Shown: piece by piece, positions 1 through 64,000 of the stretch | How positions within the stretch are numbered: the first letter of the stretch is position 1 | Layout of the letters: the number at the start of each line of letters is the position of its first letter | Assembly (NCBI RefSeq): GCF_022179725.1 | Contig: NZ_BPRC01000007.1 | Span: forward strand, 124,001 to 188,000 | Direction: 5' to 3' | From: Methylorubrum aminovorans | GTDB lineage: Bacteria > Pseudomonadota > Alphaproteobacteria > Rhizobiales > Beijerinckiaceae | Length of the DNA: 64,000 nt | The notes under the pieces: model-generated | What the model was told of the DNA's origin: nothing | Seen by the model: only the letters and a program-made list of their open reading frames with translations | Databases searched by the model: none | Made by a program: the position numbers and the translations under genes

Positions 1-2045
1 ATCTCGGCCTCCAGCCGGGCACCGATACCGCGCTCTTCTCCGGCCTGCTGGTGCATCTGGCCGGCATGGGCAAGCTGGACCTGCGCTTCATCGAGGCGCA
101 CACCGCCGGCTTCGAGGGCGCCCTGGAGCGCGCCCGGCAGATCGCGCCGGACATCGCCGCCACCGCCCGCGCCACGGGTCTGGCCGAAGCCGACGTGCAG
201 GCCTTCTTCGAGCTGTTCGCCCGGACGAAGCGCGTCGTCACGGGCTTCAGCCAGGGGGCGAACCAGTCGGCGCAGGGCACCGACAAGGGCAACGCCATCA
301 TCAACTGCCATCTCGCCACCGGGCGGATCGGCCAGCCCGGCATGGGCCCGCTCTCGCTCACCGGCCAGCCCAACGCCATGGGCGGGCGCGAGGTCGGCGG
401 CCTGGCCAACATGCTCGCCGCCCACATGCACTTCGCGCCGGAAGAGGTGGACCGGGTCCGCCGTTTCTGGAAGGCGCCCAACATCATCACCGGCGAGGGC
501 ATGAAGGCGGTCGCGCTGTTCGAGGCGATCGAGCGGGGCAAGATCAAGGCGCTCTGGGTAATCGGCACCAACCCGCTCGTCTCGATGCCGCGGGCCGACC
601 GGATCCGCGAGGCGATCAAGGGGCTCGACCTCTACGTCGTCTCGGAGGCGGTCGCGAACAGCGACAGCGCCCGCGCGACGGGTAAGAAGACCGTGCTGCT
701 GCCGGCGCTGGCCTGGGGCGAGAAGGACGGCACGGTGACGAATTCCGAGCGCCGCATCTCGCGCCAGCGCGCCTTCCTGAAGGCGCCGGGGCAGGCGCGG
801 GCGGATTGGGCGATCCTGTGCGACGTTGCCCGCCGCCTCGGTCACGGCGAGGCCTTCGCCTACCAGTCCGCCGCCGAGATTTTTCGCGAACACGCTGCGC
901 TCTCGGCGTTCGAGAACGAGGGCAGCCGCGACTTCGACCTCGGCGGCCTCGCCGAGATGAGCTCGCTTGCCTACGACGCGCACCGGCCGATGCAGTGGCC
1001 GGTGCCGAAGCGCGGGCCGGAGGCGAAGACGGGCCGCGCCCGGCTCTTTGCCGACGGGCGCTTCTACACCTTCGACCGGCGCGCCCGCTTCGTCGCGGTG
1101 CAGCCGCCGGCCCTGGCGCAGCCGGTCACCGCCGCGCACCCGCTGGTGCTCAACACCGGCCGCATCCGCGACCACTGGCACACCATGACCCGCACGGGCA
1201 AAAGCCAGCGCCTCTCCGCCCACCGCGCCGTGCCCTTCGTCGAGGTTCATCCCGACGACGCGGCCCGCTACCGCCTGAGCGACGGAGGATTTGCCCGCGT
1301 CGCGACCGAGCTCGGCAGCGCGATCCTCGAAGTGACGGTGACGGACGCCGTTCTGCCGGGCTCGATCTTCGTGCCGATGCACTGGTCCGACATGACCGCC
1401 TCCGACGGGCGCGCGGCGGCGCTCGCCCGCGGCATCGCCGATCCGGTCTCGGGCCAGCCGGAACTGAAGGCGACGCCCGCTTCCGTCGAGGCCGTGGCCT
1501 ACCGTTCCCGCGGCTACCTGCTGACGCGGGACATCCAGGCGGCGCCCGCCGGCTGGTGGTGGGCGCGGGCGACCGTTCAGGGCGGCTCCGGCCTCATCTT
1601 CGCGACCCAGGAGGGCTCGCGAGAGATGGCCTTGTCCGTGCGTGGACTGTTCCCCGGCCACGAGCTGGCCGAGTACGTCGATCACGCCCGCGGCCTCTAC
1701 CGCTGCGCCGTCTATCGCGGGGACCAACTCATTGCGGCGCTCAGCGTGGCTCCCGGTGACCGGCGGCCGGACTGGGAAATCGCCAAGGCGGTCTTCGCCA
1801 GCCCCGACATCGAGGCGTTCGACCGGCGCGCCCTGCTCTCGGGCCGGGCGGCTTCGGCCTCGGCCGGGCCGATGGTCTGCGCCTGCCACGGCGTCGGGCT
1901 CGACGTCATCACTGGGGCGATCGCAGCTGGAGCGGGCTCGGTCGAGGCGGTGGGCGCGGCCTGCAAGGCGGGAACAAATTGCGGCTCCTGCATCCCCGAG
2001 ATTCGCAAGCTGCTGTCGCCGACGCTTGCGCGCAGCGCCGCGTAG
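1..2045 (+). CDS. nasA: Assimilatory nitrate reductase catalytic subunit, 5'-truncated by window edge
   Basis: Cytoplasmic molybdopterin enzyme reducing nitrate to nitrite for assimilation. The frame is open from the first bases (LGLQPGTDTALF at position 3), so the true start lies upstream and the N-terminal Fe-S region is missing. What remains is the end of the molybdopterin oxidoreductase domain (QGTDKGNAI, IGTNPLVSMP), the molybdopterin dinucleotide-binding domain (LNTGRIRDHWHTMTR, VPMHW) and a C-terminal BFD-like [2Fe-2S] domain (CACHGVG then NCGSCIPEI, nt 1872-2010), which is typical of the NasA type rather than periplasmic NapA. cysG follows on the same strand about 180 nt later; it supplies siroheme for nitrite reductase, which fits a nitrate-assimilation operon. 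Confidence 0.93.
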   Translation, partial: LGLQPGTDTALFSGLLVHLAGMGKLDLRFIEAHTAGFEGALERARQIAPDIAATARATGLAEADVQAFFELFARTKRVVTGFSQGANQSAQGTDKGNAIINCHLATGRIGQPGMGPLSLTGQPNAMGGREVGGLANMLAAHMHFAPEEVDRVRRFWKAPNIITGEGMKAVALFEAIERGKIKALWVIGTNPLVSMPRADRIREAIKGLDLYVVSEAVANSDSARATGKKTVLLPALAWGEKDGTVTNSERRISRQRAFLKAPGQARADWAILCDVARRLGHGEAFAYQSAAEIFREHAALSAFENEGSRDFDLGGLAEMSSLAYDAHRPMQWPVPKRGPEAKTGRARLFADGRFYTFDRRARFVAVQPPALAQPVTAAHPLVLNTGRIRDHWHTMTRTGKSQRLSAHRAVPFVEVHPDDAARYRLSDGGFARVATELGSAILEVTVTDAVLPGSIFVPMHWSDMTASDGRAAALARGIADPVSGQPELKATPASVEAVAYRSRGYLLTRDIQAAPAGWWWARATVQGGSGLIFATQEGSREMALSVRGLFPGHELAEYVDHARGLYRCAVYRGDQLIAALSVAPGDRRPDWEIAKAVFASPDIEAFDRRALLSGRAASASAGPMVCACHGVGLDVITGAIAAGAGSVEAVGAACKAGTNCGSCIPEIRKLLSPTLARSAA

Positions 2046-2088
2046 GCGCAGTTTTCAGGCCCTCCGTCCTACTCTCGCCCTCTTCCTA

Positions 2089-2173
2089 AGGTGCTGCGAA
2101 GCAGCTTCAAGGAGAGGGCTCCGGGAATGCCGCGCGCCCTGGAGTCCTCCTTCGAGGCTCCGCTCCGGCACCT
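2089..2173. repeat. Imperfect inverted repeat, REP-like, between nasA and cysG
   Basis: Left arm AGGTGCTGCGAAGCAGCTTC (2089-2108, continuing to 2114) and right arm 2147-2173, whose reverse complement reads AGGTGCCGGAGCGGAGCCTC and continues CGAAGGAG, match over about 26 nt with a few mismatches. The arms are 32 nt apart. The layout resembles dispersed intergenic REP-type elements of GC-rich alphaproteobacteria; the family assignment is inference. In mRNA it would form a long hairpin between two probably co-transcribed genes. Confidence 0.55.
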
Positions 2174-2223
2174 CAGGATGCGGGATGGGGATGGGATCAC
2201 AAGTCGAGTCGTACAAGAAGACC

Positions 2224-3681
2224 ATGAGCACGCCCCGCCAACCCCGCGAAACCCGCGCCGGCCTCGAGCCGCTGGCGGTGCTGCCCGTGTTCGTGCCGCT
2301 GCAGGACAAGCGGGCGGTGCTCGCCGGCTCCAACGGGGGCGCCCCCTGGAAGGTGAAGCTGCTCGCCGCCGCCGGCGCGCGGGTCGATGTCTATGCCGAG
2401 GCGCCGAGCGAGGAGCTGCGCGGCGTGCCGTCCGAGATCGCCGCCGGTTCGGTGACCTTGCACGAGCGCCGCTGGACGCCGGAGGATCTTCAAGGCGCGG
2501 CCTTCGCCATCGGTGCCATGGAGGACGAGGAGGATTGCATCGCCTTCGTCGCGGCGGCGCGCGCGGCGGGTGCCATCGTCAACGCGGTCGACCGGCCGCA
2601 TCTGTGCGACGTGAAGTTCGGCGCCATCGTCAACCGCTCGCCGCTCGTCGTCGGCATCTCGACCGAGGGCGCCGCCCCGGTCTTCGGGCAGACGGTGCGG
2701 GCGCGCATCGAGGCGATGCTGCCGCGCGGCTTCAAGCACTGGGTCGCCGCCGCCCGCGACTGGCGCGAGGCGGTCACTTCCCGCTTCCACGGCTTCTCCG
2801 AGCGGCGCGGCTTCTGGGAGCGCTTCACCGACCGCGCCTTCGCCGAACCGGACCGCACCCCGACGGAAGCCGACCTCGCCGACCTGCTGGGCCAGACCGA
2901 GGCGCTGCCGCTCGGCGGTGCCGTGACGCTCGTCGGCGCCGGGCCGGGCGATGCCGAACTGCTGACGCTCAAGGCCCTGCGCGCCCTGCGCAATGCCGAC
3001 GTGATCCTCTACGACGACCTCGTCGCTCCCGAAATCCTCGACTACGCCCGCCGCGAGGCCCGCACCATGCTGGTGGGCAAGACCGGTCACGGCCCCTCCT
3101 GCCGCCAGGACGACATCAACGCGCTGATGGTCTCGCTGGCGAAATCCGGCAAGCAGGTGGTGAGGCTGAAATCCGGCGACCCGCTCGTCTTCGGCCGGGC
3201 CGGCGAGGAGATCGAGGCTTGCGAGGCCGCGGGCATCCCCTGCACCATCGTCCCCGGCGTCAGCGCGGCGCAGGGCGCGGCGGCGGCACTCGGCGTCTCG
3301 CTCACCCATCGCGACGCGGCCCGGCGCCTGCAATTCGTCACCGGCCACGACCGCCGCGGGGCGTTGCCCGAGGATCTGAACTGGGGCGCGCTGGCCGACC
3401 GCAGCGTCACCACGGTCGTCTACATGCCCAAGCGCACGTTGCGGGCCCTGCTGGAGCGAGCGGTCGCCGAGGGGCTCGCTCCCGAGACGCCGGCCCTCGT
3501 CGTGTTCAACGCGACCCGCGCCAAGCAGGCGACAGTCGCCGGCACCGCCGCGGATCTCGCCGGGCGAATCGAGGCTTCGGATCTCGAAGGGCCGGCGCTG
3601 TTGATGGTCGGAGAGGCCCTGCGCCGGCACAACGCCCGCGGCGCGGACGCCCCCGTCGAGATCCGGGCCGAAGCCTCCTGA
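2224..3681 (+). CDS. cysG: Siroheme synthase CysG (uroporphyrinogen-III methyltransferase / precorrin-2 dehydrogenase-ferrochelatase)
   Basis: About 485 residues, normal for the fused enzyme that turns uroporphyrinogen III into siroheme in the cytoplasm. The N-terminal half is the NAD-dependent dehydrogenase/ferrochelatase module (AVLAGSNGGAPWKVKLLAAAGA, IVNRSPLVVGISTEGAAPV). The SAM-dependent methyltransferase module starts near residue 235 (TLVGAGPGDAELLTLKAL) and contains RLKSGDPLVFGRAGEE and VPGVSAAQGAAAALG. The start was set at the ATG at 2224 because the open frame further upstream runs through the end of nasA and the intergenic repeat and does not look coding. Its position after nasA supports a role in siroheme supply for nitrite reduction, although siroheme also serves sulfite reductase. 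Confidence 0.93.
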   Translation: MSTPRQPRETRAGLEPLAVLPVFVPLQDKRAVLAGSNGGAPWKVKLLAAAGARVDVYAEAPSEELRGVPSEIAAGSVTLHERRWTPEDLQGAAFAIGAMEDEEDCIAFVAAARAAGAIVNAVDRPHLCDVKFGAIVNRSPLVVGISTEGAAPVFGQTVRARIEAMLPRGFKHWVAAARDWREAVTSRFHGFSERRGFWERFTDRAFAEPDRTPTEADLADLLGQTEALPLGGAVTLVGAGPGDAELLTLKALRALRNADVILYDDLVAPEILDYARREARTMLVGKTGHGPSCRQDDINALMVSLAKSGKQVVRLKSGDPLVFGRAGEEIEACEAAGIPCTIVPGVSAAQGAAAALGVSLTHRDAARRLQFVTGHDRRGALPEDLNWGALADRSVTTVVYMPKRTLRALLERAVAEGLAPETPALVVFNATRAKQATVAGTAADLAGRIEASDLEGPALLMVGEALRRHNARGADAPVEIRAEAS

Positions 3682-3880
3682 CACGCCGCATCGTCCGGAG
3701 GACCGGGCGCCCGTGCGGCTTCCCGCGGGCTTGCGGCACGCCTTGGGCTCTGTGATGTGAGGAGTGGCGCACTGACGACCGAGGCTGTCGCTTTCAGCAC
3801 AGCGTCCGGAGTCGGGGCCCGTTCCACACGGTCGTCCCGCCCCGTTGGGCCGCCTTCGTAGACACGCTTCCGAGAGCTCC

Positions 3881-4474
3881 ATGCGTCGTCCCTCCCGCAG
3901 CGTTCTCCTGCCGCTCGCCGCCTTCGTCGCCGGTCTCGTGGCCCTCTCCGTCGCGCTGGTGATGACGCTGGTGCCGCAGCATCCCCAGAGCGGCCCGAGC
4001 GGCGTCGGCGGGCCCTTCACCCTGGTGAACCAGAACGGGGCGACGGTCACCGAGCGCGACTTTGCCGGCAAGCCCTACCTGATGTTCTTCGGCTTCACCC
4101 ATTGCCCCGACGTCTGCCCGACCACGCTGCAGCAGATCAGCGATGTGCTGGCGGCGCTGGGCCCCAAGGCCGACGCGCTGAAGGTCGCCTTCGTCAGCGT
4201 CGATCCCGAGCGCGACACGCCCGAATCCCTCAAGACCTACCTGTCGAGCTTCGATCCGCGCATTACGGGCCTTACCGGCAGCCCGGAGCAGGTGGCGGCG
4301 ACCATCAAGACCTTCCGCGCCTACGCCAAGAAGGTGCCGAGCCAGGGCGGCGACTACACGATGGAGCACACCGCGCTCGTCTACCTGATGGACGCCCGCA
4401 ACGGCTTCGTCGGCGCGGTCAACCTCAACCGGCCGGCAGCGGAGACGGCAGCGGAGCTGTCGAAGCGGATCTGA
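3881..4474 (+). CDS. SCO1/SenC family copper chaperone
   Basis: About 197 residues with an N-terminal membrane anchor (VLLPLAAFVAGLVALSVALVM) and a periplasmic thioredoxin-like domain. The copper-binding signature CPDVCP (Cys75, Cys79) and the distal His163 in MEHTAL are all present. Family members deliver copper to the CuA centre of cytochrome oxidase subunit II or act as thiol reductants. The ctaCDGE cluster lies about 35 kb away, so the partner is inferred. An in-frame TTG lies 36 nt upstream, but the ATG at 3881 gives the usual Met-Arg-rich start before the anchor. The 3' end overlaps the convergent glycosyltransferase gene by 50 bp. Confidence 0.9.
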   Translation: MRRPSRSVLLPLAAFVAGLVALSVALVMTLVPQHPQSGPSGVGGPFTLVNQNGATVTERDFAGKPYLMFFGFTHCPDVCPTTLQQISDVLAALGPKADALKVAFVSVDPERDTPESLKTYLSSFDPRITGLTGSPEQVAATIKTFRAYAKKVPSQGGDYTMEHTALVYLMDARNGFVGAVNLNRPAAETAAELSKRI

Positions 4475-6251
4475 TCGCGCCGAGCGGGCGCCGCCCGAGC
4501 GCGCCGGTCCGGGAGGTGCGGGCCAGCCCGTGCTCGGTCTTGTTCCAGCGGTGCGGATGCCGAGCCAGTTCGAACACGGCGAGCCACGCCGCGACGCTGC
4601 CGAGGAGGAAGTAGACGGGTAGCAGCAGCACGAGCGGCACGAGGTCGAACCATCCCCGCCGGAGGCAGCCGACGAGGCCGGGCAGGCACATCGCCGCCAG
4701 CCCGCCGAGGAACACCGTGATCGAAGCCGCACGCTTGACGATGGCGACGCCGTCGTCCGCCTCGACCCAACTGACGAGGTCGACGAGACCGCCGAGCAGC
4801 ATGAAGGGATAGAACAGGGCTGAGACGACCGTGCCGGGCAGCAGCGCCAGCACGCACAGGCTCCCCGCCGCACCGAGGCGGCGATAGAGGTGGAGCGGGC
4901 GCCAGCCATGGGTGAAGCTCGTCTGCAGGAAGCCCTTCATCCAGCGGGTGCGCTGGCGCAGCCACTTGCGCGGATGGGCGAGCGCCTCCTCGTACGTCGC
5001 ACTCGGCAGATCGCCGACATCGTAGCCCGCAAGCGCCATGCGCAGGCCGAGATCGGCATCCTCGGTGACATTCCACGAATCCCATCCATGGAGATCGCGC
5101 AGGACGCGGGTGCGGAAATGTGTCGAGGTTCCACCGAGCGGCGTCGGCATCCGCCACGCGGCCAGGGCCGGGCCGAGCACGTCGAACAGGGCCGCGTACT
5201 CGATGGCGAACAGGCGCGGGAGCCAACCGTCGCCGTGATTGTCGATGACGAGGCGGCCTTGGAGGCAGGCGGTCGAGGCCGGCGCGCGGGCAAACAGCGT
5301 CGCGGCGAGGCGAAGCTGTTCGGGCGATATCACATCTTCCGCGTCGTAGACCACGAGGTGCTCGCCGCGGGCGAGCGGCAGGGCCGCGTTCAACGCCCTC
5401 GGCTTCGTGCGCGGCATGCCCTCCGGGACGGTGACGATTTCGAAGCGGGCAGGCAGCGGGGTCGCGCGGAACGCCGTGGCGGTCGCCTCGTCGTCCGCCT
5501 CCAGCAGGAACTTGATATCCAGCTTGGCTGCCGGATAGTCGAGCCGGCGCAGGGCGCCGAGCAGACGCGGCACCACCGGCGCCTCCCGGTAGAGGGCGAT
5601 GAGGATCGTGTAGGTCGGAAGTTCTTCGTCCGTCAGGAGCGCCGGCCGCTTTTCGGGCTCTGCGGCGCGCAGGATCTCGACAGCCCCGATCCCGGCCGCG
5701 GTGAGGCGAAAGGTCAGCAGGGTCAGCATCAGGCCCTGGATCAGCAGCAGCAGGAGGAAGCCGGCCATCGTCGGAAGGCGAGCGAGCAGGACGACAAGGG
5801 CGAACACGCTGCCGGCCAAGACAAGGTCGATCGCCAGCGGGCCAGGGCGGCAGGACCATTCGGGACGCAGACGCCCCAGGGTTTCGGAGGCATCCTCGGC
5901 GATGGCGGCCCCGTACCGTGCGAACAGGGCCTGCCTCAAGGCCGTCGGAGTCGTGATGGCAAGAGGCTGCGCCGTTCGACCCGCCGCAATCAGGCGCGCC
6001 ACCGCGGCACCGCGCGGTGCCGCGACGAGGACTTCGCCTCCCTCGGATGTCACGAGCGGCGCGGCGCCGGCCTCAAGACAGCGCCTGTACGGAACGCCCT
6101 CTCCGATCGTGAAAGATCCGGCGAGAAAGGTCGCTCCGAGCCGGCGGGCCAGCGCGCGATAGAACGCCTCCTCGGAGAGAAGTCCCTCGTTGAGGAGAGC
6201 GGTCGCGGCGTCGGTGCCGCAGCGGCGGGCGATGGTCGCGGCCCGGCTCAA
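4425..6251 (-). CDS. GT2 family membrane glycosyltransferase with MshEN/GspE-N-like N-terminal domain
   Basis: About 608 residues from the TTG at 6251. Residues 1-110 look like a type II secretion ATPase N-terminal (MshEN) domain (FYRALARRLGATFL, then EVLVAAPRGAAVARLI). Two membrane spans follow near 140-190. The GT2 catalytic domain has DAED (303-306), TED (396-398) and QRTRW (433-437), i.e. the D,D,D,QxxRW signature of processive synthases. Several C-terminal helices follow. It probably builds an extracellular polysaccharide at the inner membrane; the product is unknown. The frame stays open upstream to the stop at 6375-6377 with protein-like sequence but no ATG, GTG or TTG; a CTG at 6344, preceded by GGGAG, is a plausible true start. 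The 3' end overlaps the SCO gene. Confidence 0.85.
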   Translation of the reverse strand: MSRAATIARRCGTDAATALLNEGLLSEEAFYRALARRLGATFLAGSFTIGEGVPYRRCLEAGAAPLVTSEGGEVLVAAPRGAAVARLIAAGRTAQPLAITTPTALRQALFARYGAAIAEDASETLGRLRPEWSCRPGPLAIDLVLAGSVFALVVLLARLPTMAGFLLLLLIQGLMLTLLTFRLTAAGIGAVEILRAAEPEKRPALLTDEELPTYTILIALYREAPVVPRLLGALRRLDYPAAKLDIKFLLEADDEATATAFRATPLPARFEIVTVPEGMPRTKPRALNAALPLARGEHLVVYDAEDVISPEQLRLAATLFARAPASTACLQGRLVIDNHGDGWLPRLFAIEYAALFDVLGPALAAWRMPTPLGGTSTHFRTRVLRDLHGWDSWNVTEDADLGLRMALAGYDVGDLPSATYEEALAHPRKWLRQRTRWMKGFLQTSFTHGWRPLHLYRRLGAAGSLCVLALLPGTVVSALFYPFMLLGGLVDLVSWVEADDGVAIVKRAASITVFLGGLAAMCLPGLVGCLRRGWFDLVPLVLLLPVYFLLGSVAAWLAVFELARHPHRWNKTEHGLARTSRTGALGRRPLGAIRSASTAPLPSPLPAG

Positions 6252-6343
6252 CGTCTCGAGGGGAACGCCCTCGGCCGCGAGGAAGCCGATTTCCGGCGGG
6301 AGCAGAGCGGACCGGTTGCTCCGTCGGCGGTCGAGATCGGACA

Positions 6344-6360
6344 GGGGGATAGCTCCCTGC
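6344..6360 (-). promoter_or_regulatory. Candidate ribosome binding site and CTG start of the GT2 glycosyltransferase
   Basis: Read on the minus strand, GCAGGGAGCTATCCCC is followed directly by CTG (6342-6344), in frame with the glycosyltransferase. GGGAG at about 8 nt spacing is a good Shine-Dalgarno match, better than anything before the TTG at 6251. The 31 residues it would add (containing LLPPEIGFLAAEGVPLETL) look like real protein. CTG starts are rare, so this is tentative. Confidence 0.4.
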
Positions 6361-6386
6361 GAGCCCGCGCCGTGCTAGGGAGAGGC

Positions 6387-7313
6387 ATGGGCTCGGACCT
6401 CTCCATCGGCGTGCACTGCGCCACGACGACAACCAGCGCGTCAATTCTCTACCGCTGGATGCAGTGGCTGATCGTACCAGCCGTTATCATTTCATTAACC
6501 AATGTTGCATCGGCACAACAGCCGACCGATCCCGCGCCAACGCCGTCCGTGGCCATCCCGAATTTCTGGAATCCGCGGGCGCGTGGTGAGCGCGTCGAGG
6601 CGCCGCAGACGGGACGGGCCGTCCGCTTCATGACCGACGACGAATTCCCGCCCCTGCACTTCGCAGGGCCCGACGGCATGCCGACGGGCTTTGCCGTGGA
6701 ACTGGCCCGCGCGGTCTGCGACCGGTTGACCATCACCTGCACGGTGCAGGCGCGCCGCTTCGACACGCTGCTCGACGCGCTCGCCGACAAGCAAGGCGAC
6801 GTGGTCGCCGCCGCCGTGCCCCTGACCGCGGGCCTGCGCGCGCGCTTCCTGGCCACGCGACCCTATTTCCGCTGGCCGGCCCGCTTCGTCGCCCGCAAGG
6901 ATCGCGGTCTGCCCGCCCCCTCGGCGAGCGCGCTGGCCGGGCGGAGCGTCGGAATCGTGGAGGGCAGCGCCCACGAGGCCTACCTGAAAGCCTATTTCCC
7001 CAAGGCCACAGGCAAGACGTTCACCGACCTGTCAGCGGCCGAGAGCGCGCTCAAGCGCGGCGAGGTCGAGTATCTGTTCGCCGACGGCCTCAGCCTCGCT
7101 CTGTGGCTGAACGGCCAGGAGGCGGAAGGCTGCTGCGCCTATTCCGGCGGCGACTACTTGGAGAACCGCTATTTTGGCGAGGGCATCGGCTTCGTCACCC
7201 GCACCGAGGACGCGGCACTCGCCCGCGCCCTCGACGATGCGTTGCAGCGGGTGTGGGACGACGGAAAATACGCTGAGCTCTATCTACGGTTTTTTCCGGT
7301 CAGTCCGTTCTGA
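6387..7313 (+). CDS. Orphan family 3 extracellular solute-binding protein (amino-acid type)
   Basis: About 308 residues. A signal sequence (MQWLIVPAVIISLTNVASA) lies after a short N-terminal extension. The mature part is a periplasmic type II binding fold of the SBP_bac_3 class: RFMTDDEFPPLHF opens the first lobe, followed by GFAVELARAVCDRL, SVGIVEGSAHEAYL and a C-terminal VWDDGKYAELYLRFF helix. No permease or ATPase gene is adjacent, so it may work with a distant ABC transporter or as a sensor; its ligand is not predictable. ATG 6387 was chosen because AGGGAGAGG lies just upstream; the internal ATG at 6459 would start directly at the signal peptide. It is divergent from the glycosyltransferase gene, with start regions close together. 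Confidence 0.82.
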   Translation: MGSDLSIGVHCATTTTSASILYRWMQWLIVPAVIISLTNVASAQQPTDPAPTPSVAIPNFWNPRARGERVEAPQTGRAVRFMTDDEFPPLHFAGPDGMPTGFAVELARAVCDRLTITCTVQARRFDTLLDALADKQGDVVAAAVPLTAGLRARFLATRPYFRWPARFVARKDRGLPAPSASALAGRSVGIVEGSAHEAYLKAYFPKATGKTFTDLSAAESALKRGEVEYLFADGLSLALWLNGQEAEGCCAYSGGDYLENRYFGEGIGFVTRTEDAALARALDDALQRVWDDGKYAELYLRFFPVSPF

Positions 7314-7396
7314 CCTGGGCCTGAACGCCCTAACTGCTGTAGCGTGAAGCCCGCGCCTCACGGGGCCTGCAAGCCCCGGCCGACCTAAAGGATCGA

Positions 7397-7624
7397 ATGG
7401 ATCGTCCGCGAATGCCGAAGCCGTACAGCATACAGGGACAGGCGCGTCGCCGCGTCGGCGAGCCGCAAACCGCGCAGCGGGAGAGCGATCTTTCCCTGGA
7501 GAGGCGACAAAAGCTCGCGCTAAACCGCTTCACCTATAGCGGTGGCTACGACGGCTATGAAGGCCGCATGATCCTGAAGCCGGAGCTGAGACGACGGGAC
7601 GGACACCCCGACGGGTCTCGCTGA
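7397..7624 (+). CDS. Small hypothetical protein, 75 residues
   Basis: A short, highly charged ORF (rich in Arg, Gln and Gly, with FTYSGGYDGYEGRM in the middle) without signal peptide or membrane helix. It starts at an ATG preceded by AAAGGA at about 4 nt spacing and ends just before a hairpin shared with the convergent cobT gene. I do not recognise the family. It occupies the only open stretch between the solute-binding protein gene and cobT. Chance ORFs of this size are common in GC-rich DNA, so the call is moderate. Confidence 0.4.
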   Translation: MDRPRMPKPYSIQGQARRRVGEPQTAQRESDLSLERRQKLALNRFTYSGGYDGYEGRMILKPELRRRDGHPDGSR

Positions 7625-7630
7625 CCCTCG

Positions 7631-7677
7631 CCGCATCGTCCACACCGTAACCGGGAGGCGGCCCCTCCCGGATGCGG
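7631..7677. terminator. Nested hairpin between the small ORF and cobT 3' ends
   Basis: Inner stem CCGGGAGG (7651-7658) pairs with CCTCCCGG (7664-7671) around a 5-nt loop. CCGCATC (7631-7637) and GATGCGG (7671-7677) can also pair, with one base shared. It lies between convergent gene ends, as expected for a bidirectional terminator, but has no clear T tract. Confidence 0.45.
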
Positions 7678-7681
7678 TCGG

Positions 7682-9592
7682 TCAGCGCCGCCCAGCCACC
7701 CGCCGCATTGCCCCGCCGCCACCGGACGCGCCGGTCTTCTCCTCGAACAGCTCGGCCAGCTTCTCCGTCATCGCGCCGCCGAGTTCCTCGGCGTCGATGA
7801 TCGTGACGGCGCGGCGGTAGTAGCGCGTCACGTCGTGGCCGATGCCGATGGCGAGCAACTCGACCGGCGAGCGGGTCTCGATCTCCTCGATCATGTAGCG
7901 CAGGTGGCGCTCGAGGTAGTTGCCGGGATTGACCGACAGCGTCGAATCATCGACCGGCGCGCCATCCGAGATCACCATCAGGATGCGGCGCTGCTCGGGC
8001 CGCGCCAGCAGGCGCTTGTGGGCCCAATCCAGCGCCTCGCCGTCGATGTTCTCCTTCAACAGCCCCTCGCGCATCATCAGCCCGAGGTTTTTTCGCGCGC
8101 GCCGCCAGGGCGCGTCGGCCGACTTGTAGATGATGTGGCGCAGATCGTTCAGGCGGCCGGGGTTGGGCGGCTTGCCGTTAGCGAGCCACGCCTCGCGGGA
8201 CTGGCCACCCTTCCAAGCGCGGGTGGTGAAACCCAGAATCTCGACCTTCACGCCGCAGCGCTCCAGCGTGCGAGCGAGAATGTCGGCACAGGTCGCCGCG
8301 ACCGTGATCGGGCGCCCGCGCATCGAGCCGGAATTGTCGAGCAGCAGCGTCACCACCGTGTCGCGGAAGTCGGTGTCCTTCTCCTGCTTGAAGGAGAGCG
8401 GCTGGAACGGATCGGTGACGACACGGACGAGGCGGGCCGGATCGAGCTGACCCTCTTCGAGGTCGAAGTCCCAGGCACGGCTCTGCTGCGCCAGCAGGCG
8501 ACGCTGCAGGCGGTTGGCGAGACGCCCGACGACGCCCTGAAGGTGGGCGAGCTGCTTGTCGAGATAGCTGCGCAGCCGCGTCAGCTCCTCGGCATCGCAC
8601 AGATCCTCGGCCTCGACGGTCTCGTCGAAGCGCGGATTGTAGACCCGGTAATCGGGGCCGGTGCGCTCGTTGCCGCGCTGGCTCGGCGGGCGCCAGGATT
8701 CGGAAGCCTCCTCCGATTCCGCGTCCTCGGCCTCTTCCGGCAATTCGCCGGAGGGCGCGTCGGCGGACTCGGTGGCGCCCTCGTCGAGTTCGTCAGTGGC
8801 CTCATCGGACACCTCGATCTCGGCGCGGTCGCCCTGCGACTGCTCTTCAGCCTCGCCCTCGCTCGGCTGCTGCTCGTCGTCCTGAGCCTGGTTCTCGTCC
8901 TCGTCGCTCTCGTCGTCCTGATCGAGCGGCGTCTGGTCGGCCATGTCGAGGGAGGAGAGCAGGTCGCGCACGGAGCGGGCGAAGCCGCGCTGATTGTCGA
9001 TCGTGCCGATCAGGCCGTCGAGGTTCTTCCCGGCCCGCGCTTCGATATGGTCGCGCCAGAGATCGACGATCCGCGCGGCGGCGGGCGGCGGCTTCTGGCC
9101 GGTCAGCCGCTCGCGCACCATCAGCGCGACGGCATCCTCCATTGGCGCGTCGGCTCGGTCGGTGATGTTCTCGTACTTGCCGCCGCGGTGGTAGCGGTCC
9201 TCCAGCATCGCGGTGATGTTGGCCGCCACGCCCTCCAGCCGGCGCGAACCGATCGCCTCGACGCGAGCCTGCTCGACCGCATCGTAGACGGCGCGCGCCG
9301 CGGCGTTGTCGGGGGCGAGCCGGCGGTGGACGCTCGTGTCGTGGCAGCCGAGGCGCAAAGCCATGGAATCGGAGTGGCCACGCAGGATCGCGGCGTCCTC
9401 GGCGGTGAGCCGCCGCGTCGGCTCGGGCAAGCGCGCCTTGTCGCCGATCAGCGCCGGCCGGTCGCTGGCATAGGTGACCTCGATATCCGGCCGCTTGGCG
9501 ATGGCGCGCAAGCAACCGGCCACCGAGCGCTTCAGCGGCTCGGCGCCGGGTTCCTTACGATCACCGGTCTTGGGGCGGTTGGTCAGGGCCAT
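7682..9592 (-). CDS. cobT: Aerobic cobaltochelatase subunit CobT
   Basis: About 636 residues, the usual length of CobT, the VWA-containing subunit of the ATP-dependent CobN-CobS-CobT complex that inserts cobalt into hydrogenobyrinic acid a,c-diamide in aerobic cobalamin synthesis. Seen: an N-terminal CobT domain, a long acidic linker (about residues 210-310, runs of Asp/Glu/Ser), then a von Willebrand A domain with the MIDAS motif DNSGSM and the [12 protein letters not shown] segment. The start at 9592 ([11 protein letters not shown]) was preferred over an in-frame ATG 54 nt upstream because it begins the conserved region. cobS lies just upstream on the same strand and is probably co-transcribed. 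Confidence 0.94.
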
Positions 9593-9678
9593 ATCTTCGC
9601 GGACGCCACCGAATCGAGTTCGAAGGCCCGGTCGGGGCAATGCCATGACGGCGGGCCCCCAAAACCGGGAAGACGAGC

Positions 9679-9708
9679 GCCGTCCCCGTCGCCTGCGAGG
9701 GGGACGGC
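9679..9708. repeat. Hairpin between cobS and cobT
   Basis: GCCGTCCCC (9679-9687) pairs perfectly with GGGGACGGC (9700-9708) across a 12-nt loop. It lies in the 123-nt gap between cobS and cobT on the transcribed minus strand. With no T run it may be an mRNA processing or stabilising structure, or a REP-type remnant, rather than a terminator. Confidence 0.4.
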
Positions 9709-9715
9709 TGCCCGA

Positions 9716-10699
9716 TCAGCTCAGCGCAACGTTGAGCGCGCTCTCGGGCAGCTCCTTGCCGAAGGCACGCTGGTAGAACTCGGCCACCAGCGGACGCTCC
9801 AGCTCATCGCACTTGTTGAGGAAGGTCACCCGGAACGCGAAGCCGATGTCGCGGAAGATGTCGGCGTTCTCGGCCCAGGTGATGACCGTGCGCGGGCTCA
9901 TGACGGTCGAGAGGTCGCCGTTCATGAACGCGTTGCGGGTGAGATCCGCCACGCGCACCATCCGGTTCACCGTGTCGCGCCCACCCTCGTTCTGGTAGTG
10001 CGTCGCCTTCGAGAGCACGATGTCGACCTCGCGGTCGTGCGGCAGGTAGTTCAGCGTGGTGACGATCGACCAGCGGTCCATCTGGCCCTGGTTGATCTGC
10101 TGAGTGCCGTGATAGAGGCCGGATGTGTCGCCGAGGCCGACCGTGTTGGCGGTGGCGAACAGGCGGAAGCCCGGATGCGGGCGGATGACGCGCTTCTGGT
10201 CGAGCAGCGTCAGGCGGCCGGAGACCTCCAGCACGCGCTGGATCACGAACATCACGTCGGGCCGGCCGGCATCGTACTCGTCGAAGACGAGGGCGACGTT
10301 GTTCTGCAGGGCCCAGGGAAGGATGCCGTCCTGGAAGGCGGTGACCTGCTTGCCGTCACGCAGGACGATGGCGTCCTTGCCGACGAGGTCGATGCGCGAG
10401 ACGTGGCTGTCGAGGTTGATCCGGATGCAGGGCCAGTTCAGCCGCGCCGCGACCTGCTCGATATGGGTCGACTTGCCGGTGCCGTGATAGCCGGTGACCA
10501 TGACGCGGCGGTTGCGGGCAAAGCCCGCCAGGATCGAGAGCGTGGTCTCGCGGTCGAAGATGTAGTCCGGATCCAGGTCCGGCACGTGCTCCTCGGGCTC
10601 GGAATAGGCCGGCACCTTGAGGTCGAGGTCGATGCCGAACACCTCGCGGACGGAAACCTGGCGATCGGGCAGGGAAGCGGGCGTATCGTCGGACAGCAT
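9716..10699 (-). CDS. cobS: Aerobic cobaltochelatase subunit CobS (AAA+ ATPase)
   Basis: About 327 residues. MoxR/AAA+ class ATPase with Walker [10 protein letters not shown], Walker [10 protein letters not shown] and downstream sensor regions ([12 protein letters not shown]). The N-terminal segment [10 protein letters not shown] is characteristic of CobS. It forms the chaperone-like ring with CobT that drives CobN-catalysed cobalt insertion during aerobic vitamin B12 synthesis. The ATG at 10699 was chosen over that at 10711 because GAGG lies 6 nt before it on the minus strand. It is followed by cobT. Confidence 0.95.
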
Positions 10700-11044
10700 A
10701 CGGAACCTCATCGAGGCGGCCGGGAGCGTGCGTAAGCCCGCGCGACCGCGCAATTTCGTCGTCAACTCACCTGCCGGGCAGCCCGTCGGTAAGCGGGCGG
10801 ATGTCATCCTTAATCGCCGCCCGGCGGCATCGCCAAGGGGGCTCAGCCAGAAAGACGGGTCGGCCCGAAGGATGATTCATCCGGGAAGCCGGCTTCGCGA
10901 AGAAGCGGTATCGCATGGATATAGGGCGCGCACGGACATTTGCTGCCCCATCCATCGCCGGCCCGACCGGCGCCCGGCGCAAGGGCGGATAGTCTTCCCC
11001 GTGCCGAGACTGGCGCGGTCCGACGCGGCGGCGGGAGGCCGCGC
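10700..11044. other. Non-coding gap upstream of cobS
   Basis: 345 bp between the J-domain protein stop and the cobS start, both on the minus strand. I see no convincing gene, tRNA or obvious cobalamin riboswitch. The only open frames are short and compositionally unlike proteins. It probably holds the cobST promoter and the 3' end of the upstream transcript. Confidence 0.5.
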
Positions 11045-11749
11045 TCAGCACATCCCGGCAGCGCGCAGCACGTCGTGGGCGCGGATGATGTCGCGCAAGC
11101 GGTCCTCGAAGGAGCGGTCTCCGCCATTGGCATCCGGGTGGAAGCGCTTCACCAGGGTCTTGTACTGCGCCTTGATCGCAGCGGTGTCGGCGTTCTCGTC
11201 GAGGCCCATGACGTCGAGCGCCTTGCGCACTGCCGCCGAGTGACGCGGCCGCTGCGGCTCCGGCTCGGCTTGGCGCCGCCCCGCCGCCCCGCCGCCGACC
11301 CCGTTCGCCCGCAGAATTCCCAGCGGATCGGCATAGGCCCAGTCGCGCTCGGCCTCGGGCTTGGCTCCCTTGGCCTTGCTCTCCGCTGCCCCTGCGGCAG
11401 CGTTCATGCCCATCGACCAGGTCGGCCGATGGCCGATGATCGCGTCCTTCTGGTAGGCCTCGACCGCGGCGTCGTTCATGCCGTCGAAATAGTTGTAGGC
11501 GGCGTTGTAGGCGCGCACGTGATCGATGCAGAAGCGCCAGTACTGCCCCTCCTGCTTGCGCCCCTTGGGCGCGCGGTAGAGGCCGGGATGGGTGCAGCCC
11601 TGCGCCTCGCAGGCCGCCTCGGTCGTGGCGGCGCCGGCATTGGCGCCCTTCCGCCCACCGGCTCGCGTTCCCGCCTTCGCTCCCTGCTTGGGATCGTCAC
11701 AGGTCGGCTTGATGCGAATGCGGTCGAACAGCGGCGAGTTGAGATCCAT
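11045..11749 (-). CDS. J-domain (DnaJ-like) co-chaperone
   Basis: About 234 residues. The N-terminal two thirds has no family name I can assign but carries a conserved-looking block (GCTHPGLYRAPKGR, YWRFCIDHVRAYNAAYNYFDGM) typical of alphaproteobacterial J-domain proteins. The C-terminal 60 residues are a J domain with the essential HPD in FHPDANGGD, which stimulates a DnaK-type Hsp70. The Gly/Phe and zinc-finger regions of true DnaJ are absent. The start MDLNSPLFDRIR at 11749 was chosen because the open frame further upstream is unlike protein. The gene is divergent from bolA across 167 nt. Confidence 0.87.
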   Translation of the reverse strand: MDLNSPLFDRIRIKPTCDDPKQGAKAGTRAGGRKGANAGAATTEAACEAQGCTHPGLYRAPKGRKQEGQYWRFCIDHVRAYNAAYNYFDGMNDAAVEAYQKDAIIGHRPTWSMGMNAAAGAAESKAKGAKPEAERDWAYADPLGILRANGVGGGAAGRRQAEPEPQRPRHSAAVRKALDVMGLDENADTAAIKAQYKTLVKRFHPDANGGDRSFEDRLRDIIRAHDVLRAAGMC

Positions 11750-11916
11750 GACGGGCCGATTATGAGGGGCGGACGCGCGGACGGAAAGGCCGTCGGGCCT
11801 GATGCCGCATGCTTCGATCCGGGGTTGACGCTTCTGTGCCCGAAAGGTGCCGGGCCGGCATGTCCGAAACACGTTCGCGGCGCATTTGAAGCGCCGCCTT
11901 TCGCAGTGAGGAAACG

Positions 11917-12195
11917 ATGACCGGGACCCTGAAGGACTGGATCGCCGGGCGGCTCGACGCCGAGTTGGCCCCGACCGCGCTGGACGTGATCGACGAGTCG
12001 CACCTGCACGCCGGCCATGCCGGCGCCCGGCCGGAGGGCGAGACCCATTTCCGGCTCGATGTCGTCTCGGCGGCGTTCGAGGGCAAGAGCCGGGTCGAGC
12101 GTCACAGGCTCGTCAACGGGCTCCTCGACGAGGCTTTTAAGCGCGGGCTGCATGCCCTGGCGGTGCGGGCCCGCACGCCGGGCGAGGCGGGCTGA
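11917..12195 (+). CDS. BolA family protein
   Basis: 92 residues, whole-length BolA-like protein (GETHFRLDVVSAAFEGKSRVERHRLVNGLL). BolA proteins bind monothiol glutaredoxins through a shared [2Fe-2S] cluster and take part in iron-sulfur or iron-regulation chemistry; some act as transcription factors. A strong GAGGAAA site precedes the ATG. It is divergent from the J-domain protein gene, a pairing I recall from other alphaproteobacteria. Which BolA subfamily it belongs to is not resolved here. Confidence 0.92.
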   Translation: MTGTLKDWIAGRLDAELAPTALDVIDESHLHAGHAGARPEGETHFRLDVVSAAFEGKSRVERHRLVNGLLDEAFKRGLHALAVRARTPGEAG

Positions 12196-12222
12196 GGCTC
12201 TCAACGGGAAAGGGCGACCGCC

Positions 12223-12648
12223 GTGGGGCTCCGCTGCACGCCGCAGATCGAGATCGACGAGGCCGAGATCGAGGAGAGCTTCGTGCGCGCCTCGGGGCCG
12301 GGCGGGCAGAACGTCAACAAGCTCTCCACCGCGGTGCAGTTGCGCTTCGACGTGCGCCGCTCCCGCAGCCTGCCCGACGCCGTGGCGGTGCGGCTGATGC
12401 GGCTCGCGGGACGGCGCCTGACGGGGGAGGGCGTGCTCGTCATCAGCGCCCAGCGCTTCCGCACACAGGAGCGCAACCGGGCGGATGCCCGCGAGCGGCT
12501 CGCGGCGATGGTGGCGGAAGCGGCGGTGCCGCCGACGCCCCGCCGCGCCACCCGGCCGACTCTGGCCTCGAAGAAGCGGCGCCTCGATGAAAAGAGCCGC
12601 CGCAGCAGCGTCAAGCGGCTGCGCGGCGGTTCGAGCGACGAGGGTTGA
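12223..12648 (+). CDS. arfB: Alternative ribosome-rescue factor ArfB (YaeJ), peptidyl-tRNA hydrolase
   Basis: 141 residues. A class I release-factor catalytic domain with GGQ in ASGPGGQNVNKLST, lacking stop-codon recognition domains, followed by a basic C-terminal tail (SKKRRLDEKSRRSSVKR) that in ArfB enters the empty mRNA channel of stalled ribosomes. Together these define ArfB rather than RF1/RF2. The start is GTG at 12223, preceded by GGGAAAGGG. It lies 27 nt after bolA on the same strand and ends 3 nt before the convergent DUF1275 gene. Confidence 0.92.
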   Translation: MGLRCTPQIEIDEAEIEESFVRASGPGGQNVNKLSTAVQLRFDVRRSRSLPDAVAVRLMRLAGRRLTGEGVLVISAQRFRTQERNRADARERLAAMVAEAAVPPTPRRATRPTLASKKRRLDEKSRRSSVKRLRGGSSDEG

Positions 12649-12651
12649 GGA

Positions 12652-13413
12652 TCAGCCCGCGGCAGCAGGCGCGGTCGCCGTCGGCTTCGCCTCCGGATGC
12701 GCATCGGGCTGCGGGGCGGCGACGCCCGAGACGTAGGGCGTGTCCTTGAGCCAGATCGTCAGCACCAGCGCGACCACCGCCAGCAGGGCGGCAAAGCCGG
12801 CCGGGAACAGGAAGGCCCGCTCGCCGAACCATCCGTGGAGGAAGCCGCCGACCACGGCGCCGGTGCTGAGCGCACCCCAGAGAGGTGCCTGCAGCCAGAA
12901 GGACGGGGCGGGCTTGTGCAGGATCAGGTTGGCGACGCCCGCTCCGAAGCGGACCACGGTTCCCGTGACGTAGGTGATGGCGAGGCTGCGGCCCGCCTCA
13001 TCCTGAAGCGTCGCGTTCTGAATGCCGAGCGCCAGCACGATCGGGTAGGCGTGGAGCGGGAAGGCCGTGGTGCCGAAGGGGACCAGCAGGCCGATGGCGA
13101 ACAGGATCGCCTGGATGATGAGCAGGACCGAGAGCCGGAAGCGACCGGCCCAGGCCGCGATCAGCGTACCAAGGAAGGCGCCGAAGCAGAACAGCGCGAT
13201 CACGCTGGCAAAGCGCGTGGTCCCGTCCCAGTCGAAGCCGGCCACGGCCACGCCGAAGCGCGTGGTGTTGCCGCTCATGAACGACATGAAGAGCTGAGAG
13301 AATTCAAGAAAGCCGATCGAATCGGCAGCGCCGGCGGTACCGGCCAGCATCAGTGCGAAGGGCACCCGCGTTGCAGCACTTGCCGGAAAGGCTTTGTTCG
13401 ACTCGTCGGCCAT
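12652..13413 (-). CDS. YoaK/DUF1275 family membrane protein
   Basis: About 253 residues with roughly six hydrophobic helices. The N-terminal pattern GTAGAADSIGFLEFSQLFMSFMSGNTTRFG and the later YVTGTVVRFG match the DUF1275 signature. The function of the family is not established; transport has been suggested. The start at 13413 (MADESNKAF) has AGGGGAA upstream, better than the in-frame ATG 30 nt earlier. The C-terminal tail is rich in Pro, Ala and Thr and looks disordered. Confidence 0.85.
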   Translation of the reverse strand: MADESNKAFPASAATRVPFALMLAGTAGAADSIGFLEFSQLFMSFMSGNTTRFGVAVAGFDWDGTTRFASVIALFCFGAFLGTLIAAWAGRFRLSVLLIIQAILFAIGLLVPFGTTAFPLHAYPIVLALGIQNATLQDEAGRSLAITYVTGTVVRFGAGVANLILHKPAPSFWLQAPLWGALSTGAVVGGFLHGWFGERAFLFPAGFAALLAVVALVLTIWLKDTPYVSGVAAPQPDAHPEAKPTATAPAAAG

Positions 13414-13448
13414 CGGTTCCCCTGATTTTGCTCCGCAGCACAACGGTA

Positions 13449-14444
13449 TTACGGCTGTCTGGTTGCACTCATTTCAGGAGTTCCGATCAAGTGTTTGTGC
13501 AGGATTAAAAGCCGACCGGGCACGTCTATTCTCTTCTGCCGCCGGATGGCCGCTGGACGCATCTCGGCGACAACGAGTTCGGCCTGCCGCGCCTCGGCCT
13601 GCAGGTAGGCATCGGCGTGGGCGTAGCGGCCGTCGGCGCCGAGAACGACGCCGGTTTCCTCCTCCTGCGGCGACTGGACGGTGAAAACGGCCAGCCCTCC
13701 GGGCCGTAGTGCGCGGGCCATTCCGGCCAGCGCGGATGTGAGGTTTCCCAGATAGATGAACACGTCCGCCGCCACGATCAGGTCGGCTGAGGCCTCCGGT
13801 TCCCCGGCAAGGAAGGTGACGAGATCGGCCTCGACGAGGCGCTCGTAGAGTCCGGTGCGGCCGGCCTGAGCGAGCATCGCCGGGGAGAGGTCGCACCCGG
13901 CCAGACGCCCGGCCCGGTTCGCAAGCGCACGCCCCATCAAGCCGGTGCCGCAGCCGAGATCGAGCACGTTCGAAAAGTGCTGCGGCGCACAAACCGGTGG
14001 TGTCCCGGGCAGCGCATCGAGTGCAGCGACGATCAGCGCCGGCCCGCAATAGCCGAGTTCGTCCACGAGGTGCCGCTCGAAGCGCGGGGCGTAGCCGTCG
14101 AACAGCGCGCGGATATAGGCCGGCGACATCGCCGCGAGGGCGTCGCCCCCGCCCAGCGCCGCCCGGTGCAGCCGGCTGCCGAGCGCATCAGACGGATCGA
14201 GGTCGAGCGCCCGCTCGAAGGCCGAGAGGGCCGCCAGCCGGTCGGCCTCGTCGCGACTCTGCCCGAACAGGGCTTCGCGGGCGCGCCCGAGCAGGAACCA
14301 GGCGGGGGCATAGCCGGGCGCGAGGTCGAGGGCTTGGCTCGCCATCTCCGCCGCCGCGCCGGGATCGCCCTCGGCGAGGCAGGCCTCGGCATAGGCGTAG
14401 CGGCGGTCGGCGAGGAGGTCACCGGAGGAAAGTTGGCGTGACAT
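13449..14444 (-). CDS. TPR-containing class I SAM-dependent methyltransferase
   Basis: About 331 residues. Residues 1-100 look like tetratricopeptide repeats (RYAYAEACLAEGDPGAAAEMASQAL, then FERALDLDPSDALG). The methyltransferase domain has motif I NVLDLGCGTGLMG, motif II GCDLSPAMLAQA and a post-I segment ADLIVAADVFIYLG. The substrate is unknown; TPR-fused methyltransferases often act on proteins or lipids. The start at 14444 (MSRQLSSGDLL) has no strong SD, so the N-terminus is approximate. The gene is divergent from the exonuclease gene, with starts only 57 nt apart. Confidence 0.82.
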   Translation of the reverse strand: MSRQLSSGDLLADRRYAYAEACLAEGDPGAAAEMASQALDLAPGYAPAWFLLGRAREALFGQSRDEADRLAALSAFERALDLDPSDALGSRLHRAALGGGDALAAMSPAYIRALFDGYAPRFERHLVDELGYCGPALIVAALDALPGTPPVCAPQHFSNVLDLGCGTGLMGRALANRAGRLAGCDLSPAMLAQAGRTGLYERLVEADLVTFLAGEPEASADLIVAADVFIYLGNLTSALAGMARALRPGGLAVFTVQSPQEEETGVVLGADGRYAHADAYLQAEARQAELVVAEMRPAAIRRQKRIDVPGRLLILHKHLIGTPEMSATRQP

Positions 14445-14501
14445 CGCGGCAGGATGGCGGGGTGTCGGTGCTACGGAAGGTTCCGCCCTATATCCCGGCC
14501 G

Positions 14502-15584
14502 ATGTCGCAGCGCGCCTCCGATCTCCTCACCCTGACCCGCGAGGGCCTCTATTGTCCGCTCGGGCGCTTCCACGTCGATCCGACGCGGCCGGTGGAGCGG
14601 GCGCTGATCACCCACGGCCATGCCGACCACGCCCGCGCCGGACACGGCACGGTGCTGGCCACCCCCGAGACGCTGCGGATCATGGCCGTGCGCTACGGCG
14701 AGGATTTCTGTGCCTCGCGCCAGGAGGCGCGGCTCGGTGAGCGGATGCGCATCGGCGACGTCACCGTGTTCTTCGCCCCCGCCGGGCACGTGCTCGGCTC
14801 GGCCCAGATCGCGATCGAACGCGAAGGCAAGGGGGCGGGCAAGGGGCCGCGCCAGCGCATCGTCGTTTCGGGCGACTACAAGCGCGCGCCCGACCCGACC
14901 TGCCTGCCGTTCGAGGTGGTGCCCTGCGACGTGTTCATCACAGAGGCGACCTTCGGCCTGCCGGTCTTCCGCCACCCCGACACGCGAGGCGAGGTGCGCA
15001 AGCTGATCGAATCGGTGACGCTGTTTCCCGAGCGCGCGCACATCGTTGGCGCCTACGCCCTCGGCAAGGCGCAGCGGGTGATGGCGCTGCTGCGCGAGGA
15101 GGGCTGGGACCGGCCGATCCACCTGCACGGGGCCATGGAGAAGTTGACCGAACTCTATAAGCGCGAAGGCGTGCCGCTCGGCGAGACGCCGAAGGTGGTG
15201 GCAGCCGAGCGCAAGGATCTGCACGGCGCCATCGTGCTGTGTCCGCCCTCCTCGATCCAGGATGTCTGGTCGCGGAAATTCCCCGATCCGGTCACCGCCT
15301 TCGCCTCGGGTTGGATGCGGGTGCGCGCCCGCGCCCGGCAGAAGGGCGTCGAGTTGCCGCTCGTCATCTCCGACCATTCCGACTGGCCGGACCTGTGCCG
15401 CACAATCCGCGACACCGGCGCGGAGGAGGTGTGGGTCACCCACGGACAGGAGGACGCGTTGGTGCATTGGTGCGGCACGCAAGGCATCCGCGCCAAGCCG
15501 CTGCACATGCTGGGCTACGGCGACGACGGCGAGGCCGAGCCGGATCCCGGGCAGGAACCGAAGATGGAGGAGGCCTCGGCGTGA
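14502..15584 (+). CDS. Ligase-associated DNA exonuclease (metallo-beta-lactamase/beta-CASP type)
   Basis: About 360 residues. The metallo-beta-lactamase motif HGHADHARAG is at the N-terminus, followed by a second metal site (FAPAGHVLGSAQI) and the beta-CASP-like half (VSGDYKRAPD, ISDHSDWPDL, WVTHGQEDALVHW). This is the exonuclease found beside bacterial ATP-dependent DNA ligases (ligase-associated repair group). Its stop codon overlaps the start of the ligase gene (GTGA at 15581-15584), so the two are translationally coupled. The start was placed at MSQRASDLL, where homology begins; an in-frame ATG lies 48 nt upstream. Confidence 0.9.
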   Translation: MSQRASDLLTLTREGLYCPLGRFHVDPTRPVERALITHGHADHARAGHGTVLATPETLRIMAVRYGEDFCASRQEARLGERMRIGDVTVFFAPAGHVLGSAQIAIEREGKGAGKGPRQRIVVSGDYKRAPDPTCLPFEVVPCDVFITEATFGLPVFRHPDTRGEVRKLIESVTLFPERAHIVGAYALGKAQRVMALLREEGWDRPIHLHGAMEKLTELYKREGVPLGETPKVVAAERKDLHGAIVLCPPSSIQDVWSRKFPDPVTAFASGWMRVRARARQKGVELPLVISDHSDWPDLCRTIRDTGAEEVWVTHGQEDALVHWCGTQGIRAKPLHMLGYGDDGEAEPDPGQEPKMEEASA

Positions 15585-17371
15585 ACGACTTCGCCCACCT
15601 CCTCGACCGCCTCGCCTACGAGCCGCGCCGCAACGCCAAGCTGCGCCTGCTGCAGGATTTTTTTGCCAGTACGCCGGACCCCGAGCGGGGCTGGGCGCTC
15701 GCTGCCATGACCGGCGGGCTGACCTTTCGCGAGGCCAAGCCGGCGCTGATCCGCGGACTCGTGGAGGAGCGGATCGATCCGGTGCTGTTCGCGCTCTCGC
15801 ACAACTATGTGGGGGATCTCGCCGAGACCACGGCGCTGATCTGGCCGGGACCGGATCAGAGCCCTCCCTCCTGGGCGGGGGAGGGTGCACGCGGAGCGGG
15901 CGGGAGAGGGGCCGGCGCGACCTTTCCAGAAGCTTCGGGAGGGGATCACCCAGGCCCGGGCCATAACAACCCGCCGCCCTCCGTCCCGACCCTAGCAGAA
16001 GTGGTCGAGACGCTGGCCACCACCCCGAAGCGCGCGCTGCCGCAGCATCTGGCGGGCTGGCTCGATGCCCTCGACGAGACCGGGCGCTGGGCGCTCCTGA
16101 AGCTCGTCACCGGCAACCTGCGGGTCGGCGTCTCGGCCCGGCTCGCCAAGACCGCAATCGGCGCGCTCGGCGGCCACGAGGCCGATGCGGTGGAGGAGGT
16201 CTGGCACGGCTTGAAGCCGCCCTACATCGAGCTGTTCGGCTGGGTCGAGGGACGCGCTGAGCGGCCCGAGAGCCGCAACCCGGCGCCGTTTCGCCCACCG
16301 ATGCTGTCGCACCCGGTGGAAGAATTCGAGGATCTCGACAAACTCGAGCCCGAAGCCTTCTCCGCCGAGTGGAAGTGGGACGGCATCCGGGTGCAGCTCG
16401 CGGGCGGGCGCGACGGCCAGGGCCGGCAGGTCCAGAAAATCTACTCGCGCACGGGAGAGGACATCTCCGAAGCCTTCCCCGATCTCGCTGACGCGATCAC
16501 GTTCGAGGGCGCGATCGACGGTGAGTTGCTCATTCTGCGCGAGGGCCGGGTCCAGAGCTTCAATGTGCTGCAGCAGCGGCTCAACCGGAAGGCGGTGACG
16601 GGCAAGCTCCTCGACGAGTTCCCGGCCCATGTTCGCGCCTACGACGTTCTCTCAGCCGAGGGCGAGGACTTGCGCGGACTGCCCTTCGCCGAGCGCCGGC
16701 CCCGGCTGGAAGCCCTGGTGCGGCAGCTCGACCATGCCCGCATCGACCTCTCGCCGCTCGTCCCCTTCGCGACCTGGGACGAGGTCGCGAGCGCCCGCGC
16801 CGACCCGGCTTCCGCCGGCGCTGGCGCGGATGCCGACGCCGTCGAGGGCGTGATGCTGAAACGCCTCAACAGCCCCTACCTGCCTGGCCGCCCGAAGGGG
16901 CCGTGGTGGAAGTGGAAGCGCGAGCCCTACGTCGTCGATGCGGTGATGATGTACGCCCAGCGCGGCCACGGAAAGCGCTCGTCGTTCTACTCGGACTACA
17001 CCTTCGGCTGCTGGCGCGAGGGGGCGGAGGGTGAGGAGCTGGTGCCGGTCGGCAAGGCCTATCACGGCTTCACCGATGCCGAGCTGCAAAAGCTCGACCG
17101 CTATGTTCGCAACCATACTACCAAGCGCTTTGGCCCGGTGCGCGAGGTCGCCTACGGCCGCGACGCCGGATTGGTCTTGGAGATCGCCTTCGAGGGCGTG
17201 CAGCGCTCGACCCGGCACAAGTCGGGCGTGGCGATGCGCTTCCCCCGCGTCAGCCGCATCCGCTGGGACAAGCCCCCGGCGGAGGCGGACCGGGTCGAGG
17301 TGCTGGAGCGGATCCTGGCCCGCGGCGAGCGCGAGGTCGCGCCGGGGGCGACGATGGAGGCATCGGAATGA
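15581..17371 (+). CDS. ATP-dependent DNA ligase (ligase-exonuclease pair type)
   Basis: About 596 residues, GTG start overlapping the exonuclease stop. An N-terminal ligase domain (residues 1-225) precedes the nucleotidyltransferase core: adenylated Lys265 in EWKWDGIRVQ, then YSRTGEDISEAFPD, DGELLI, EGVMLKRLNSPYLPGRPKGPWWKWKRE, and a C-terminal OB fold (FGPVREVAYG, GVAMRFPRVSRIRWDK). It seals nicks using ATP. Residues about 93-128 form a low-complexity Gly/Pro-rich insert encoded by repeat-like DNA (15858-15964). YjbQ follows with an ATGA overlap. The usual helicase and phosphoesterase partners are not in this locus. Confidence 0.93.
   Translation: MNDFAHLLDRLAYEPRRNAKLRLLQDFFASTPDPERGWALAAMTGGLTFREAKPALIRGLVEERIDPVLFALSHNYVGDLAETTALIWPGPDQSPPSWAGEGARGAGGRGAGATFPEASGGDHPGPGHNNPPPSVPTLAEVVETLATTPKRALPQHLAGWLDALDETGRWALLKLVTGNLRVGVSARLAKTAIGALGGHEADAVEEVWHGLKPPYIELFGWVEGRAERPESRNPAPFRPPMLSHPVEEFEDLDKLEPEAFSAEWKWDGIRVQLAGGRDGQGRQVQKIYSRTGEDISEAFPDLADAITFEGAIDGELLILREGRVQSFNVLQQRLNRKAVTGKLLDEFPAHVRAYDVLSAEGEDLRGLPFAERRPRLEALVRQLDHARIDLSPLVPFATWDEVASARADPASAGAGADADAVEGVMLKRLNSPYLPGRPKGPWWKWKREPYVVDAVMMYAQRGHGKRSSFYSDYTFGCWREGAEGEELVPVGKAYHGFTDAELQKLDRYVRNHTTKRFGPVREVAYGRDAGLVLEIAFEGVQRSTRHKSGVAMRFPRVSRIRWDKPPAEADRVEVLERILARGEREVAPGATMEASE
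15858..15964. repeat. Repeat-like insert in the ligase coding sequence
   Basis: The stretch encodes a Gly/Pro/Ala-rich linker and contains CCCTCCC (15862-15868) able to pair with GGGAGGG (15879-15885), plus GGCGGGAGAGGGG further on. The same CCCTCCC/GGGAGGG hairpin occurs intergenically at 18817-18837. It looks like a palindromic intergenic element that has become an in-frame linker between ligase domains. Confidence 0.5.
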
Positions 17372-17850
17372 GGCAGGCGGGCAGGAGCGCCGGCAAGATC
17401 GGATCGCTCGAAGGCTTTTCGGCCGGGGACGTGACCCGGCAGGCGAGCGCGCGGATCACGGTCGCGACGTCCGGCCAGGGCTTTACCGACATCACCGAGG
17501 CGGTGGCCGCCTTCGTCGGCGAGAGCGGCATCCGCTCAGGCCTCGTCAGCGTGTTCTGCCGGCACACCTCGGCCTCGCTGACGATCCAGGAGAACGCCGA
17601 CCCCGATGTGCGGGTCGACCTGATGACCGCCCTCGACGGGTTCGCGCCGCGCCACGGGCAGTATGTCCACGGCCTGGAGGGACCGGACGACATGCCGGCG
17701 CATATCCGCACGATGGTGACCGATTCGGGGCTCACCATCCCCGTGCGCGACGGACGGCTGGCGCTCGGCACGTGGCAGGGGATCTACCTGATCGAGCACC
17801 GCGACCGCGGCCATCGGCGGGAGATCGCGCTGCACGCCGTCGGGGCGTGA
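17368..17850 (+). CDS. YjbQ family secondary thiamine-phosphate synthase-like enzyme
   Basis: 160 residues, slightly longer than the usual 130-140 because of an N-terminal extension. Family signatures are present: FCRHTSASLTIQENADPDV, HGLEGPDDMPAHI and GTWQGIYLIEHRDR. YjbQ proteins are small alpha/beta enzymes with weak thiamine-phosphate synthase activity reported for some members; the physiological role is unclear. The ATG overlaps the ligase stop (ATGA, 17368-17371), placing it as third gene of the exonuclease-ligase operon. It ends 6 nt before the convergent exporter gene. Confidence 0.9.
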   Translation: MRQAGRSAGKIGSLEGFSAGDVTRQASARITVATSGQGFTDITEAVAAFVGESGIRSGLVSVFCRHTSASLTIQENADPDVRVDLMTALDGFAPRHGQYVHGLEGPDDMPAHIRTMVTDSGLTIPVRDGRLALGTWQGIYLIEHRDRGHRREIALHAVGA

Positions 17851-17856
17851 GCGGGA

Positions 17857-18303
17857 TCAGCGCCGGATCAGGATCACGCCGGCGACCAGCAGGGCGACAC
17901 CGATCAGGCGCGGGCCGTCGATGGGGCGCTGGGCGAGGCCCATCCAGCCGAAATGATCGAAGGCGACCGAGGCGAGCATCTGCCCGGCCACGAGCAGCGC
18001 GATGAAGGTCGCGGCGCCGAGCTGCGGCACGAGGACGATGGCGAGTCCGATGAAGAGAGCGCCGAACAGACCGCCGCTCCAGCCCCACCACGGCACCCGC
18101 GCCGCCGCACCGGCCGCGGGCAAGGGATCGCGCAGGGCGAGGATGAGCAGCACCATGCAGGCGAGGCCGACGGCATAGCTCGCGAAACCGGCCCAGGCCG
18201 CCGATCCGAGATCCGTGCGCAGGCGCGTATTGAGCCCCTGCTGGATCACGATGCTGATCCCCGCGCCGAGGGCGAGGAGTGAGGGCAGCAGGACTCTGAG
18301 CAT
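17857..18303 (-). CDS. DMT superfamily (YdcZ/DUF606-type) membrane transporter
   Basis: 148 residues with about five hydrophobic segments. The pattern AGISIVIQQGLNTRLRT at the N-terminus and QMLASVAFDHFGWMG near the C-terminus match the half-length DUF606 group of the drug/metabolite transporter superfamily. Such half-size proteins act as homo- or heterodimers; the substrate is unknown. The gene is alone on its strand between yjbQ and the Pmp3-like gene, with 279 nt of apparently non-coding DNA upstream. Confidence 0.87.
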   Translation of the reverse strand: MLRVLLPSLLALGAGISIVIQQGLNTRLRTDLGSAAWAGFASYAVGLACMVLLILALRDPLPAAGAAARVPWWGWSGGLFGALFIGLAIVLVPQLGAATFIALLVAGQMLASVAFDHFGWMGLAQRPIDGPRLIGVALLVAGVILIRR

Positions 18304-18582
18304 CGGTTTCGGCCTTCCGGGAACGTTGGATCGGCCGGCTTGCGAACGTCCGGGCCGCCGGAGCGGACCGGTTCATACCGTTTCCGGTTGGCTGTTAGGG
18401 AATTTATCTCACCTGTCATCGCCGGTGTCAGCGCGGCGCTTCAAGGCGCGACATCTCCGGAGACGGCGCGCCGTGAATCACGTCGGCTCCGCCTCGCAAG
18501 GGCAGGTCAGGGCCGAAGCGAGCAAGAGGACGCGTCCGATGCGCGCTTCCGAAGCCCGGACCGGATGCTCAGTCGAGCGCGA

Positions 18583-18768
18583 TCAACGGTCGCGCAGCAA
18601 CAGGTAGAGCGCGTGGATCGAGCCCGGCAGGTAGAACAGCAGGCAGAGCAGGATGTTGAACAGAAACTGGATCCCGATCCCGTTCGTCATCAGCACCGAG
18701 ATCGGCGGCAGGAAGAACGCGATCAGGATCTTGATGAGGGTCGACAAAGGGAACTCCGATTCACTCAA
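18583..18768 (-). CDS. YqaE/Pmp3 family small membrane protein
   Basis: 61 residues with two membrane helices: LIKILIAFFLPPISVLM and IQFLFNILLCLLFYLPGSIHALYL. The Pmp3/UPF0057 signature FLPPISV plus the LPGSIHALY end is intact. Family members are stress-induced plasma membrane proteolipids thought to affect membrane potential or ion leakage. No strong SD is visible before the ATG at 18768, so the start is by homology. It probably forms a monocistronic unit. Confidence 0.9.
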   Translation of the reverse strand: MSESEFPLSTLIKILIAFFLPPISVLMTNGIGIQFLFNILLCLLFYLPGSIHALYLLLRDR

Positions 18769-18816
18769 TGCGGTCGGGCGATGAACGAGAGCGGCGCTGT
18801 TCGGTTCCGCATGGCA

Positions 18817-18837
18817 GCCCTCCCTGTACGGGAGGGC
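18817..18837. terminator. Hairpin downstream of the fadJ-type gene
   Basis: GCCCTCCC (18817-18824) and GGGAGGGC (18830-18837) form a perfect 8-bp stem with loop TGTAC, 11 nt after the fadJ-type stop on the minus strand. No T run follows, so it may be a weak terminator or a REP-type palindrome; a similar stem occurs within the DNA ligase gene. Confidence 0.45.
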
Positions 18838-18847
18838 GCCCAGGTCG

Positions 18848-21049
18848 TTACGCCGCCTGCTTCAGCGCATCGTAGAAGCGCTCCCCGGACTCGGCCATCG
18901 CCAGCAGGTTGTCCGGCGGGGTGAAGCGGGCGCCGTGCCGGGCTTCCAGGACACGGGCCAGTTCCACGAATGCCGCCGCGCCCATGAAGTCGATGTAGGA
19001 GAGCGCGCCGCCGGTGAACGGAGCGAAGCCGAAGCCGAGGATCGAGCCGACATCCGCCTCGCGCGGATCGGTCACCACGCCCTCCTGCATCGTGCGGGCC
19101 GCCTCCAGCGCCTGCACCACGAGGAAGCGGTGCTTCAGTTCCTCAACATCCAGGCTGTCCGGGTCGAGCCGGTCCGGCTGGATCTCGGCGAGCCCCGGCC
19201 AGAGCTTCTTCTGGCCGCCTTCCGGGTAGTCGTAGAAGCCGCGCTTGTTCTTGCGCCCGAGCCGGCCGTGGGTCTCGACCATCGCGACGAGGAGCCGCTT
19301 CTGATCCGGATCGACGGCGCCCTCGCCGAGCTGCGCCTCGGTCGCGCGCATGATCTTGAGGCCGAGATCGAGTGCCACCTCGTCGTTGAGCGAGAGCGGG
19401 CCGACCGGCATGCCGGCCATCCGCGCCACGTTCTCGATCATCGCCGGGGGCACGCCCTCGGCGAGCATCTTGTGGCCCTCTTTGATGTAGGCGAGCACGC
19501 AGCGGTTGGCGAAGAAGCCACGGGAATCGTTGACGACGATGCCGGTCTTCTTGATCGCGCGGACGTAGTCGAGGGCGGTGGCCACCGCCCGGTCGCCGGT
19601 CTGATTGCCGCGGATGATCTCCACGAGCAGCATCTTCTCGACCGGCGAGAAGAAGTGGATGCCGACGAATTGGTCAGGCCGCTTCGAAGTCTGGGCGAGC
19701 CCTGAGATCGGCAGGGTCGAGGTGTTGGAGGCGAAGATCGCGTGCTCCGGCAGCGCCGCCTCGACCCGGGCGATCACCTCGGCCTTCACCCGCGGATCCT
19801 CGAACACCGCCTCGATCACGAGATCGCAGTCCGAGAGCGCGGCATAGTCGGGTGTCGCGGTGATGCGGGCCAGCAGCGCGTCGCGGTCGGCGGTCTTGGC
19901 CTTGCCGCGGTTGATCTGGCCGGTGATGAGCTTGTGGCAATGCGCCTTGCCGGCATCGGCGGCCTCCTGGTCGCGGTCGATCAGCACGACTTCCATCCCG
20001 GCCTGCGCCGTGACGTAGGCGATGCCCGCGCCCATGAAGCCGGCGCCGATGACGCCGACCTTGCCGACCTTGGTCGGCTCCACGTCCTTCGGACGGCGTG
20101 CGCCCTTGTTGATCTCGCCCATGGAGATGAACAGGGTGCGGATCATCGCCTGCGCCTCCTTGGTGCGCAGGATGTGGGCGAAGTAGCGGCTCTCGACCTT
20201 GAGGCCCAGATCCATCGGCAGTTGCAGGCCCTCGTAGACCGAGGCCAGGATCGCTTTTGCCGCGGGGTAATTGTCGTGGGTCTCACGGCGGTAGATCGCG
20301 TTGGCCGGCGGCCAGATCATCATGCCGACCGGCGAGTAGACCTTGCCGGACGGCGCCTTGAACTTCGGCACGTCCCACGGTGCCACCGCCGAGCCGCCCT
20401 CGCGGATCCAGGCTTTGGCCCGCTCGACGATCTCCGCCGCCGGGGCGACGGCGTGGGCCAGTCCCATGTTCTTGGCCATGAGCGGACGGATCTGCTCGCC
20501 CTTGAACAGCATCTGCAGCGCATCGCCGGTCTGCATCAGCCGCGCCACCCGCTGGGTGCCGCCGCCGCCGGGGAACAGGCCGACCTTGATCTCGGGCAGG
20601 CCGACGCGGGTTCTGTCGTCGTCGGCAAGCACCCGGTGGTGGCAGGCCAGTGCCAGCTCGAACGCACCACCGAGGCAGAGGCCGTGCACCGCCGCGGCGA
20701 ACGGCTTGCCGCAAGTCTCGAGCTTGCGGAACACGAGGCTGAGGCGCCGCGACTCCTCGAAGAAGTGGCGCATGGCCACCGCCTCGCCCTCACTCGCCTT
20801 CAACCGCTCGTACTCGACCCCGAGGCCCTGAAGCATGGTGAGGTCGGCGCCGCCGGAGAAGTTGTTCTTCCCCGAGACGATGACGCAGCCCTTGATCGCC
20901 TCGTCGGCGACGACCGCGTCGACGATCCGTTCCAGTTCCGCCATCACGTCCATGGTGATGACGTTCATCGAGCGGCCGGGCATGTCCCAGGTCGCGAGCG
21001 CGATGCCCTCGGCATCGGTCTCGAAGCGGAAATTCTCGGTGGCGGTCAT
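18848..21049 (-). CDS. Bifunctional enoyl-CoA hydratase / 3-hydroxyacyl-CoA dehydrogenase (FadJ/FadB type)
   Basis: 733 residues, normal for the fused beta-oxidation enzyme. The N-terminal crotonase domain (about 1-200) has the oxyanion-hole strand NNFSGGADLTM and the GLCLGGAFELALACHHR segment. The NAD-binding domain starts near 325 with VGVIGAGFMGAGIAYV; IFASNTSTLPI and the IHFFSPVEKMLLVEII block follow; the C-terminal domains contain DSRGFFANRCVLAY. It hydrates 2-enoyl-CoA and oxidises the 3-hydroxyacyl-CoA. GAGG precedes the ATG. The thiolase and an acyl-CoA dehydrogenase lie upstream on the same strand but are separated by other genes. Confidence 0.94.
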   Translation of the reverse strand: MTATENFRFETDAEGIALATWDMPGRSMNVITMDVMAELERIVDAVVADEAIKGCVIVSGKNNFSGGADLTMLQGLGVEYERLKASEGEAVAMRHFFEESRRLSLVFRKLETCGKPFAAAVHGLCLGGAFELALACHHRVLADDDRTRVGLPEIKVGLFPGGGGTQRVARLMQTGDALQMLFKGEQIRPLMAKNMGLAHAVAPAAEIVERAKAWIREGGSAVAPWDVPKFKAPSGKVYSPVGMMIWPPANAIYRRETHDNYPAAKAILASVYEGLQLPMDLGLKVESRYFAHILRTKEAQAMIRTLFISMGEINKGARRPKDVEPTKVGKVGVIGAGFMGAGIAYVTAQAGMEVVLIDRDQEAADAGKAHCHKLITGQINRGKAKTADRDALLARITATPDYAALSDCDLVIEAVFEDPRVKAEVIARVEAALPEHAIFASNTSTLPISGLAQTSKRPDQFVGIHFFSPVEKMLLVEIIRGNQTGDRAVATALDYVRAIKKTGIVVNDSRGFFANRCVLAYIKEGHKMLAEGVPPAMIENVARMAGMPVGPLSLNDEVALDLGLKIMRATEAQLGEGAVDPDQKRLLVAMVETHGRLGRKNKRGFYDYPEGGQKKLWPGLAEIQPDRLDPDSLDVEELKHRFLVVQALEAARTMQEGVVTDPREADVGSILGFGFAPFTGGALSYIDFMGAAAFVELARVLEARHGARFTPPDNLLAMAESGERFYDALKQAA

Positions 21050-21170
21050 CGCGGAACCTCGAAGGAAAAGAGCCTAGCCGTATCAGAATTTTAAGAGGGA
21101 GAGCTCGTCATGGCGGATGCAACGGGTGCGCGACCCGCCCCGCCCCTCCAATGCAGCCTCCGGACAGACC

Positions 21171-21968
21171 ATGACGACGGACGCCCGATCGCGACCCGCC
21201 TGCCGAGCCTGCCGCGACGGAGCGGATCTCGACTTCGCCTTCACCATGGCCTTCCAGCCCATCGTCGACGTCGCCAACGCACGGGTCTGGGGCTACGAGG
21301 CGCTGGTGCGCGGCCCGAACGGCGAGTCCGCCGGTTCGATCCTGTCGCGGGTCACCGACGAGACGCTCTACCGGTTCGATCAGGCGGCGCGGGTCAAGGC
21401 GATCGAACTCGCCGGTCGCCTGTTCCCGCCGGGTGGCGACACCAAACTGTCGATCAACTTCATGCCGAACGCCGTCTACGAGCCGGCGGCCTGCATCCGC
21501 GCCTCGCTGGAGGCCGCCCGCCGCGTCGGCTTCGACAACGGGCGCCTCAACTTCGAATTCACCGAGAACGAGCGCTTCACCGACATCGCCCATGTCCAGC
21601 GCATCGTCACGGAGTACCGACGGCAGGGCTTCCTCACGGCGCTGGACGATTTCGGTGCGGGCTATGCCGGCCTCGGCCTGCTCGCCAATTTCCGCCCCGA
21701 CCTGATCAAGATCGACATGGATCTCGTGCGCGGCATCGAGGCGGATGCCGGGCGGCAGACCATCGTCGGCGGAATCACCCAGATCGCGCGGGCGCTCGGT
21801 GTCGCAGTGATCGCGGAGGGCATCGAGAGTGCAGCCGAGGCCGAGGCGCTGCACGGCCTCGGCATCGACCTGCTGCAAGGCTACCACTTCGCCCGTCCGG
21901 CGGTGGAAGCCCTGCCGCCGGTCGCGGGCTTCGCGGCCGACGGCGCGCCGACGAAGCGCGTCGCCTGA
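21171..21968 (+). CDS. Stand-alone EAL domain protein, probable c-di-GMP phosphodiesterase
   Basis: About 265 residues, almost entirely an EAL domain. Catalytic and metal-binding positions look intact: EALVRG (E43), SINFMP, FEFTENE, LDDFGAGYAGL, IKIDMDLV, AEGIES and LQGYHF. This predicts cleavage of c-di-GMP to pGpG. A short N-terminal segment with CRAC (Cys11, Cys14) could bind a metal or respond to redox. The start at 21171 fits where homology begins; an in-frame ATG lies at 21117. It is divergent from the fadJ-type gene, with no partner GGDEF gene nearby. Confidence 0.9.
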   Translation: MTTDARSRPACRACRDGADLDFAFTMAFQPIVDVANARVWGYEALVRGPNGESAGSILSRVTDETLYRFDQAARVKAIELAGRLFPPGGDTKLSINFMPNAVYEPAACIRASLEAARRVGFDNGRLNFEFTENERFTDIAHVQRIVTEYRRQGFLTALDDFGAGYAGLGLLANFRPDLIKIDMDLVRGIEADAGRQTIVGGITQIARALGVAVIAEGIESAAEAEALHGLGIDLLQGYHFARPAVEALPPVAGFAADGAPTKRVA

Positions 21969-22022
21969 CGCTCCTCCACCGAAGCTGCCCGCCGCACCGC
22001 TCATCCTTGCGCCTCCGCCGGC

Positions 22023-22520
22023 TTACTTGGCGGGCATCGGCATGCCGCCGGGCAGGCCGCCGGGGGCACCGCCGGTCTGGTCGCTGGCGGCGGCGAGCGT
22101 CAGCATGTTCAGGAGCCGCGTCACCACCGCCTGCGAAAGCAGGTTCACCTCGGACTTCGGGTCGGCGTTGACAGCCTGGAACTTCTGATAGGTCTTGTCG
22201 TCGTAGATCTTGTCGAGTTCCTTCAGCTCGTCGAGGCTGAACTTGTCGGCGTACTGCTTGGACAGGCCTTCGAGCAGTTCCTTGCGCTGCTTGTCGAACT
22301 CGGCCCTGGCCTCCTTGCGCACCTTCTCCGCCTTGTCATCGGGCATGGTCGAGACGGTCTTCTCGAGCGCGCCGCCGAAACCGGTGTCGAGGTTCTTCAG
22401 CACCGTCTTCTCGGTGAGCTTGGTGGCGACGGCGAGCTTGTCCGCATTCTCGTCGGCCCGCGCCGCGAGCGGCAGGGCCAGCACGGCGGCGAGGCAGAGG
22501 GCGACTTTCGTGATCTTCAT
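22023..22520 (-). CDS. Secreted DUF2059 domain protein
   Basis: About 165 residues with a classic signal peptide (MKITKVALCLAAVLALPLAARA). The mature part is a helical DUF2059 domain (KELLEGLSKQYADKFSLDELKELDKIYDDKTYQKF), followed by a Gly/Pro/Met-rich tail. The molecular function of the family is unknown; members are periplasmic. A GGGAGAAA site precedes the ATG at 22520. It follows the thiolase gene on the same strand after a gap containing a strong inverted repeat, so it is probably a separate transcript. Confidence 0.85.
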   Translation of the reverse strand: MKITKVALCLAAVLALPLAARADENADKLAVATKLTEKTVLKNLDTGFGGALEKTVSTMPDDKAEKVRKEARAEFDKQRKELLEGLSKQYADKFSLDELKELDKIYDDKTYQKFQAVNADPKSEVNLLSQAVVTRLLNMLTLAAASDQTGGAPGGLPGGMPMPAK

Positions 22521-22590
22521 CGTGGCGTTTCTCCCAATGATGTTCTGGGACCGCGCCCAGTCGAAAAGGGTGCGGCGTGGGAGGCCCTTA

Positions 22591-22627
22591 GAGCCGTTCC
22601 CGATCGCGTTGCAATCGGGAACGGCTC
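22591..22627. terminator. Perfect 14-bp inverted repeat after the thiolase gene
   Basis: GAGCCGTTCCCGAT (22591-22604) is exactly complementary to ATCGGGAACGGCTC (22614-22627) across a 9-nt loop. It sits downstream of the thiolase stop and upstream of the DUF2059 gene on the minus strand. The absence of a T tract leaves open a REP-like element as well as a terminator. Confidence 0.6.
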
Positions 22628-22747
22628 CCGGTCTTCTATGCCGCGCTCCCTTTCGCCAAACCGGCATCCAATTTGGCGGAGAGCGCTCCGGCAGCGTTTG
22701 CGCAGCGATGGCAGGGCAGGGCGGCGGCGTGACGCCGCCCGGTCCGA

Positions 22748-23956
<1,209 letters not shown>

Positions 23957-24068
23957 CTCGTCCTCCTCGAGCCGGCCGCGCACCGGCCAGGCTCTGGTAT
24001 CCTTTGTCGGCGATGCGGACCATGGGGCAAGGTCGATCGGGCCTGCATCACAGCCTGCTCGCGATGGG

Positions 24069-24485
24069 CTAGAAATCTCGAATGCCGCTCAACCGTCGAT
24101 CAAGATCGGCAATGCGGCTGCGCCATTCCGGGCCGTGACCGGCTTCGTCCGAAAGCTCGGCGATCTCAGATCCCTCCGCGGTCAATCGTGCCAGCGCCTG
24201 TCGCGCCTGTTCAACGAGCTCGACTTCACCCAGGAGCCGTTCTCGATAGAGAGCAACAATCCGGGCGACCTCTTCCGGCAGTTCATCGCCGGGGCGACCG
24301 TACGCCGATGCCAGTATCTCTGCCGCTGCCACGGCCCCCTGCCCGGCATCGACCTCCACGTAATCCGGCTCCGCCATCACGGCTCGGAAGGCGGCTCCAA
24401 CAGCATCGTCCTCTCCCTCCCGCAGTTGCGCGAGCGGCTCCAACGCGCCATCGTTCTCGAACGGCCCCAGCCCCCAAGCCCCCAT
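24069..24485 (-). CDS. DUF4259 domain protein
   Basis: About 138 residues beginning [16 protein letters not shown], the hallmark start of DUF4259 proteins. It is rich in acidic residues and helices, with no signal peptide or membrane segment. The function of the family is unknown. It starts 19 nt after the acyl-CoA dehydrogenase stop on the same strand with GGGGAGG upstream, so the two are likely co-transcribed. Alternative starts further upstream would run into the dehydrogenase gene in another frame and look non-coding. Confidence 0.82.
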
Positions 24486-24504
24486 CGGCCGAGCCTCCCC
24501 CCGA

Positions 24505-26295
24505 TCAGAACGCCTCGGCCGGCAGCGCCATGGTCGTCTCGGCGCCGGCCTTGATCCGCGCCAGCCGCAGGCTCGTCTCCGGCAGCATCCGCTCCATGAA
24601 GAAGCGCCCGAGCACGAGCTTGGCGTCCATCCGCTCGATGTCGGTTCCTCCTGCCTTCTTGGCAAGCGCGGCCTTTGCAATTCGGGCCCACATGTAACCG
24701 AGCACGACGTTGCCGAGCAGGTGCATCAGGTCGGTGGCCCCGGCACCCGCGTTGTCCGGCTTCGAGAAAGCGTTCTGCATCAGCCACATCACCGCGGCCT
24801 GGAGGTCGTTCAGCGCCGGCTGGAGCGGGGCGACGAAGGGTTGCATCGCCTCGTCCTCGCCGTGGTCCTTGATGTAGCTCTGCACCTCGGTGAGGAAGGC
24901 CATCATCGCCCGGCCGCCGTCTTTCGGCAGCTTGCGGCCGATCAGATCCATGGCCTGGATGCCGTTGGCGCCCTCGTAGATCATGGCGATGCGGGCATCG
25001 CGCACGAACTGCGACATGCCCCATTCCTCGACATAGCCGTGGCCGCCGAACATCTGCTGCGCCTCGACCGCGTTGGCGAACCCCCGATCGGTCAGCACGC
25101 CCTTCACCACCGGCGTCATCAGGCCGAGCATGTCCTCGGCCGCCTGACGCTCGGCCGCATCCTGCGAGCGGTGGGCGATGTCGGAATTGAGCGCCGTCCA
25201 GAGGATCAGGGCGCGGCCCGCCTCGTTGAAGGCGCGGATTTGCATCAGGGTGCGGCGCACGTCCGGATGGACGATGATCGGGTCGGCGACCTTGTCCGGC
25301 GCCTTCGCCCCGGTCAGCGCGCGGCCCTGGAGGCGCTCGCGGGCGTAAGCCACCGCGTTCTGGTAGGCGACCTCGGACTGGCCGAGCCCCTGCACGCCGA
25401 CGGCCAGCCGCGCCTCGTTCATCATCACGAACATCGCGTTGAGACCGCGATTCTCCTCGCCGACGAGCCAACCCTTGGCGCCGTCGTAGTTCATCACGCA
25501 GGTGGCGTTGCCGTGGATGCCCATCTTGTGCTCGAGCGAGCCGCAGGAGACCGCGTTGCGCTCACCCAGCGAGCCGTCCTCATTCACGAGGAATTTCGGC
25601 ACCACGAAGAGCGAGATACCCTTGGTGCCCGAGGGCGCGCCTTCGATCCGGGCGATGACGAGGTGGACGATGTTCTCCGCCAAGTCGTGCTCGCCCGCCG
25701 AGATGAAGATCTTGGTGCCGGTGAGGCTGTAGGAGCCGTCGCCGTTCGGCACCGCCTTGGTCTTGAGCAGCCCGAGATCCGTGCCGCAATGCGGCTCGGT
25801 CAGGTTCATGGTGCCGGTCCAGGCGCCCTCAACCATCTTGGGCAGATAAGTGGTCTTCTGCTCCTGCGAGCCGTGGACGAGCAGGGCCGCGACCGCGCCC
25901 TGCGTCAGGCCGGGATACATGCTCAGCGCGAGGTTGGCGCCGGAGCCGAATTCCTGGATCGCCGTGTTGAGCACGTGCGGCAAGCCCTGGCCGCCGAATT
26001 CCTCCGGCACCGACAGGCCCATCCAGCCGCCGGCCGCGTAGGCGTCATAGGCCGCCTTGAAGCCCTTCGGCGTCGCGACGCTGCCGTTCTCGCGGCGGGT
26101 GCAGCCCTCCTGGTCGCCGGACAGGTTCAGCGGCGCGAGGATCTCGGAGGCGAGCTTTCCGCCCTCGTTGAGCACCGCCTCGACCACGTCCGGCGAAGCC
26201 TCGGAGAAGCCCGGCAGGTTGTCGTAGCGGTGGATCGCGAGAACGTCGTTGAGGAGAAAAAGAGTATCCTCGACCGGGGCCCGGTAGCTCGGCAT
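24505..26295 (-). CDS. Acyl-CoA dehydrogenase, 596-residue DmdC-like class
   Basis: About 596 residues, the long acyl-CoA dehydrogenase class that includes 3-methylmercaptopropionyl-CoA dehydrogenase DmdC and FadE5-like enzymes. FAD and substrate motifs: LTEPHCGTDLG, TGTKIFISAGEHD, the RLAVGVQGLGQSE helix, QMFGGHGYVEEW and YEGANGIQAMDLIGRKL (catalytic Glu region). The C-terminal dehydrogenase domain is present. It introduces the 2,3 double bond of acyl-CoA, passing electrons to ETF. Substrate unresolved. Start at 26295 with GGGAGG; an operator-like dyad lies about 60 nt upstream. Confidence 0.92.
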   Translation of the reverse strand: MPSYRAPVEDTLFLLNDVLAIHRYDNLPGFSEASPDVVEAVLNEGGKLASEILAPLNLSGDQEGCTRRENGSVATPKGFKAAYDAYAAGGWMGLSVPEEFGGQGLPHVLNTAIQEFGSGANLALSMYPGLTQGAVAALLVHGSQEQKTTYLPKMVEGAWTGTMNLTEPHCGTDLGLLKTKAVPNGDGSYSLTGTKIFISAGEHDLAENIVHLVIARIEGAPSGTKGISLFVVPKFLVNEDGSLGERNAVSCGSLEHKMGIHGNATCVMNYDGAKGWLVGEENRGLNAMFVMMNEARLAVGVQGLGQSEVAYQNAVAYARERLQGRALTGAKAPDKVADPIIVHPDVRRTLMQIRAFNEAGRALILWTALNSDIAHRSQDAAERQAAEDMLGLMTPVVKGVLTDRGFANAVEAQQMFGGHGYVEEWGMSQFVRDARIAMIYEGANGIQAMDLIGRKLPKDGGRAMMAFLTEVQSYIKDHGEDEAMQPFVAPLQPALNDLQAAVMWLMQNAFSKPDNAGAGATDLMHLLGNVVLGYMWARIAKAALAKKAGGTDIERMDAKLVLGRFFMERMLPETSLRLARIKAGAETTMALPAEAF

Positions 26296-26356
26296 CGCGT
26301 CAGCCTCCCGCATCTCACTCAGGTGGGCCGCACCGGTCCGGCCGGCTTCGACCCTA

Positions 26357-26378
26357 GATAGTTCATATGTAAACTATC
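26357..26378. promoter_or_regulatory. Operator-like dyad upstream of the acyl-CoA dehydrogenase
   Basis: GATAGTT (26357-26363) and AACTATC (26372-26378) flank an 8-bp centre; 9 of 11 half-site pairs match. The spacing and AT-rich core around CATATG resemble operators of TetR-family regulators of fatty-acid degradation. It is in the 345-bp divergent region between the dehydrogenase and podJ-like genes, where I see no other feature. The bound regulator is not encoded in the window as far as I can tell. Confidence 0.55.
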
Positions 26379-26640
26379 TCGCGACGGCCGCGCAAGGCCC
26401 CTTCAGGCGCTATCCGGGCGCTCGCTTCGAGGCCTGCTCCAGCGATCCATCAGCAATCATTGCCCCTGCATTTGCGAAAGTCCCGGAAAAGGGCGTGCGA
26501 TCGGGGGGCATCTTAACTGACCATTTACCAAGATTGGAAAAGGTCACTCCAGTCCGATCCGCGATCCGCCGCCCTGACGCCTCCGCGCGGATTGGCAGCC
26601 CGGCGGACACCGGAAGCCGCCGACTTCGGATCTCCGCGCG

Positions 26641-29600
26641 ATGAAACAGACTGCCTCGATCAGCCTCGACAGCTTCGACCCGGAGGTGCTCGCGGCGGCC
26701 CGCGAGGTCGCTCGGCGGGCGGGTGTGCCGTTGGAGAGCTGGATCGCCTCCGTGGCCGTGCCGGAGACGGCGAAGCCGGGCCCGCGGCGGCGACGCGCGG
26801 ACGCCGCAGCTCCGGCCAAGGACGGAGCCAAGGACACAGTTAAGGACGCGGGCACGGATCAGACGCGGCGGGTCGGAGGGCGTGCGGCGGACAAGGCGGC
26901 CGCACCCCGGAAGGAGACACCGCAGCACAAGGGCCGCGAGGCGACTCCCGTCGCTGCGGCCTCCGAGGATTTTGCAGCACCGTCGCCCGCAGCCGCGCTC
27001 GAAGCGTCGATCGGCGCGATGATGCGGCGGCTCGACGCCCTCGACCGCTCGATCAGCCAGGAGCGCGAGGCCTCGAAGGCCGACGCGGCTCGGATGATCG
27101 GCGATATCGAGCGCAAAGTCGGCGAACTCGCCGGTCAGCTCAGCGCCCCCCGGCCGCTCGGCCGTCGCGGGCGCCCGCTCGCCACCGAGGTGCGCGACGC
27201 CGTCGCCGAGGTGCGCCGCCGCCAGCGCGAGCTGGAAGAGGGCATCGCCGAGTGGAACAGCGCCAGCGCGGGCGAGCCCCAGCACAGCGAGTCGGCGGCC
27301 CCGGAGGTCTCCGAGGACGTGCCTGTCGCGGCTTCGAACGCGGAGGCGGCCCACGACCAAGTGGCGGCTCACGGCCACGAGCCGTCGCCGGCCATCATCG
27401 AGCTGCAGCGCGAGACGAGCCGGCTGCGCGACGCGCTCGGCGGCCTCGCCACCGGCCGCGACGTGGGCGAGCTGGAACAGACCATGCAGGCCGTCGCGAG
27501 CGACCTCCAGCGGGCGCGCGATCCGCAGGAACTCGCCGCCATCGCCGCCCCGATCGAGCTGATGCGCGTCCAGGTGGAGCGGCTGGCCGGGGATGTGGCC
27601 GAGAACGTTCATGCCCGTGTCGCGGGCGAGGTGGAGCGCTTGGTCGCGAAGGTCGATGGCGTGCTCTCCGGCGCCCTCACGGGCCCGGCCGACGAGAGCG
27701 CCCTCGACAGCGTGTTCCGTGAACTCGACGAGATCCGCCGCCTCGTGGCGGCCCTGGCGGGTCCGGAGCGGATCCAGAGCCTCGCTCAAGGCGTGCAGGC
27801 GATCAGCGCCCAGATTGCGCAGCTTCAGCGCGACGAGGATGCGGGCATGGCCGCCATCAAGCCGCTGCTGGAGGAGATCCGCGGCGAGCTGAAGACCCCC
27901 GATCCGTCCCGCGAGTTGCCCCGCGAGCTGCTCACCCGTTTCGAGGCGCTCGCCGAGCGGCTCGGCCGGACTGAGGCGGGGCCCGTCGGCGAGCTGATCG
28001 AGCGGCTCGAAACCGTGGCCGAGAAGGTGGATCGCGTCAGCGCGGGCGGCAGCGGTCTCGACGCCCTGGAACGTCACGTCCTCGCCCTGGCAAGCCGGCT
28101 CGACGCGCCGCGCGATCCCGATCCGGCCGTGGCGCGCCTCGAACGCTCCATGGGCGATCTGCTCGCTCAGGTCGCGGCCCTGCGCAACGGGTCCGACGTC
28201 GAAGCCGCCGTCGAGCGCGCGGTCCGCGAAGCCGTGGCGGGCGCGTCCTCTCCGCTCAAGGCGGCCGGCGGCGATGTCGAGCTGCTGCGCGCCGATCTCG
28301 CCGAACTGCGCGCGAGCCAGAAGGGCTCGGACCAGCGTCTTCAATCGACGATGGAGGGCGTCCATTCGGTGCTGACGCGCCTGAGCGAGCAGCTCGACCG
28401 CACCATGACCTCCGCCGCCGCGCTCACCGCCGCCGCTCCGCAGGAACGGGCGCCCCTCGGGCTCTCCCCGAGCGAGCGCGTCTCTCAGGAGCGCCCCGCC
28501 GCCCCGAAAGCGGCGGCCGAGTCGCAGGCCCGCCCGCGCCGTACGGCGCCGTCCGAGGAGATCGGCGGGACCGAGTCGGTTCGCCTCTCCGACGAATTGC
28601 TGGAACCCGGCGCCGGCCGACCCGGCCCCGGCCGCCCGGCCGCGCCGGAGGCGATCCCGGCCGCCGGCAGCACCGACATCAAGACGAGCTTCATCGCCGC
28701 CGCCCGCCGCGCCGCGCAGGCGGCGCAGGCGGAAGCCGCAACGGAGACCCCGCTGGCGGCCCGGCTGCGCGACAAGGTCGCTCCGGCCGCCCGTATGCCG
28801 GGCTCGGACACCGCGCCCCTGTCGCGACTCCGCGGGGCCCTCGACGGCCGCCGCCGCACGCTGCTGCTCGGCCTCGCCGCCGTCGTTCTGGCGCTCGGCG
28901 CCTACCAAGCTTTCCTGGCGGGCAAGAGCGCGCCGGCCGGAGACGCCGTCTCCGCGGATGCCCGCGCCGTGGAGACGGCGTCTCCGGCCGCATCCTCCGA
29001 TGCTCCAGCCGGCCGCAGCGCGGAGGCCGAGCCGGCCCCGGCGCCCGCCGCTCCGTCTCAGGCCCCGGCCGCTCAGGCGTCCTCCGAGACGACGCTCCCG
29101 GCCGCAGCCCCGACGAGCCCGGCCGATCCGACGACCACCCAGTCCATCGCCGAGCCGAAGGCCCCGACGGGCAAGCGCGCGCTGCCTCAGGTCGCCGGCA
29201 TGGCCGCACTCGGACCGGACCTCGCCGGGCTGCCGCCGTCCCTGGCCAAGCTCAAGCAGGACGCGCTCGACGGCGACGGTGCCGCCGTGTGGGAGATCGC
29301 CGCCCGTCAGGCCGAAGGCCGCGGGGTGACGCGCGACCTCGCGCTCGCCGCCAAGTTCTACGAGCGGCTCGCGACGGCCGGCTACGCCCCGGCGCAGTTC
29401 AAGGTCGGAAACGCCTACGAGAAGGGCTCGGGCGTGATCCGCGACGTCGAGAAGGCGAAGCTCTGGTACGGCCGCGCCGCGGATCAGGGCAACATCCGGG
29501 CGATGCACAATCTCGCCGTCCTGCATGCCGAGAACCCGGCCGCCAACGGCAAACCGGACTTCGCGAACGCCGCCAACGCCTTCCGCCGGGCGGCGGAGCA

Positions 29601-29946
29601 CGGCGTGCGCGACAGCCAGTACAATCTGGCCGTGCTCTACGCCCGCGGCCTCGGCGTCGGCCAGGATCTCGTGCAGTCCTACCTCTGGTTCTCGGCCGCG
29701 GCCGGGCAGGGCGATGGCGAAGCGGGCCGCAAGCGGGACGAGGTCGCCACGAAGCTCTCGCCGAAGGATCTCACCGAGGCCAAGAGCCTCGCCGCGAGCT
29801 TCCGGGTGAAGGCCGTCGATCCGGCCGCAAACGAAGCGCCGTCGGCGAAGGCGACCGCCACGGCGCCGATGTCCCTGATGGGCGCGCCGTCGCCGGGCAT
29901 GCCGAACGGCACGTCCTCATCGGCACAGAAGCGCGTCGGGGTCTGA
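26641..29946 (+). CDS. PodJ-like polar scaffold protein with SEL1 repeats
   Basis: 1101 residues. The start MKQTASISLDSFDPEVLAAA resembles PodJ-family N-termini. Residues about 110-640 are predicted largely helical and coiled coil with low-complexity linkers. A single membrane helix lies near 741-760 (LLLGLAAVVLALGAYQAFLAG). An Ala/Pro/Ser-rich periplasmic linker follows, then three to four SEL1 repeats from about 870 (AAVWEIAARQAEGRGV, AQFKVGNAYEKGSGV, YNLAVLYARGLGVGQD). In Caulobacter PodJ this architecture organises pole development and recruits histidine kinases; the same role here is inferred. A 20-bp perfect inverted repeat lies in the linker-coding DNA. It appears monocistronic, with a terminator downstream. 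Confidence 0.85.
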   Translation: MKQTASISLDSFDPEVLAAAREVARRAGVPLESWIASVAVPETAKPGPRRRRADAAAPAKDGAKDTVKDAGTDQTRRVGGRAADKAAAPRKETPQHKGREATPVAAASEDFAAPSPAAALEASIGAMMRRLDALDRSISQEREASKADAARMIGDIERKVGELAGQLSAPRPLGRRGRPLATEVRDAVAEVRRRQRELEEGIAEWNSASAGEPQHSESAAPEVSEDVPVAASNAEAAHDQVAAHGHEPSPAIIELQRETSRLRDALGGLATGRDVGELEQTMQAVASDLQRARDPQELAAIAAPIELMRVQVERLAGDVAENVHARVAGEVERLVAKVDGVLSGALTGPADESALDSVFRELDEIRRLVAALAGPERIQSLAQGVQAISAQIAQLQRDEDAGMAAIKPLLEEIRGELKTPDPSRELPRELLTRFEALAERLGRTEAGPVGELIERLETVAEKVDRVSAGGSGLDALERHVLALASRLDAPRDPDPAVARLERSMGDLLAQVAALRNGSDVEAAVERAVREAVAGASSPLKAAGGDVELLRADLAELRASQKGSDQRLQSTMEGVHSVLTRLSEQLDRTMTSAAALTAAAPQERAPLGLSPSERVSQERPAAPKAAAESQARPRRTAPSEEIGGTESVRLSDELLEPGAGRPGPGRPAAPEAIPAAGSTDIKTSFIAAARRAAQAAQAEAATETPLAARLRDKVAPAARMPGSDTAPLSRLRGALDGRRRTLLLGLAAVVLALGAYQAFLAGKSAPAGDAVSADARAVETASPAASSDAPAGRSAEAEPAPAPAAPSQAPAAQASSETTLPAAAPTSPADPTTTQSIAEPKAPTGKRALPQVAGMAALGPDLAGLPPSLAKLKQDALDGDGAAVWEIAARQAEGRGVTRDLALAAKFYERLATAGYAPAQFKVGNAYEKGSGVIRDVEKAKLWYGRAADQGNIRAMHNLAVLHAENPAANGKPDFANAANAFRRAAEHGVRDSQYNLAVLYARGLGVGQDLVQSYLWFSAAAGQGDGEAGRKRDEVATKLSPKDLTEAKSLAASFRVKAVDPAANEAPSAKATATAPMSLMGAPSPGMPNGTSSSAQKRVGV
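28934..28990. repeat. 20-bp perfect inverted repeat inside the podJ-like gene
   Basis: CGGCCGGAGACGCCGTCTCC (28934-28953) is exactly the reverse complement of 28971-28990, separated by 17 nt. Each arm is itself nearly palindromic (GGAGACG/CGTCTCC). It encodes part of the periplasmic linker just after the membrane helix. In mRNA it would form a very stable hairpin. Confidence 0.7.
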
Positions 29947-30070
29947 AAACCGTCCCGACCGGCCCGGGCCGAAGCAACCGCGCCATGCCTTGACGCGCTT
30001 GCTCGTCGGCGCGCCGCCGGATCGGGATGCGGTCCGAGCCCGTCTCACGCCGCGCGATATTCCGTGATCC

Positions 30071-30108
30071 AAAGGGCCGTGCTCCGAACAGGGGCGCGGC
30101 CCTTTTGC
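30071..30108 (+). terminator. Rho-independent terminator after the podJ-like gene
   Basis: AAAGGGCCG (30071-30079) pairs perfectly with CGGCCCTTT (30097-30105) and is followed by further T. It lies about 125 nt beyond the podJ-like stop on the plus strand. Confidence 0.7.
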
Positions 30109-30242
30109 TGTGTCCGTGTGCCGTCGCTCTACCGCCGAAGAAGGCCGAAACCACGCGGTCAGCGACCCTCAGTAACGCTTCGTCTTCCTCATATACGTTC
30201 GAGCAAGAAATCTCATCCATCCAATATAAATAATATTTCTAT

Positions 30243-30258
30243 GGATTAAAATTAATCC
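30243..30258. promoter_or_regulatory. Operator-like dyad in the AT-rich patch
   Basis: GGATTAA (30243-30249) and TTAATCC (30252-30258) are perfect inverted half-sites around AA, about 100 nt before the ATG of the small secreted protein. A regulator site is an inference from symmetry and position only. Confidence 0.4.
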
Positions 30259-30356
30259 CATTACTGTGATAAAACACACTTCAAATCGAAAATCTGCATG
30301 TTACGTGCGCTCTTGCTTCAAGATTAATCGGAATTTGAACAAGAGAGGAGCACAAC

Positions 30357-30683
30357 ATGCTGCGCTTCGCATCATTCGCATCGGTCCTCCTGTTTGCGTT
30401 TGCGACCACGGCTACCCCGGTCTCCGCGCAGTCGGCTCGATCCAAGAAGGGAACCTGGACCGCGCTGCCCTCGCAGGTCGTGCCGCCGGCTCCGCCGCGC
30501 GTCGCCCATGGCGGCTTCGGCGCGCTTCCGTTCGCGGCGGGCGGGTCCTCGGGCTACTGCGACATCGTGGTGAAGCGCGGCGGCGGCAATCCGACCCAGG
30601 ACATGACCGGCTCGATCGGCCACGCGAAGAGCTATCAGGCCGGCGGCGGCGGCCCGGCCCGGCAGCGGGTCTGCTCCCGCTGA
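30357..30683 (+). CDS. Small secreted protein of unknown function, 108 residues
   Basis: Signal peptide MLRFASFASVLLFAFATTATPVSAQ, then about 83 mature residues rich in Gly, Pro, Ser and Arg, with two cysteines (GYCDIVV and RVCSR) that could form a disulfide. A very good GAGAGGAG site precedes the ATG, and a hairpin follows the stop. I do not recognise the family. The coding part has normal high GC, but its upstream region is AT-rich, which could mark a strong promoter or a junction of acquired DNA. Confidence 0.65.
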   Translation: MLRFASFASVLLFAFATTATPVSAQSARSKKGTWTALPSQVVPPAPPRVAHGGFGALPFAAGGSSGYCDIVVKRGGGNPTQDMTGSIGHAKSYQAGGGGPARQRVCSR

Positions 30684-30706
30684 GATCCCGGCGCTTCGAA
30701 GGAAGA

Positions 30707-30734
30707 ACGGCGCCCTTCCCGCGAGGGGCGCCGT
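30707..30734. terminator. Bidirectional hairpin between convergent genes
   Basis: ACGGCGCCC (30707-30715) pairs perfectly with GGGCGCCGT (30726-30734) around a 10-nt loop. It lies between the stop of the secreted protein (plus) and that of the AlgX-like gene (minus), where a shared terminator is expected. No long T run. Confidence 0.55.
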
Positions 30735-30740
30735 GGTTCG

Positions 30741-31685
30741 TCAGACCAGGGGTTCCGTCTCCGCCTGACGCACCGGCTTCTCCATCCCCGGCCTCTCGTA
30801 GGCCGCGACGTCGAAATCGTCGCTCGGGATGCGGACGAGGAAGCGCTCGGCCATCTCGAACATCAGGATGTCGGGGCGCACTCGCTCGACGTAAGTCCAG
30901 TCGATGCTGGACGACCAGACGAAGTGCATCTCGCGGAAGGTCTCGGCGAGGAAGCTCGTCAGCATGATCGGCGCGAAATGCGCGTAGGAATCCCCGAACA
31001 GCACCAGGGTGCGCGGGTCGGCCTGGGGGGAGGGGTTCCGGTAGATGACGTGGGCGCCGACATGCAGGTCGCCCGCCCGTCCCGCCGCCTCGTAGGATTC
31101 GACCAGCGGGCTGGCATAGCTGCGCGCGGCGTCGCGATGCACCGCCCAGTTCTCCACCGTCTCCCGCGGCCGGTCGGGCAGCTTGTCACCGAGATCCCAC
31201 AACCCGTCATGGGGAAAGCGCGGGCGTTCGGCGATATCGGGCGGAGCGACCGCACCGCAGGCGCGCAGCAGCGCCCGGTAGCCGACCAGGCAGCCCTCGT
31301 AGGTCCAGTGGGAATCGGTGCGGCGATAGAGCGGCGCCCCGTCATCGCGGGCCGCGCGCAAGGGGGCGACGAGATCGACGTAGCCGCCCATCCCGGCGAG
31401 CCGCCGGGCAAGCCGGCGGGCCGGCGACAGGCGCGGGTCGTAGTCGAGGTCGAGAGTACGGTCGTCGTAGACCGAGAGCTTTTCCGGCACGACGGTGTGG
31501 ACGTAGCGGATGCCGAGCGCCTGAGCGCGGGCGGCGCGGGCCTCGATCAGCCGCGCCCAGCGGCGCAGGTGCCACCAGCCGGCGAGGGAGCGCCGGTATT
31601 GCAGGAGCACCCCGTTGGTGCCCCCGATCAGGAACAGCCACCCGTCGCGCCCCCGGTGGATGATCTCTCTGTTCCTGCGGGCCAT
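30741..31685 (-). CDS. AlgX/AlgJ-like SGNH family protein (putative polysaccharide O-acetyltransferase)
   Basis: 314 residues. Motifs match the SGNH domain of alginate O-acetylation proteins AlgX/AlgJ: TVVPEKLSVY, the catalytic Asp-His pair in RTDSHWTYEG, and the serine in LVLFGDSYAHF. The N-terminus (REIIHRGRDGWLFLIGGTNG) is also typical. No signal peptide is obvious, unlike periplasmic AlgX, and no MBOAT acyltransferase partner is adjacent, so acetyl transfer to a polysaccharide is only a suggestion. The start at 31685 is a clear ATG. It is divergent from the 2'-5' RNA ligase family gene. Confidence 0.78.
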   Translation of the reverse strand: MARRNREIIHRGRDGWLFLIGGTNGVLLQYRRSLAGWWHLRRWARLIEARAARAQALGIRYVHTVVPEKLSVYDDRTLDLDYDPRLSPARRLARRLAGMGGYVDLVAPLRAARDDGAPLYRRTDSHWTYEGCLVGYRALLRACGAVAPPDIAERPRFPHDGLWDLGDKLPDRPRETVENWAVHRDAARSYASPLVESYEAAGRAGDLHVGAHVIYRNPSPQADPRTLVLFGDSYAHFAPIMLTSFLAETFREMHFVWSSSIDWTYVERVRPDILMFEMAERFLVRIPSDDFDVAAYERPGMEKPVRQAETEPLV

Positions 31686-31814
31686 GGCTGCTTCCTAGAC
31701 GGTGCGATGCCGGCTGAACAGCGCAGCTGCACCACAGCCCGCCGGCTGGATCCGCTGCCCCGCTGCTCCATCTTGGTCGAGTCGCGCCGGACGGCCGGCC
31801 CCGATCGAGAGAGA

Positions 31815-32357
31815 GTGCAAGGCTTGCCAGAGCCCGCGTCGCCCGAGCCCGCCCCGCTGATCCTGACGCTGCAGATGGACGAGGCGGCCTTCGCCACCTT
31901 CGACGGCCTGAGGCGGCGGCACTTCCCGGAGGCGCTGAACCACATCCCCGCCCACGCCACGCTGTTCCATCACCTGCCGGGGGAGGACGTGGCGGCCGTG
32001 ACCGAGACAGTCGCCGCGCTCGCCCGCACGCAAAGCGCGCCGGAGGTGGCGGTGACGGGCGTCCGCTTCACCGGCCGCGGCGTCGCCTACGTGCTGGAAT
32101 CGGAGGCTCTGTCCGCCTTCCGCGGGCGGGTCGCGGCAGCGTTCCGCGAGCACCTCACGGCGCAGGACCGGCAGGGCTGGCGCCCGCACGTCACCGTGCA
32201 GAACAAGGTGGCGCCCGAGACAGCCCGCGCGCTGCACGCCGCGCTCACCCAGGATTTCGCGCCGTCGCACTTCCACGCACCGGGCGTGCTGCTATGGCGT
32301 TACCTCGGCGGCCCGTGGGAGCGGGTCGCGACCATCGCATTCGGGGATGCGGCATGA
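31815..32357 (+). CDS. 2'-5' RNA ligase / cyclic phosphodiesterase (2H) family protein
   Basis: About 180 residues. The two HxT-type motifs of the 2H phosphoesterase superfamily are present: HATLFHHLP and HVTVQNK. The N-terminal strand LILTLQMDEAAF is part of the fold, so the ATG at 31875 inside it cannot be the start; the GTG at 31815 after GAGAGAG is preferred, with a TTG at 31824 as alternative. The physiological substrate is unknown; members hydrolyse or form 2'-5' bonds or act on cyclic phosphates. The stop overlaps the PAP2 gene start (ATGA), so they are coupled. Confidence 0.85.
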   Translation: MQGLPEPASPEPAPLILTLQMDEAAFATFDGLRRRHFPEALNHIPAHATLFHHLPGEDVAAVTETVAALARTQSAPEVAVTGVRFTGRGVAYVLESEALSAFRGRVAAAFREHLTAQDRQGWRPHVTVQNKVAPETARALHAALTQDFAPSHFHAPGVLLWRYLGGPWERVATIAFGDAA

Positions 32358-33157
32358 GACTGCCTGGTTTTGCGCGCAGCAGCGGCGGTGCCCTGTGGCG
32401 CGGCTCGTCCGCCGTATGGGTCCGGCTCCACCTCAACGAGGTCGGGCCGCTGGTCTCGCTGCTCCTCGTCAGCACCCTCGGCTACGGCTTCTTCGCGCTC
32501 GCCCGCGAGGTCGGCGAGGGATCGACCGCCGCCCTCGACCGCAAGATCCTGCTCGGATTGCGTAACCCCGCCGACATCTCCGACCCGCTCGGGCCGGCCT
32601 GGCTGGAGGAGGCGATGCGCGACATCACCGGCTGGGGCAGCGTCGTCACCATCGTGTTCCTGACCGCAGCAGCGGTGATCTACCTCGCGCTGGCGGGAAG
32701 GCAGAGGGTCGCGGTGTTCGTCCTCGCCGCGGTGGGCGGCGGCGAGGCGGTCTCGACGGTGCTCAAGATGTTCTACCACCGCCCGCGGCCCGACCTCGTC
32801 CCGCACGGCATGGAAGTGTTCACGGCGAGCTTCCCCTCCGGCCACGCGATGATGTCGGCCATCGCCTACCTGACGCTCGCGACGCTGCTCGCCCGCGTCG
32901 AGCGACGGCGCAGCGTCAAGGCACTGCTGCTGGCGCTCGGTATCGCCATGACGGTGCTGGTCGGCGTCAGCCGGGTCTATCTCGGCGTGCACTGGCCGAG
33001 CGACGTGCTGGCTGGCTGGTGCGTCGGCGCCGCCTGGGCCGCCCTGTGCTGGTTCGTCGCGCTTCAGCTCCAGCGCCGGGGCGAGGTGGAGGACCCCGAT
33101 CCGACGCCCGCCTCGACCGGCCCCGGCCAGATCAAGGGAACCCCCTCGGCGGGCTGA
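32354..33157 (+). CDS. PAP2 family lipid phosphatase
   Basis: About 267 residues with five to six membrane helices. The three PAP2 phosphatase motifs are complete: KMFYHRPRP, PSGH, and SRVYLGVHWPSDVLAG, which form the active site facing the periplasm. Likely substrates are phosphatidate, phosphatidylglycerophosphate or undecaprenyl pyrophosphate. It starts within the stop codon of the 2'-5' RNA ligase family gene. The C-terminal tail is polar and proline-rich. Confidence 0.92.
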   Translation: MRLPGFARSSGGALWRGSSAVWVRLHLNEVGPLVSLLLVSTLGYGFFALAREVGEGSTAALDRKILLGLRNPADISDPLGPAWLEEAMRDITGWGSVVTIVFLTAAAVIYLALAGRQRVAVFVLAAVGGGEAVSTVLKMFYHRPRPDLVPHGMEVFTASFPSGHAMMSAIAYLTLATLLARVERRRSVKALLLALGIAMTVLVGVSRVYLGVHWPSDVLAGWCVGAAWAALCWFVALQLQRRGEVEDPDPTPASTGPGQIKGTPSAG

Positions 33158-33162
33158 CGCGT

Positions 33163-33190
33163 TCCGGCCTCGTATTCCACAGAGGCCGGA
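33163..33190. promoter_or_regulatory. Hairpin immediately upstream of the Gfo/Idh oxidoreductase
   Basis: TCCGGCCTC (33163-33171) pairs perfectly with GAGGCCGGA (33182-33190) across 10 nt, ending 7 nt before the ATG at 33198. The right arm contains the only GAGG near the start, so folding would hide the ribosome site. It could equally be a terminator of the PAP2 transcript. Confidence 0.45.
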
Positions 33191-33197
33191 CCCCTTC

Positions 33198-34508
33198 ATG
33201 AGCGACGATCTCCGACTGTCCCGGCGCCTTCTCCTCGCGGGGGGCGCCGGCCTGACCGGTGCGGCCCTCGGCCTCGGCGGGAATGCGCGGGCCGCCTCCG
33301 GGCCGCCGGCACCTTCGGTGCCCGCCGATACCGGCGCGGTCCAGGGCGGGCGGATCGTCTTCCCGAACTGGCGCGATGACGGCGACGCCCCACCCCCACC
33401 GCCGCCCGCGCCGATGCCGCCCTCCGAGCGGGTCGGCTTCGCCATCATCGGGCTCGGGCGGCTGAGCCTCGAGGAGATCCTGCCGGCCTTCGGGGAGGCG
33501 AAGAAGGCGCGGGTCGTCGCGCTGATGTCCGGCTCAGCCGATAAGGCGAAGCTGACGGCGGCGCAGTACGGCATCCCGGCCGACGCGATCTACGGCTACG
33601 ATCAGTGGGACCGCCTGAAGGCCAACCCGGCGGTCAAGGCGGTCTACATCGTCACGCCGAACGGCCTGCACCGGGACAACGTCCTGGCCGCCGCGGGCGC
33701 GGGCAAGCACGTGCTGTGCGAGAAGCCGATGGCGAACAGCTCGGCCGAGGCGCACGAGATGGTCGAGGCCTGCGGCAAGGCCGGCGTCAAGCTGATGATC
33801 GCCTATCGCTGCCAGTACGAGCCGTTCAACCGCGAGGTGGTGCGGCTCGCCCGCTCCGGCGAGTTCGGACGGGTGAAGATGATCGAGGCCTTCAACGGCC
33901 AGACCACGGGGCTGCCCGAGCAGTGGCGCCTGCGCAAGGCGCTGGCGGGCGGCGGCGCGCTGCCCGATATCGGCCTCTACTGCCTCAACGGCGTGCGGGC
34001 GCTCCTCGGGGAGGAGCCGGTCTCGATCCAGGCGCAGATCGTCACGCCCGAGAACGATCCGCGCTTCAAGGAGGTAGAGGAGAGCGTCGCCTTCACGATG
34101 CGCTTCCCCTCCGGCGTGATCGCGCAATGCGGCACCAGCTACGGCGTCCACGAGAGCCGCGAATTGCGGGTCCACACCACCAGCGGCTCGCTCGACCTGC
34201 ACAACGCTTTCGCCTATCGCGGCCAGCGCCTCACGGTCGCTCACCGCGAGGGCAGCCATGTGCAGCGCGACGAGCCGGTGCTGACGCACAAGAACCAGTT
34301 CGCACTCGAACTCGACCACATGGCCGACTGCATCCTGAAGGATCGCCGCCCCCGCACGCCTGGCGAGGAGGGGCTGCAGGACATGATCCTGATGGAGGCG
34401 ATCTACGCCGCCGCCCGCACCGGCCAGCCCGTCACCGTCGGCCCGCTCGCCGGAACGGGGCAGGGGACCGACGCGACACGGGGGCCGGCGCTGGAGGAGG
34501 GGAAGTAG
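33198..34508 (+). CDS. Tat-exported Gfo/Idh/MocA family oxidoreductase (glucose-fructose oxidoreductase-like)
   Basis: 436 residues. The N-terminus is a twin-arginine signal (SRRLLLAGGAGLTGAALGLGG) followed by a Pro-rich linker, as in periplasmic glucose-fructose oxidoreductase of Zymomonas. The Rossmann fold follows (FAIIGLGRLSLEEILP), then VKAVYIVTPNGLH, the catalytic-region EKPMANSS, and the C-terminal domain (GGGALPDIGLYCLNGVRALLGE). It probably oxidises or reduces a sugar with tightly bound NADP in the periplasm; the actual substrate is unknown. It follows the PAP2 gene by 40 nt. Confidence 0.88.
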   Translation: MSDDLRLSRRLLLAGGAGLTGAALGLGGNARAASGPPAPSVPADTGAVQGGRIVFPNWRDDGDAPPPPPPAPMPPSERVGFAIIGLGRLSLEEILPAFGEAKKARVVALMSGSADKAKLTAAQYGIPADAIYGYDQWDRLKANPAVKAVYIVTPNGLHRDNVLAAAGAGKHVLCEKPMANSSAEAHEMVEACGKAGVKLMIAYRCQYEPFNREVVRLARSGEFGRVKMIEAFNGQTTGLPEQWRLRKALAGGGALPDIGLYCLNGVRALLGEEPVSIQAQIVTPENDPRFKEVEESVAFTMRFPSGVIAQCGTSYGVHESRELRVHTTSGSLDLHNAFAYRGQRLTVAHREGSHVQRDEPVLTHKNQFALELDHMADCILKDRRPRTPGEEGLQDMILMEAIYAAARTGQPVTVGPLAGTGQGTDATRGPALEEGK

Positions 34509-34512
34509 CCCC

Positions 34513-34659
34513 TCACTCCCCCCAGCGCACGAATACCCCGATGGCGACGATGGCGAGGAGGGCGAGCAGCCACGCCTCGCCCACGGTCAGCGCGTAGGCG
34601 AGCAGACCGAAGAAGCCGAGGGCGAGGCCGAGCATGGTCGCGACGGCGACGGGATTCAT
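34513..34659 (-). CDS. Small two-helix membrane protein, 48 residues
   Basis: ATG at 34659 to TGA at 34513. The product has two hydrophobic segments (VATMLGLALGFFGLLAYAL and WLLALLAIVAIGVFV), a short polar turn (TVGEA) and a charged end (RWGE). Codon use is GC-rich like its neighbours. It is the last gene after thrC and the M16 peptidase on the same strand, 74 nt downstream of the peptidase. No strong SD. The family is unknown; the coherent hydrophobic pattern argues for a real gene. Confidence 0.5.
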   Translation of the reverse strand: MNPVAVATMLGLALGFFGLLAYALTVGEAWLLALLAIVAIGVFVRWGE

Positions 34660-34733
34660 GGCGGGCTTTTTGTCGTTGATCGCGTAGCCGGCCCACCGGA
34701 AGGGCCGGCCTCACGCCCAGAGTTAGAGCGCCG

Positions 34734-36029
34734 TCAGGCCGCCTGAAGGGCTGCCGTGACGCGGGCGAGCGGCGGCAATCCCTTGATCGGGCCGATCGCT
34801 GCGAGCGTGGGAGCGCCGCGCAGGAGGCTGCGGCCAGCCGCACGCACATGCTCGACCTCGACCGCATCGATCTTGGCGATTAGCTCCTGCGGCGGGATCA
34901 CCCGGCCCCAGGCGAGAAGCTGGCGGGCGTTGCGCTCGATGCGCCCGCCCGGCGTCTCCAGGGCGGAGAGCAGGGAGAGTTTGAGCTGCGCCTTGGCGCG
35001 GGCGAGCTCGGTCGTATCGAGCCGCTCCGCCGCCTCGCGGGTGGTGGCGATGGTGACATCGACGAGCTCGGCCAGATCCGCGCCCGAGGTGCCGGCGCCG
35101 ATGCCGAACAGGCCGCAATCGGTGAAGGGCCAGTGGAAGGCCTGGATGTCGTAGGCGAGCCCGCGGGTCTCGCGCACCTCGTGCCAGAGCCGCGAGGTCA
35201 GGCCGCCGCCGAGCACTTGGCTGAACAGGTGCAGCGCGTAGTAGCCGTCGTCGCGGAAGGAGAGGCCGGGCAAGCCGAGCACGAGGTTGGCTTGTTCGAG
35301 CCGCTTCTGCATCCGCCGCTCGCCGCCGCCATAGACGCCCGCCACGACCGGGGGCGCCTCGACGGGTTTAAGGCCGCCGAAATGCCGCTGGGCCGCCGCG
35401 ACGATCTCGGCGTGCTCCACCGCGCCGGCCGCAGCGAGCACCATGCGATCGGGGACGTATTCGCGGGCGATATAGGTTTCGATCGCCGCGCGGTCGAAGC
35501 TCTGGATCGTCTCGGGCCGGCCGAGGATCGGCCGGCCGATCGGCTGGTCCGGGAAAGCCGTCTCGATGAAGGCGTCGTAGACGACGTCGTCGGGCGTATC
35601 CTCGACCGCCGCATATTCCTGGAGGATCACGCCCTTCTCGCGGGCGAGTTCGCCGGCATCAAAGACCGAGCGAGTCAGGATGTCGCCGAGCACGTCGAGG
35701 GCGACGCCCGCATCCTCGCCGAGCACGCGCGCGGTGTAGCTCGTGCTCTCGGTGCTGGTGGCGGCGTTGATCTCGCCGCCGACATTCTCGATGTCCTCGG
35801 CGATCTGCCTCGCCGAGCGGGTCGCCGTGCCCTTGAAGGCCATGTGCTCGATCAGGTGGCTGAGCCCGTGCTCATCCGCCCGCTCGTGCCGCGAGCCCGC
35901 CCCGACCCAGACGCCGAGCGTCGCGGTGGCCACGCCGGGAATGGTCTCGGTGGCGACCGTCAGACCGTTTTCGAGGCGACTGACGGTGAGGCCCGGCGAG
36001 GCGCCGAAGGTCGAGAAGTGCTGGTTCAT
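34734..36029 (-). CDS. M16 family zinc metallopeptidase (mitochondrial processing peptidase-like)
   Basis: 431 residues. The inverted zinc motif HLIEH (His58, Glu61, His62) is in a GLSHLIEHMAFKGT context, with the downstream Glu ligand in VILQEYAAVEDTPDD. The C-terminal M16 domain holds the RETRGLAYDIQAF-type substrate-binding segment. This 430-residue single-chain type is the bacterial relative of MPP beta subunit. It starts 6 nt after the thrC stop, with TGAGGTGAC serving as stop and ribosome site, so the two are tightly coupled; the pairing with thrC is common in Hyphomicrobiales. Confidence 0.93.
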   Translation of the reverse strand: MNQHFSTFGASPGLTVSRLENGLTVATETIPGVATATLGVWVGAGSRHERADEHGLSHLIEHMAFKGTATRSARQIAEDIENVGGEINAATSTESTSYTARVLGEDAGVALDVLGDILTRSVFDAGELAREKGVILQEYAAVEDTPDDVVYDAFIETAFPDQPIGRPILGRPETIQSFDRAAIETYIAREYVPDRMVLAAAGAVEHAEIVAAAQRHFGGLKPVEAPPVVAGVYGGGERRMQKRLEQANLVLGLPGLSFRDDGYYALHLFSQVLGGGLTSRLWHEVRETRGLAYDIQAFHWPFTDCGLFGIGAGTSGADLAELVDVTIATTREAAERLDTTELARAKAQLKLSLLSALETPGGRIERNARQLLAWGRVIPPQELIAKIDAVEVEHVRAAGRSLLRGAPTLAAIGPIKGLPPLARVTAALQAA

Positions 36030-36035
36030 GTCACC

Positions 36036-37448
36036 TCAGGCGCCGCGGCTGATGCGGGCATGCTCCGTGATGTAGCGCTCGATCACGGCCTGATCATTGG
36101 CCAGATTCGCGACCGTTTCCGGGCGGGTCATCAGGTCGGCGAGGTGCGGCGGCAGCACAGGGCGTCCGCCGCCGGTCGCCTGCGAGACGGCGTCCGGGAA
36201 CTTGGCCGGATGGGCGGTGGCGAGCGCCACCACCGGCGTCGCCGGATCCGTCTCGAGCAGCTTGCGGGCGGCGCGCACGCCGATGGCGCTGTGGGGGTCG
36301 AGCACCATGCCGGTCTTGCGGTAGGTGCCGGCGATCTCGTCCACCACGTCCGGCTCACGTACGGCCGCCGCGTCGAATTCCTCGCGCACACTCGCCAGCA
36401 CCTCGGGACTGAGCGTGAAGCCGCCGGACTGCTTCAGGCCTGCCATCAGACGCCCGAGCGCCGAGGCGTCGCGGTCGAGCGCCTCGAACAGCAGCCGCTC
36501 GAAGTTCGACGAGATCTGGATGTCCATCGACGGCGAGGTGGTGGGCTGCACGCCGCGAGGCTCGTAGGCCCCGTGCTCCAGGGTGCGCGCCAGGATGTCG
36601 TTGGCGTTGGTGCCGATCATCAGCCGCTCGATCGGCAGGCCCATCCGCTTGGCGACCCAGCCGGCGAGGATGTCGCCGAAATTGCCGGTCGGCACCGCGA
36701 ACGAAACCTTGCGATGCGGAGCGCCGAGCGCCACGGCGCTGGTGAAGTAGTAGACGGTCTGCGCCGCCACGCGGGCCCAGTTGATCGAGTTGACGCCGGA
36801 GAGCTTCACCCGGTCGGCGAAGTCGCCGTGCTGGAACATCGCCTTCACGATGTTCTGGCAATCGTCGAAATTGCCCTCGATCGCCAACGCGTGAACGTTG
36901 GGCGCGTTGACCGTCGTCATCTGCCGCCGCTGCACCTCCGACACGCGCCCGTGCGGAAACAGGATGAACACGTCGACCTGATCGAGCCCTTTGAAGGCCT
37001 CGACGGCCGCGCTGCCGGTATCGCCCGAGGTAGCGCCGACGATGGTGGCGCGCGTGCCCTTCTGGCGCAACACGTAGTCCATCAGCCGCCCGAGGAGCTG
37101 CATCGCCACGTCCTTGAACGCGAGCGTCGGCCCGTGAAACAGCTCCATCAGGAACAGGTTGTCGTCGATCTGCGTCAGTGGGCAGATCGCCGGATGGCGG
37201 AAGGTGGCGTAGGCCGCCTCGATCATGGAATCGAGTTCGGCGTCCGGAATCTCGCCGTCGATGAGCGGGCGCAGCACGCGCTTGGCGACCTCGGCGTAGC
37301 GCATCCCGGCAAAGCCCGCGATCGTGTCACGGCTGAGCTGCGGCCAGCTCTCGGGCACGTAGAGGCCGCCGTCGCGGGCGAGGCCGGCGAGCAGCGCATC
37401 GGAAAAGCTCAAGGGCGCGGCGGCGCCGCGGGTCGAGACGTGCAGCAA
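36036..37448 (-). CDS. thrC: Threonine synthase
   Basis: 470 residues. PLP-dependent enzyme converting O-phosphohomoserine to threonine. N-terminus MLHVSTRGAAAPLSFSDALLAGLARDGGLY is diagnostic; the PLP lysine is Lys112 in LAFKDVAMQ, followed by GATSGDTGSAAVEAF and PTGNFGDILAGW. The start codon is TTG (37446-37448) with GGAGG 6 nt upstream, and no ATG fits the conserved N-terminus. Followed closely by the M16 peptidase gene. Confidence 0.95.
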   Translation of the reverse strand: MLHVSTRGAAAPLSFSDALLAGLARDGGLYVPESWPQLSRDTIAGFAGMRYAEVAKRVLRPLIDGEIPDAELDSMIEAAYATFRHPAICPLTQIDDNLFLMELFHGPTLAFKDVAMQLLGRLMDYVLRQKGTRATIVGATSGDTGSAAVEAFKGLDQVDVFILFPHGRVSEVQRRQMTTVNAPNVHALAIEGNFDDCQNIVKAMFQHGDFADRVKLSGVNSINWARVAAQTVYYFTSAVALGAPHRKVSFAVPTGNFGDILAGWVAKRMGLPIERLMIGTNANDILARTLEHGAYEPRGVQPTTSPSMDIQISSNFERLLFEALDRDASALGRLMAGLKQSGGFTLSPEVLASVREEFDAAAVREPDVVDEIAGTYRKTGMVLDPHSAIGVRAARKLLETDPATPVVALATAHPAKFPDAVSQATGGGRPVLPPHLADLMTRPETVANLANDQAVIERYITEHARISRGA

Positions 37449-37532
37449 GGATGCCTCCGGGAAGGCGCCCCCTCTACACGATCGATTTCGCCATGTCGAA
37501 GCGGAGCCGGTGCCATTTCTTGCCCCGCGCGG

Positions 37533-37946
37533 TCAAACCCGCTCGCCCGGCGCCTTCTTCAACTGGCATCCGGTGATGCGCCACTGGCCGTCGGCCTGGC
37601 GCTGGAGCGTGTAGAGTGCCACCCAATCGAGGCCAGCCTCGTCCTGTAGGCTCACCCCTTGAGCGATCTCGTCCTCGGCCGTCTCCTGCACCGACTCGAA
37701 GCGGTAGCTGCGCGGACGCAGGACCGGTGCGTAGCCCTTCGCCACCATGGCGATGAAGGTCTCGGCCGAGGGAAACAGGTTGCGGATTTGCGGCGCGGCC
37801 TCGGCGTAGGCCGCCGGCGCATCGTTGCGGCGGAAGGCGTCGATCTGCCGCTCGATGGTGGCGCGGGCAGCACCGCGCGCCGCATCGTCGGACTGCGCCG
37901 CGCTCCCCGTCAGAACGAGGAAGAGGAGGCTGGCAACGGTGCGCAT
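37533..37946 (-). CDS. DUF4864 family secreted protein
   Basis: About 137 residues with a signal peptide (MRTVASLLFLVLTGSAAQ). The mature part (ATIERQIDAFRRNDAPAAYAEAAPQIRNLFPSAETFIAMVAKGYAPVLRP) matches the DUF4864 pattern, an NTF2-like-looking fold of unknown function. The start at 37946 fits the signal peptide. It lies between SURF1 and thrC on the minus strand, 84 nt before thrC. Confidence 0.83.
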   Translation of the reverse strand: MRTVASLLFLVLTGSAAQSDDAARGAARATIERQIDAFRRNDAPAAYAEAAPQIRNLFPSAETFIAMVAKGYAPVLRPRSYRFESVQETAEDEIAQGVSLQDEAGLDWVALYTLQRQADGQWRITGCQLKKAPGERV

Positions 37947-38035
37947 CGAACGGCACTCCGCGGAAATCCTGCCGCGGGAGGCTTTTCGTTCCCGCGTGGG
38001 ATGCCGAGATCCCGGCACCACGCGAGCCAACGCCG

Positions 38036-38806
38036 TCAGCCGGCTTTCGGCTCCGCCGGATCGTGCCACCGCCGCCACGCGAAAACGGAGAAGACGCCGA
38101 TCAGGCAGGCGGCGATGCCGAACCACGTGAAGGCGTATTGCAGGTGGTTGTTGGGCAGATCGACCCGGAGCTGCCCGCCGCGGGGCCAGCCGCCGGGGTT
38201 CGGCGTCGCGTCCGCCTCGATCAGGTAGGGGGCGACGTTCGTCAGCCCGCGGGCTTCACTGATACCGGGGATGTCGCGGGTGAACCACGCGTCGCGCTTC
38301 GGGTCGGATTCCGGCACGAATAGCCCACGCGCCTCGCTCGCCCGCAGCATACCGGTCACCGTCGCCTCGCCCGTCACCTGACCGGCGGCGCGGTCCTCGG
38401 GACGCTTCAGCTCGGTCGGGATGAAGCCGCGGTTGATCAGGATCGTCGTGCCGTCGTCGCGCCTGAGCGGCGTGAGGACGTAGAAGCCCTGGAGCGCCCG
38501 GCCGGGCTCGCCCGGCGCCAACCCGTGCACCAGGGTCTCCTTGTCGTGGAGGAAGGTGCCTCGCGCCCGGACGCGGCTGAACTCGTCGGCCCGCGCGTCC
38601 CAGGTGTCGAAGGGGGGCGGGGCGGCCGGCGGCTCGGCGTGCGAGCGCTCGATGATGCGGGCGATCAGGGCCTCCTTCTCGGCCTTCCGGGCCAGTTGCC
38701 AAAAACCGAGGCCGAGCAGGATCGCGAGGCAGATCAGGGCGGCGAGACCCGGCGCCCAGAGGCTGCGCAGGCGGGCGCTGCGCTCGTTCGCGGACAAAGC
38801 GGCCAC
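38036..38806 (-). CDS. SURF1 family cytochrome oxidase biogenesis protein
   Basis: About 256 residues. Two membrane helices, one N-terminal (GLAALICLAILLGLGFWQLARKAEKEALI) and one C-terminal (YAFTWFGIAACLIGVFSVFAWR), flank a periplasmic domain with the SURF1 signatures GFYVLTPL, INRGFIP and LPNNHLQYAFTWF. SURF1 helps insert heme a into subunit I of aa3 oxidase. The GTG start at 38806 shares one base with the stop of the DUF983 gene (TAGTG). It lies downstream of the cta cluster on the same strand. Confidence 0.93.
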   Translation of the reverse strand: MAALSANERSARLRSLWAPGLAALICLAILLGLGFWQLARKAEKEALIARIIERSHAEPPAAPPPFDTWDARADEFSRVRARGTFLHDKETLVHGLAPGEPGRALQGFYVLTPLRRDDGTTILINRGFIPTELKRPEDRAAGQVTGEATVTGMLRASEARGLFVPESDPKRDAWFTRDIPGISEARGLTNVAPYLIEADATPNPGGWPRGGQLRVDLPNNHLQYAFTWFGIAACLIGVFSVFAWRRWHDPAEPKAG

Positions 38807-39180
38807 TAGCGGAAGCGCCCCTGCTCGGCCTTGTTGGCAAACTGCACCGCCGCGAGCACGCCCTTGAGCGGGCGCACCAGAGCCAGGCTCAGGCCGATGG
38901 CGAGGCTGCCGGCCACGAGCGCGTGAAGCCAGACCGGCGGCTCGTAGGTGAACTCCATCCACAACGCCGTGCCGACGACGACGAAACCCGTGATCGACAT
39001 CACGAAGAAGGCCGGCCCGTCCGCCGAGTCGAAGGCGGAGAAATCCTGGCCGCAGGCTTCGCAGGCCGGCTTGAAGGCGAGGAAGCCGCGGAACAGGTGG
39101 CCCTCGCCGCAGGCGGGGCAGCGCCCGCGCAAGCCTGTCGAAACCGGGGAGGGAGGCGGGCTCGTCGTCGCTCGGGTCAC
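38806..39180 (-). CDS. DUF983 family membrane protein
   Basis: 124 residues. N-terminal zinc-ribbon-like cysteines (RCPACGEGHLF, then CEACGQDF), followed by two hydrophobic helices (FFVMSITGFVVVGTALWMEF and LHALVAGSLAIGLSLALVRPLKG). DUF983 genes typically sit between ctaE and SURF1 in alphaproteobacteria, as here, suggesting a role in oxidase biogenesis; the molecular function is unknown. GTG start at 39180. The stop overlaps the SURF1 start by one base. Confidence 0.9.
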   Translation of the reverse strand: MTRATTSPPPSPVSTGLRGRCPACGEGHLFRGFLAFKPACEACGQDFSAFDSADGPAFFVMSITGFVVVGTALWMEFTYEPPVWLHALVAGSLAIGLSLALVRPLKGVLAAVQFANKAEQGRFR

Positions 39181-39238
39181 GGGTGACTCACTCGTTCTTT
39201 CCCCCCGGTATCAGAGATCCGGCGAGGCCCTGCACGTG

Positions 39239-39263
39239 AAAAAGGGCGGCTCACGCCGCCCTT
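39239..39263 (-). terminator. Rho-independent terminator after ctaE
   Basis: On the minus strand AAGGGCGGC pairs perfectly with GCCGCCCTT around loop GTGA, then runs into five T (39243 to 39239). It lies about 50 nt after the ctaE stop and before DUF983, separating the subunit III gene from DUF983-SURF1. Confidence 0.8.
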
Positions 39264-39311
39264 CCGGGGTGCCGCCCGGTCGGGGCGGCGGATGCTCTGA
39301 GCTCGTCGGCC

Positions 39312-40169
39312 TTAATGGGCTCCGCCGCCGGCGCCCGCGCCCCACACGTAGATGGCGGCGAACAGGAACAGCCACACCACGTCGACGAAGTGCCAGTACC
39401 AGGCGGCGAATTCGAAGCCGAGATGCTGCTTGGGGGTGAAGTCACCCTGGTAGGTGCGCAGCAGGCAGACGGCGAGGAAGATCGTGCCGATGATGACGTG
39501 GGCGCCGTGGAAGCCCGTCGCCATGAAGAAGGTCGCCGAGTAGATCGAGCCCGAGAAGCCGAAATGGGCGTGGGCGTACTCGTAGGCCTGGCAGGCGGTG
39601 AACAGCACGCCGAGGATGATGGTGAGCCACAGGCCGTACTTCAGGCCCTTGCGGTCGCCGTGCAGCAGGGCGTGGTGGGCCCAGGTCACGGTGGTGCCGG
39701 AGGTGAGCAGGATCAGCGTGTTGAGCAGCGGCAGGTGCCAGGGATCGAACGCCTCGATGCCCTTGGGCGGCCACATGCCGCCGGTGAACTCGACGCGCTG
39801 GGGCTGGATCGGATCGGCCGTGTAGAGGGCGGCCTCGAAATAGGCCCAGAACCACGCCACGAAGAACATCACCTCGGAGGCGATGAACATGATCATGCCG
39901 TAGCGGTGATGGAGCTGGACGACGCGGGTGTGGTCGCCGGAATTGGCCTCGTGCGTAACGTCGCGCCACCACGACAGCATGGTGTAGAGCACGCCCAGCG
40001 TGCCGGCACCGAACACGTAGGGGCCGATGGCGAGGCCGCCGGCGGAGAGACCCTTCATCCAGAAGACGGCGCCGAAAGCCATCAGGAACCCGGAGAACGC
40101 GCCCAGCAGCGGCCACGGGCTCGGGTTGATGATGTGGTAATCGTGGTTCTTGGCGTGCGCCCCGGCCAT
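39312..40169 (-). CDS. ctaE: Cytochrome c oxidase subunit III
   Basis: About 285 residues with seven hydrophobic helices. Conserved features include [42 protein letters not shown] (with the helix III Glu) and the C-terminal [15 protein letters not shown]. Subunit III stabilises proton uptake in aa3-type oxidases. The start at 40169 has AGGGAGAA 9 nt upstream; a 12th-codon alternative upstream is weaker. It follows ctaG with a 144-nt gap containing a hairpin. Confidence 0.95.
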
Positions 40170-40230
40170 CGCGATGGTTCTCCCTAAGCCCTTGCCCGTC
40201 ACCGCCTGACGGCCGGGCTCTGTTGCCTTG

Positions 40231-40253
40231 GAGGTCCGGCGGGACCGGACCTC
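40231..40253. repeat. Hairpin between ctaG and ctaE
   Basis: GAGGTCCGG (40231-40239) pairs perfectly with CCGGACCTC (40245-40253), loop CGGGA. Located 61 nt after the ctaG stop on the minus strand. Without a T run it may act in mRNA processing or partial termination before ctaE. Confidence 0.45.
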
Positions 40254-40313
40254 GGTTGAAACCCCTCTATCGCGGCGCCCGAGCCATTGTCACGCTTAGG
40301 GCCCCGCGATCCC

Positions 40314-40922
40314 TCAAAAATTGCGCGTAGGTGCGGGCTTGGCCGCTTCCGCCACCGGCGCACCGTTCTTCGAGGGGTAGTAGGTGTAGGACAGCGTCAT
40401 CTCCGAGAGGGTGCCGATGTCCGGATCCTTGCGCAGGGCCGGATCGACGTAGAACACCAGCGGGAATTCGGCCGACTCGCCCGGCTGCAGCGTGTGCTCG
40501 TCGAAGCAGAAGCACTGCACCTTGACGAAGTAGCTGCCCATCAAGTCCGGCTGCACGTTGAACACGGCGATGCCGGCCGTGGGCGCGGGGCCGGTATTGG
40601 TCACCTTGAAGAACACGGTCGCCGTCTGGCCGGGCACCGCCTCGACCCGCGACTGCTCCGGCTGGAAGCGCCAGGATAGGGCTTTGGCGACGTTGGTGTC
40701 GAAGCGGACCGAGATCGGCGCCAGGGCCTCACCCGTTGGGGCAGAGGGTGCGGCGCCGACGAGCGGGGTGCCGCCGTAGCCGGTCGCCTTGCAGAACATG
40801 GAGTAGAGCGGTGCCGAGACGGCCGCGAGGCCACCCATGCCGAGCACGACGCCGGCGCAGGCCAACACGGTCCAACGGGCGCCGCGCGCCGCTTGGCTTT
40901 GCCTCTCGCTCGTATCCGTCAT
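40314..40922 (-). CDS. ctaG: Cytochrome c oxidase assembly protein CtaG/Cox11
   Basis: 202 residues. One N-terminal membrane helix (WTVLACAGVVLGMGGLAAVSAPLYSMFC) anchors a periplasmic immunoglobulin-like domain that delivers copper to the CuB site of subunit I. The copper motif CFCF is in VQCFCFDEHTLQPGE, and the domain has NVAKALSWRFQPEQ and PLVFYVDP. The clear ATG at 40922 follows the CoxF-like gene by 12 nt; ctaE is downstream. Confidence 0.95.
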   Translation of the reverse strand: MTDTSERQSQAARGARWTVLACAGVVLGMGGLAAVSAPLYSMFCKATGYGGTPLVGAAPSAPTGEALAPISVRFDTNVAKALSWRFQPEQSRVEAVPGQTATVFFKVTNTGPAPTAGIAVFNVQPDLMGSYFVKVQCFCFDEHTLQPGESAEFPLVFYVDPALRKDPDIGTLSEMTLSYTYYPSKNGAPVAEAAKPAPTRNF

Positions 40923-40934
40923 CGGTTTACGCCC

Positions 40935-41099
40935 TCAGAGCGGCCGCTGCAGGACCTGCGGCCCGAGCTTCGCGATCGTCAGCACGAAGAAGATCAGCAC
41001 CAGGGCGCCCAGCGTCAGGGCGATGGCGATCGAGCGCTTGCGGCGGGTCTTGACCTCTTCCGGCGTCAGCGGACGCACGCCTTCCGGCAGATCGGACAT
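40935..41099 (-). CDS. CoxF-like small membrane protein of the oxidase cluster, 54 residues
   Basis: ATG at 41099, TGA at 40935. A basic cytoplasmic start (LTPEEVKTRRKRS) is followed by one membrane helix (IAIALTLGALVLIFFVLTIAKLG) and a short tail. Position between ctaB and ctaG and overall layout match the small CoxF-type proteins of Hyphomicrobiales oxidase operons. GAGG lies 7 nt before the start. It lies 8 nt after ctaB and 12 nt before ctaG, so it is surely co-transcribed. Function: presumed assembly or stability factor. Confidence 0.82.
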   Translation of the reverse strand: MSDLPEGVRPLTPEEVKTRRKRSIAIALTLGALVLIFFVLTIAKLGPQVLQRPL

Positions 41100-41107
41100 C
41101 ACCGGCC

Positions 41108-42061
41108 TCACGCCACGACCGCACGGAACAGTCCGAGCCCCTGCTCGGCGAGCAGCGCCGAGAAGAGCAGGAACAGGTAGAGGATCGAGAAGGCGAACAG
41201 GCCCATCGCCGCCTTGCGCTCGGGCTCACCCTCGCGCAGCCGGTAGACCTGCACCGCGCCCGCCAGCATGCCGAGGCCACCGAGCACGCCGACGACGGCG
41301 TAGAGCCAACCGCCGAAGCCGAGCCAGACCGGAACGAGGGCGAGCGGGGCGAGCAGGAGGGAGTACCAGACGATCTGGCGACGGGTGGAATCGGGGCCGG
41401 CGACGTTCGGCATCATCGGGATGCCGGCGCGGGCATATTCACCACTCTTGACCAGCGCCAGCGCCCAGAAATGCGGCGGCGTCCAGATGAAGATGATCGC
41501 GAACAGGACCAGCGACTCGATGCCGACATGGCCGGTCACGGCCGCCTGACCCACCACCGGGGGGAGGGCGCCGGCGGCACCGCCGATGACGATGTTCTGC
41601 GCGGTCGCCCGCTTCAGCCACATCGAATAGATCACGGCGTAGAAGACGATGGTGAAGGCAAGGAGCCCCGCAGCCAGCCAGTTGGAGGCCAGCCCGAGGA
41701 TCAGCACCGAGCCGACCGAGAGCACGACGCCGAAGGTCAGCGCCTCGTCGGGGCGGATGCGCCCGTCCGGGATCGGCCGCTTGGCGGTGCGGGTCATCAG
41801 CGCGTCGATGTCGGCATCCCACCACATGTTGAGGCAGCCGGACGCACCGGCCCCGACGGCGATCATCAGCAGCGAGATCGCGGCGATGACCGGGTTCACG
41901 GTGGCATCCGACACCACCATGCCGACGAGCGCGGTGAAGATGACGAGCACCATCACCCGCGGCTTGAGCAGGGCGAAGAAGTCGGAGACTTCGCCACCCG
42001 CGGCGGAGTTGAGCGACACGCGGCCGGCGTCGGCGCTCAGGCTGTTCGACAGGCTCGTCAT
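41108..42061 (-). CDS. ctaB: Protoheme IX farnesyltransferase (heme O synthase)
   Basis: About 317 residues with roughly nine helices. UbiA-family prenyltransferase; the two Asp-rich sites are [21 protein letters not shown] and the later loop around [26 protein letters not shown] is the CtaB signature. It farnesylates protoheme to heme O, the precursor of heme A. The start at 42061 gives the normal length, but no good SD is seen and an in-frame ATG lies 78 nt upstream. Separated from ctaD by a gap with a terminator-like hairpin; 8 nt before the CoxF-like gene. Confidence 0.93.
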
Positions 42062-42165
42062 GGAAACCGTGATCTGACGCTTGTTCTGTTGGTCTCGGAT
42101 CGCGCCGTTCTCGGCGCCGCCCTTTGCGGGAGGCCTCACTCAAGCGATGAGGCCACCGGGAAAGA

Positions 42166-42192
42166 GCGAGGACCGCCTGAAGCGGTCCTCGC
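42166..42192 (-). terminator. Terminator-like hairpin between ctaD and ctaB
   Basis: GCGAGGACCGC (42166-42176) pairs perfectly over 11 bp with GCGGTCCTCGC (42182-42192), 5-nt loop. On the minus strand it is followed by TCTTT, 22 nt after the ctaD stop. It could end the ctaCD transcript or lower expression of the assembly genes relative to the subunits. Confidence 0.65.
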
Positions 42193-42214
42193 GATCCTTG
42201 TTGTCTCGACCGCC

Positions 42215-43843
42215 TTAGTGGGCCGGCTCGTCGACGATCTTGGGGAGCGTCTCGAACTGGTGGAAGGGCGGCGGCGAGGACAGGGTCCACTCCAGGGTGG
42301 TGGCACCCTCGCCCCACGGATTGTCCGCGGCGCGGGTCTTGGAGCGGAAGGCCAGCACGATGCCGATCACAAACACCACCATGCTGAGGGCGAAGACGTG
42401 ACCGCCGAGCGTCGCGACCTTGTGCCAGCCGGCAAACGCCTCCGGATAGTCGGCGTAGCGACGCGGCATGCCGGCGAGACCCAGGAAGTGCATCGGGAAG
42501 AACAGGACGTTCGCACCGATGAAGGCCAGCCAGAAGTGCAGCTTGCCCGCCCATTCCGGGATGACGTGACCGGTCATCTTCGGGAACCAGTAGTAGACAC
42601 CGGCGAAGATGATGAACACGGCGCCGAGCGAGAGCACGTAGTGGAAGTGCGCCACGACGTAGTAGGTGTCGTGCAGGTACTTATCGACCGAGGAGTTCGC
42701 GAGCACGACGCCGGTGACGCCGCCGACCGTGAACAGGAAGATGAAGCCCACCGCCCAGTGCATCGCCGCGGTGAAGCGGATCGAACCGCCCCACATCGTC
42801 GCGATCCAGGAGAAGATCTTCACGCCGGTCGGCACCGCGATCACCATGGTCGCGAAGACGAAGTAGGACTGCGTCTGGAGCGACAGGCCGACGGTGTACA
42901 TGTGGTGCGCCCACACGACGAAGCCGACGACGCCGATGGCGACCATGGCGTAGGCCATGGCGAGGTAGCCGAAGACGGGCTTGCGCGAGAAGGTGGCGAT
43001 GATGTGCGAGACGATGCCGAAGGCCGGCAGGATCATCACGTACACCTCGGGGTGGCCGAAGAACCAGAACAGGTGTTGGTAGAGCACCGGATCGCCGCCG
43101 CCGGCCGGATCGAAGAAGGTGGTGCCGAAGTTACGATCGGTGAGCAGCATCGTGATCGCGCCGGCGAGAACCGGGAGCGACAGGAGCAGCAGGAAGGCGG
43201 TGACGAGCTCGGCCCAGGCGAACAGCGGCATCTTGTGCAGCGTCATGCCGGGGGCGCGCATGTTGAGGATGGTGGTGATGAAGTTGATCGCGCCGAGGAT
43301 CGAGCCCGCACCGGCGAGGTGGAGCGAGAAGATCGCGAAATCGACCGCCGCGCCCGGATGGCCAGCCGAGGAGGAGAGCGGCGGGTAGACGGTCCAGCCG
43401 GTGCCGGCACCGGACGATCCCGGCGAGCCTTCCACGAAGAGCGAGCAGAGCAGGCACGCGAAGCCCGACACCGTCAGCCAGAACGAGATGTTGTTCATCC
43501 GCGGGAAGGCCATGTCCGGCGCGCCGATCATCAGCGGGACGAACCAGTTGCCGAAGCCGCCGATGAGGGCGGGCATCACCATGAAGAACACCATGATGAG
43601 GCCGTGGCCGGTGACGAACACGTTGTAGGTCGCCGGGTTGGAGAAGTACTGGAGCCCCGGCTCTTCCATTTCCATACGGATGCCGAAGGACAGGAACGCG
43701 CCGATGATGCCCGCCATGAAGGCGAAGATCAGGTAGAGCGTGCCGATGTCCTTGTGGTTCGTCGAGAGGAACCAGCGGGCGAAAAAGGAGGGCTTGTGGT
43801 CGTGGTGGGCGTCATGCCCGGCATGTGCTGTGGCGGTGGCCAT
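42215..43843 (-). CDS. ctaD: Cytochrome c oxidase subunit I
   Basis: 542 residues, twelve helices. Heme-copper oxidase catalytic subunit of the aa3 type: [14 protein letters not shown] at the N-terminus, D-channel [20 protein letters not shown], the CuB and cross-linked His-Tyr motif [21 protein letters not shown], and the heme ligand region [15 protein letters not shown]. It reduces oxygen to water while pumping protons. A good AAGGA site precedes the ATG. It lies 83 nt after ctaC. Confidence 0.97.
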
Positions 43844-43892
43844 CGATCCTTGCCTTAATCAGATGTCTGTCGCCTCTGGCGAATGAAGGATC

Positions 43893-43916
43893 GGCCGGGA
43901 CAGGGGCGCCCCGGCC
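43893..43916. repeat. Hairpin between ctaC and ctaD
   Basis: GGCCGGG (43893-43899) pairs with CCCGGCC (43910-43916) in the 83-nt gap between ctaC and ctaD. It may stabilise the processed ctaC transcript; no T run. Confidence 0.35.
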
Positions 43917-43926
43917 CGATGAAGCG

Positions 43927-44766
43927 TCAGCGGGCGTCCGCGAGGCGGGCACCGTTGTCGATGGCGGCGTACTTGGTCTTCGCCTCGGTCAGCCACTCGG
44001 CATAGGCCTGCTCGCTGACCACGCGCACGGTGATCGGCATGTAGGCGTGACGGGCGCCGCAGAGCTCGGAGCACTGGCCGTAATAGGTGCCCTCGCGGTC
44101 GGCCTTGAACCACCACTGGTTCAGGCGACCGGGAATCGCGTCGATCTTGCCGCCGAAGGAGGGGATCGCCCAGGAGTGGATCACGTCCTCGGAGGTGACC
44201 TGCACCTTCACGATCTTGCCGACCGGAACGACCATGTCGTTGTCGGTGGCGAGAAGCTTCGGCTGCTGCTCCTCATCGACGTTGGCGTCGAAGGTGAAGC
44301 CGCCCTTGTCGCCCTCGGCCGGGTAGACGTAGGACCAGTACCACGCGTGGCCGACCACCTTGACGACGACGTCGGCCTTCGGATCCGAGAGCTGCGTGCG
44401 CAGGGTGCGGAACGAGGGGATCGCCACCGCCACGAGGATCAGGACCGGGATGATGGTCCAAGCCACCTCGATGGCCGTGTTGTGCGTGGTGCGCGACGGC
44501 GTGGGGTTCGCCTTCTCACTGAACTTGAAGATGCAGTAGAGAATGAGGGCGAGAACGAAGACCGAGATGGCGAAGGCGAGCCAGTGCAGCCCGTGCTCGA
44601 AGTTGAGGAGATCGACGGCCTCGGCCGTGACCGGGACCTGACGGCTCATCTGCCACGGCTCGGGCTGGCCGACACCGGCCGCGAGAGCGGAGGAGGACGA
44701 ACCGAGGAGGGCGCCGAATGCGGCGAGCCCCCACGATGACCGATATTGCGCCTGCGTCGTCCGCAT
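43927..44766 (-). CDS. ctaC: Cytochrome c oxidase subunit II (CuA)
   Basis: 279 residues. A signal-like segment (SSWGLAAFGALLGSSSSALAAG), two membrane helices (LAFAISVFVLALILYCIFKF; VAWTIIPVLILVAVAIP) and a periplasmic cupredoxin domain. The aromatic cytochrome c docking patch GHAWYWSYVYP and the CuA ligands (HSWAIP, CSELCGARHAYMP) are intact. It accepts electrons from cytochrome c. First gene of the ctaCD unit and divergent from fdhD across 255 nt. Confidence 0.96.
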   Translation of the reverse strand: MRTTQAQYRSSWGLAAFGALLGSSSSALAAGVGQPEPWQMSRQVPVTAEAVDLLNFEHGLHWLAFAISVFVLALILYCIFKFSEKANPTPSRTTHNTAIEVAWTIIPVLILVAVAIPSFRTLRTQLSDPKADVVVKVVGHAWYWSYVYPAEGDKGGFTFDANVDEEQQPKLLATDNDMVVPVGKIVKVQVTSEDVIHSWAIPSFGGKIDAIPGRLNQWWFKADREGTYYGQCSELCGARHAYMPITVRVVSEQAYAEWLTEAKTKYAAIDNGARLADAR

Positions 44767-45021
44767 ATCCCCGCTTGGCTCCCCTGATGCCTATGGTTTG
44801 TTTGCCCTTGAATTTGCCGACGAGCGTCGCAAATCCGAGGACTGCCCGACCTTGTCGCGGGCCTTGCCGGTTCCGGCGGGACCGTGTCGCTGCCGGATGG
44901 GCGGTTGCGACGTAGAACCATACTGATCGTAAAACCGCAACCGCAACAGCACGCCCAAGCGTCGCTTGGACGCGGTATCAGGCTTGCGCCACGAGCAATT
45001 TGGCTGCCTCTGGGGATACGG

Positions 45022-45897
45022 ATGCAGGATTTCAGCCGGAAACCTGAAGATGACTTTCGCGGGGAGGGTCCCGCGACGTCGGTCAAGGTCGGAACCCTCG
45101 TCGTCGCCTACGATGCGCCCGAGGCCCGGCCCGACGCCCGGGCGCTTGCCGTCGAGATGCCCGTCAACGTCGTCTACGGCACCGTGCCCTACGCGGTGAT
45201 GATGCTCACGCCGTCCGACCTCGAAGATTTCGCCTACGGCTTCAGCCTCACCGAAGGCGTGATCGAATCCCCCGACGAGATCCGCGGCGTCACCGTCGAG
45301 CCTGCCGAGGGCGGCTTGCGGCTTCTCGTCGATCTTGCCCCAGGGCGGCTGCGCGAGCATCTCGCCCGCAAGCGCGCGATCAGCGGCCGCACCGGCTGCG
45401 GCGTCTGCGGCATCGAGGATCTCGCCGCCCTACCGACCGCCAAGACGCGCTCCGGCCAAGGCTCGCATAAAGGTCCGCAGGTGACGTTGTCGGCGATCCA
45501 GGCGGCACTGACGGCACTGTTCGACCGCCAGACCCTCAACCGGGAGACCCGCGCGGTCCATGCCGCGGGTTGGGCGGGGCTCGACGGATCTCTGCTGGCG
45601 GTGCGTGAGGATGTCGGCCGCCACAATGCTCTGGATAAGTGCATCGGCGCGCTGCTGCGCGAGGGCGTGCGGCCGGACGAGGGCTTCCTCGTCATCACCA
45701 GCCGCTGCTCCTTCGAGATGGCGGAGAAGGCCGCGACGCTCGGCGCCTCGGTTCTGGTGGCGATCTCCGCTCCGACCTCGCTCGCCATCGAGCGGGCGCG
45801 CTGCCACGACATGACGCTGTGCGCCATCGCCCGCTCCGACACGCTCACCGTGTTCTCGGGTCGCGAGCGGCTCGTTCTGACCGGGGAGGGCGGCTGA
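45022..45897 (+). CDS. fdhD: Formate dehydrogenase accessory sulfurtransferase FdhD
   Basis: About 291 residues. FdhD passes sulfur from cysteine desulfurase to the molybdenum/tungsten cofactor of formate dehydrogenase. The Cys pair is in GRTGCGVCGIED (Cys126, Cys129); other signatures are LEDFAYGFSLTEGVI, REDVGRHNALDK and SRCSFEMAEKAA. The start at 45022 (MQDFSRKPED) matches the family; the open frame upstream to 44884 is not protein-like. No formate dehydrogenase gene is adjacent. The convergent neighbour ends 30 nt away. Confidence 0.94.
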   Translation: MQDFSRKPEDDFRGEGPATSVKVGTLVVAYDAPEARPDARALAVEMPVNVVYGTVPYAVMMLTPSDLEDFAYGFSLTEGVIESPDEIRGVTVEPAEGGLRLLVDLAPGRLREHLARKRAISGRTGCGVCGIEDLAALPTAKTRSGQGSHKGPQVTLSAIQAALTALFDRQTLNRETRAVHAAGWAGLDGSLLAVREDVGRHNALDKCIGALLREGVRPDEGFLVITSRCSFEMAEKAATLGASVLVAISAPTSLAIERARCHDMTLCAIARSDTLTVFSGRERLVLTGEGG

Positions 45898-45927
45898 ACC
45901 ATCGCCCCCGCCGCAGCCGATACCGCC

Positions 45928-46983
45928 TCAGTCGGCGGCGCCGGCCTCGCCGGTGCCGCCGGGAACGACCGTCGCCCCGCCGATCACCCGGACGTTCTTG
46001 CGCGGGCCGTCGACCGGCGGATCCTGCCAGCCCTTGCCCGCGGCCGGCGCAGGCTTGGACTCGGCGGACTTGGTGGGCTCCTTCGCGACCTCACCGGTCG
46101 CATCCTTGGCAGGTTCGGGCCTGACGGATTCCTTGGCCGGCTCCGGCCGCGCCGCATTCGCTTTCGGCTCGACTGCCCTGGCCTCCTTCGCATCTGGTTT
46201 CGCCGGCTCTGATCTGGCGGCTGGCGTCATCGCGGAGGATCCAGCGGGGCTGGAACCGAGGGAGGGTTCCGGAGCGGTCGGTGCGATTCGTGCCTGGGAC
46301 GGGAGCTTGGGCGTCGGCGCAGTCTTGGCGGCCGCGCGACGCGGCGTCTCGGAACGAGCGACCGCGACCGGATTGACGCCGAGGGGATTGGCCTCCGGCC
46401 GCGGCGTCGGCGGCACACGTTCGATGCGGGCCTCGCGGGGCGCCGCCCGCTCGCTCCCGAGGGGTGCATTGCGCAGGCCGGGCACCGAGGGGATGTCGGC
46501 GGGCGGCACGATGCGCTCCGCCTCACGGATCGGGCGGCGCGGGCGCATGTCGTCCTCGGTCCAGCCGTAGCCGGGCGCCGCCGGCCGGACGCGCTCCGAG
46601 GGATAATAGACGCCGCCGAGCGGCTCGCGCCCGATCACGTCGCCCTCGCGGCCATCGACCACGAGCCGCAGCCGCTGGCCGCGCGGGCTCGTCGCCTCGA
46701 CGCGGTAGTGGCGCCCGTCGTAACGGGGGCGGGCGATCTCGGTGAAGCCGCGGTCGCGCAGCTCGTCGACGACCTCGCGCGGCGGCAGCAGGCCGTCCTC
46801 CTCGAAGTAGACAGCCCGCGGCGGACCGTAGACCTCGCGGTAGAAGCCCTGAGCGGCAGCGCCCTGCAGACACGCTCCGGTCAGGAACAGGGCGGTCAGA
46901 CCGAATCCGAGTCCGCGACGCAGCGCCGCTCCCTCGCGGCGACCGAGGGCACGAGGGCCGAAGACATGACGGCTCGAAGCCAT
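45928..46983 (-). CDS. Secreted PepSY-like protein with Pro/Ala/Lys-rich tail
   Basis: 351 residues. Signal peptide (GLGFGLTALFLTGACLQGAAAQ), then a small domain (VVDELRDRGFTEIARPRYDGRHYRVEA, LRLVVDGREGDVI) resembling PepSY-like repeats of Hyphomicrobiales. The remaining two thirds is low-complexity, with degenerate PEPAK units near residues 280-320, probably disordered. Function unknown; possibly periplasmic or outer-envelope. The start at 46983 has GAGAGG. The long non-coding region to gltB lies upstream. Confidence 0.78.
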   Translation of the reverse strand: MASSRHVFGPRALGRREGAALRRGLGFGLTALFLTGACLQGAAAQGFYREVYGPPRAVYFEEDGLLPPREVVDELRDRGFTEIARPRYDGRHYRVEATSPRGQRLRLVVDGREGDVIGREPLGGVYYPSERVRPAAPGYGWTEDDMRPRRPIREAERIVPPADIPSVPGLRNAPLGSERAAPREARIERVPPTPRPEANPLGVNPVAVARSETPRRAAAKTAPTPKLPSQARIAPTAPEPSLGSSPAGSSAMTPAARSEPAKPDAKEARAVEPKANAARPEPAKESVRPEPAKDATGEVAKEPTKSAESKPAPAAGKGWQDPPVDGPRKNVRVIGGATVVPGGTGEAGAAD

Positions 46984-47616
46984 AGGACCTCTCGAACCAA
47001 GCTGACTGTGAAGGAAGGTCCCGGGAGCCCGCTGTTGACCGCGGGTCCCCCGGCGTCACGGCAGACGCGATCCCCGCATTCCCTCCGTGTCGGCAACGTT
47101 TTCTAAACGATTGAATGGGGCGAGATTGCGGACCGGCTCGGAACCTGCCACGGGCATCGAAAGGTTTCCGTGCGGCCGGACACGCTGCGCCTGGCGTACC
47201 GAGAGCCGAGCCTCGGCTGCGCTGCGCGAAGTCAAGGCATGTTCAAAAGGCTGGCGGTGGCGGCCGACGGCCCCTTGCTGGAATGAATGAAATCTGGCAA
47301 CGTCCCCCTATAGGACAGCAAGACTGTCCCATTTGTCGCGCTTACCTTTCGTCGTGCTTGGCCGTCGGGCGAGCTTTGGGGATTCATCACGTGATCGACG
47401 TGACGTCCGAACGAGCTGATAAACCGGCGATCGCCAAGGCGATCCGGGCGAACGCCGGCTGAACAGGCCGGGGTTTCAGCCCGCGGGTTGGCGGGCGGTT
47501 CCGGCAGGAAGAACCCCACCAGACCCGACTTGAAAACGATGGCGCCGGCCCGGTCACCGATGGTGTTCGGGCATGAAACATGCTCGCGTGCGGGCAGGGT
47601 CGGAGATCTGCGGACG
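46984..47616. other. Long gap upstream of gltB
   Basis: About 630 bp between divergent genes with no convincing coding frame. It contains the dyad GGACAG-N5-CTGTCC at 47313-47329, directly after a short AT-richer box (CTATA). It probably contains the gltB promoter and leader. I see no tRNA, no clear riboswitch and no NtrC-type TGCACC-N5-GGTGCA site. Confidence 0.5.
47313..47329. promoter_or_regulatory. Dyad in the gltB upstream region
   Basis: GGACAG (47313-47318) and CTGTCC (47324-47329) are perfect inverted half-sites with spacer CAAGA, about 290 nt before the gltB start. Symmetry suggests a regulator site; the regulator is unknown. Confidence 0.35.
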
Positions 47617-52335
<4,719 letters not shown>

Positions 52336-52370
52336 CCAGACGTCACACGGCTGCGTTCTTTCGCGCCATA

Positions 52371-52396
52371 CGGTCGGCGACACGGGCCGCCGACCG
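52371..52396. repeat. Hairpin between gltB and gltD
   Basis: CGGTCGGC (52371-52378) pairs perfectly with GCCGACCG (52389-52396) in the 130-nt gap. It may set relative expression of the two subunits; no T run, so full termination is unlikely. Confidence 0.35.
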
Positions 52397-52465
52397 CCTC
52401 ACAGCGATACGGACAGACGGCAAGGCCGCGTGGTCGAGGGATCCGCGCCTGCGAAGGGTTGATCG

Positions 52466-53899
<1,434 letters not shown>

Positions 53900-53922
53900 G
53901 CCGCGTCGCGTAGAATTAGATG

Positions 53923-53952
53923 GGGCCATCGCCGGAAGGCGGTGGCCCTTTT
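53923..53952 (+). terminator. Rho-independent terminator after gltD
   Basis: GGGCCATCGCC (53923-53933) pairs with GGCGGTGGCCC (53938-53948), 11 bp with one G-T pair, tetraloop GGAA, followed by TTTT. It ends the gltBD transcript 24 nt after the stop. Confidence 0.88.
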
Positions 53953-53971
53953 CGTTGGATCCTACGGGCGG

Positions 53972-54757
53972 TCAGCGAGACGCGCCGCCGGACCCGGTCG
54001 GGTCGCGCACGTCCCATAGGTAACCCGATCCGTCGCGGGTGATCCGGCCGCGGGTCGCGAGATGCATCCCGGCGACATCCAGCCCCTCGGCGGCGGCGCG
54101 GTCCAGGATACGGCGGCGGGTGGCGATCGCCTCCGCCGGGTCGGCGTCCCAGATCACGGTCCAGTCCGGATGCGGCATCTGCAGCACGCGCGAGTGCAGG
54201 ATGTCGCCCCAGATCAGCAGTCGCTCCGGCCCATCCTCGATCAGCACGCCGGCATGGCCCGGCGTGTGCCCCGGCAGCGGCAGGAACGAGACGCCGGGGG
54301 CGAGCTCCGCCCCGCCGGAGACTCGGCGCACCCGGCCGGCATAGGCCGCCAGCACGGCCTGCGCGGTGTCGAAGAAGACGGCCATCGCGGCGGGCGCCCG
54401 AGACCGGGCGCCTTCGTCCGACCAGAAGGCCGCCTCCCGCTCCTGCACCAGCAGCTCCGCCCCGGTGAAGCGGGCGCGGCCCTCCGCCGTGAGGAGACCG
54501 CCGGCATGGTCCGCATGGAGATGGGTCAGCCAGACCGTCTCGATCTGATCGGGCGTCACGCGTTCCGCCGCGAGCGCCGCCGAGATCTGGCCGAAATCCG
54601 GGCCGAACACGGTTCCGCAGCCGGCATCGAGCAGCCAGTTGCGGGCGCCTCGCCGGATCAGGAACGCGTTGACCGGCTCCGGCGAGGGTCCGCCCGGCGG
54701 AAGACCGGCCCCCGTGAGCAGGGCGCGCCCAGCCTCGCTGTCGGCGCCTGGGATCAT
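53972..54757 (-). CDS. Metallo-beta-lactamase fold hydrolase, N-terminus uncertain
   Basis: 261 residues from the ATG at 54757. Metal motif HLHADHAGG, then LPGHTPGHAG, WGDILHS and the distal His in GMHLATRG: the family of MBL-fold hydrolases related to N-acyl homoserine lactonases and similar enzymes; substrate unknown. The frame continues upstream for 28 codons (VGAYTVTPLRDGLFPLQPS just before the Met) to a TAA at 54842-54844. This stretch looks like the missing first strand of the fold but contains no ATG, GTG or TTG. The gene may therefore use a non-standard start, be truncated, or have lost its start codon. Confidence 0.78.
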   Translation of the reverse strand: MIPGADSEAGRALLTGAGLPPGGPSPEPVNAFLIRRGARNWLLDAGCGTVFGPDFGQISAALAAERVTPDQIETVWLTHLHADHAGGLLTAEGRARFTGAELLVQEREAAFWSDEGARSRAPAAMAVFFDTAQAVLAAYAGRVRRVSGGAELAPGVSFLPLPGHTPGHAGVLIEDGPERLLIWGDILHSRVLQMPHPDWTVIWDADPAEAIATRRRILDRAAAEGLDVAGMHLATRGRITRDGSGYLWDVRDPTGSGGASR

Positions 54758-54993
54758 GCTCGGCTGGAGCGGAAACAGACCGTCGCGCAGCGGCGTGACG
54801 GTGTAGGCACCGACGGCGGCTCCGAATCCGGTGAACGGAGCTTATGATCCTGACCGGCCTCGTCGCGAAGGCCAGGGACGGCGGCCCGCCGTCATCAGGG
54901 AATCTCTCCCGATTCCGCTTCAACCCGCCCGCGCCGTTGCTTTTGGCCGGCATGACCGGGCGAGGAGGTCGCTCCCCACCCTTCGATGGACCC

Positions 54994-56439
54994 CTATCCC
55001 GGCGGCCAGCGGAAATCATCCGCTCGACCCGGCTGCGGCAGCGGCGCCGCCCCGCGTTGCAGGCTGCGCTCACGGGTGCCGGTGGCATCACCCTCCTGTG
55101 AGCGACCGGTGATCAGCGTCCCGCCCGGCGAGATTTCGGTGCGGCCGAGCGGCACCACCGGTCCCGCGGCGGGCTTGACCGGCAGACTCGGGATGCCGGG
55201 CGGCTCGGGCAGGCTTGGCAGCATCGCGGTGATCTTGCGGTCGATCGCCGCCGTGTCCTCGCTGCCGAGCCCCGCCCCGCCCTCACCGGGCGTGGCTGCG
55301 ACCGCGGCAGCGGGCTGCTCGGAGGGGAGGCCGCCCTTTGCACCCATCAGGCGCTTCAGCTCCACGTCGGCGAAGTGGGCGACCTTGCGCGAGCCGGCGG
55401 CGGTGAAGTGGATGCCGTCGGAGGTGCGCAGCCGCGCCTCCTGGCCGTCCACGTCAGGGCCCGACGCCGTGAAGCGGTTGCGGTCATCGACGAAGCCCTG
55501 CCAGACCTCGGCATAGGATTGGCCGGCCCGCTGCACCCGCTCGCGCACAAGGTCGTTGATCGCCGCGAAGTCGCGACTCAGGCTCTCGCTGCGGACCGGC
55601 GGCAGTCCGACCCAGACCAGCGGCACCTTGTGCTCGGCGAACACCTTCGCCACCGCATCCACCCGTGCGCCGTAGAGCTCGCGCCACTTGTCGGAGAGCG
55701 CCTCGTAACTCTGGTCGCCCTCTCGGATCGCCTGCCGGTCGTTCACGCCGATCATCATCAGCGCGTAGGAGAGGTTGGGCGTGGTCTTGAGGGCATCCTC
55801 GGCGCTCTTGGCCCAATCGACCAGATCCTTGCGCACAAGGCCGCTATCGGCCTTCGAGCGGTCGAGCACGGCGATCTCGGCATTGTCGGAGAACGCCTCG
55901 TCGACCCCCTTGGCGAGGTAGCTTGCGAGCGAGTCTCCGAAGACGGCGATCTGGGTCGTCGGCGCCGTTTTCGGGATCTTGGCCTTGGGCTGCGCCACGG
56001 TGGGGGCAGGGCTCGGCCGGCGGCGGCGGGCGGCGCGCTCCTCATCCGAGCGACCGGTCGCCGTGGGTGCGGGTGCGGGCGCGCGGGGGCGCTGCGGCCG
56101 GGCATAGCCGGGCGTGGGCTGCGGCGGCGGGGTCGGCTGGGCGCGCGGCTGGTCCTCCCACGGCCAGTAGAACTGGCGCGGTGCCTCCTGCGGCGGCGGC
56201 GCCCGGCGGACGGGCGCCCGGCCGTAATCGTCGGCATAGGCGCCCCGCGCCCGGCGGCGCGGGGGCGGCGCAGCGTAGGGATCGGCGGCGGGCGCGTCGT
56301 AGCTGTCGCCCCATTGTGCCGCGGCCGGCTGCGGCAGCACGGACCACGCAGCGGCGAGCGAGAGGACGGCAAGGGCGAGAAGGCCGAGGATCGCAGTCGA
56401 ACGCGGGAGCGCGGTGCGATCGGTCGGGCGACGTGGCAT
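54994..56439 (-). CDS. DUF459 family SGNH hydrolase, secreted
   Basis: 481 residues. Signal peptide or anchor (AILGLLALAVLSLAAAWSVLPQPAAAQ), then a Pro/Arg-rich linker to about residue 160. The SGNH domain follows with block I GDSLASYLAKG, block III MIGVNDRQAI and block V DGIHFTAAGSRKVAHF, as in DUF459 proteins. The C-terminal 110 residues are low-complexity. Probable esterase or acyl transferase acting in the periplasm, perhaps on cell-wall or exopolysaccharide acyl groups. ATG at 56439 with GAGG upstream. mltB and galE lie upstream on the same strand. Confidence 0.87.
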   Translation of the reverse strand: MPRRPTDRTALPRSTAILGLLALAVLSLAAAWSVLPQPAAAQWGDSYDAPAADPYAAPPPRRRARGAYADDYGRAPVRRAPPPQEAPRQFYWPWEDQPRAQPTPPPQPTPGYARPQRPRAPAPAPTATGRSDEERAARRRRPSPAPTVAQPKAKIPKTAPTTQIAVFGDSLASYLAKGVDEAFSDNAEIAVLDRSKADSGLVRKDLVDWAKSAEDALKTTPNLSYALMMIGVNDRQAIREGDQSYEALSDKWRELYGARVDAVAKVFAEHKVPLVWVGLPPVRSESLSRDFAAINDLVRERVQRAGQSYAEVWQGFVDDRNRFTASGPDVDGQEARLRTSDGIHFTAAGSRKVAHFADVELKRLMGAKGGLPSEQPAAAVAATPGEGGAGLGSEDTAAIDRKITAMLPSLPEPPGIPSLPVKPAAGPVVPLGRTEISPGGTLITGRSQEGDATGTRERSLQRGAAPLPQPGRADDFRWPPG

Positions 56440-56599
56440 GCGCGAAGCCTCGATCGAAGGGGAGGGGCGGAAGGACCCCGGAGTTCGACAGGATAACGCG
56501 CGGAAGCCGGCGCGTCTAAGAGTGCCTCACAAACCTCCCGGTCACCGGCCGCGCTCGCTCAGGCAAGGACGGCGCGGCGGGAGTTGTGTGAGAGACGCG

Positions 56600-56638
56600 C
56601 GAGCCTCGTCCTGGATATCCGATCCAGGCCGAGGCTCG
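56600..56638. terminator. Long hairpin downstream of mltB
   Basis: CGAGCCTCG-T-CCTGGAT (56600-56616) pairs with ATCCAGG-C-CGAGGCTCG (56622-56638): 16 paired bases with one mismatch and a 5-nt loop. It lies between the mltB stop and the DUF459 start on the minus strand. No T tract, so terminator, REP-type element or structured RNA are all possible. Confidence 0.55.
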
Positions 56639-56698
56639 GGCTCATTGGTTTTGCATCGTCTTTTCCGAAAGCCGGTGGCCACCTATCGGGACGATGCT

Positions 56699-57880
56699 CT
56701 ATGGCCGCGCCTCCAGCCGCTCCAGCAGGGCCGGCCGAGCGTAGCCGTCCGCCGGCAGACCTTCTCGGATCTGATATTGCCGCACCGCCTCGCGCAGCTT
56801 CGGACCGGCCCGCCCGTCCTGTTCGCCGGCATAGAGCCCTTGGGCGGCGAGTCCGGCCTGAAGGCGCTTGAGACCCGGCCCGTCGAGGCGGACGGCCCCG
56901 CTCGGCCAAGCGGCCGCGAGCGCCGGACCGCCAGCCAGCCGGTCGGCGAGGTGGCCGACTGCGAGCGCGTAGGAATCGGAGGTGTTGTAGCCGCGGATCA
57001 CCTCGAAATTATCGGTGATGAGAAAGACCGGGCTCCCGAGCCCGCCGGGCAGGAACAAGCTCGCCTCGCCGCTCGCCGGCAGGGGCTTGCCGTCGGTGCG
57101 GCGCACGCCACGGGCGGCAAAGCCGGCGAGGGGCCCGCGATAGCGGGTCAGGTCGAAATCCTTCGGCAGGCTGACCTCGTAGCCCCAGGACAGGCCGGGC
57201 TTCCAGCCGAGCGAGCGCAGATAATGTGCGATGGAAGCCAGAGAATCGGCCTCCGAGCGCCAGATGTCGCGCCGCCCGTCGCCATCGAAATCGATGGCCT
57301 CCCGCAGGTAGACCGAGGGCAGGAACTGCACCTGTCCCATGGCGCCGGCCCAGGAGCCGACCATCCGCGCCGGCTCGATGTCGCCGTTCTCGAGGATCTG
57401 GAGGGCTGCCAGCAATTCGTCGCGAAACAGGCTGCCGCGATAGCGGGCGTAAGCGAGGCTCGCCAGCGCCTGGACCGTCGGCAGGGAGCCGGCGCTGGCA
57501 CCGAAATCCGACTCGACGCCCCAGAAGGCCAGCACGACCGAGCGCGGCACGCCGGTCTTCGTCTCGATCGCCGCAAGCGTGCCCGCGAGCCGCTTGCCCT
57601 GCGCCTGCCCCCTGGCGATCCGCGCACCCGACACCGCGCCGACGAGGTAGTCCCAGACCGGTCGGCTGAACTCGCCCTGGCGGCGGGTGCGGGCGACGAC
57701 GTCCGGGTCCGGTCCGCGAAGGTCGGCGAAGGCCGCGTCGAAGGTTTTCTGTGAGATGCCGCGGGCCGCCGCATCGGAGCGCAGGGACGCGACGAAGCCC
57801 GCGAAATCGCCGTCCTGCGCCCGCGCTGGCCCCGCCAGCAGCACGAGCGCGAGGAGGAGGGCAGCGCGGAGTGTGCTCAC
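56699..57880 (-). CDS. Lytic murein transglycosylase, MltB family with peptidoglycan-binding domain
   Basis: 393 residues. Signal peptide (LRAALLLALVLLAGPARAQ), then the MltB-type domain with catalytic Glu123 in AFWGVESDFGA, and SWAGAMGQVQFLPSVYL. The C-terminal 60 residues form a peptidoglycan-binding domain (LQAGLAAQGLYAGEQDGRAGPKLREAVRQYQIREGLPADGY). It cleaves glycan strands to 1,6-anhydro ends in the periplasm. The GTG start overlaps the galE stop (4 nt, 57877-57880). Confidence 0.93.
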   Translation of the reverse strand: MSTLRAALLLALVLLAGPARAQDGDFAGFVASLRSDAAARGISQKTFDAAFADLRGPDPDVVARTRRQGEFSRPVWDYLVGAVSGARIARGQAQGKRLAGTLAAIETKTGVPRSVVLAFWGVESDFGASAGSLPTVQALASLAYARYRGSLFRDELLAALQILENGDIEPARMVGSWAGAMGQVQFLPSVYLREAIDFDGDGRRDIWRSEADSLASIAHYLRSLGWKPGLSWGYEVSLPKDFDLTRYRGPLAGFAARGVRRTDGKPLPASGEASLFLPGGLGSPVFLITDNFEVIRGYNTSDSYALAVGHLADRLAGGPALAAAWPSGAVRLDGPGLKRLQAGLAAQGLYAGEQDGRAGPKLREAVRQYQIREGLPADGYARPALLERLEARP

Positions 57881-58869
57881 CGGCGGTTCCGCTTCACCAG
57901 GGCGTCCTCCCAGGCCAATGCCTGGGCGACGATGGCGTCGAGGTCGTCATGCTTCGGGGTCCAGCCGAGTTCGTTGCGGATGCGGTCGGCGCTGGCGATG
58001 ATCTGGGCCGGATCACCGGGACGGCGGGGCGACAGGCGCACCTCGAAGTCACGGCCGGAGATGCGCTTGACCACCTCCACCACCTCCAAGACCGAGTAGC
58101 CTCGGCCGTAGCCGCAGTTGAGCGTCAGGCTCTCTCCGCCGCCGCGCAGGTGGTCGAGCACGACCATGTGCGCGTCCGCCAGATCCGAGACCTGGATGTA
58201 GTCGCGCAGGCAGGAGCCGTCGCGCGTCGGATAATCGGTGCCGAACACCTCCAGATGCGTGCGCTGACCCAGTGCGGCCTGCGTCGCCACCTTGATCAGG
58301 TGGGTGGCCGCCGGCATCGACTGCCCGGAGCGCCCGCGCGGATCGGCCCCGGCCACGTTGAAGTAGCGCAGGATGCCGTAGGTGAAGCCGTGCGCGGCCG
58401 CCGCATCGGCGAGCATCCACTCGCTCATCAGCTTCGAGCGGCCGTAGGGGTTGATGGGGTTCGTCGCCAGCGTCTCGGGTACGGGCACGATCTCCGGTTC
58501 GCCATAGACCGCGGCCGTCGAGGAAAAGATGAAGTGCCGGACGTTCGTGCGCGCCGCGGTCTCGATCAGCGCCCGCGTCTTCACGGTATTGGCGAGATAG
58601 TAGCCGAGCGGATCGGCGACCGATTCCGGCACCACGATCTTGGCCGCGAAATGCGCGACCGCATCGATCCGGTGGCGCAGGATCGTCTCGGTGACGAGGC
58701 CTTGGTCGGCCACGTCGCCGACGACGAGCCGAACTTCCGGGGGCAGGGCCCAGTCGTAGCCGGTCGAGAGATCGTCGAGAACCACGACCTCCTCGTGCCC
58801 GGCATCGACCAGCGCGAGCACCATATGGCTGCCGATATAACCCGCACCACCCGTGACCAGAACCGCCAT
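57877..58869 (-). CDS. galE: UDP-glucose 4-epimerase
   Basis: 330 residues. Extended SDR fold: NAD motif TGGAGYIGSHM, DDLSTGYDWALP, the catalytic Tyr and Lys in NPYGRSKLMSE, and RYFNVAGADPRGRSGQ. It interconverts UDP-glucose and UDP-galactose for polysaccharide precursors. ATG with GGGGGAG upstream. It is divergent from galU, which makes its substrate, across 171 nt, and translationally coupled to the lytic transglycosylase downstream. Confidence 0.95.
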   Translation of the reverse strand: MAVLVTGGAGYIGSHMVLALVDAGHEEVVVLDDLSTGYDWALPPEVRLVVGDVADQGLVTETILRHRIDAVAHFAAKIVVPESVADPLGYYLANTVKTRALIETAARTNVRHFIFSSTAAVYGEPEIVPVPETLATNPINPYGRSKLMSEWMLADAAAAHGFTYGILRYFNVAGADPRGRSGQSMPAATHLIKVATQAALGQRTHLEVFGTDYPTRDGSCLRDYIQVSDLADAHMVVLDHLRGGGESLTLNCGYGRGYSVLEVVEVVKRISGRDFEVRLSPRRPGDPAQIIASADRIRNELGWTPKHDDLDAIVAQALAWEDALVKRNRR

Positions 58870-59040
58870 CGTCTCCCCCGATTCGTCTCCCGCCGTCCGT
58901 CGGCGGAAGCTTCAAGCCCTGTTTAATGACGAAATCCTGCCAATCACACCCAAGCGGGGCTGTTAGCGGCCGCCCGAGTCCTATTTGATCTCCGTCGATC
59001 AGGGCTTGCCCCGACCAACGCCAAAAACGGGTCCCGCCAC

Positions 59041-59907
59041 ATGAAACCAATCCGCAAGGCCGTCCTTCCCGTCGCGGGCCTCGGCACGCGCTTCCTGCCG
59101 GCCACCAAGGCCGTGCCGAAGGAGATGCTTACCGTCGTCGATCGCCCTGTTGTTCAGCACGTCGTCGACGAGGCGCGTGAAGCCGGCATTGAGCATTTCA
59201 TTTTCGTCACCGGCCGCGGCAAGGCGGTGATCGAGGATCACTTCGACATCGCGTTCGAACTCGATCACACCCTGCAGGCGCGCGGCAAGACGGCCGCCTA
59301 TGAGGAACTGAAGAAGGACCTTCCCAAAGCGGGACAGACCAGCTTCACCCGTCAGCAGGCGCCGCTCGGCCTCGGCCACGCGGTCTGGTGCGCCCGAGAG
59401 ATCGTCGGCGACGAGCCCTTCGCGGTTCTGCTGCCCGACATGCTCAGCCGCGGCTGCATGGGCCAGATGCTCAAGGCCTACGAGCAGCACGGCGGCAACG
59501 TCATCGCCGTCGAAGAGGTCAAGCCCGAGGAGACTCACCAGTACGGTATCGTCGCAGTCGGCGAGACGTTCGGCCAGACCTTTGAGATCACCGGCATGGT
59601 CGAGAAGCCGAAGCAGGGTACCGCGCCCTCGAACTTCATCATCTCCGGCCGCTACATCCTCCAGCCCGAGATCTTCTCGATCCTGGAGCGGGGCGAAACC
59701 GGCGCCGGCGGCGAGATCCAGCTCACCGACGCGATGATCCGGCTCGCCGAGCAGCAGAAGTTTTACGGCATGCGCTTCGATGGTCGCACCTATGACACCG
59801 GCTCCAAGATCGGCTTCCTCACCGCCAATCTCGCCTACGGTCTGGAGCGTCCGGAGCTCGCCGATGCGCTGAAGGCAGAAATTCGGGCCCTTCTGGGCGA
59901 CGCCTAA
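59041..59907 (+). CDS. galU: UTP-glucose-1-phosphate uridylyltransferase
   Basis: 288 residues. Nucleotidyltransferase signature [21 protein letters not shown], then [15 protein letters not shown] and [10 protein letters not shown]. It makes UDP-glucose for exopolysaccharide, envelope and osmoprotective glucans. The divergent galE uses the product. No strong SD before the ATG, but the N-terminus [15 protein letters not shown] fits. A strong terminator lies 160 nt downstream. Confidence 0.95.
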
Positions 59908-59934
59908 GGTTCCATGCGCGCGCGAGACCGATCC

Positions 59935-60003
59935 ATGCGCCAGGCGCATGTGGAAACGTTATCAGCGCCCTTGCGATTTGTGCAGCGCGATGCGATTTGT
60001 GCA
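59935..60003. repeat. Palindrome and direct repeat downstream of galU
   Basis: ATGCGC-CAG-GCGCAT (59935-59949) is a perfect inverted repeat. Further on TGCGATTTGTGCA occurs twice (59972-59984 and 59991-60003), 19 bp apart start to start. All lie between galU and its terminator, so they would be part of the galU 3' UTR or a separate small transcript. Confidence 0.45.
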
Positions 60004-60067
60004 TTGCGAGATCGCGATGGCGTCGCGGTCCCGTAGCCCTTCTTGGGCGTTTCCTCCCTAGACTTCG

Positions 60068-60093
60068 GGCCGTCCTTCGGGGCGGCCTTTTTT
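60068..60093 (+). terminator. Rho-independent terminator downstream of galU
   Basis: GGCCGTCC (60068-60075) pairs with GGGCGGCC (60080-60087), UUCG tetraloop, followed by six T. A textbook terminator on the plus strand. Confidence 0.88.
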
Positions 60094-60144
60094 CTTGCCC
60101 GATGCGGAGACCGCACTAACGCCACGCTATCGGCCGACCGGCTC

Positions 60145-61041
60145 CTACTCGGCCGCCATGCGGAGGGACGACGCCTCCACCGTCTCGGCCGCGACCTCGG
60201 CGAAGACCCTGGCGAGATTGTCCGCCAGCAACGCGAATCCGACCGTCAGCGCCAGCGACTGCTCATTCATGTAGAGCGCGCGGTTGATCTCGATCTGCAG
60301 CGCGTGCCGCCCGAGTCCCGGCTCGCCGTAATGCTCGGTGATGAAGCCGCCGGCATAGGGCTTGTTGCGCACCACCTTGTAGCCCAGCGCCCTCAGGCGG
60401 CTCTCGACGCCCTCCACCAGGAACGGCTGGCAGGCCGTGCCGAAGCGGTCGCCGAGCACGAAGTCCGCCTGGGCGCTCTCGTCCCGCCCGAGGCTCGACG
60501 AGGGCATCGAGTGGCAATCGATCAGGAAGGCACGGCCGAAGCTCCGCGCCGTGCGGTGGATCAGGCCGCGCAGGGTCCGGTGATAGGGCTTGTAGAGCGT
60601 TTCGATGCGCTGCACCGCCTCCTCCACCGGCAGACGCTCCCGGTAGATCTCCTGCCCGTCGGCGACGATGCGCGGCACCGTCCCCAGGCCTCCCGCCACC
60701 CGCATGGAGCGGGTGTTGGCGAAGGCGGGCAGGCGGCCGGCGAACATGCGTGGGTCGAGTTCGTAGGGCTCGCGGTTCACATCGAGATAGGCGCGGGGGA
60801 AATTCGCCCGCATCAGAGGCGCGCCAAGGCCGACGACCGAGGCGAACAGCCGGTCGACATGGGCGTCCTCCGAGCGGCGCAGCGCCAATGCGTCGAGCCG
60901 TGAGGCGGCGAGGAAGGAGCGGGGATAATGCGCACCGGAATGGGGCGCGTTGAACACGAAGGGAATCGCGTGCTGCGCCGGCTCGTCCACGACGAAGGGT
61001 GGATCGAACGCCTCGGGTCCGTCGGGCTGTGAAGGGCTCAT
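60145..61041 (-). CDS. N-formylglutamate amidohydrolase family protein
   Basis: About 298 residues. Family signatures are FVFNAPHSGAHYP at the N-terminus, LDVNREPYELDPRMF, FLIDCHSMPSSS and LQIEINRALYM. Members hydrolyse N-formyl-L-glutamate, the last step of one histidine-degradation route, but no hut genes are nearby, so the substrate is uncertain. The start at 61041 (MSPSQPDGPEAF) lacks a good SD; the frame extends further upstream. It is divergent from cpdR. Confidence 0.9.
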   Translation of the reverse strand: MSPSQPDGPEAFDPPFVVDEPAQHAIPFVFNAPHSGAHYPRSFLAASRLDALALRRSEDAHVDRLFASVVGLGAPLMRANFPRAYLDVNREPYELDPRMFAGRLPAFANTRSMRVAGGLGTVPRIVADGQEIYRERLPVEEAVQRIETLYKPYHRTLRGLIHRTARSFGRAFLIDCHSMPSSSLGRDESAQADFVLGDRFGTACQPFLVEGVESRLRALGYKVVRNKPYAGGFITEHYGEPGLGRHALQIEINRALYMNEQSLALTVGFALLADNLARVFAEVAAETVEASSLRMAAE

Positions 61042-61349
61042 CGAGAGGCGGAGGCCTGCGCGTGGCGCGGAAGGGACATCGCGCCAGTTTGCGGCGCCGC
61101 GTCCGCCCTGTCCACCATGCGGCGCACAGAGCTGCGAGAGGGGCACGACAGGGTGCGGAGAGTGTCGGGTGCGGCGCGACACCGGCCCCGTTTAACGCTC
61201 TGTTTACCAAGCCGCAGCTTTATGAAATGAACACCCACCGAGCATGTCTCGCGAAGCGCCGGCCGCGCTGTCGTGCCCTCGATCGGCATGGTAGCGACCG
61301 GGCGTATCCTGAGACACTCCAAGGCGCATGGGCACCGGGACGCCGTTCG
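61042..61349. other. Divergent region between the amidohydrolase and cpdR
   Basis: About 308 bp. Open frames run in from both flanking genes but look non-coding. A relatively AT-richer stretch (TTTACCAAGCCGCAGCTTTATGAAATGAAC, in two parts around 61201-61230) is a candidate promoter zone for cpdR. No tRNA was found. Confidence 0.4.
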
Positions 61350-61706
61350 ATGAAGATCCTGCTCGCGGAAGACGACAACGACATGCGCCGGTTTCTGGCC
61401 AAGGCGCTCCAGAACGCCGGCTACGACGTGCTGTCCTTCGACAACGGCCTGTCCGCCTATAACCGCCTGCGCGAGGAGCCGTTCGAGCTTCTCCTGACCG
61501 ATATCGTCATGCCGGAGATGGACGGCATCGAGCTGGCGCGCCGCGCCACCGAACTCGACCCGGACATCAAGGTGATGTTCATCACCGGTTTTGCCGCGGT
61601 GGCGCTGAACCCGGATTCGAAGGCGCCGAAGGATGCGAAGGTGCTCTCGAAGCCCTTCCACCTGCGCGACCTCGTCAACGAGGTCGAGAAGCTTCTCGCG
61701 GCCTGA
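61350..61706 (+). CDS. cpdR: CpdR-type single-domain response regulator
   Basis: 118 residues, one receiver domain and no output domain. Near-identical in pattern to Caulobacter CpdR: KILLAEDDNDMRRFLAKAL, phosphorylated Asp51 in LLLTDIVMPEMDGIELARRA, FITGFAAVALN and LSKPFHLRDLV, ending in Ala-Ala. Unphosphorylated CpdR primes the ClpXP protease for cell-cycle substrates and places it at the pole; phosphorylation through ChpT blocks this. No kinase partner is adjacent. ATG at 61350. Confidence 0.93.
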   Translation: MKILLAEDDNDMRRFLAKALQNAGYDVLSFDNGLSAYNRLREEPFELLLTDIVMPEMDGIELARRATELDPDIKVMFITGFAAVALNPDSKAPKDAKVLSKPFHLRDLVNEVEKLLAA

Positions 61707-61814
61707 GCGGACGCTCGTGCGGCGATCGTCCGACGCTGTGTCCCGGCCGCAGTAGGAAGATCCGCACGGCTCGCCTATATCCGTCGCTTTCCCCCTCGGG
61801 CGCGCGACGGACCC

Positions 61815-62072
61815 ATGCAGCCGGTCACGATCTACACCACGGCCTGGTGCCCCTATTGCTCCGCGGCCAAAAGCCTGCTGCGTGAGAAGGGCGTGTCGTT
61901 CAACGAGATCGACGTTGAGCGGACGTCGGGGGCTCGCGCGACCATGGTCCAGCGGGCCGGCGGGCGCACTTCCGTGCCGCAGATCTTCGTCGGCGACCGG
62001 CATGTTGGCGGTTGCGACGACCTCTACGCCCTGGAGCGGGCCGGCGACCTCGATCCGCTGCTCGCCGCATGA
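61815..62072 (+). CDS. grxC: Glutaredoxin 3 (dithiol)
   Basis: 85 residues. Dithiol active site CPYC (Cys12, Cys15) in TTAWCPYCSAAKSLL, cis-proline TSVPQIF and glutathione-binding GGCDDLYALE. It reduces disulfides using glutathione in the cytoplasm. Its stop overlaps the start of the amidohydrolase gene (ATGA), so the two are translationally coupled. Confidence 0.95.
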   Translation: MQPVTIYTTAWCPYCSAAKSLLREKGVSFNEIDVERTSGARATMVQRAGGRTSVPQIFVGDRHVGGCDDLYALERAGDLDPLLAA

Positions 62073-62914
62073 CGGACCTGTCCGGATACAAGCCGTTCGT
62101 CGCCGCCTGCGTGCAGATGCGCGGCGGGCGCGACCCTGCTGCCAACCGCGAGGCTGCCGTGGCGGCGGTGCGTGAGGCGGCGCGCCGGGGTGCGGCCTAC
62201 GTGCAGACGCCGGAAACGACCTCGCTGATCGAGCGCGACCGCACGGCTTTGTTCGAGAAGGTCGGCCCGCAGGAGCGTGACGCGACGCTCGCCGCCCTGC
62301 GCGAGGTCGCGCGGGCGGAAAAGATCGTCCTGCAGATCGGTTCGCTCGCGATCCGCGAGGGCGAGAAGATCGCCAACCGGGCCTTCCTGATCGACGCCGC
62401 GGGCGAGATCCAAGTCTCTTACGACAAGCTCCACCTCTACGACGTGGACCTGCCCAACGGCGAGAGCTGGCGCGAATCGGCGACCTATTCGGGTGGCGAT
62501 TGCGCCGTGGTGGCCGAGACGCCGCTCGCCAACCTCGGGCTGACGATCTGCTACGACATCCGCTTTCCCGCCCTCTACCGGGCGCTGGCCGAGGCCGGCG
62601 CGACGGTGATGACGGCGCCGGCCTGCTTCACCCGACAGACCGGCGAGGCGCACTGGCATATCCTGCAGCGGGCCCGCGCCATCGAGACCGGCTCGTTCAT
62701 GATCTCCGCCGCGCAAGGCGGCCGGCACGAGGACGGGCGCGAGACCTTCGGCCACTCGCTCATCGTCGATCCCTGGGGGCGCATCCTCGCCGAGGCCGAG
62801 GGCGACGCGCCGGGCCTCATCCTGGCCGAGATCGACCTCGCGCGGGTCGCGGATGCGCGCGCCCGCATTCCCACCCTGTCCCACGCGCGCAGCTTTCACG
62901 TGCGCCGCGCCTGA
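62069..62914 (+). CDS. Carbon-nitrogen hydrolase, Nit1/deaminated glutathione amidase-like
   Basis: 281 residues with the nitrilase catalytic triad: Glu49 (QTPETTSL), Lys120 (YDKLHLYDVDLPNGE) and Cys161 (ICYDIRFPALYRA). The sequence ICYDIRFPALYRALAEAGA and the RAIETGSFM segment match Nit1 proteins, which hydrolyse deaminated glutathione. Coupling to the glutaredoxin gene supports a glutathione-linked role. Start ATG overlaps grxC stop. Confidence 0.9.
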   Translation: MTDLSGYKPFVAACVQMRGGRDPAANREAAVAAVREAARRGAAYVQTPETTSLIERDRTALFEKVGPQERDATLAALREVARAEKIVLQIGSLAIREGEKIANRAFLIDAAGEIQVSYDKLHLYDVDLPNGESWRESATYSGGDCAVVAETPLANLGLTICYDIRFPALYRALAEAGATVMTAPACFTRQTGEAHWHILQRARAIETGSFMISAAQGGRHEDGRETFGHSLIVDPWGRILAEAEGDAPGLILAEIDLARVADARARIPTLSHARSFHVRRA

Positions 62915-62934
62915 ACCGTCCCCATCTCTCCGTC

Positions 62935-63429
62935 ATGATCCGCTTCACCCTCGCCTGCGACTCGGGCCACGCGTTCGAGAGCTGGTTTCCGTCCAACGCG
63001 GCCTACGACGAGCAGTCGGCCCGCGGCCTGGTCACCTGTCCGTTCTGCGACTCCCCCAAGGTCGCCAAGGCGCCGATGGCGCCGGCCGTGGCGCGGACGG
63101 ATCGCGGCCGGCCCGAGACGCCCGCGCCGCAGCTTCCCGTCCCGTCAGGTTCCGGCGTGCCCCCGGCGCCGGCCGAGGCGCCGATGCCGATCCTTGCGAC
63201 CGAGCCGGAGCGGCAGTTGCGCGCCCTGCTGCGGGCCGTGCGCGAGCAGGTCGTCGCGAGCGCGGAGCATGTCGGCGACCGCTTCGCCGACGAGGCACGG
63301 GCCATTCATTACGGCGACGCGGAGGGGCGCCCGATCTACGGCGAGGCGAGCCCGAAGGAGGCGCGGGCGCTCCTCGACGAGGGCATCGACGTGATGCCCC
63401 TGCCGCCAGCGCCCGACGACCGACACTGA
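62935..63429 (+). CDS. DUF1178 family protein
   Basis: 164 residues. N-terminal rubredoxin-like part (IRFTLACDSGHAFESWFPSNAAYDEQ, then a second zinc-type pair CPFC), a variable Pro-rich linker, and the C-terminal EVGDRFADEARAIHYGD-like block (here HVGDRFADEARAIHYGDAE), typical of DUF1178. Function unknown. It lies 20 nt after the amidohydrolase gene in the same operon; the grxC-Nit-DUF1178 order is common in alphaproteobacteria. Confidence 0.92.
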   Translation: MIRFTLACDSGHAFESWFPSNAAYDEQSARGLVTCPFCDSPKVAKAPMAPAVARTDRGRPETPAPQLPVPSGSGVPPAPAEAPMPILATEPERQLRALLRAVREQVVASAEHVGDRFADEARAIHYGDAEGRPIYGEASPKEARALLDEGIDVMPLPPAPDDRH

Positions 63430-63452
63430 GGTTCGGCTGACAGGATGGGGGT

Positions 63453-64000
63453 TCAGACCTCGATGTGCCCGGCCGGGAAGCGGAGCTCGACGGTGGTGCC
63501 CGCCGGCTGCCGGGATCGGACGTGGTTCGTACCCCCGATCTGCCGGATGAGGGCATCGATCAGGGTCGACTCGAAGCTCCCGTTGCCGACGGTGGTGACG
63601 CCGATTCCGTCAGCTTCCACCGTCACGACCAGATCCTCTCCGTCGCGGACGACGCGCAGGACGAGCCGACCGGCCCGTGACGGGACGGCGTGCCGGATGG
63701 CGTTGGAGACGACCTCGTTGACGACCAGTGCCAGCGGTCCCGCCGCCTTCGGCCGGATACGGACGGGGGCCAGATCGAACGCGATCGCGAGATCGCTCCG
63801 GCCCGATGCCTCCACCAGCGTCTCGGCGATCTCACGGACGAGGTCGGCGAGATCGTGGCCCGCATGTTCATCCTCCGGCACGGGTTGGCGATAGAGCGCT
63901 CCGAAGGCATCGACGCGCCCGATCGCCTCGTCGAGCGCCGCGCGAACCGCCGGATCGGCGCTGTTCCGGCTTTGAAGCGACAGCATCGCCGAGATCATCT
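63453..64000 (-). CDS. HisKA_2-type sensor histidine kinase, truncated by window edge
   Basis: Only the C-terminal 180 or so residues are in the window; the frame runs off the right end. The dimerisation segment (MISAMLSLQSRNSADPAVRAALDEAIGRVDAF) is typical of HisKA_2 kinases, and the ATP-binding domain has the N box LVVNEVVSNAIRHA, with a degraded-looking G1 region (VEADGIG). The C-terminus ends TTVELRFPAG. Sensor domain and phospho-acceptor His are outside the window. It is convergent with DUF1178. Confidence 0.85.
   Translation of the reverse strand, partial: MISAMLSLQSRNSADPAVRAALDEAIGRVDAFGALYRQPVPEDEHAGHDLADLVREIAETLVEASGRSDLAIAFDLAPVRIRPKAAGPLALVVNEVVSNAIRHAVPSRAGRLVLRVVRDGEDLVVTVEADGIGVTTVGNGSFESTLIDALIRQIGGTNHVRSRQPAGTTVELRFPAGHIEV

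Follow-up and report, generated by a model that had tools for sequence, protein, structure and literature searches.

Comparative analysis of a 64,000-nt stretch of DNA (the window) and of 111 genomes of its genus, Methylobacterium/Methylorubrum, suggests that an AT-rich patch upstream of a small exported protein is a promoter that depends on an activator acting near −41.5, and that it belongs to a very small regulon, specific to the genus and linked to inorganic carbon. We put the probability of this reading at about 60%. The same promoter module precedes the window's gene (family A, near-invariant core GGNPTQDMTGSIGHAKS), an unrelated exported family (B) and, at a few loci, a beta-carbonic anhydrase gene directly. 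The promoter thus possibly ties two, perhaps three, orphan exported families to a carbonic anhydrase and a transporter that may carry bicarbonate. This would be the first functional lead for two families of orphan exported proteins in a common genus of plant-associated methylotrophs, and the module offers a handle for finding the regulator. The serine cycle and the ethylmalonyl-CoA pathway of these bacteria consume bicarbonate and CO2; a full-text literature search returned no title or abstract start that describes the module.

The patch had been singled out in a preliminary description as AT-rich DNA unlike the rest of the window, and base composition bears this out. The window has a mean GC content of 0.693, 160-bp segments of it have a standard deviation of 0.046 and a minimum of 0.325 at 30183-30342, and segments with a GC content below 0.50 form one cluster only (30093-30428). 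The AT-rich promoter region (30183-30356, plus strand) leads into a coding part of normal GC content. Both of the flanking hairpins described earlier are present, as judged by folding energy and z scores. The first (30071-30105, plus strand; −30.5 kcal/mol, z −4.23), whose 3′ arm runs into UUUU, is probably the terminator of the upstream gene (26641-29946); it is the upstream border and lies outside the promoter module. The second (30707-30734, plus strand; −29.2 kcal/mol, z −3.55 on the plus and −2.52 on the minus strand) forms the downstream border, between the family A gene and a convergent gene (30741-31685). A consensus scan did not list either hairpin as a terminator, nor did it find a sigma-70 consensus promoter within 29900-30800.

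Upstream of the gene, 170 bp are alignable in 14/14 orthologues, with a GC content of 0.34-0.40 throughout. Mean pairwise identity among the orthologues is 0.68 over the 180 nt upstream versus 0.25 in the block from −200 to −380, and the patch is conserved and is probably an activator-driven promoter. The perfect palindrome reported earlier (GGATTAAAATTAATCC) is indeed located at 30243-30258, but only its left half, the GGATTAAA box (30243-30250, plus strand), is identical in 14/14 orthologues. The right half varies in the 13 others, so that the perfect dyad is unique to the window's own genome among the 14, and it was rejected as a functional site on this ground. Ahead of the box lie a block that is mostly kept in the orthologue alignment (ACGTTCGAG, 30195-30203, plus strand) and TCATCC (30213-30218, plus strand), the counterpart of the TAATCC/TATTCC upstream box of A promoters, a box that is an inverted copy of GGATTA. 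Behind it lie a TGTG-N8-CAC(T) dyad (30265-30280, plus strand), the putative activator site centred at about −41.5, and a −10-like element, TACGTG (30302-30307, plus strand), the TA of which begins 23 nt after CAC. The order of the module is therefore upstream box, GGATTAAA, TGTG-N8-CAC dyad, 22 nt and −10-like TA.

A pattern taken from family A promoters only (GGATTA-N14-19-TGTG-N8-CAC) was found at 89 places in 67/111 genomes of the genus, versus 7 places for the reversed pattern used as a control. Automatic sorting of the 88 fetched places put 33 before A and 43 before B; L088 and L103 lie directly before beta-carbonic anhydrase, and L058, L101, L105 and L110 precede B genes or putative B remnants. 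Altogether, 82 of the 89 places precede A, B (putative remnants included) or beta-carbonic anhydrase, and the seven outside this set (six fetched places with no such gene and one further, unfetched place) equal the number predicted by the reversed control. A sequence-only model (R1), built from 22 module rows with intact TGTG and CAC and favouring such modules, was run across the genus with stricter filters and gave 100 matches at E ≤ 0.01 among the matches listed, up to 22 of which are its own training rows. Within 500 bp and on the same strand, 34 of these 100 lie before A and 62 before B; the remaining four are the carbonic anhydrase promoters of G055, G085 and G021 and a putative B remnant in G004. 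The window's module scores 40.6 bits, this copy being one of the training rows. At the same threshold 11/45 A places, among them the paralogue A′ of the window's own genome, and 25/87 B places have no R1 match (the stronger 87 of 119 listed B places, without the 32 weaker ones). When the module was defined more strictly, in a form that the window's own copy does not satisfy, it matched 5 of 298 genomes, all of the window's genus. The best reading of these searches is that the module marks a small genus-specific regulon of Methylobacterium/Methylorubrum.

Most A paralogues carry TAATCC or TATTCC, about 23 nt, GGATTAAA, 14-15 nt, TGTG-N8-CAC and a −10-like element, and TAATCC, TATTCC or TCATCC stands 28-30 nt before GGATTA in 32/33 family A modules; the paralogue A′ (L002) departs from this layout, keeping the dyad with no clean GGATTAAA. 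A second GTG-N8-CAC dyad occurs 31-33 nt before GGATTA in 46/49 rows from B and carbonic anhydrase promoters. B promoters have a mean GC content of 0.48, versus 0.37 in the more AT-rich A promoters. The upstream box thus differs between A and B promoters, and the core and its spacing are kept. A TA begins at offset 23 after the dyad in 30/33 A rows and 32/43 B rows, versus 10/33 and 11/43 for the next best offset, which fixes the gap between dyad and TA hexamer at 22 nt in both families. From this constant distance between dyad and −10, the dyad is predicted to be centred near −41.5. The −10 element of M. extorquens is reported to be without a conserved T at −7 (PMC9320726), which is compatible with the TAnnTG of the module. 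Together with the lack of a sigma-70 consensus promoter, the layout looks like that of an activator-dependent promoter.

An even-spaced dyad at a predicted position of −41.5 would suit a class II activator of the Crp/Fnr type. The TGTG and CAC(A) half-sites of the module are 8 bp apart, as Crp/Fnr-type sites require, and the base after CAC is A or T in 32/33 A rows and 40/43 B rows. The inner bases depart from the TGTGA...TCACA of a canonical Crp site: instead of T, mostly G or A precedes CAC (G in 23/33 and A in 10/33 A rows; G in 36/43 and T in 4/43 B rows). Class II Crp/Fnr promoters also differ from the module in that the latter has an extra GGATTAAA box and a second dyad or TAATCC. LysR-type sites are odd-centred T-N11-A sequences. 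The operators of the LysR-type regulators CbbR and QscR share the theme of carbon assimilation in the genus with the module but differ in centring, as the module's dyad is even-centred and an odd-centred T-N11-A operator was not found in it.

LuxR/TraR proteins target an ATGTGC-N6-GCACAT box, and many modules resemble it in their right half-site CGCACAT, an ATGTGC-like half-site and GTGC-N6-GCAC spacing; the full ATGTGC-N6-GCACAT sequence is present in some A and B rows and absent from the window copy. A LuxR-type quorum-sensing activator, for which the dyad would be a tra/lux-type box and the exported proteins density-controlled public goods, is nevertheless improbable. The left half-site of the window copy is TGTGA, and a full-text literature search for the tra-box sequence found no paper. 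Such an activator would also leave GGATTAAA and the link to carbonic anhydrase unexplained, and a TraR-like box is a weaker match to the dyad than a Crp/Fnr-type site.

The geometry of the promoter also bears on whether the dyad might be a repressor operator over the −35 region, the genes being derepressed under a stress on the envelope or on pH that has nothing to do with CO2. We consider this unlikely. A repressor bound to the dyad, at about −49 to −34, would be placed to block RNA polymerase, and small exported proteins fit envelope stress, but no −35 consensus lies under the dyad and the scan found no sigma-70 promoter, which favours activation; in addition, two unrelated families keep the dyad at one fixed distance from the −10-like TA.

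Family B comprises small exported proteins with the sequence HMSSYVxDPxHDPRSLHSQRxGTGQLLGAPM, in which no similarity to A is visible when the two are compared by reading. In the window's own genome the module before the B gene (G000:C1) differs at one base (GGTG for TGTG), and downstream of B come first the gene of a beta-carbonic anhydrase (Pro_CA, E 5.6e-50) and then that of a SulP transporter with a STAS-like domain (Sulfate_transp, E 2e-61). The module could in principle be an old promoter copied along with its gene, A and B being distant homologues, in which case its sharing would say nothing about co-regulation. Both are short exported proteins, as this would predict, but the lack of visible similarity between them makes such an origin quite improbable, as do the upstream boxes, which are not alike in A and B although the core and its spacing are conserved, and the position of the module directly before the unrelated carbonic anhydrase gene, with no B between, in G055, G085 and G021.

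The link of the proposed regulon to inorganic carbon comes from the neighbourhoods of B and from co-occurrence. Among 27 hand-chosen, non-random neighbourhood loci (7 + 20), of which L185, L187 and L231 hold no B, 15 of the 24 B loci viewed have carbonic anhydrase immediately after B, with SulP next in 12 of these 15; an adjacent carbonic anhydrase is absent at the other nine. Across the 111 genomes (B at E ≤ 1e-3, the carbonic anhydrase orthologue at E ≤ 1e-90; Fisher counts that ignore kinship), all 37 genomes with A also have B. By the same kinship-blind counts, the carbonic anhydrase orthologue occurs in 73/81 genomes with B versus 7/30 without B, and in 60/66 genomes with the module versus 20/45 without it, while 23/111 genomes have neither A nor B nor the carbonic anhydrase orthologue. 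Six module-bearing genomes have no carbonic anhydrase orthologue at E ≤ 1e-90, among them G039, where a frameshift or an assembly error has divided the gene ahead of SulP into two parts that lie in different frames (L190:9700-9964). The window's A gene has no carbonic anhydrase beside it, and its carbon link therefore comes entirely from the shared promoter and co-occurrence.

Pairs of carbonic anhydrase and SulP genes are known from Acidithiobacillus ferrooxidans, where can2-sulP is predicted to move bicarbonate, the can2 transcript falls as CO2 rises, and the SulP clade next to can2 is set against other clades that are STAS fusions (PMC6458275). The adjacent Pro_CA and Sulfate_transp genes of the window's genome, and the SulP gene at 12/15 B-carbonic anhydrase loci, resemble such pairs. 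Unlike them, the cluster in the window's genome is headed by the orphan small exported protein B and has a genus-specific promoter module that is shared with a second orphan family. Since its SulP has a STAS-like domain, the parallel with can2-sulP (PMC6458275) is inexact, and a CO2 response of the cluster is a prediction. This SulP also falls below the NCBIfam cut-offs for BicA (98 bits versus 880) and for sulfate permease. The linkage of B, carbonic anhydrase and SulP, the co-occurrence and the parallel with can2-sulP lead us to infer that A and B may take part in a response to carbon supply or to a coupled pH state.

Two further features were seen at these loci. A third family of small exported proteins, C (TGTGGGPETTITAPH...IC.GC), is encoded next to A′ in 6/6 fetched A′ loci (L002:1716 onward, downstream of A′, G000:C4; L051, L052, L053, L136 and L138) and no more than 2 kb away from B in three other genomes (L189:10546, L228:7024 and L073:2625). 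At L184:10538-10574 (minus strand) a second GGATTAAAA stands upstream of the module that precedes B in the window's own genome and forms an inverted repeat with TTTTCATCC.

Several candidate regulators were considered. In 6/27 loci a gene near B or carbonic anhydrase encodes a membrane protein that has a class III nucleotide cyclase domain (PF00211) (L187:7682-9022, L189:7051-8430, L228, L229, L231 and L238). A route from a bicarbonate-stimulated class III cyclase through cAMP to Crp was rejected as a general partner of the module, since a search of the window's genome gave no class III cyclase match at E ≤ 1e-20 and the cyclase is present in genomes without the module; in genomes with no R1 match at E ≤ 0.01, the surroundings of the cyclase gene (12 neighbourhoods, about 10 kb each) held no carbonic anhydrase or B. 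The cyclase is kept only as a lead. A Crp/Fnr homologue near B (L189 and L228) was uninformative, as it has relatives in 111/111 genomes (1 to 23 in each at E ≤ 1e-30, scored up to 23); G012, G032, G047 and G089 have 22 or at least 23 Crp/Fnr-like matches each, an expansion in part of the genus. An HWE kinase with a Cache domain precedes B at 5/27 loci only (L186:10003-12060, L188:7078-9078, L224, L230 and L236, where the match is split into three frames) and was set aside as not general.

A mechanism is proposed in which an activator would bind the dyad, with its predicted centre at about −41.5 and no −35 element at that place, and would recruit RNA polymerase to the weak −10 element. Activation would be helped by a second upstream site, which would be TAATCC in A promoters and, in those of B and carbonic anhydrase, the second GTG-N8-CAC dyad, and also by a factor that reads GGATTAAA. 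With less assurance, we suggest that the signal may be the supply of inorganic carbon (CO2/bicarbonate) or a linked pH state, and that A and B could be secreted proteins or proteins of the envelope, produced upon induction of carbonic anhydrase and bicarbonate transport. An extended form of this proposal is tentative: a dedicated activator might run an inorganic-carbon response comprising carbonic anhydrase, bicarbonate transport and the orphan exported proteins A, B and probably C, which might act outside the membrane, in carbon uptake or as secreted signals built around NPTQDMTGSIGHAKS.

Presence and absence across genomes, and homologues of the protein, had been recommended as checks in the preliminary description. 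A full-length orthologue of the window's protein occurs in 14/111 genomes of the genus (its own counted), and some family A member in 37/111; a search for the core of the protein across 397 genomes of the taxonomic family, in 43 genera, matched 14 genomes, all of the window's genus. The patch is accordingly not a region conserved in all relatives with normal composition, being AT-rich upstream of 14/14 orthologues. That the locus is an AT-rich, horizontally acquired cassette, as first hinted, is very improbable and largely contradicted already: the composition of the patch contrasts with the window and members of family A beyond the orthologue group lie elsewhere in the genome (19/27 named loci have none of the tested neighbours), but the coding part has normal GC content, 8/8 named orthologues share the same neighbours, the gene has no match in phage and plasmid collections, and the promoter has stayed AT-rich in 14/14 orthologues. 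A self-contained or mobile cassette at the window locus was therefore rejected. The earlier observation as a whole is confirmed, and its interpretation holds as far as regulatory-looking DNA before a small exported orphan protein is concerned, but not for the perfect dyad as a site or for the cassette.

The family A gene of the window (30357-30683, plus strand) encodes a small exported protein of 108 residues and follows a Shine-Dalgarno sequence, AGGAG (30346-30350, plus strand), where AGAGGAGCA is kept in the orthologue alignment. Its length, strong Shine-Dalgarno sequence and two cysteines (Cys68 and Cys106) agree with what had been described, and secretion takes the form of a putative signal peptide recognised by reading: the N-terminus is hydrophobic, ends in VSA|QS and has the look of a signal peptide of the Sec type (residues 1-24; 30357-30428, plus strand). 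Between Cys68 and Cys106 lies the core NPTQDMTGSIGHAKS (30588-30632, plus strand), near-invariant in an alignment of 27 sequences; the longer core C-x-x-V-V...GGNPTQDMTGSIGHxK is likewise near-invariant across 27 family A members. The median NG86 dN/dS of the reading frame is 0.26 (91 orthologue pairs), with a dN of 0.010 and a dS of 0.17 in the core, and the frame is under purifying selection. M. thiocyanatum, one of the named relatives, has a protein 92% identical to the window's. The assignment to an unknown family stands, as the window's protein matched 0 families in Pfam, NCBIfam and PHROGs; a Pfam scan of the 27 members gave one weak DUF5538 match (E 0.0033) in one of them, and a PDB profile search with the family found 0 relatives at E ≤ 1. 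An AlphaFold prediction from 27 sequences gave no confident fold (mean pLDDT 51.5), the low-confidence model having a helix at residues 2-18. Other small proteins at L054 (minus strand) and L055 end in GNP(T/S)QDTTGAIGHPKSxNSxG and have no cysteines, and may belong to a wider class around the family A core.
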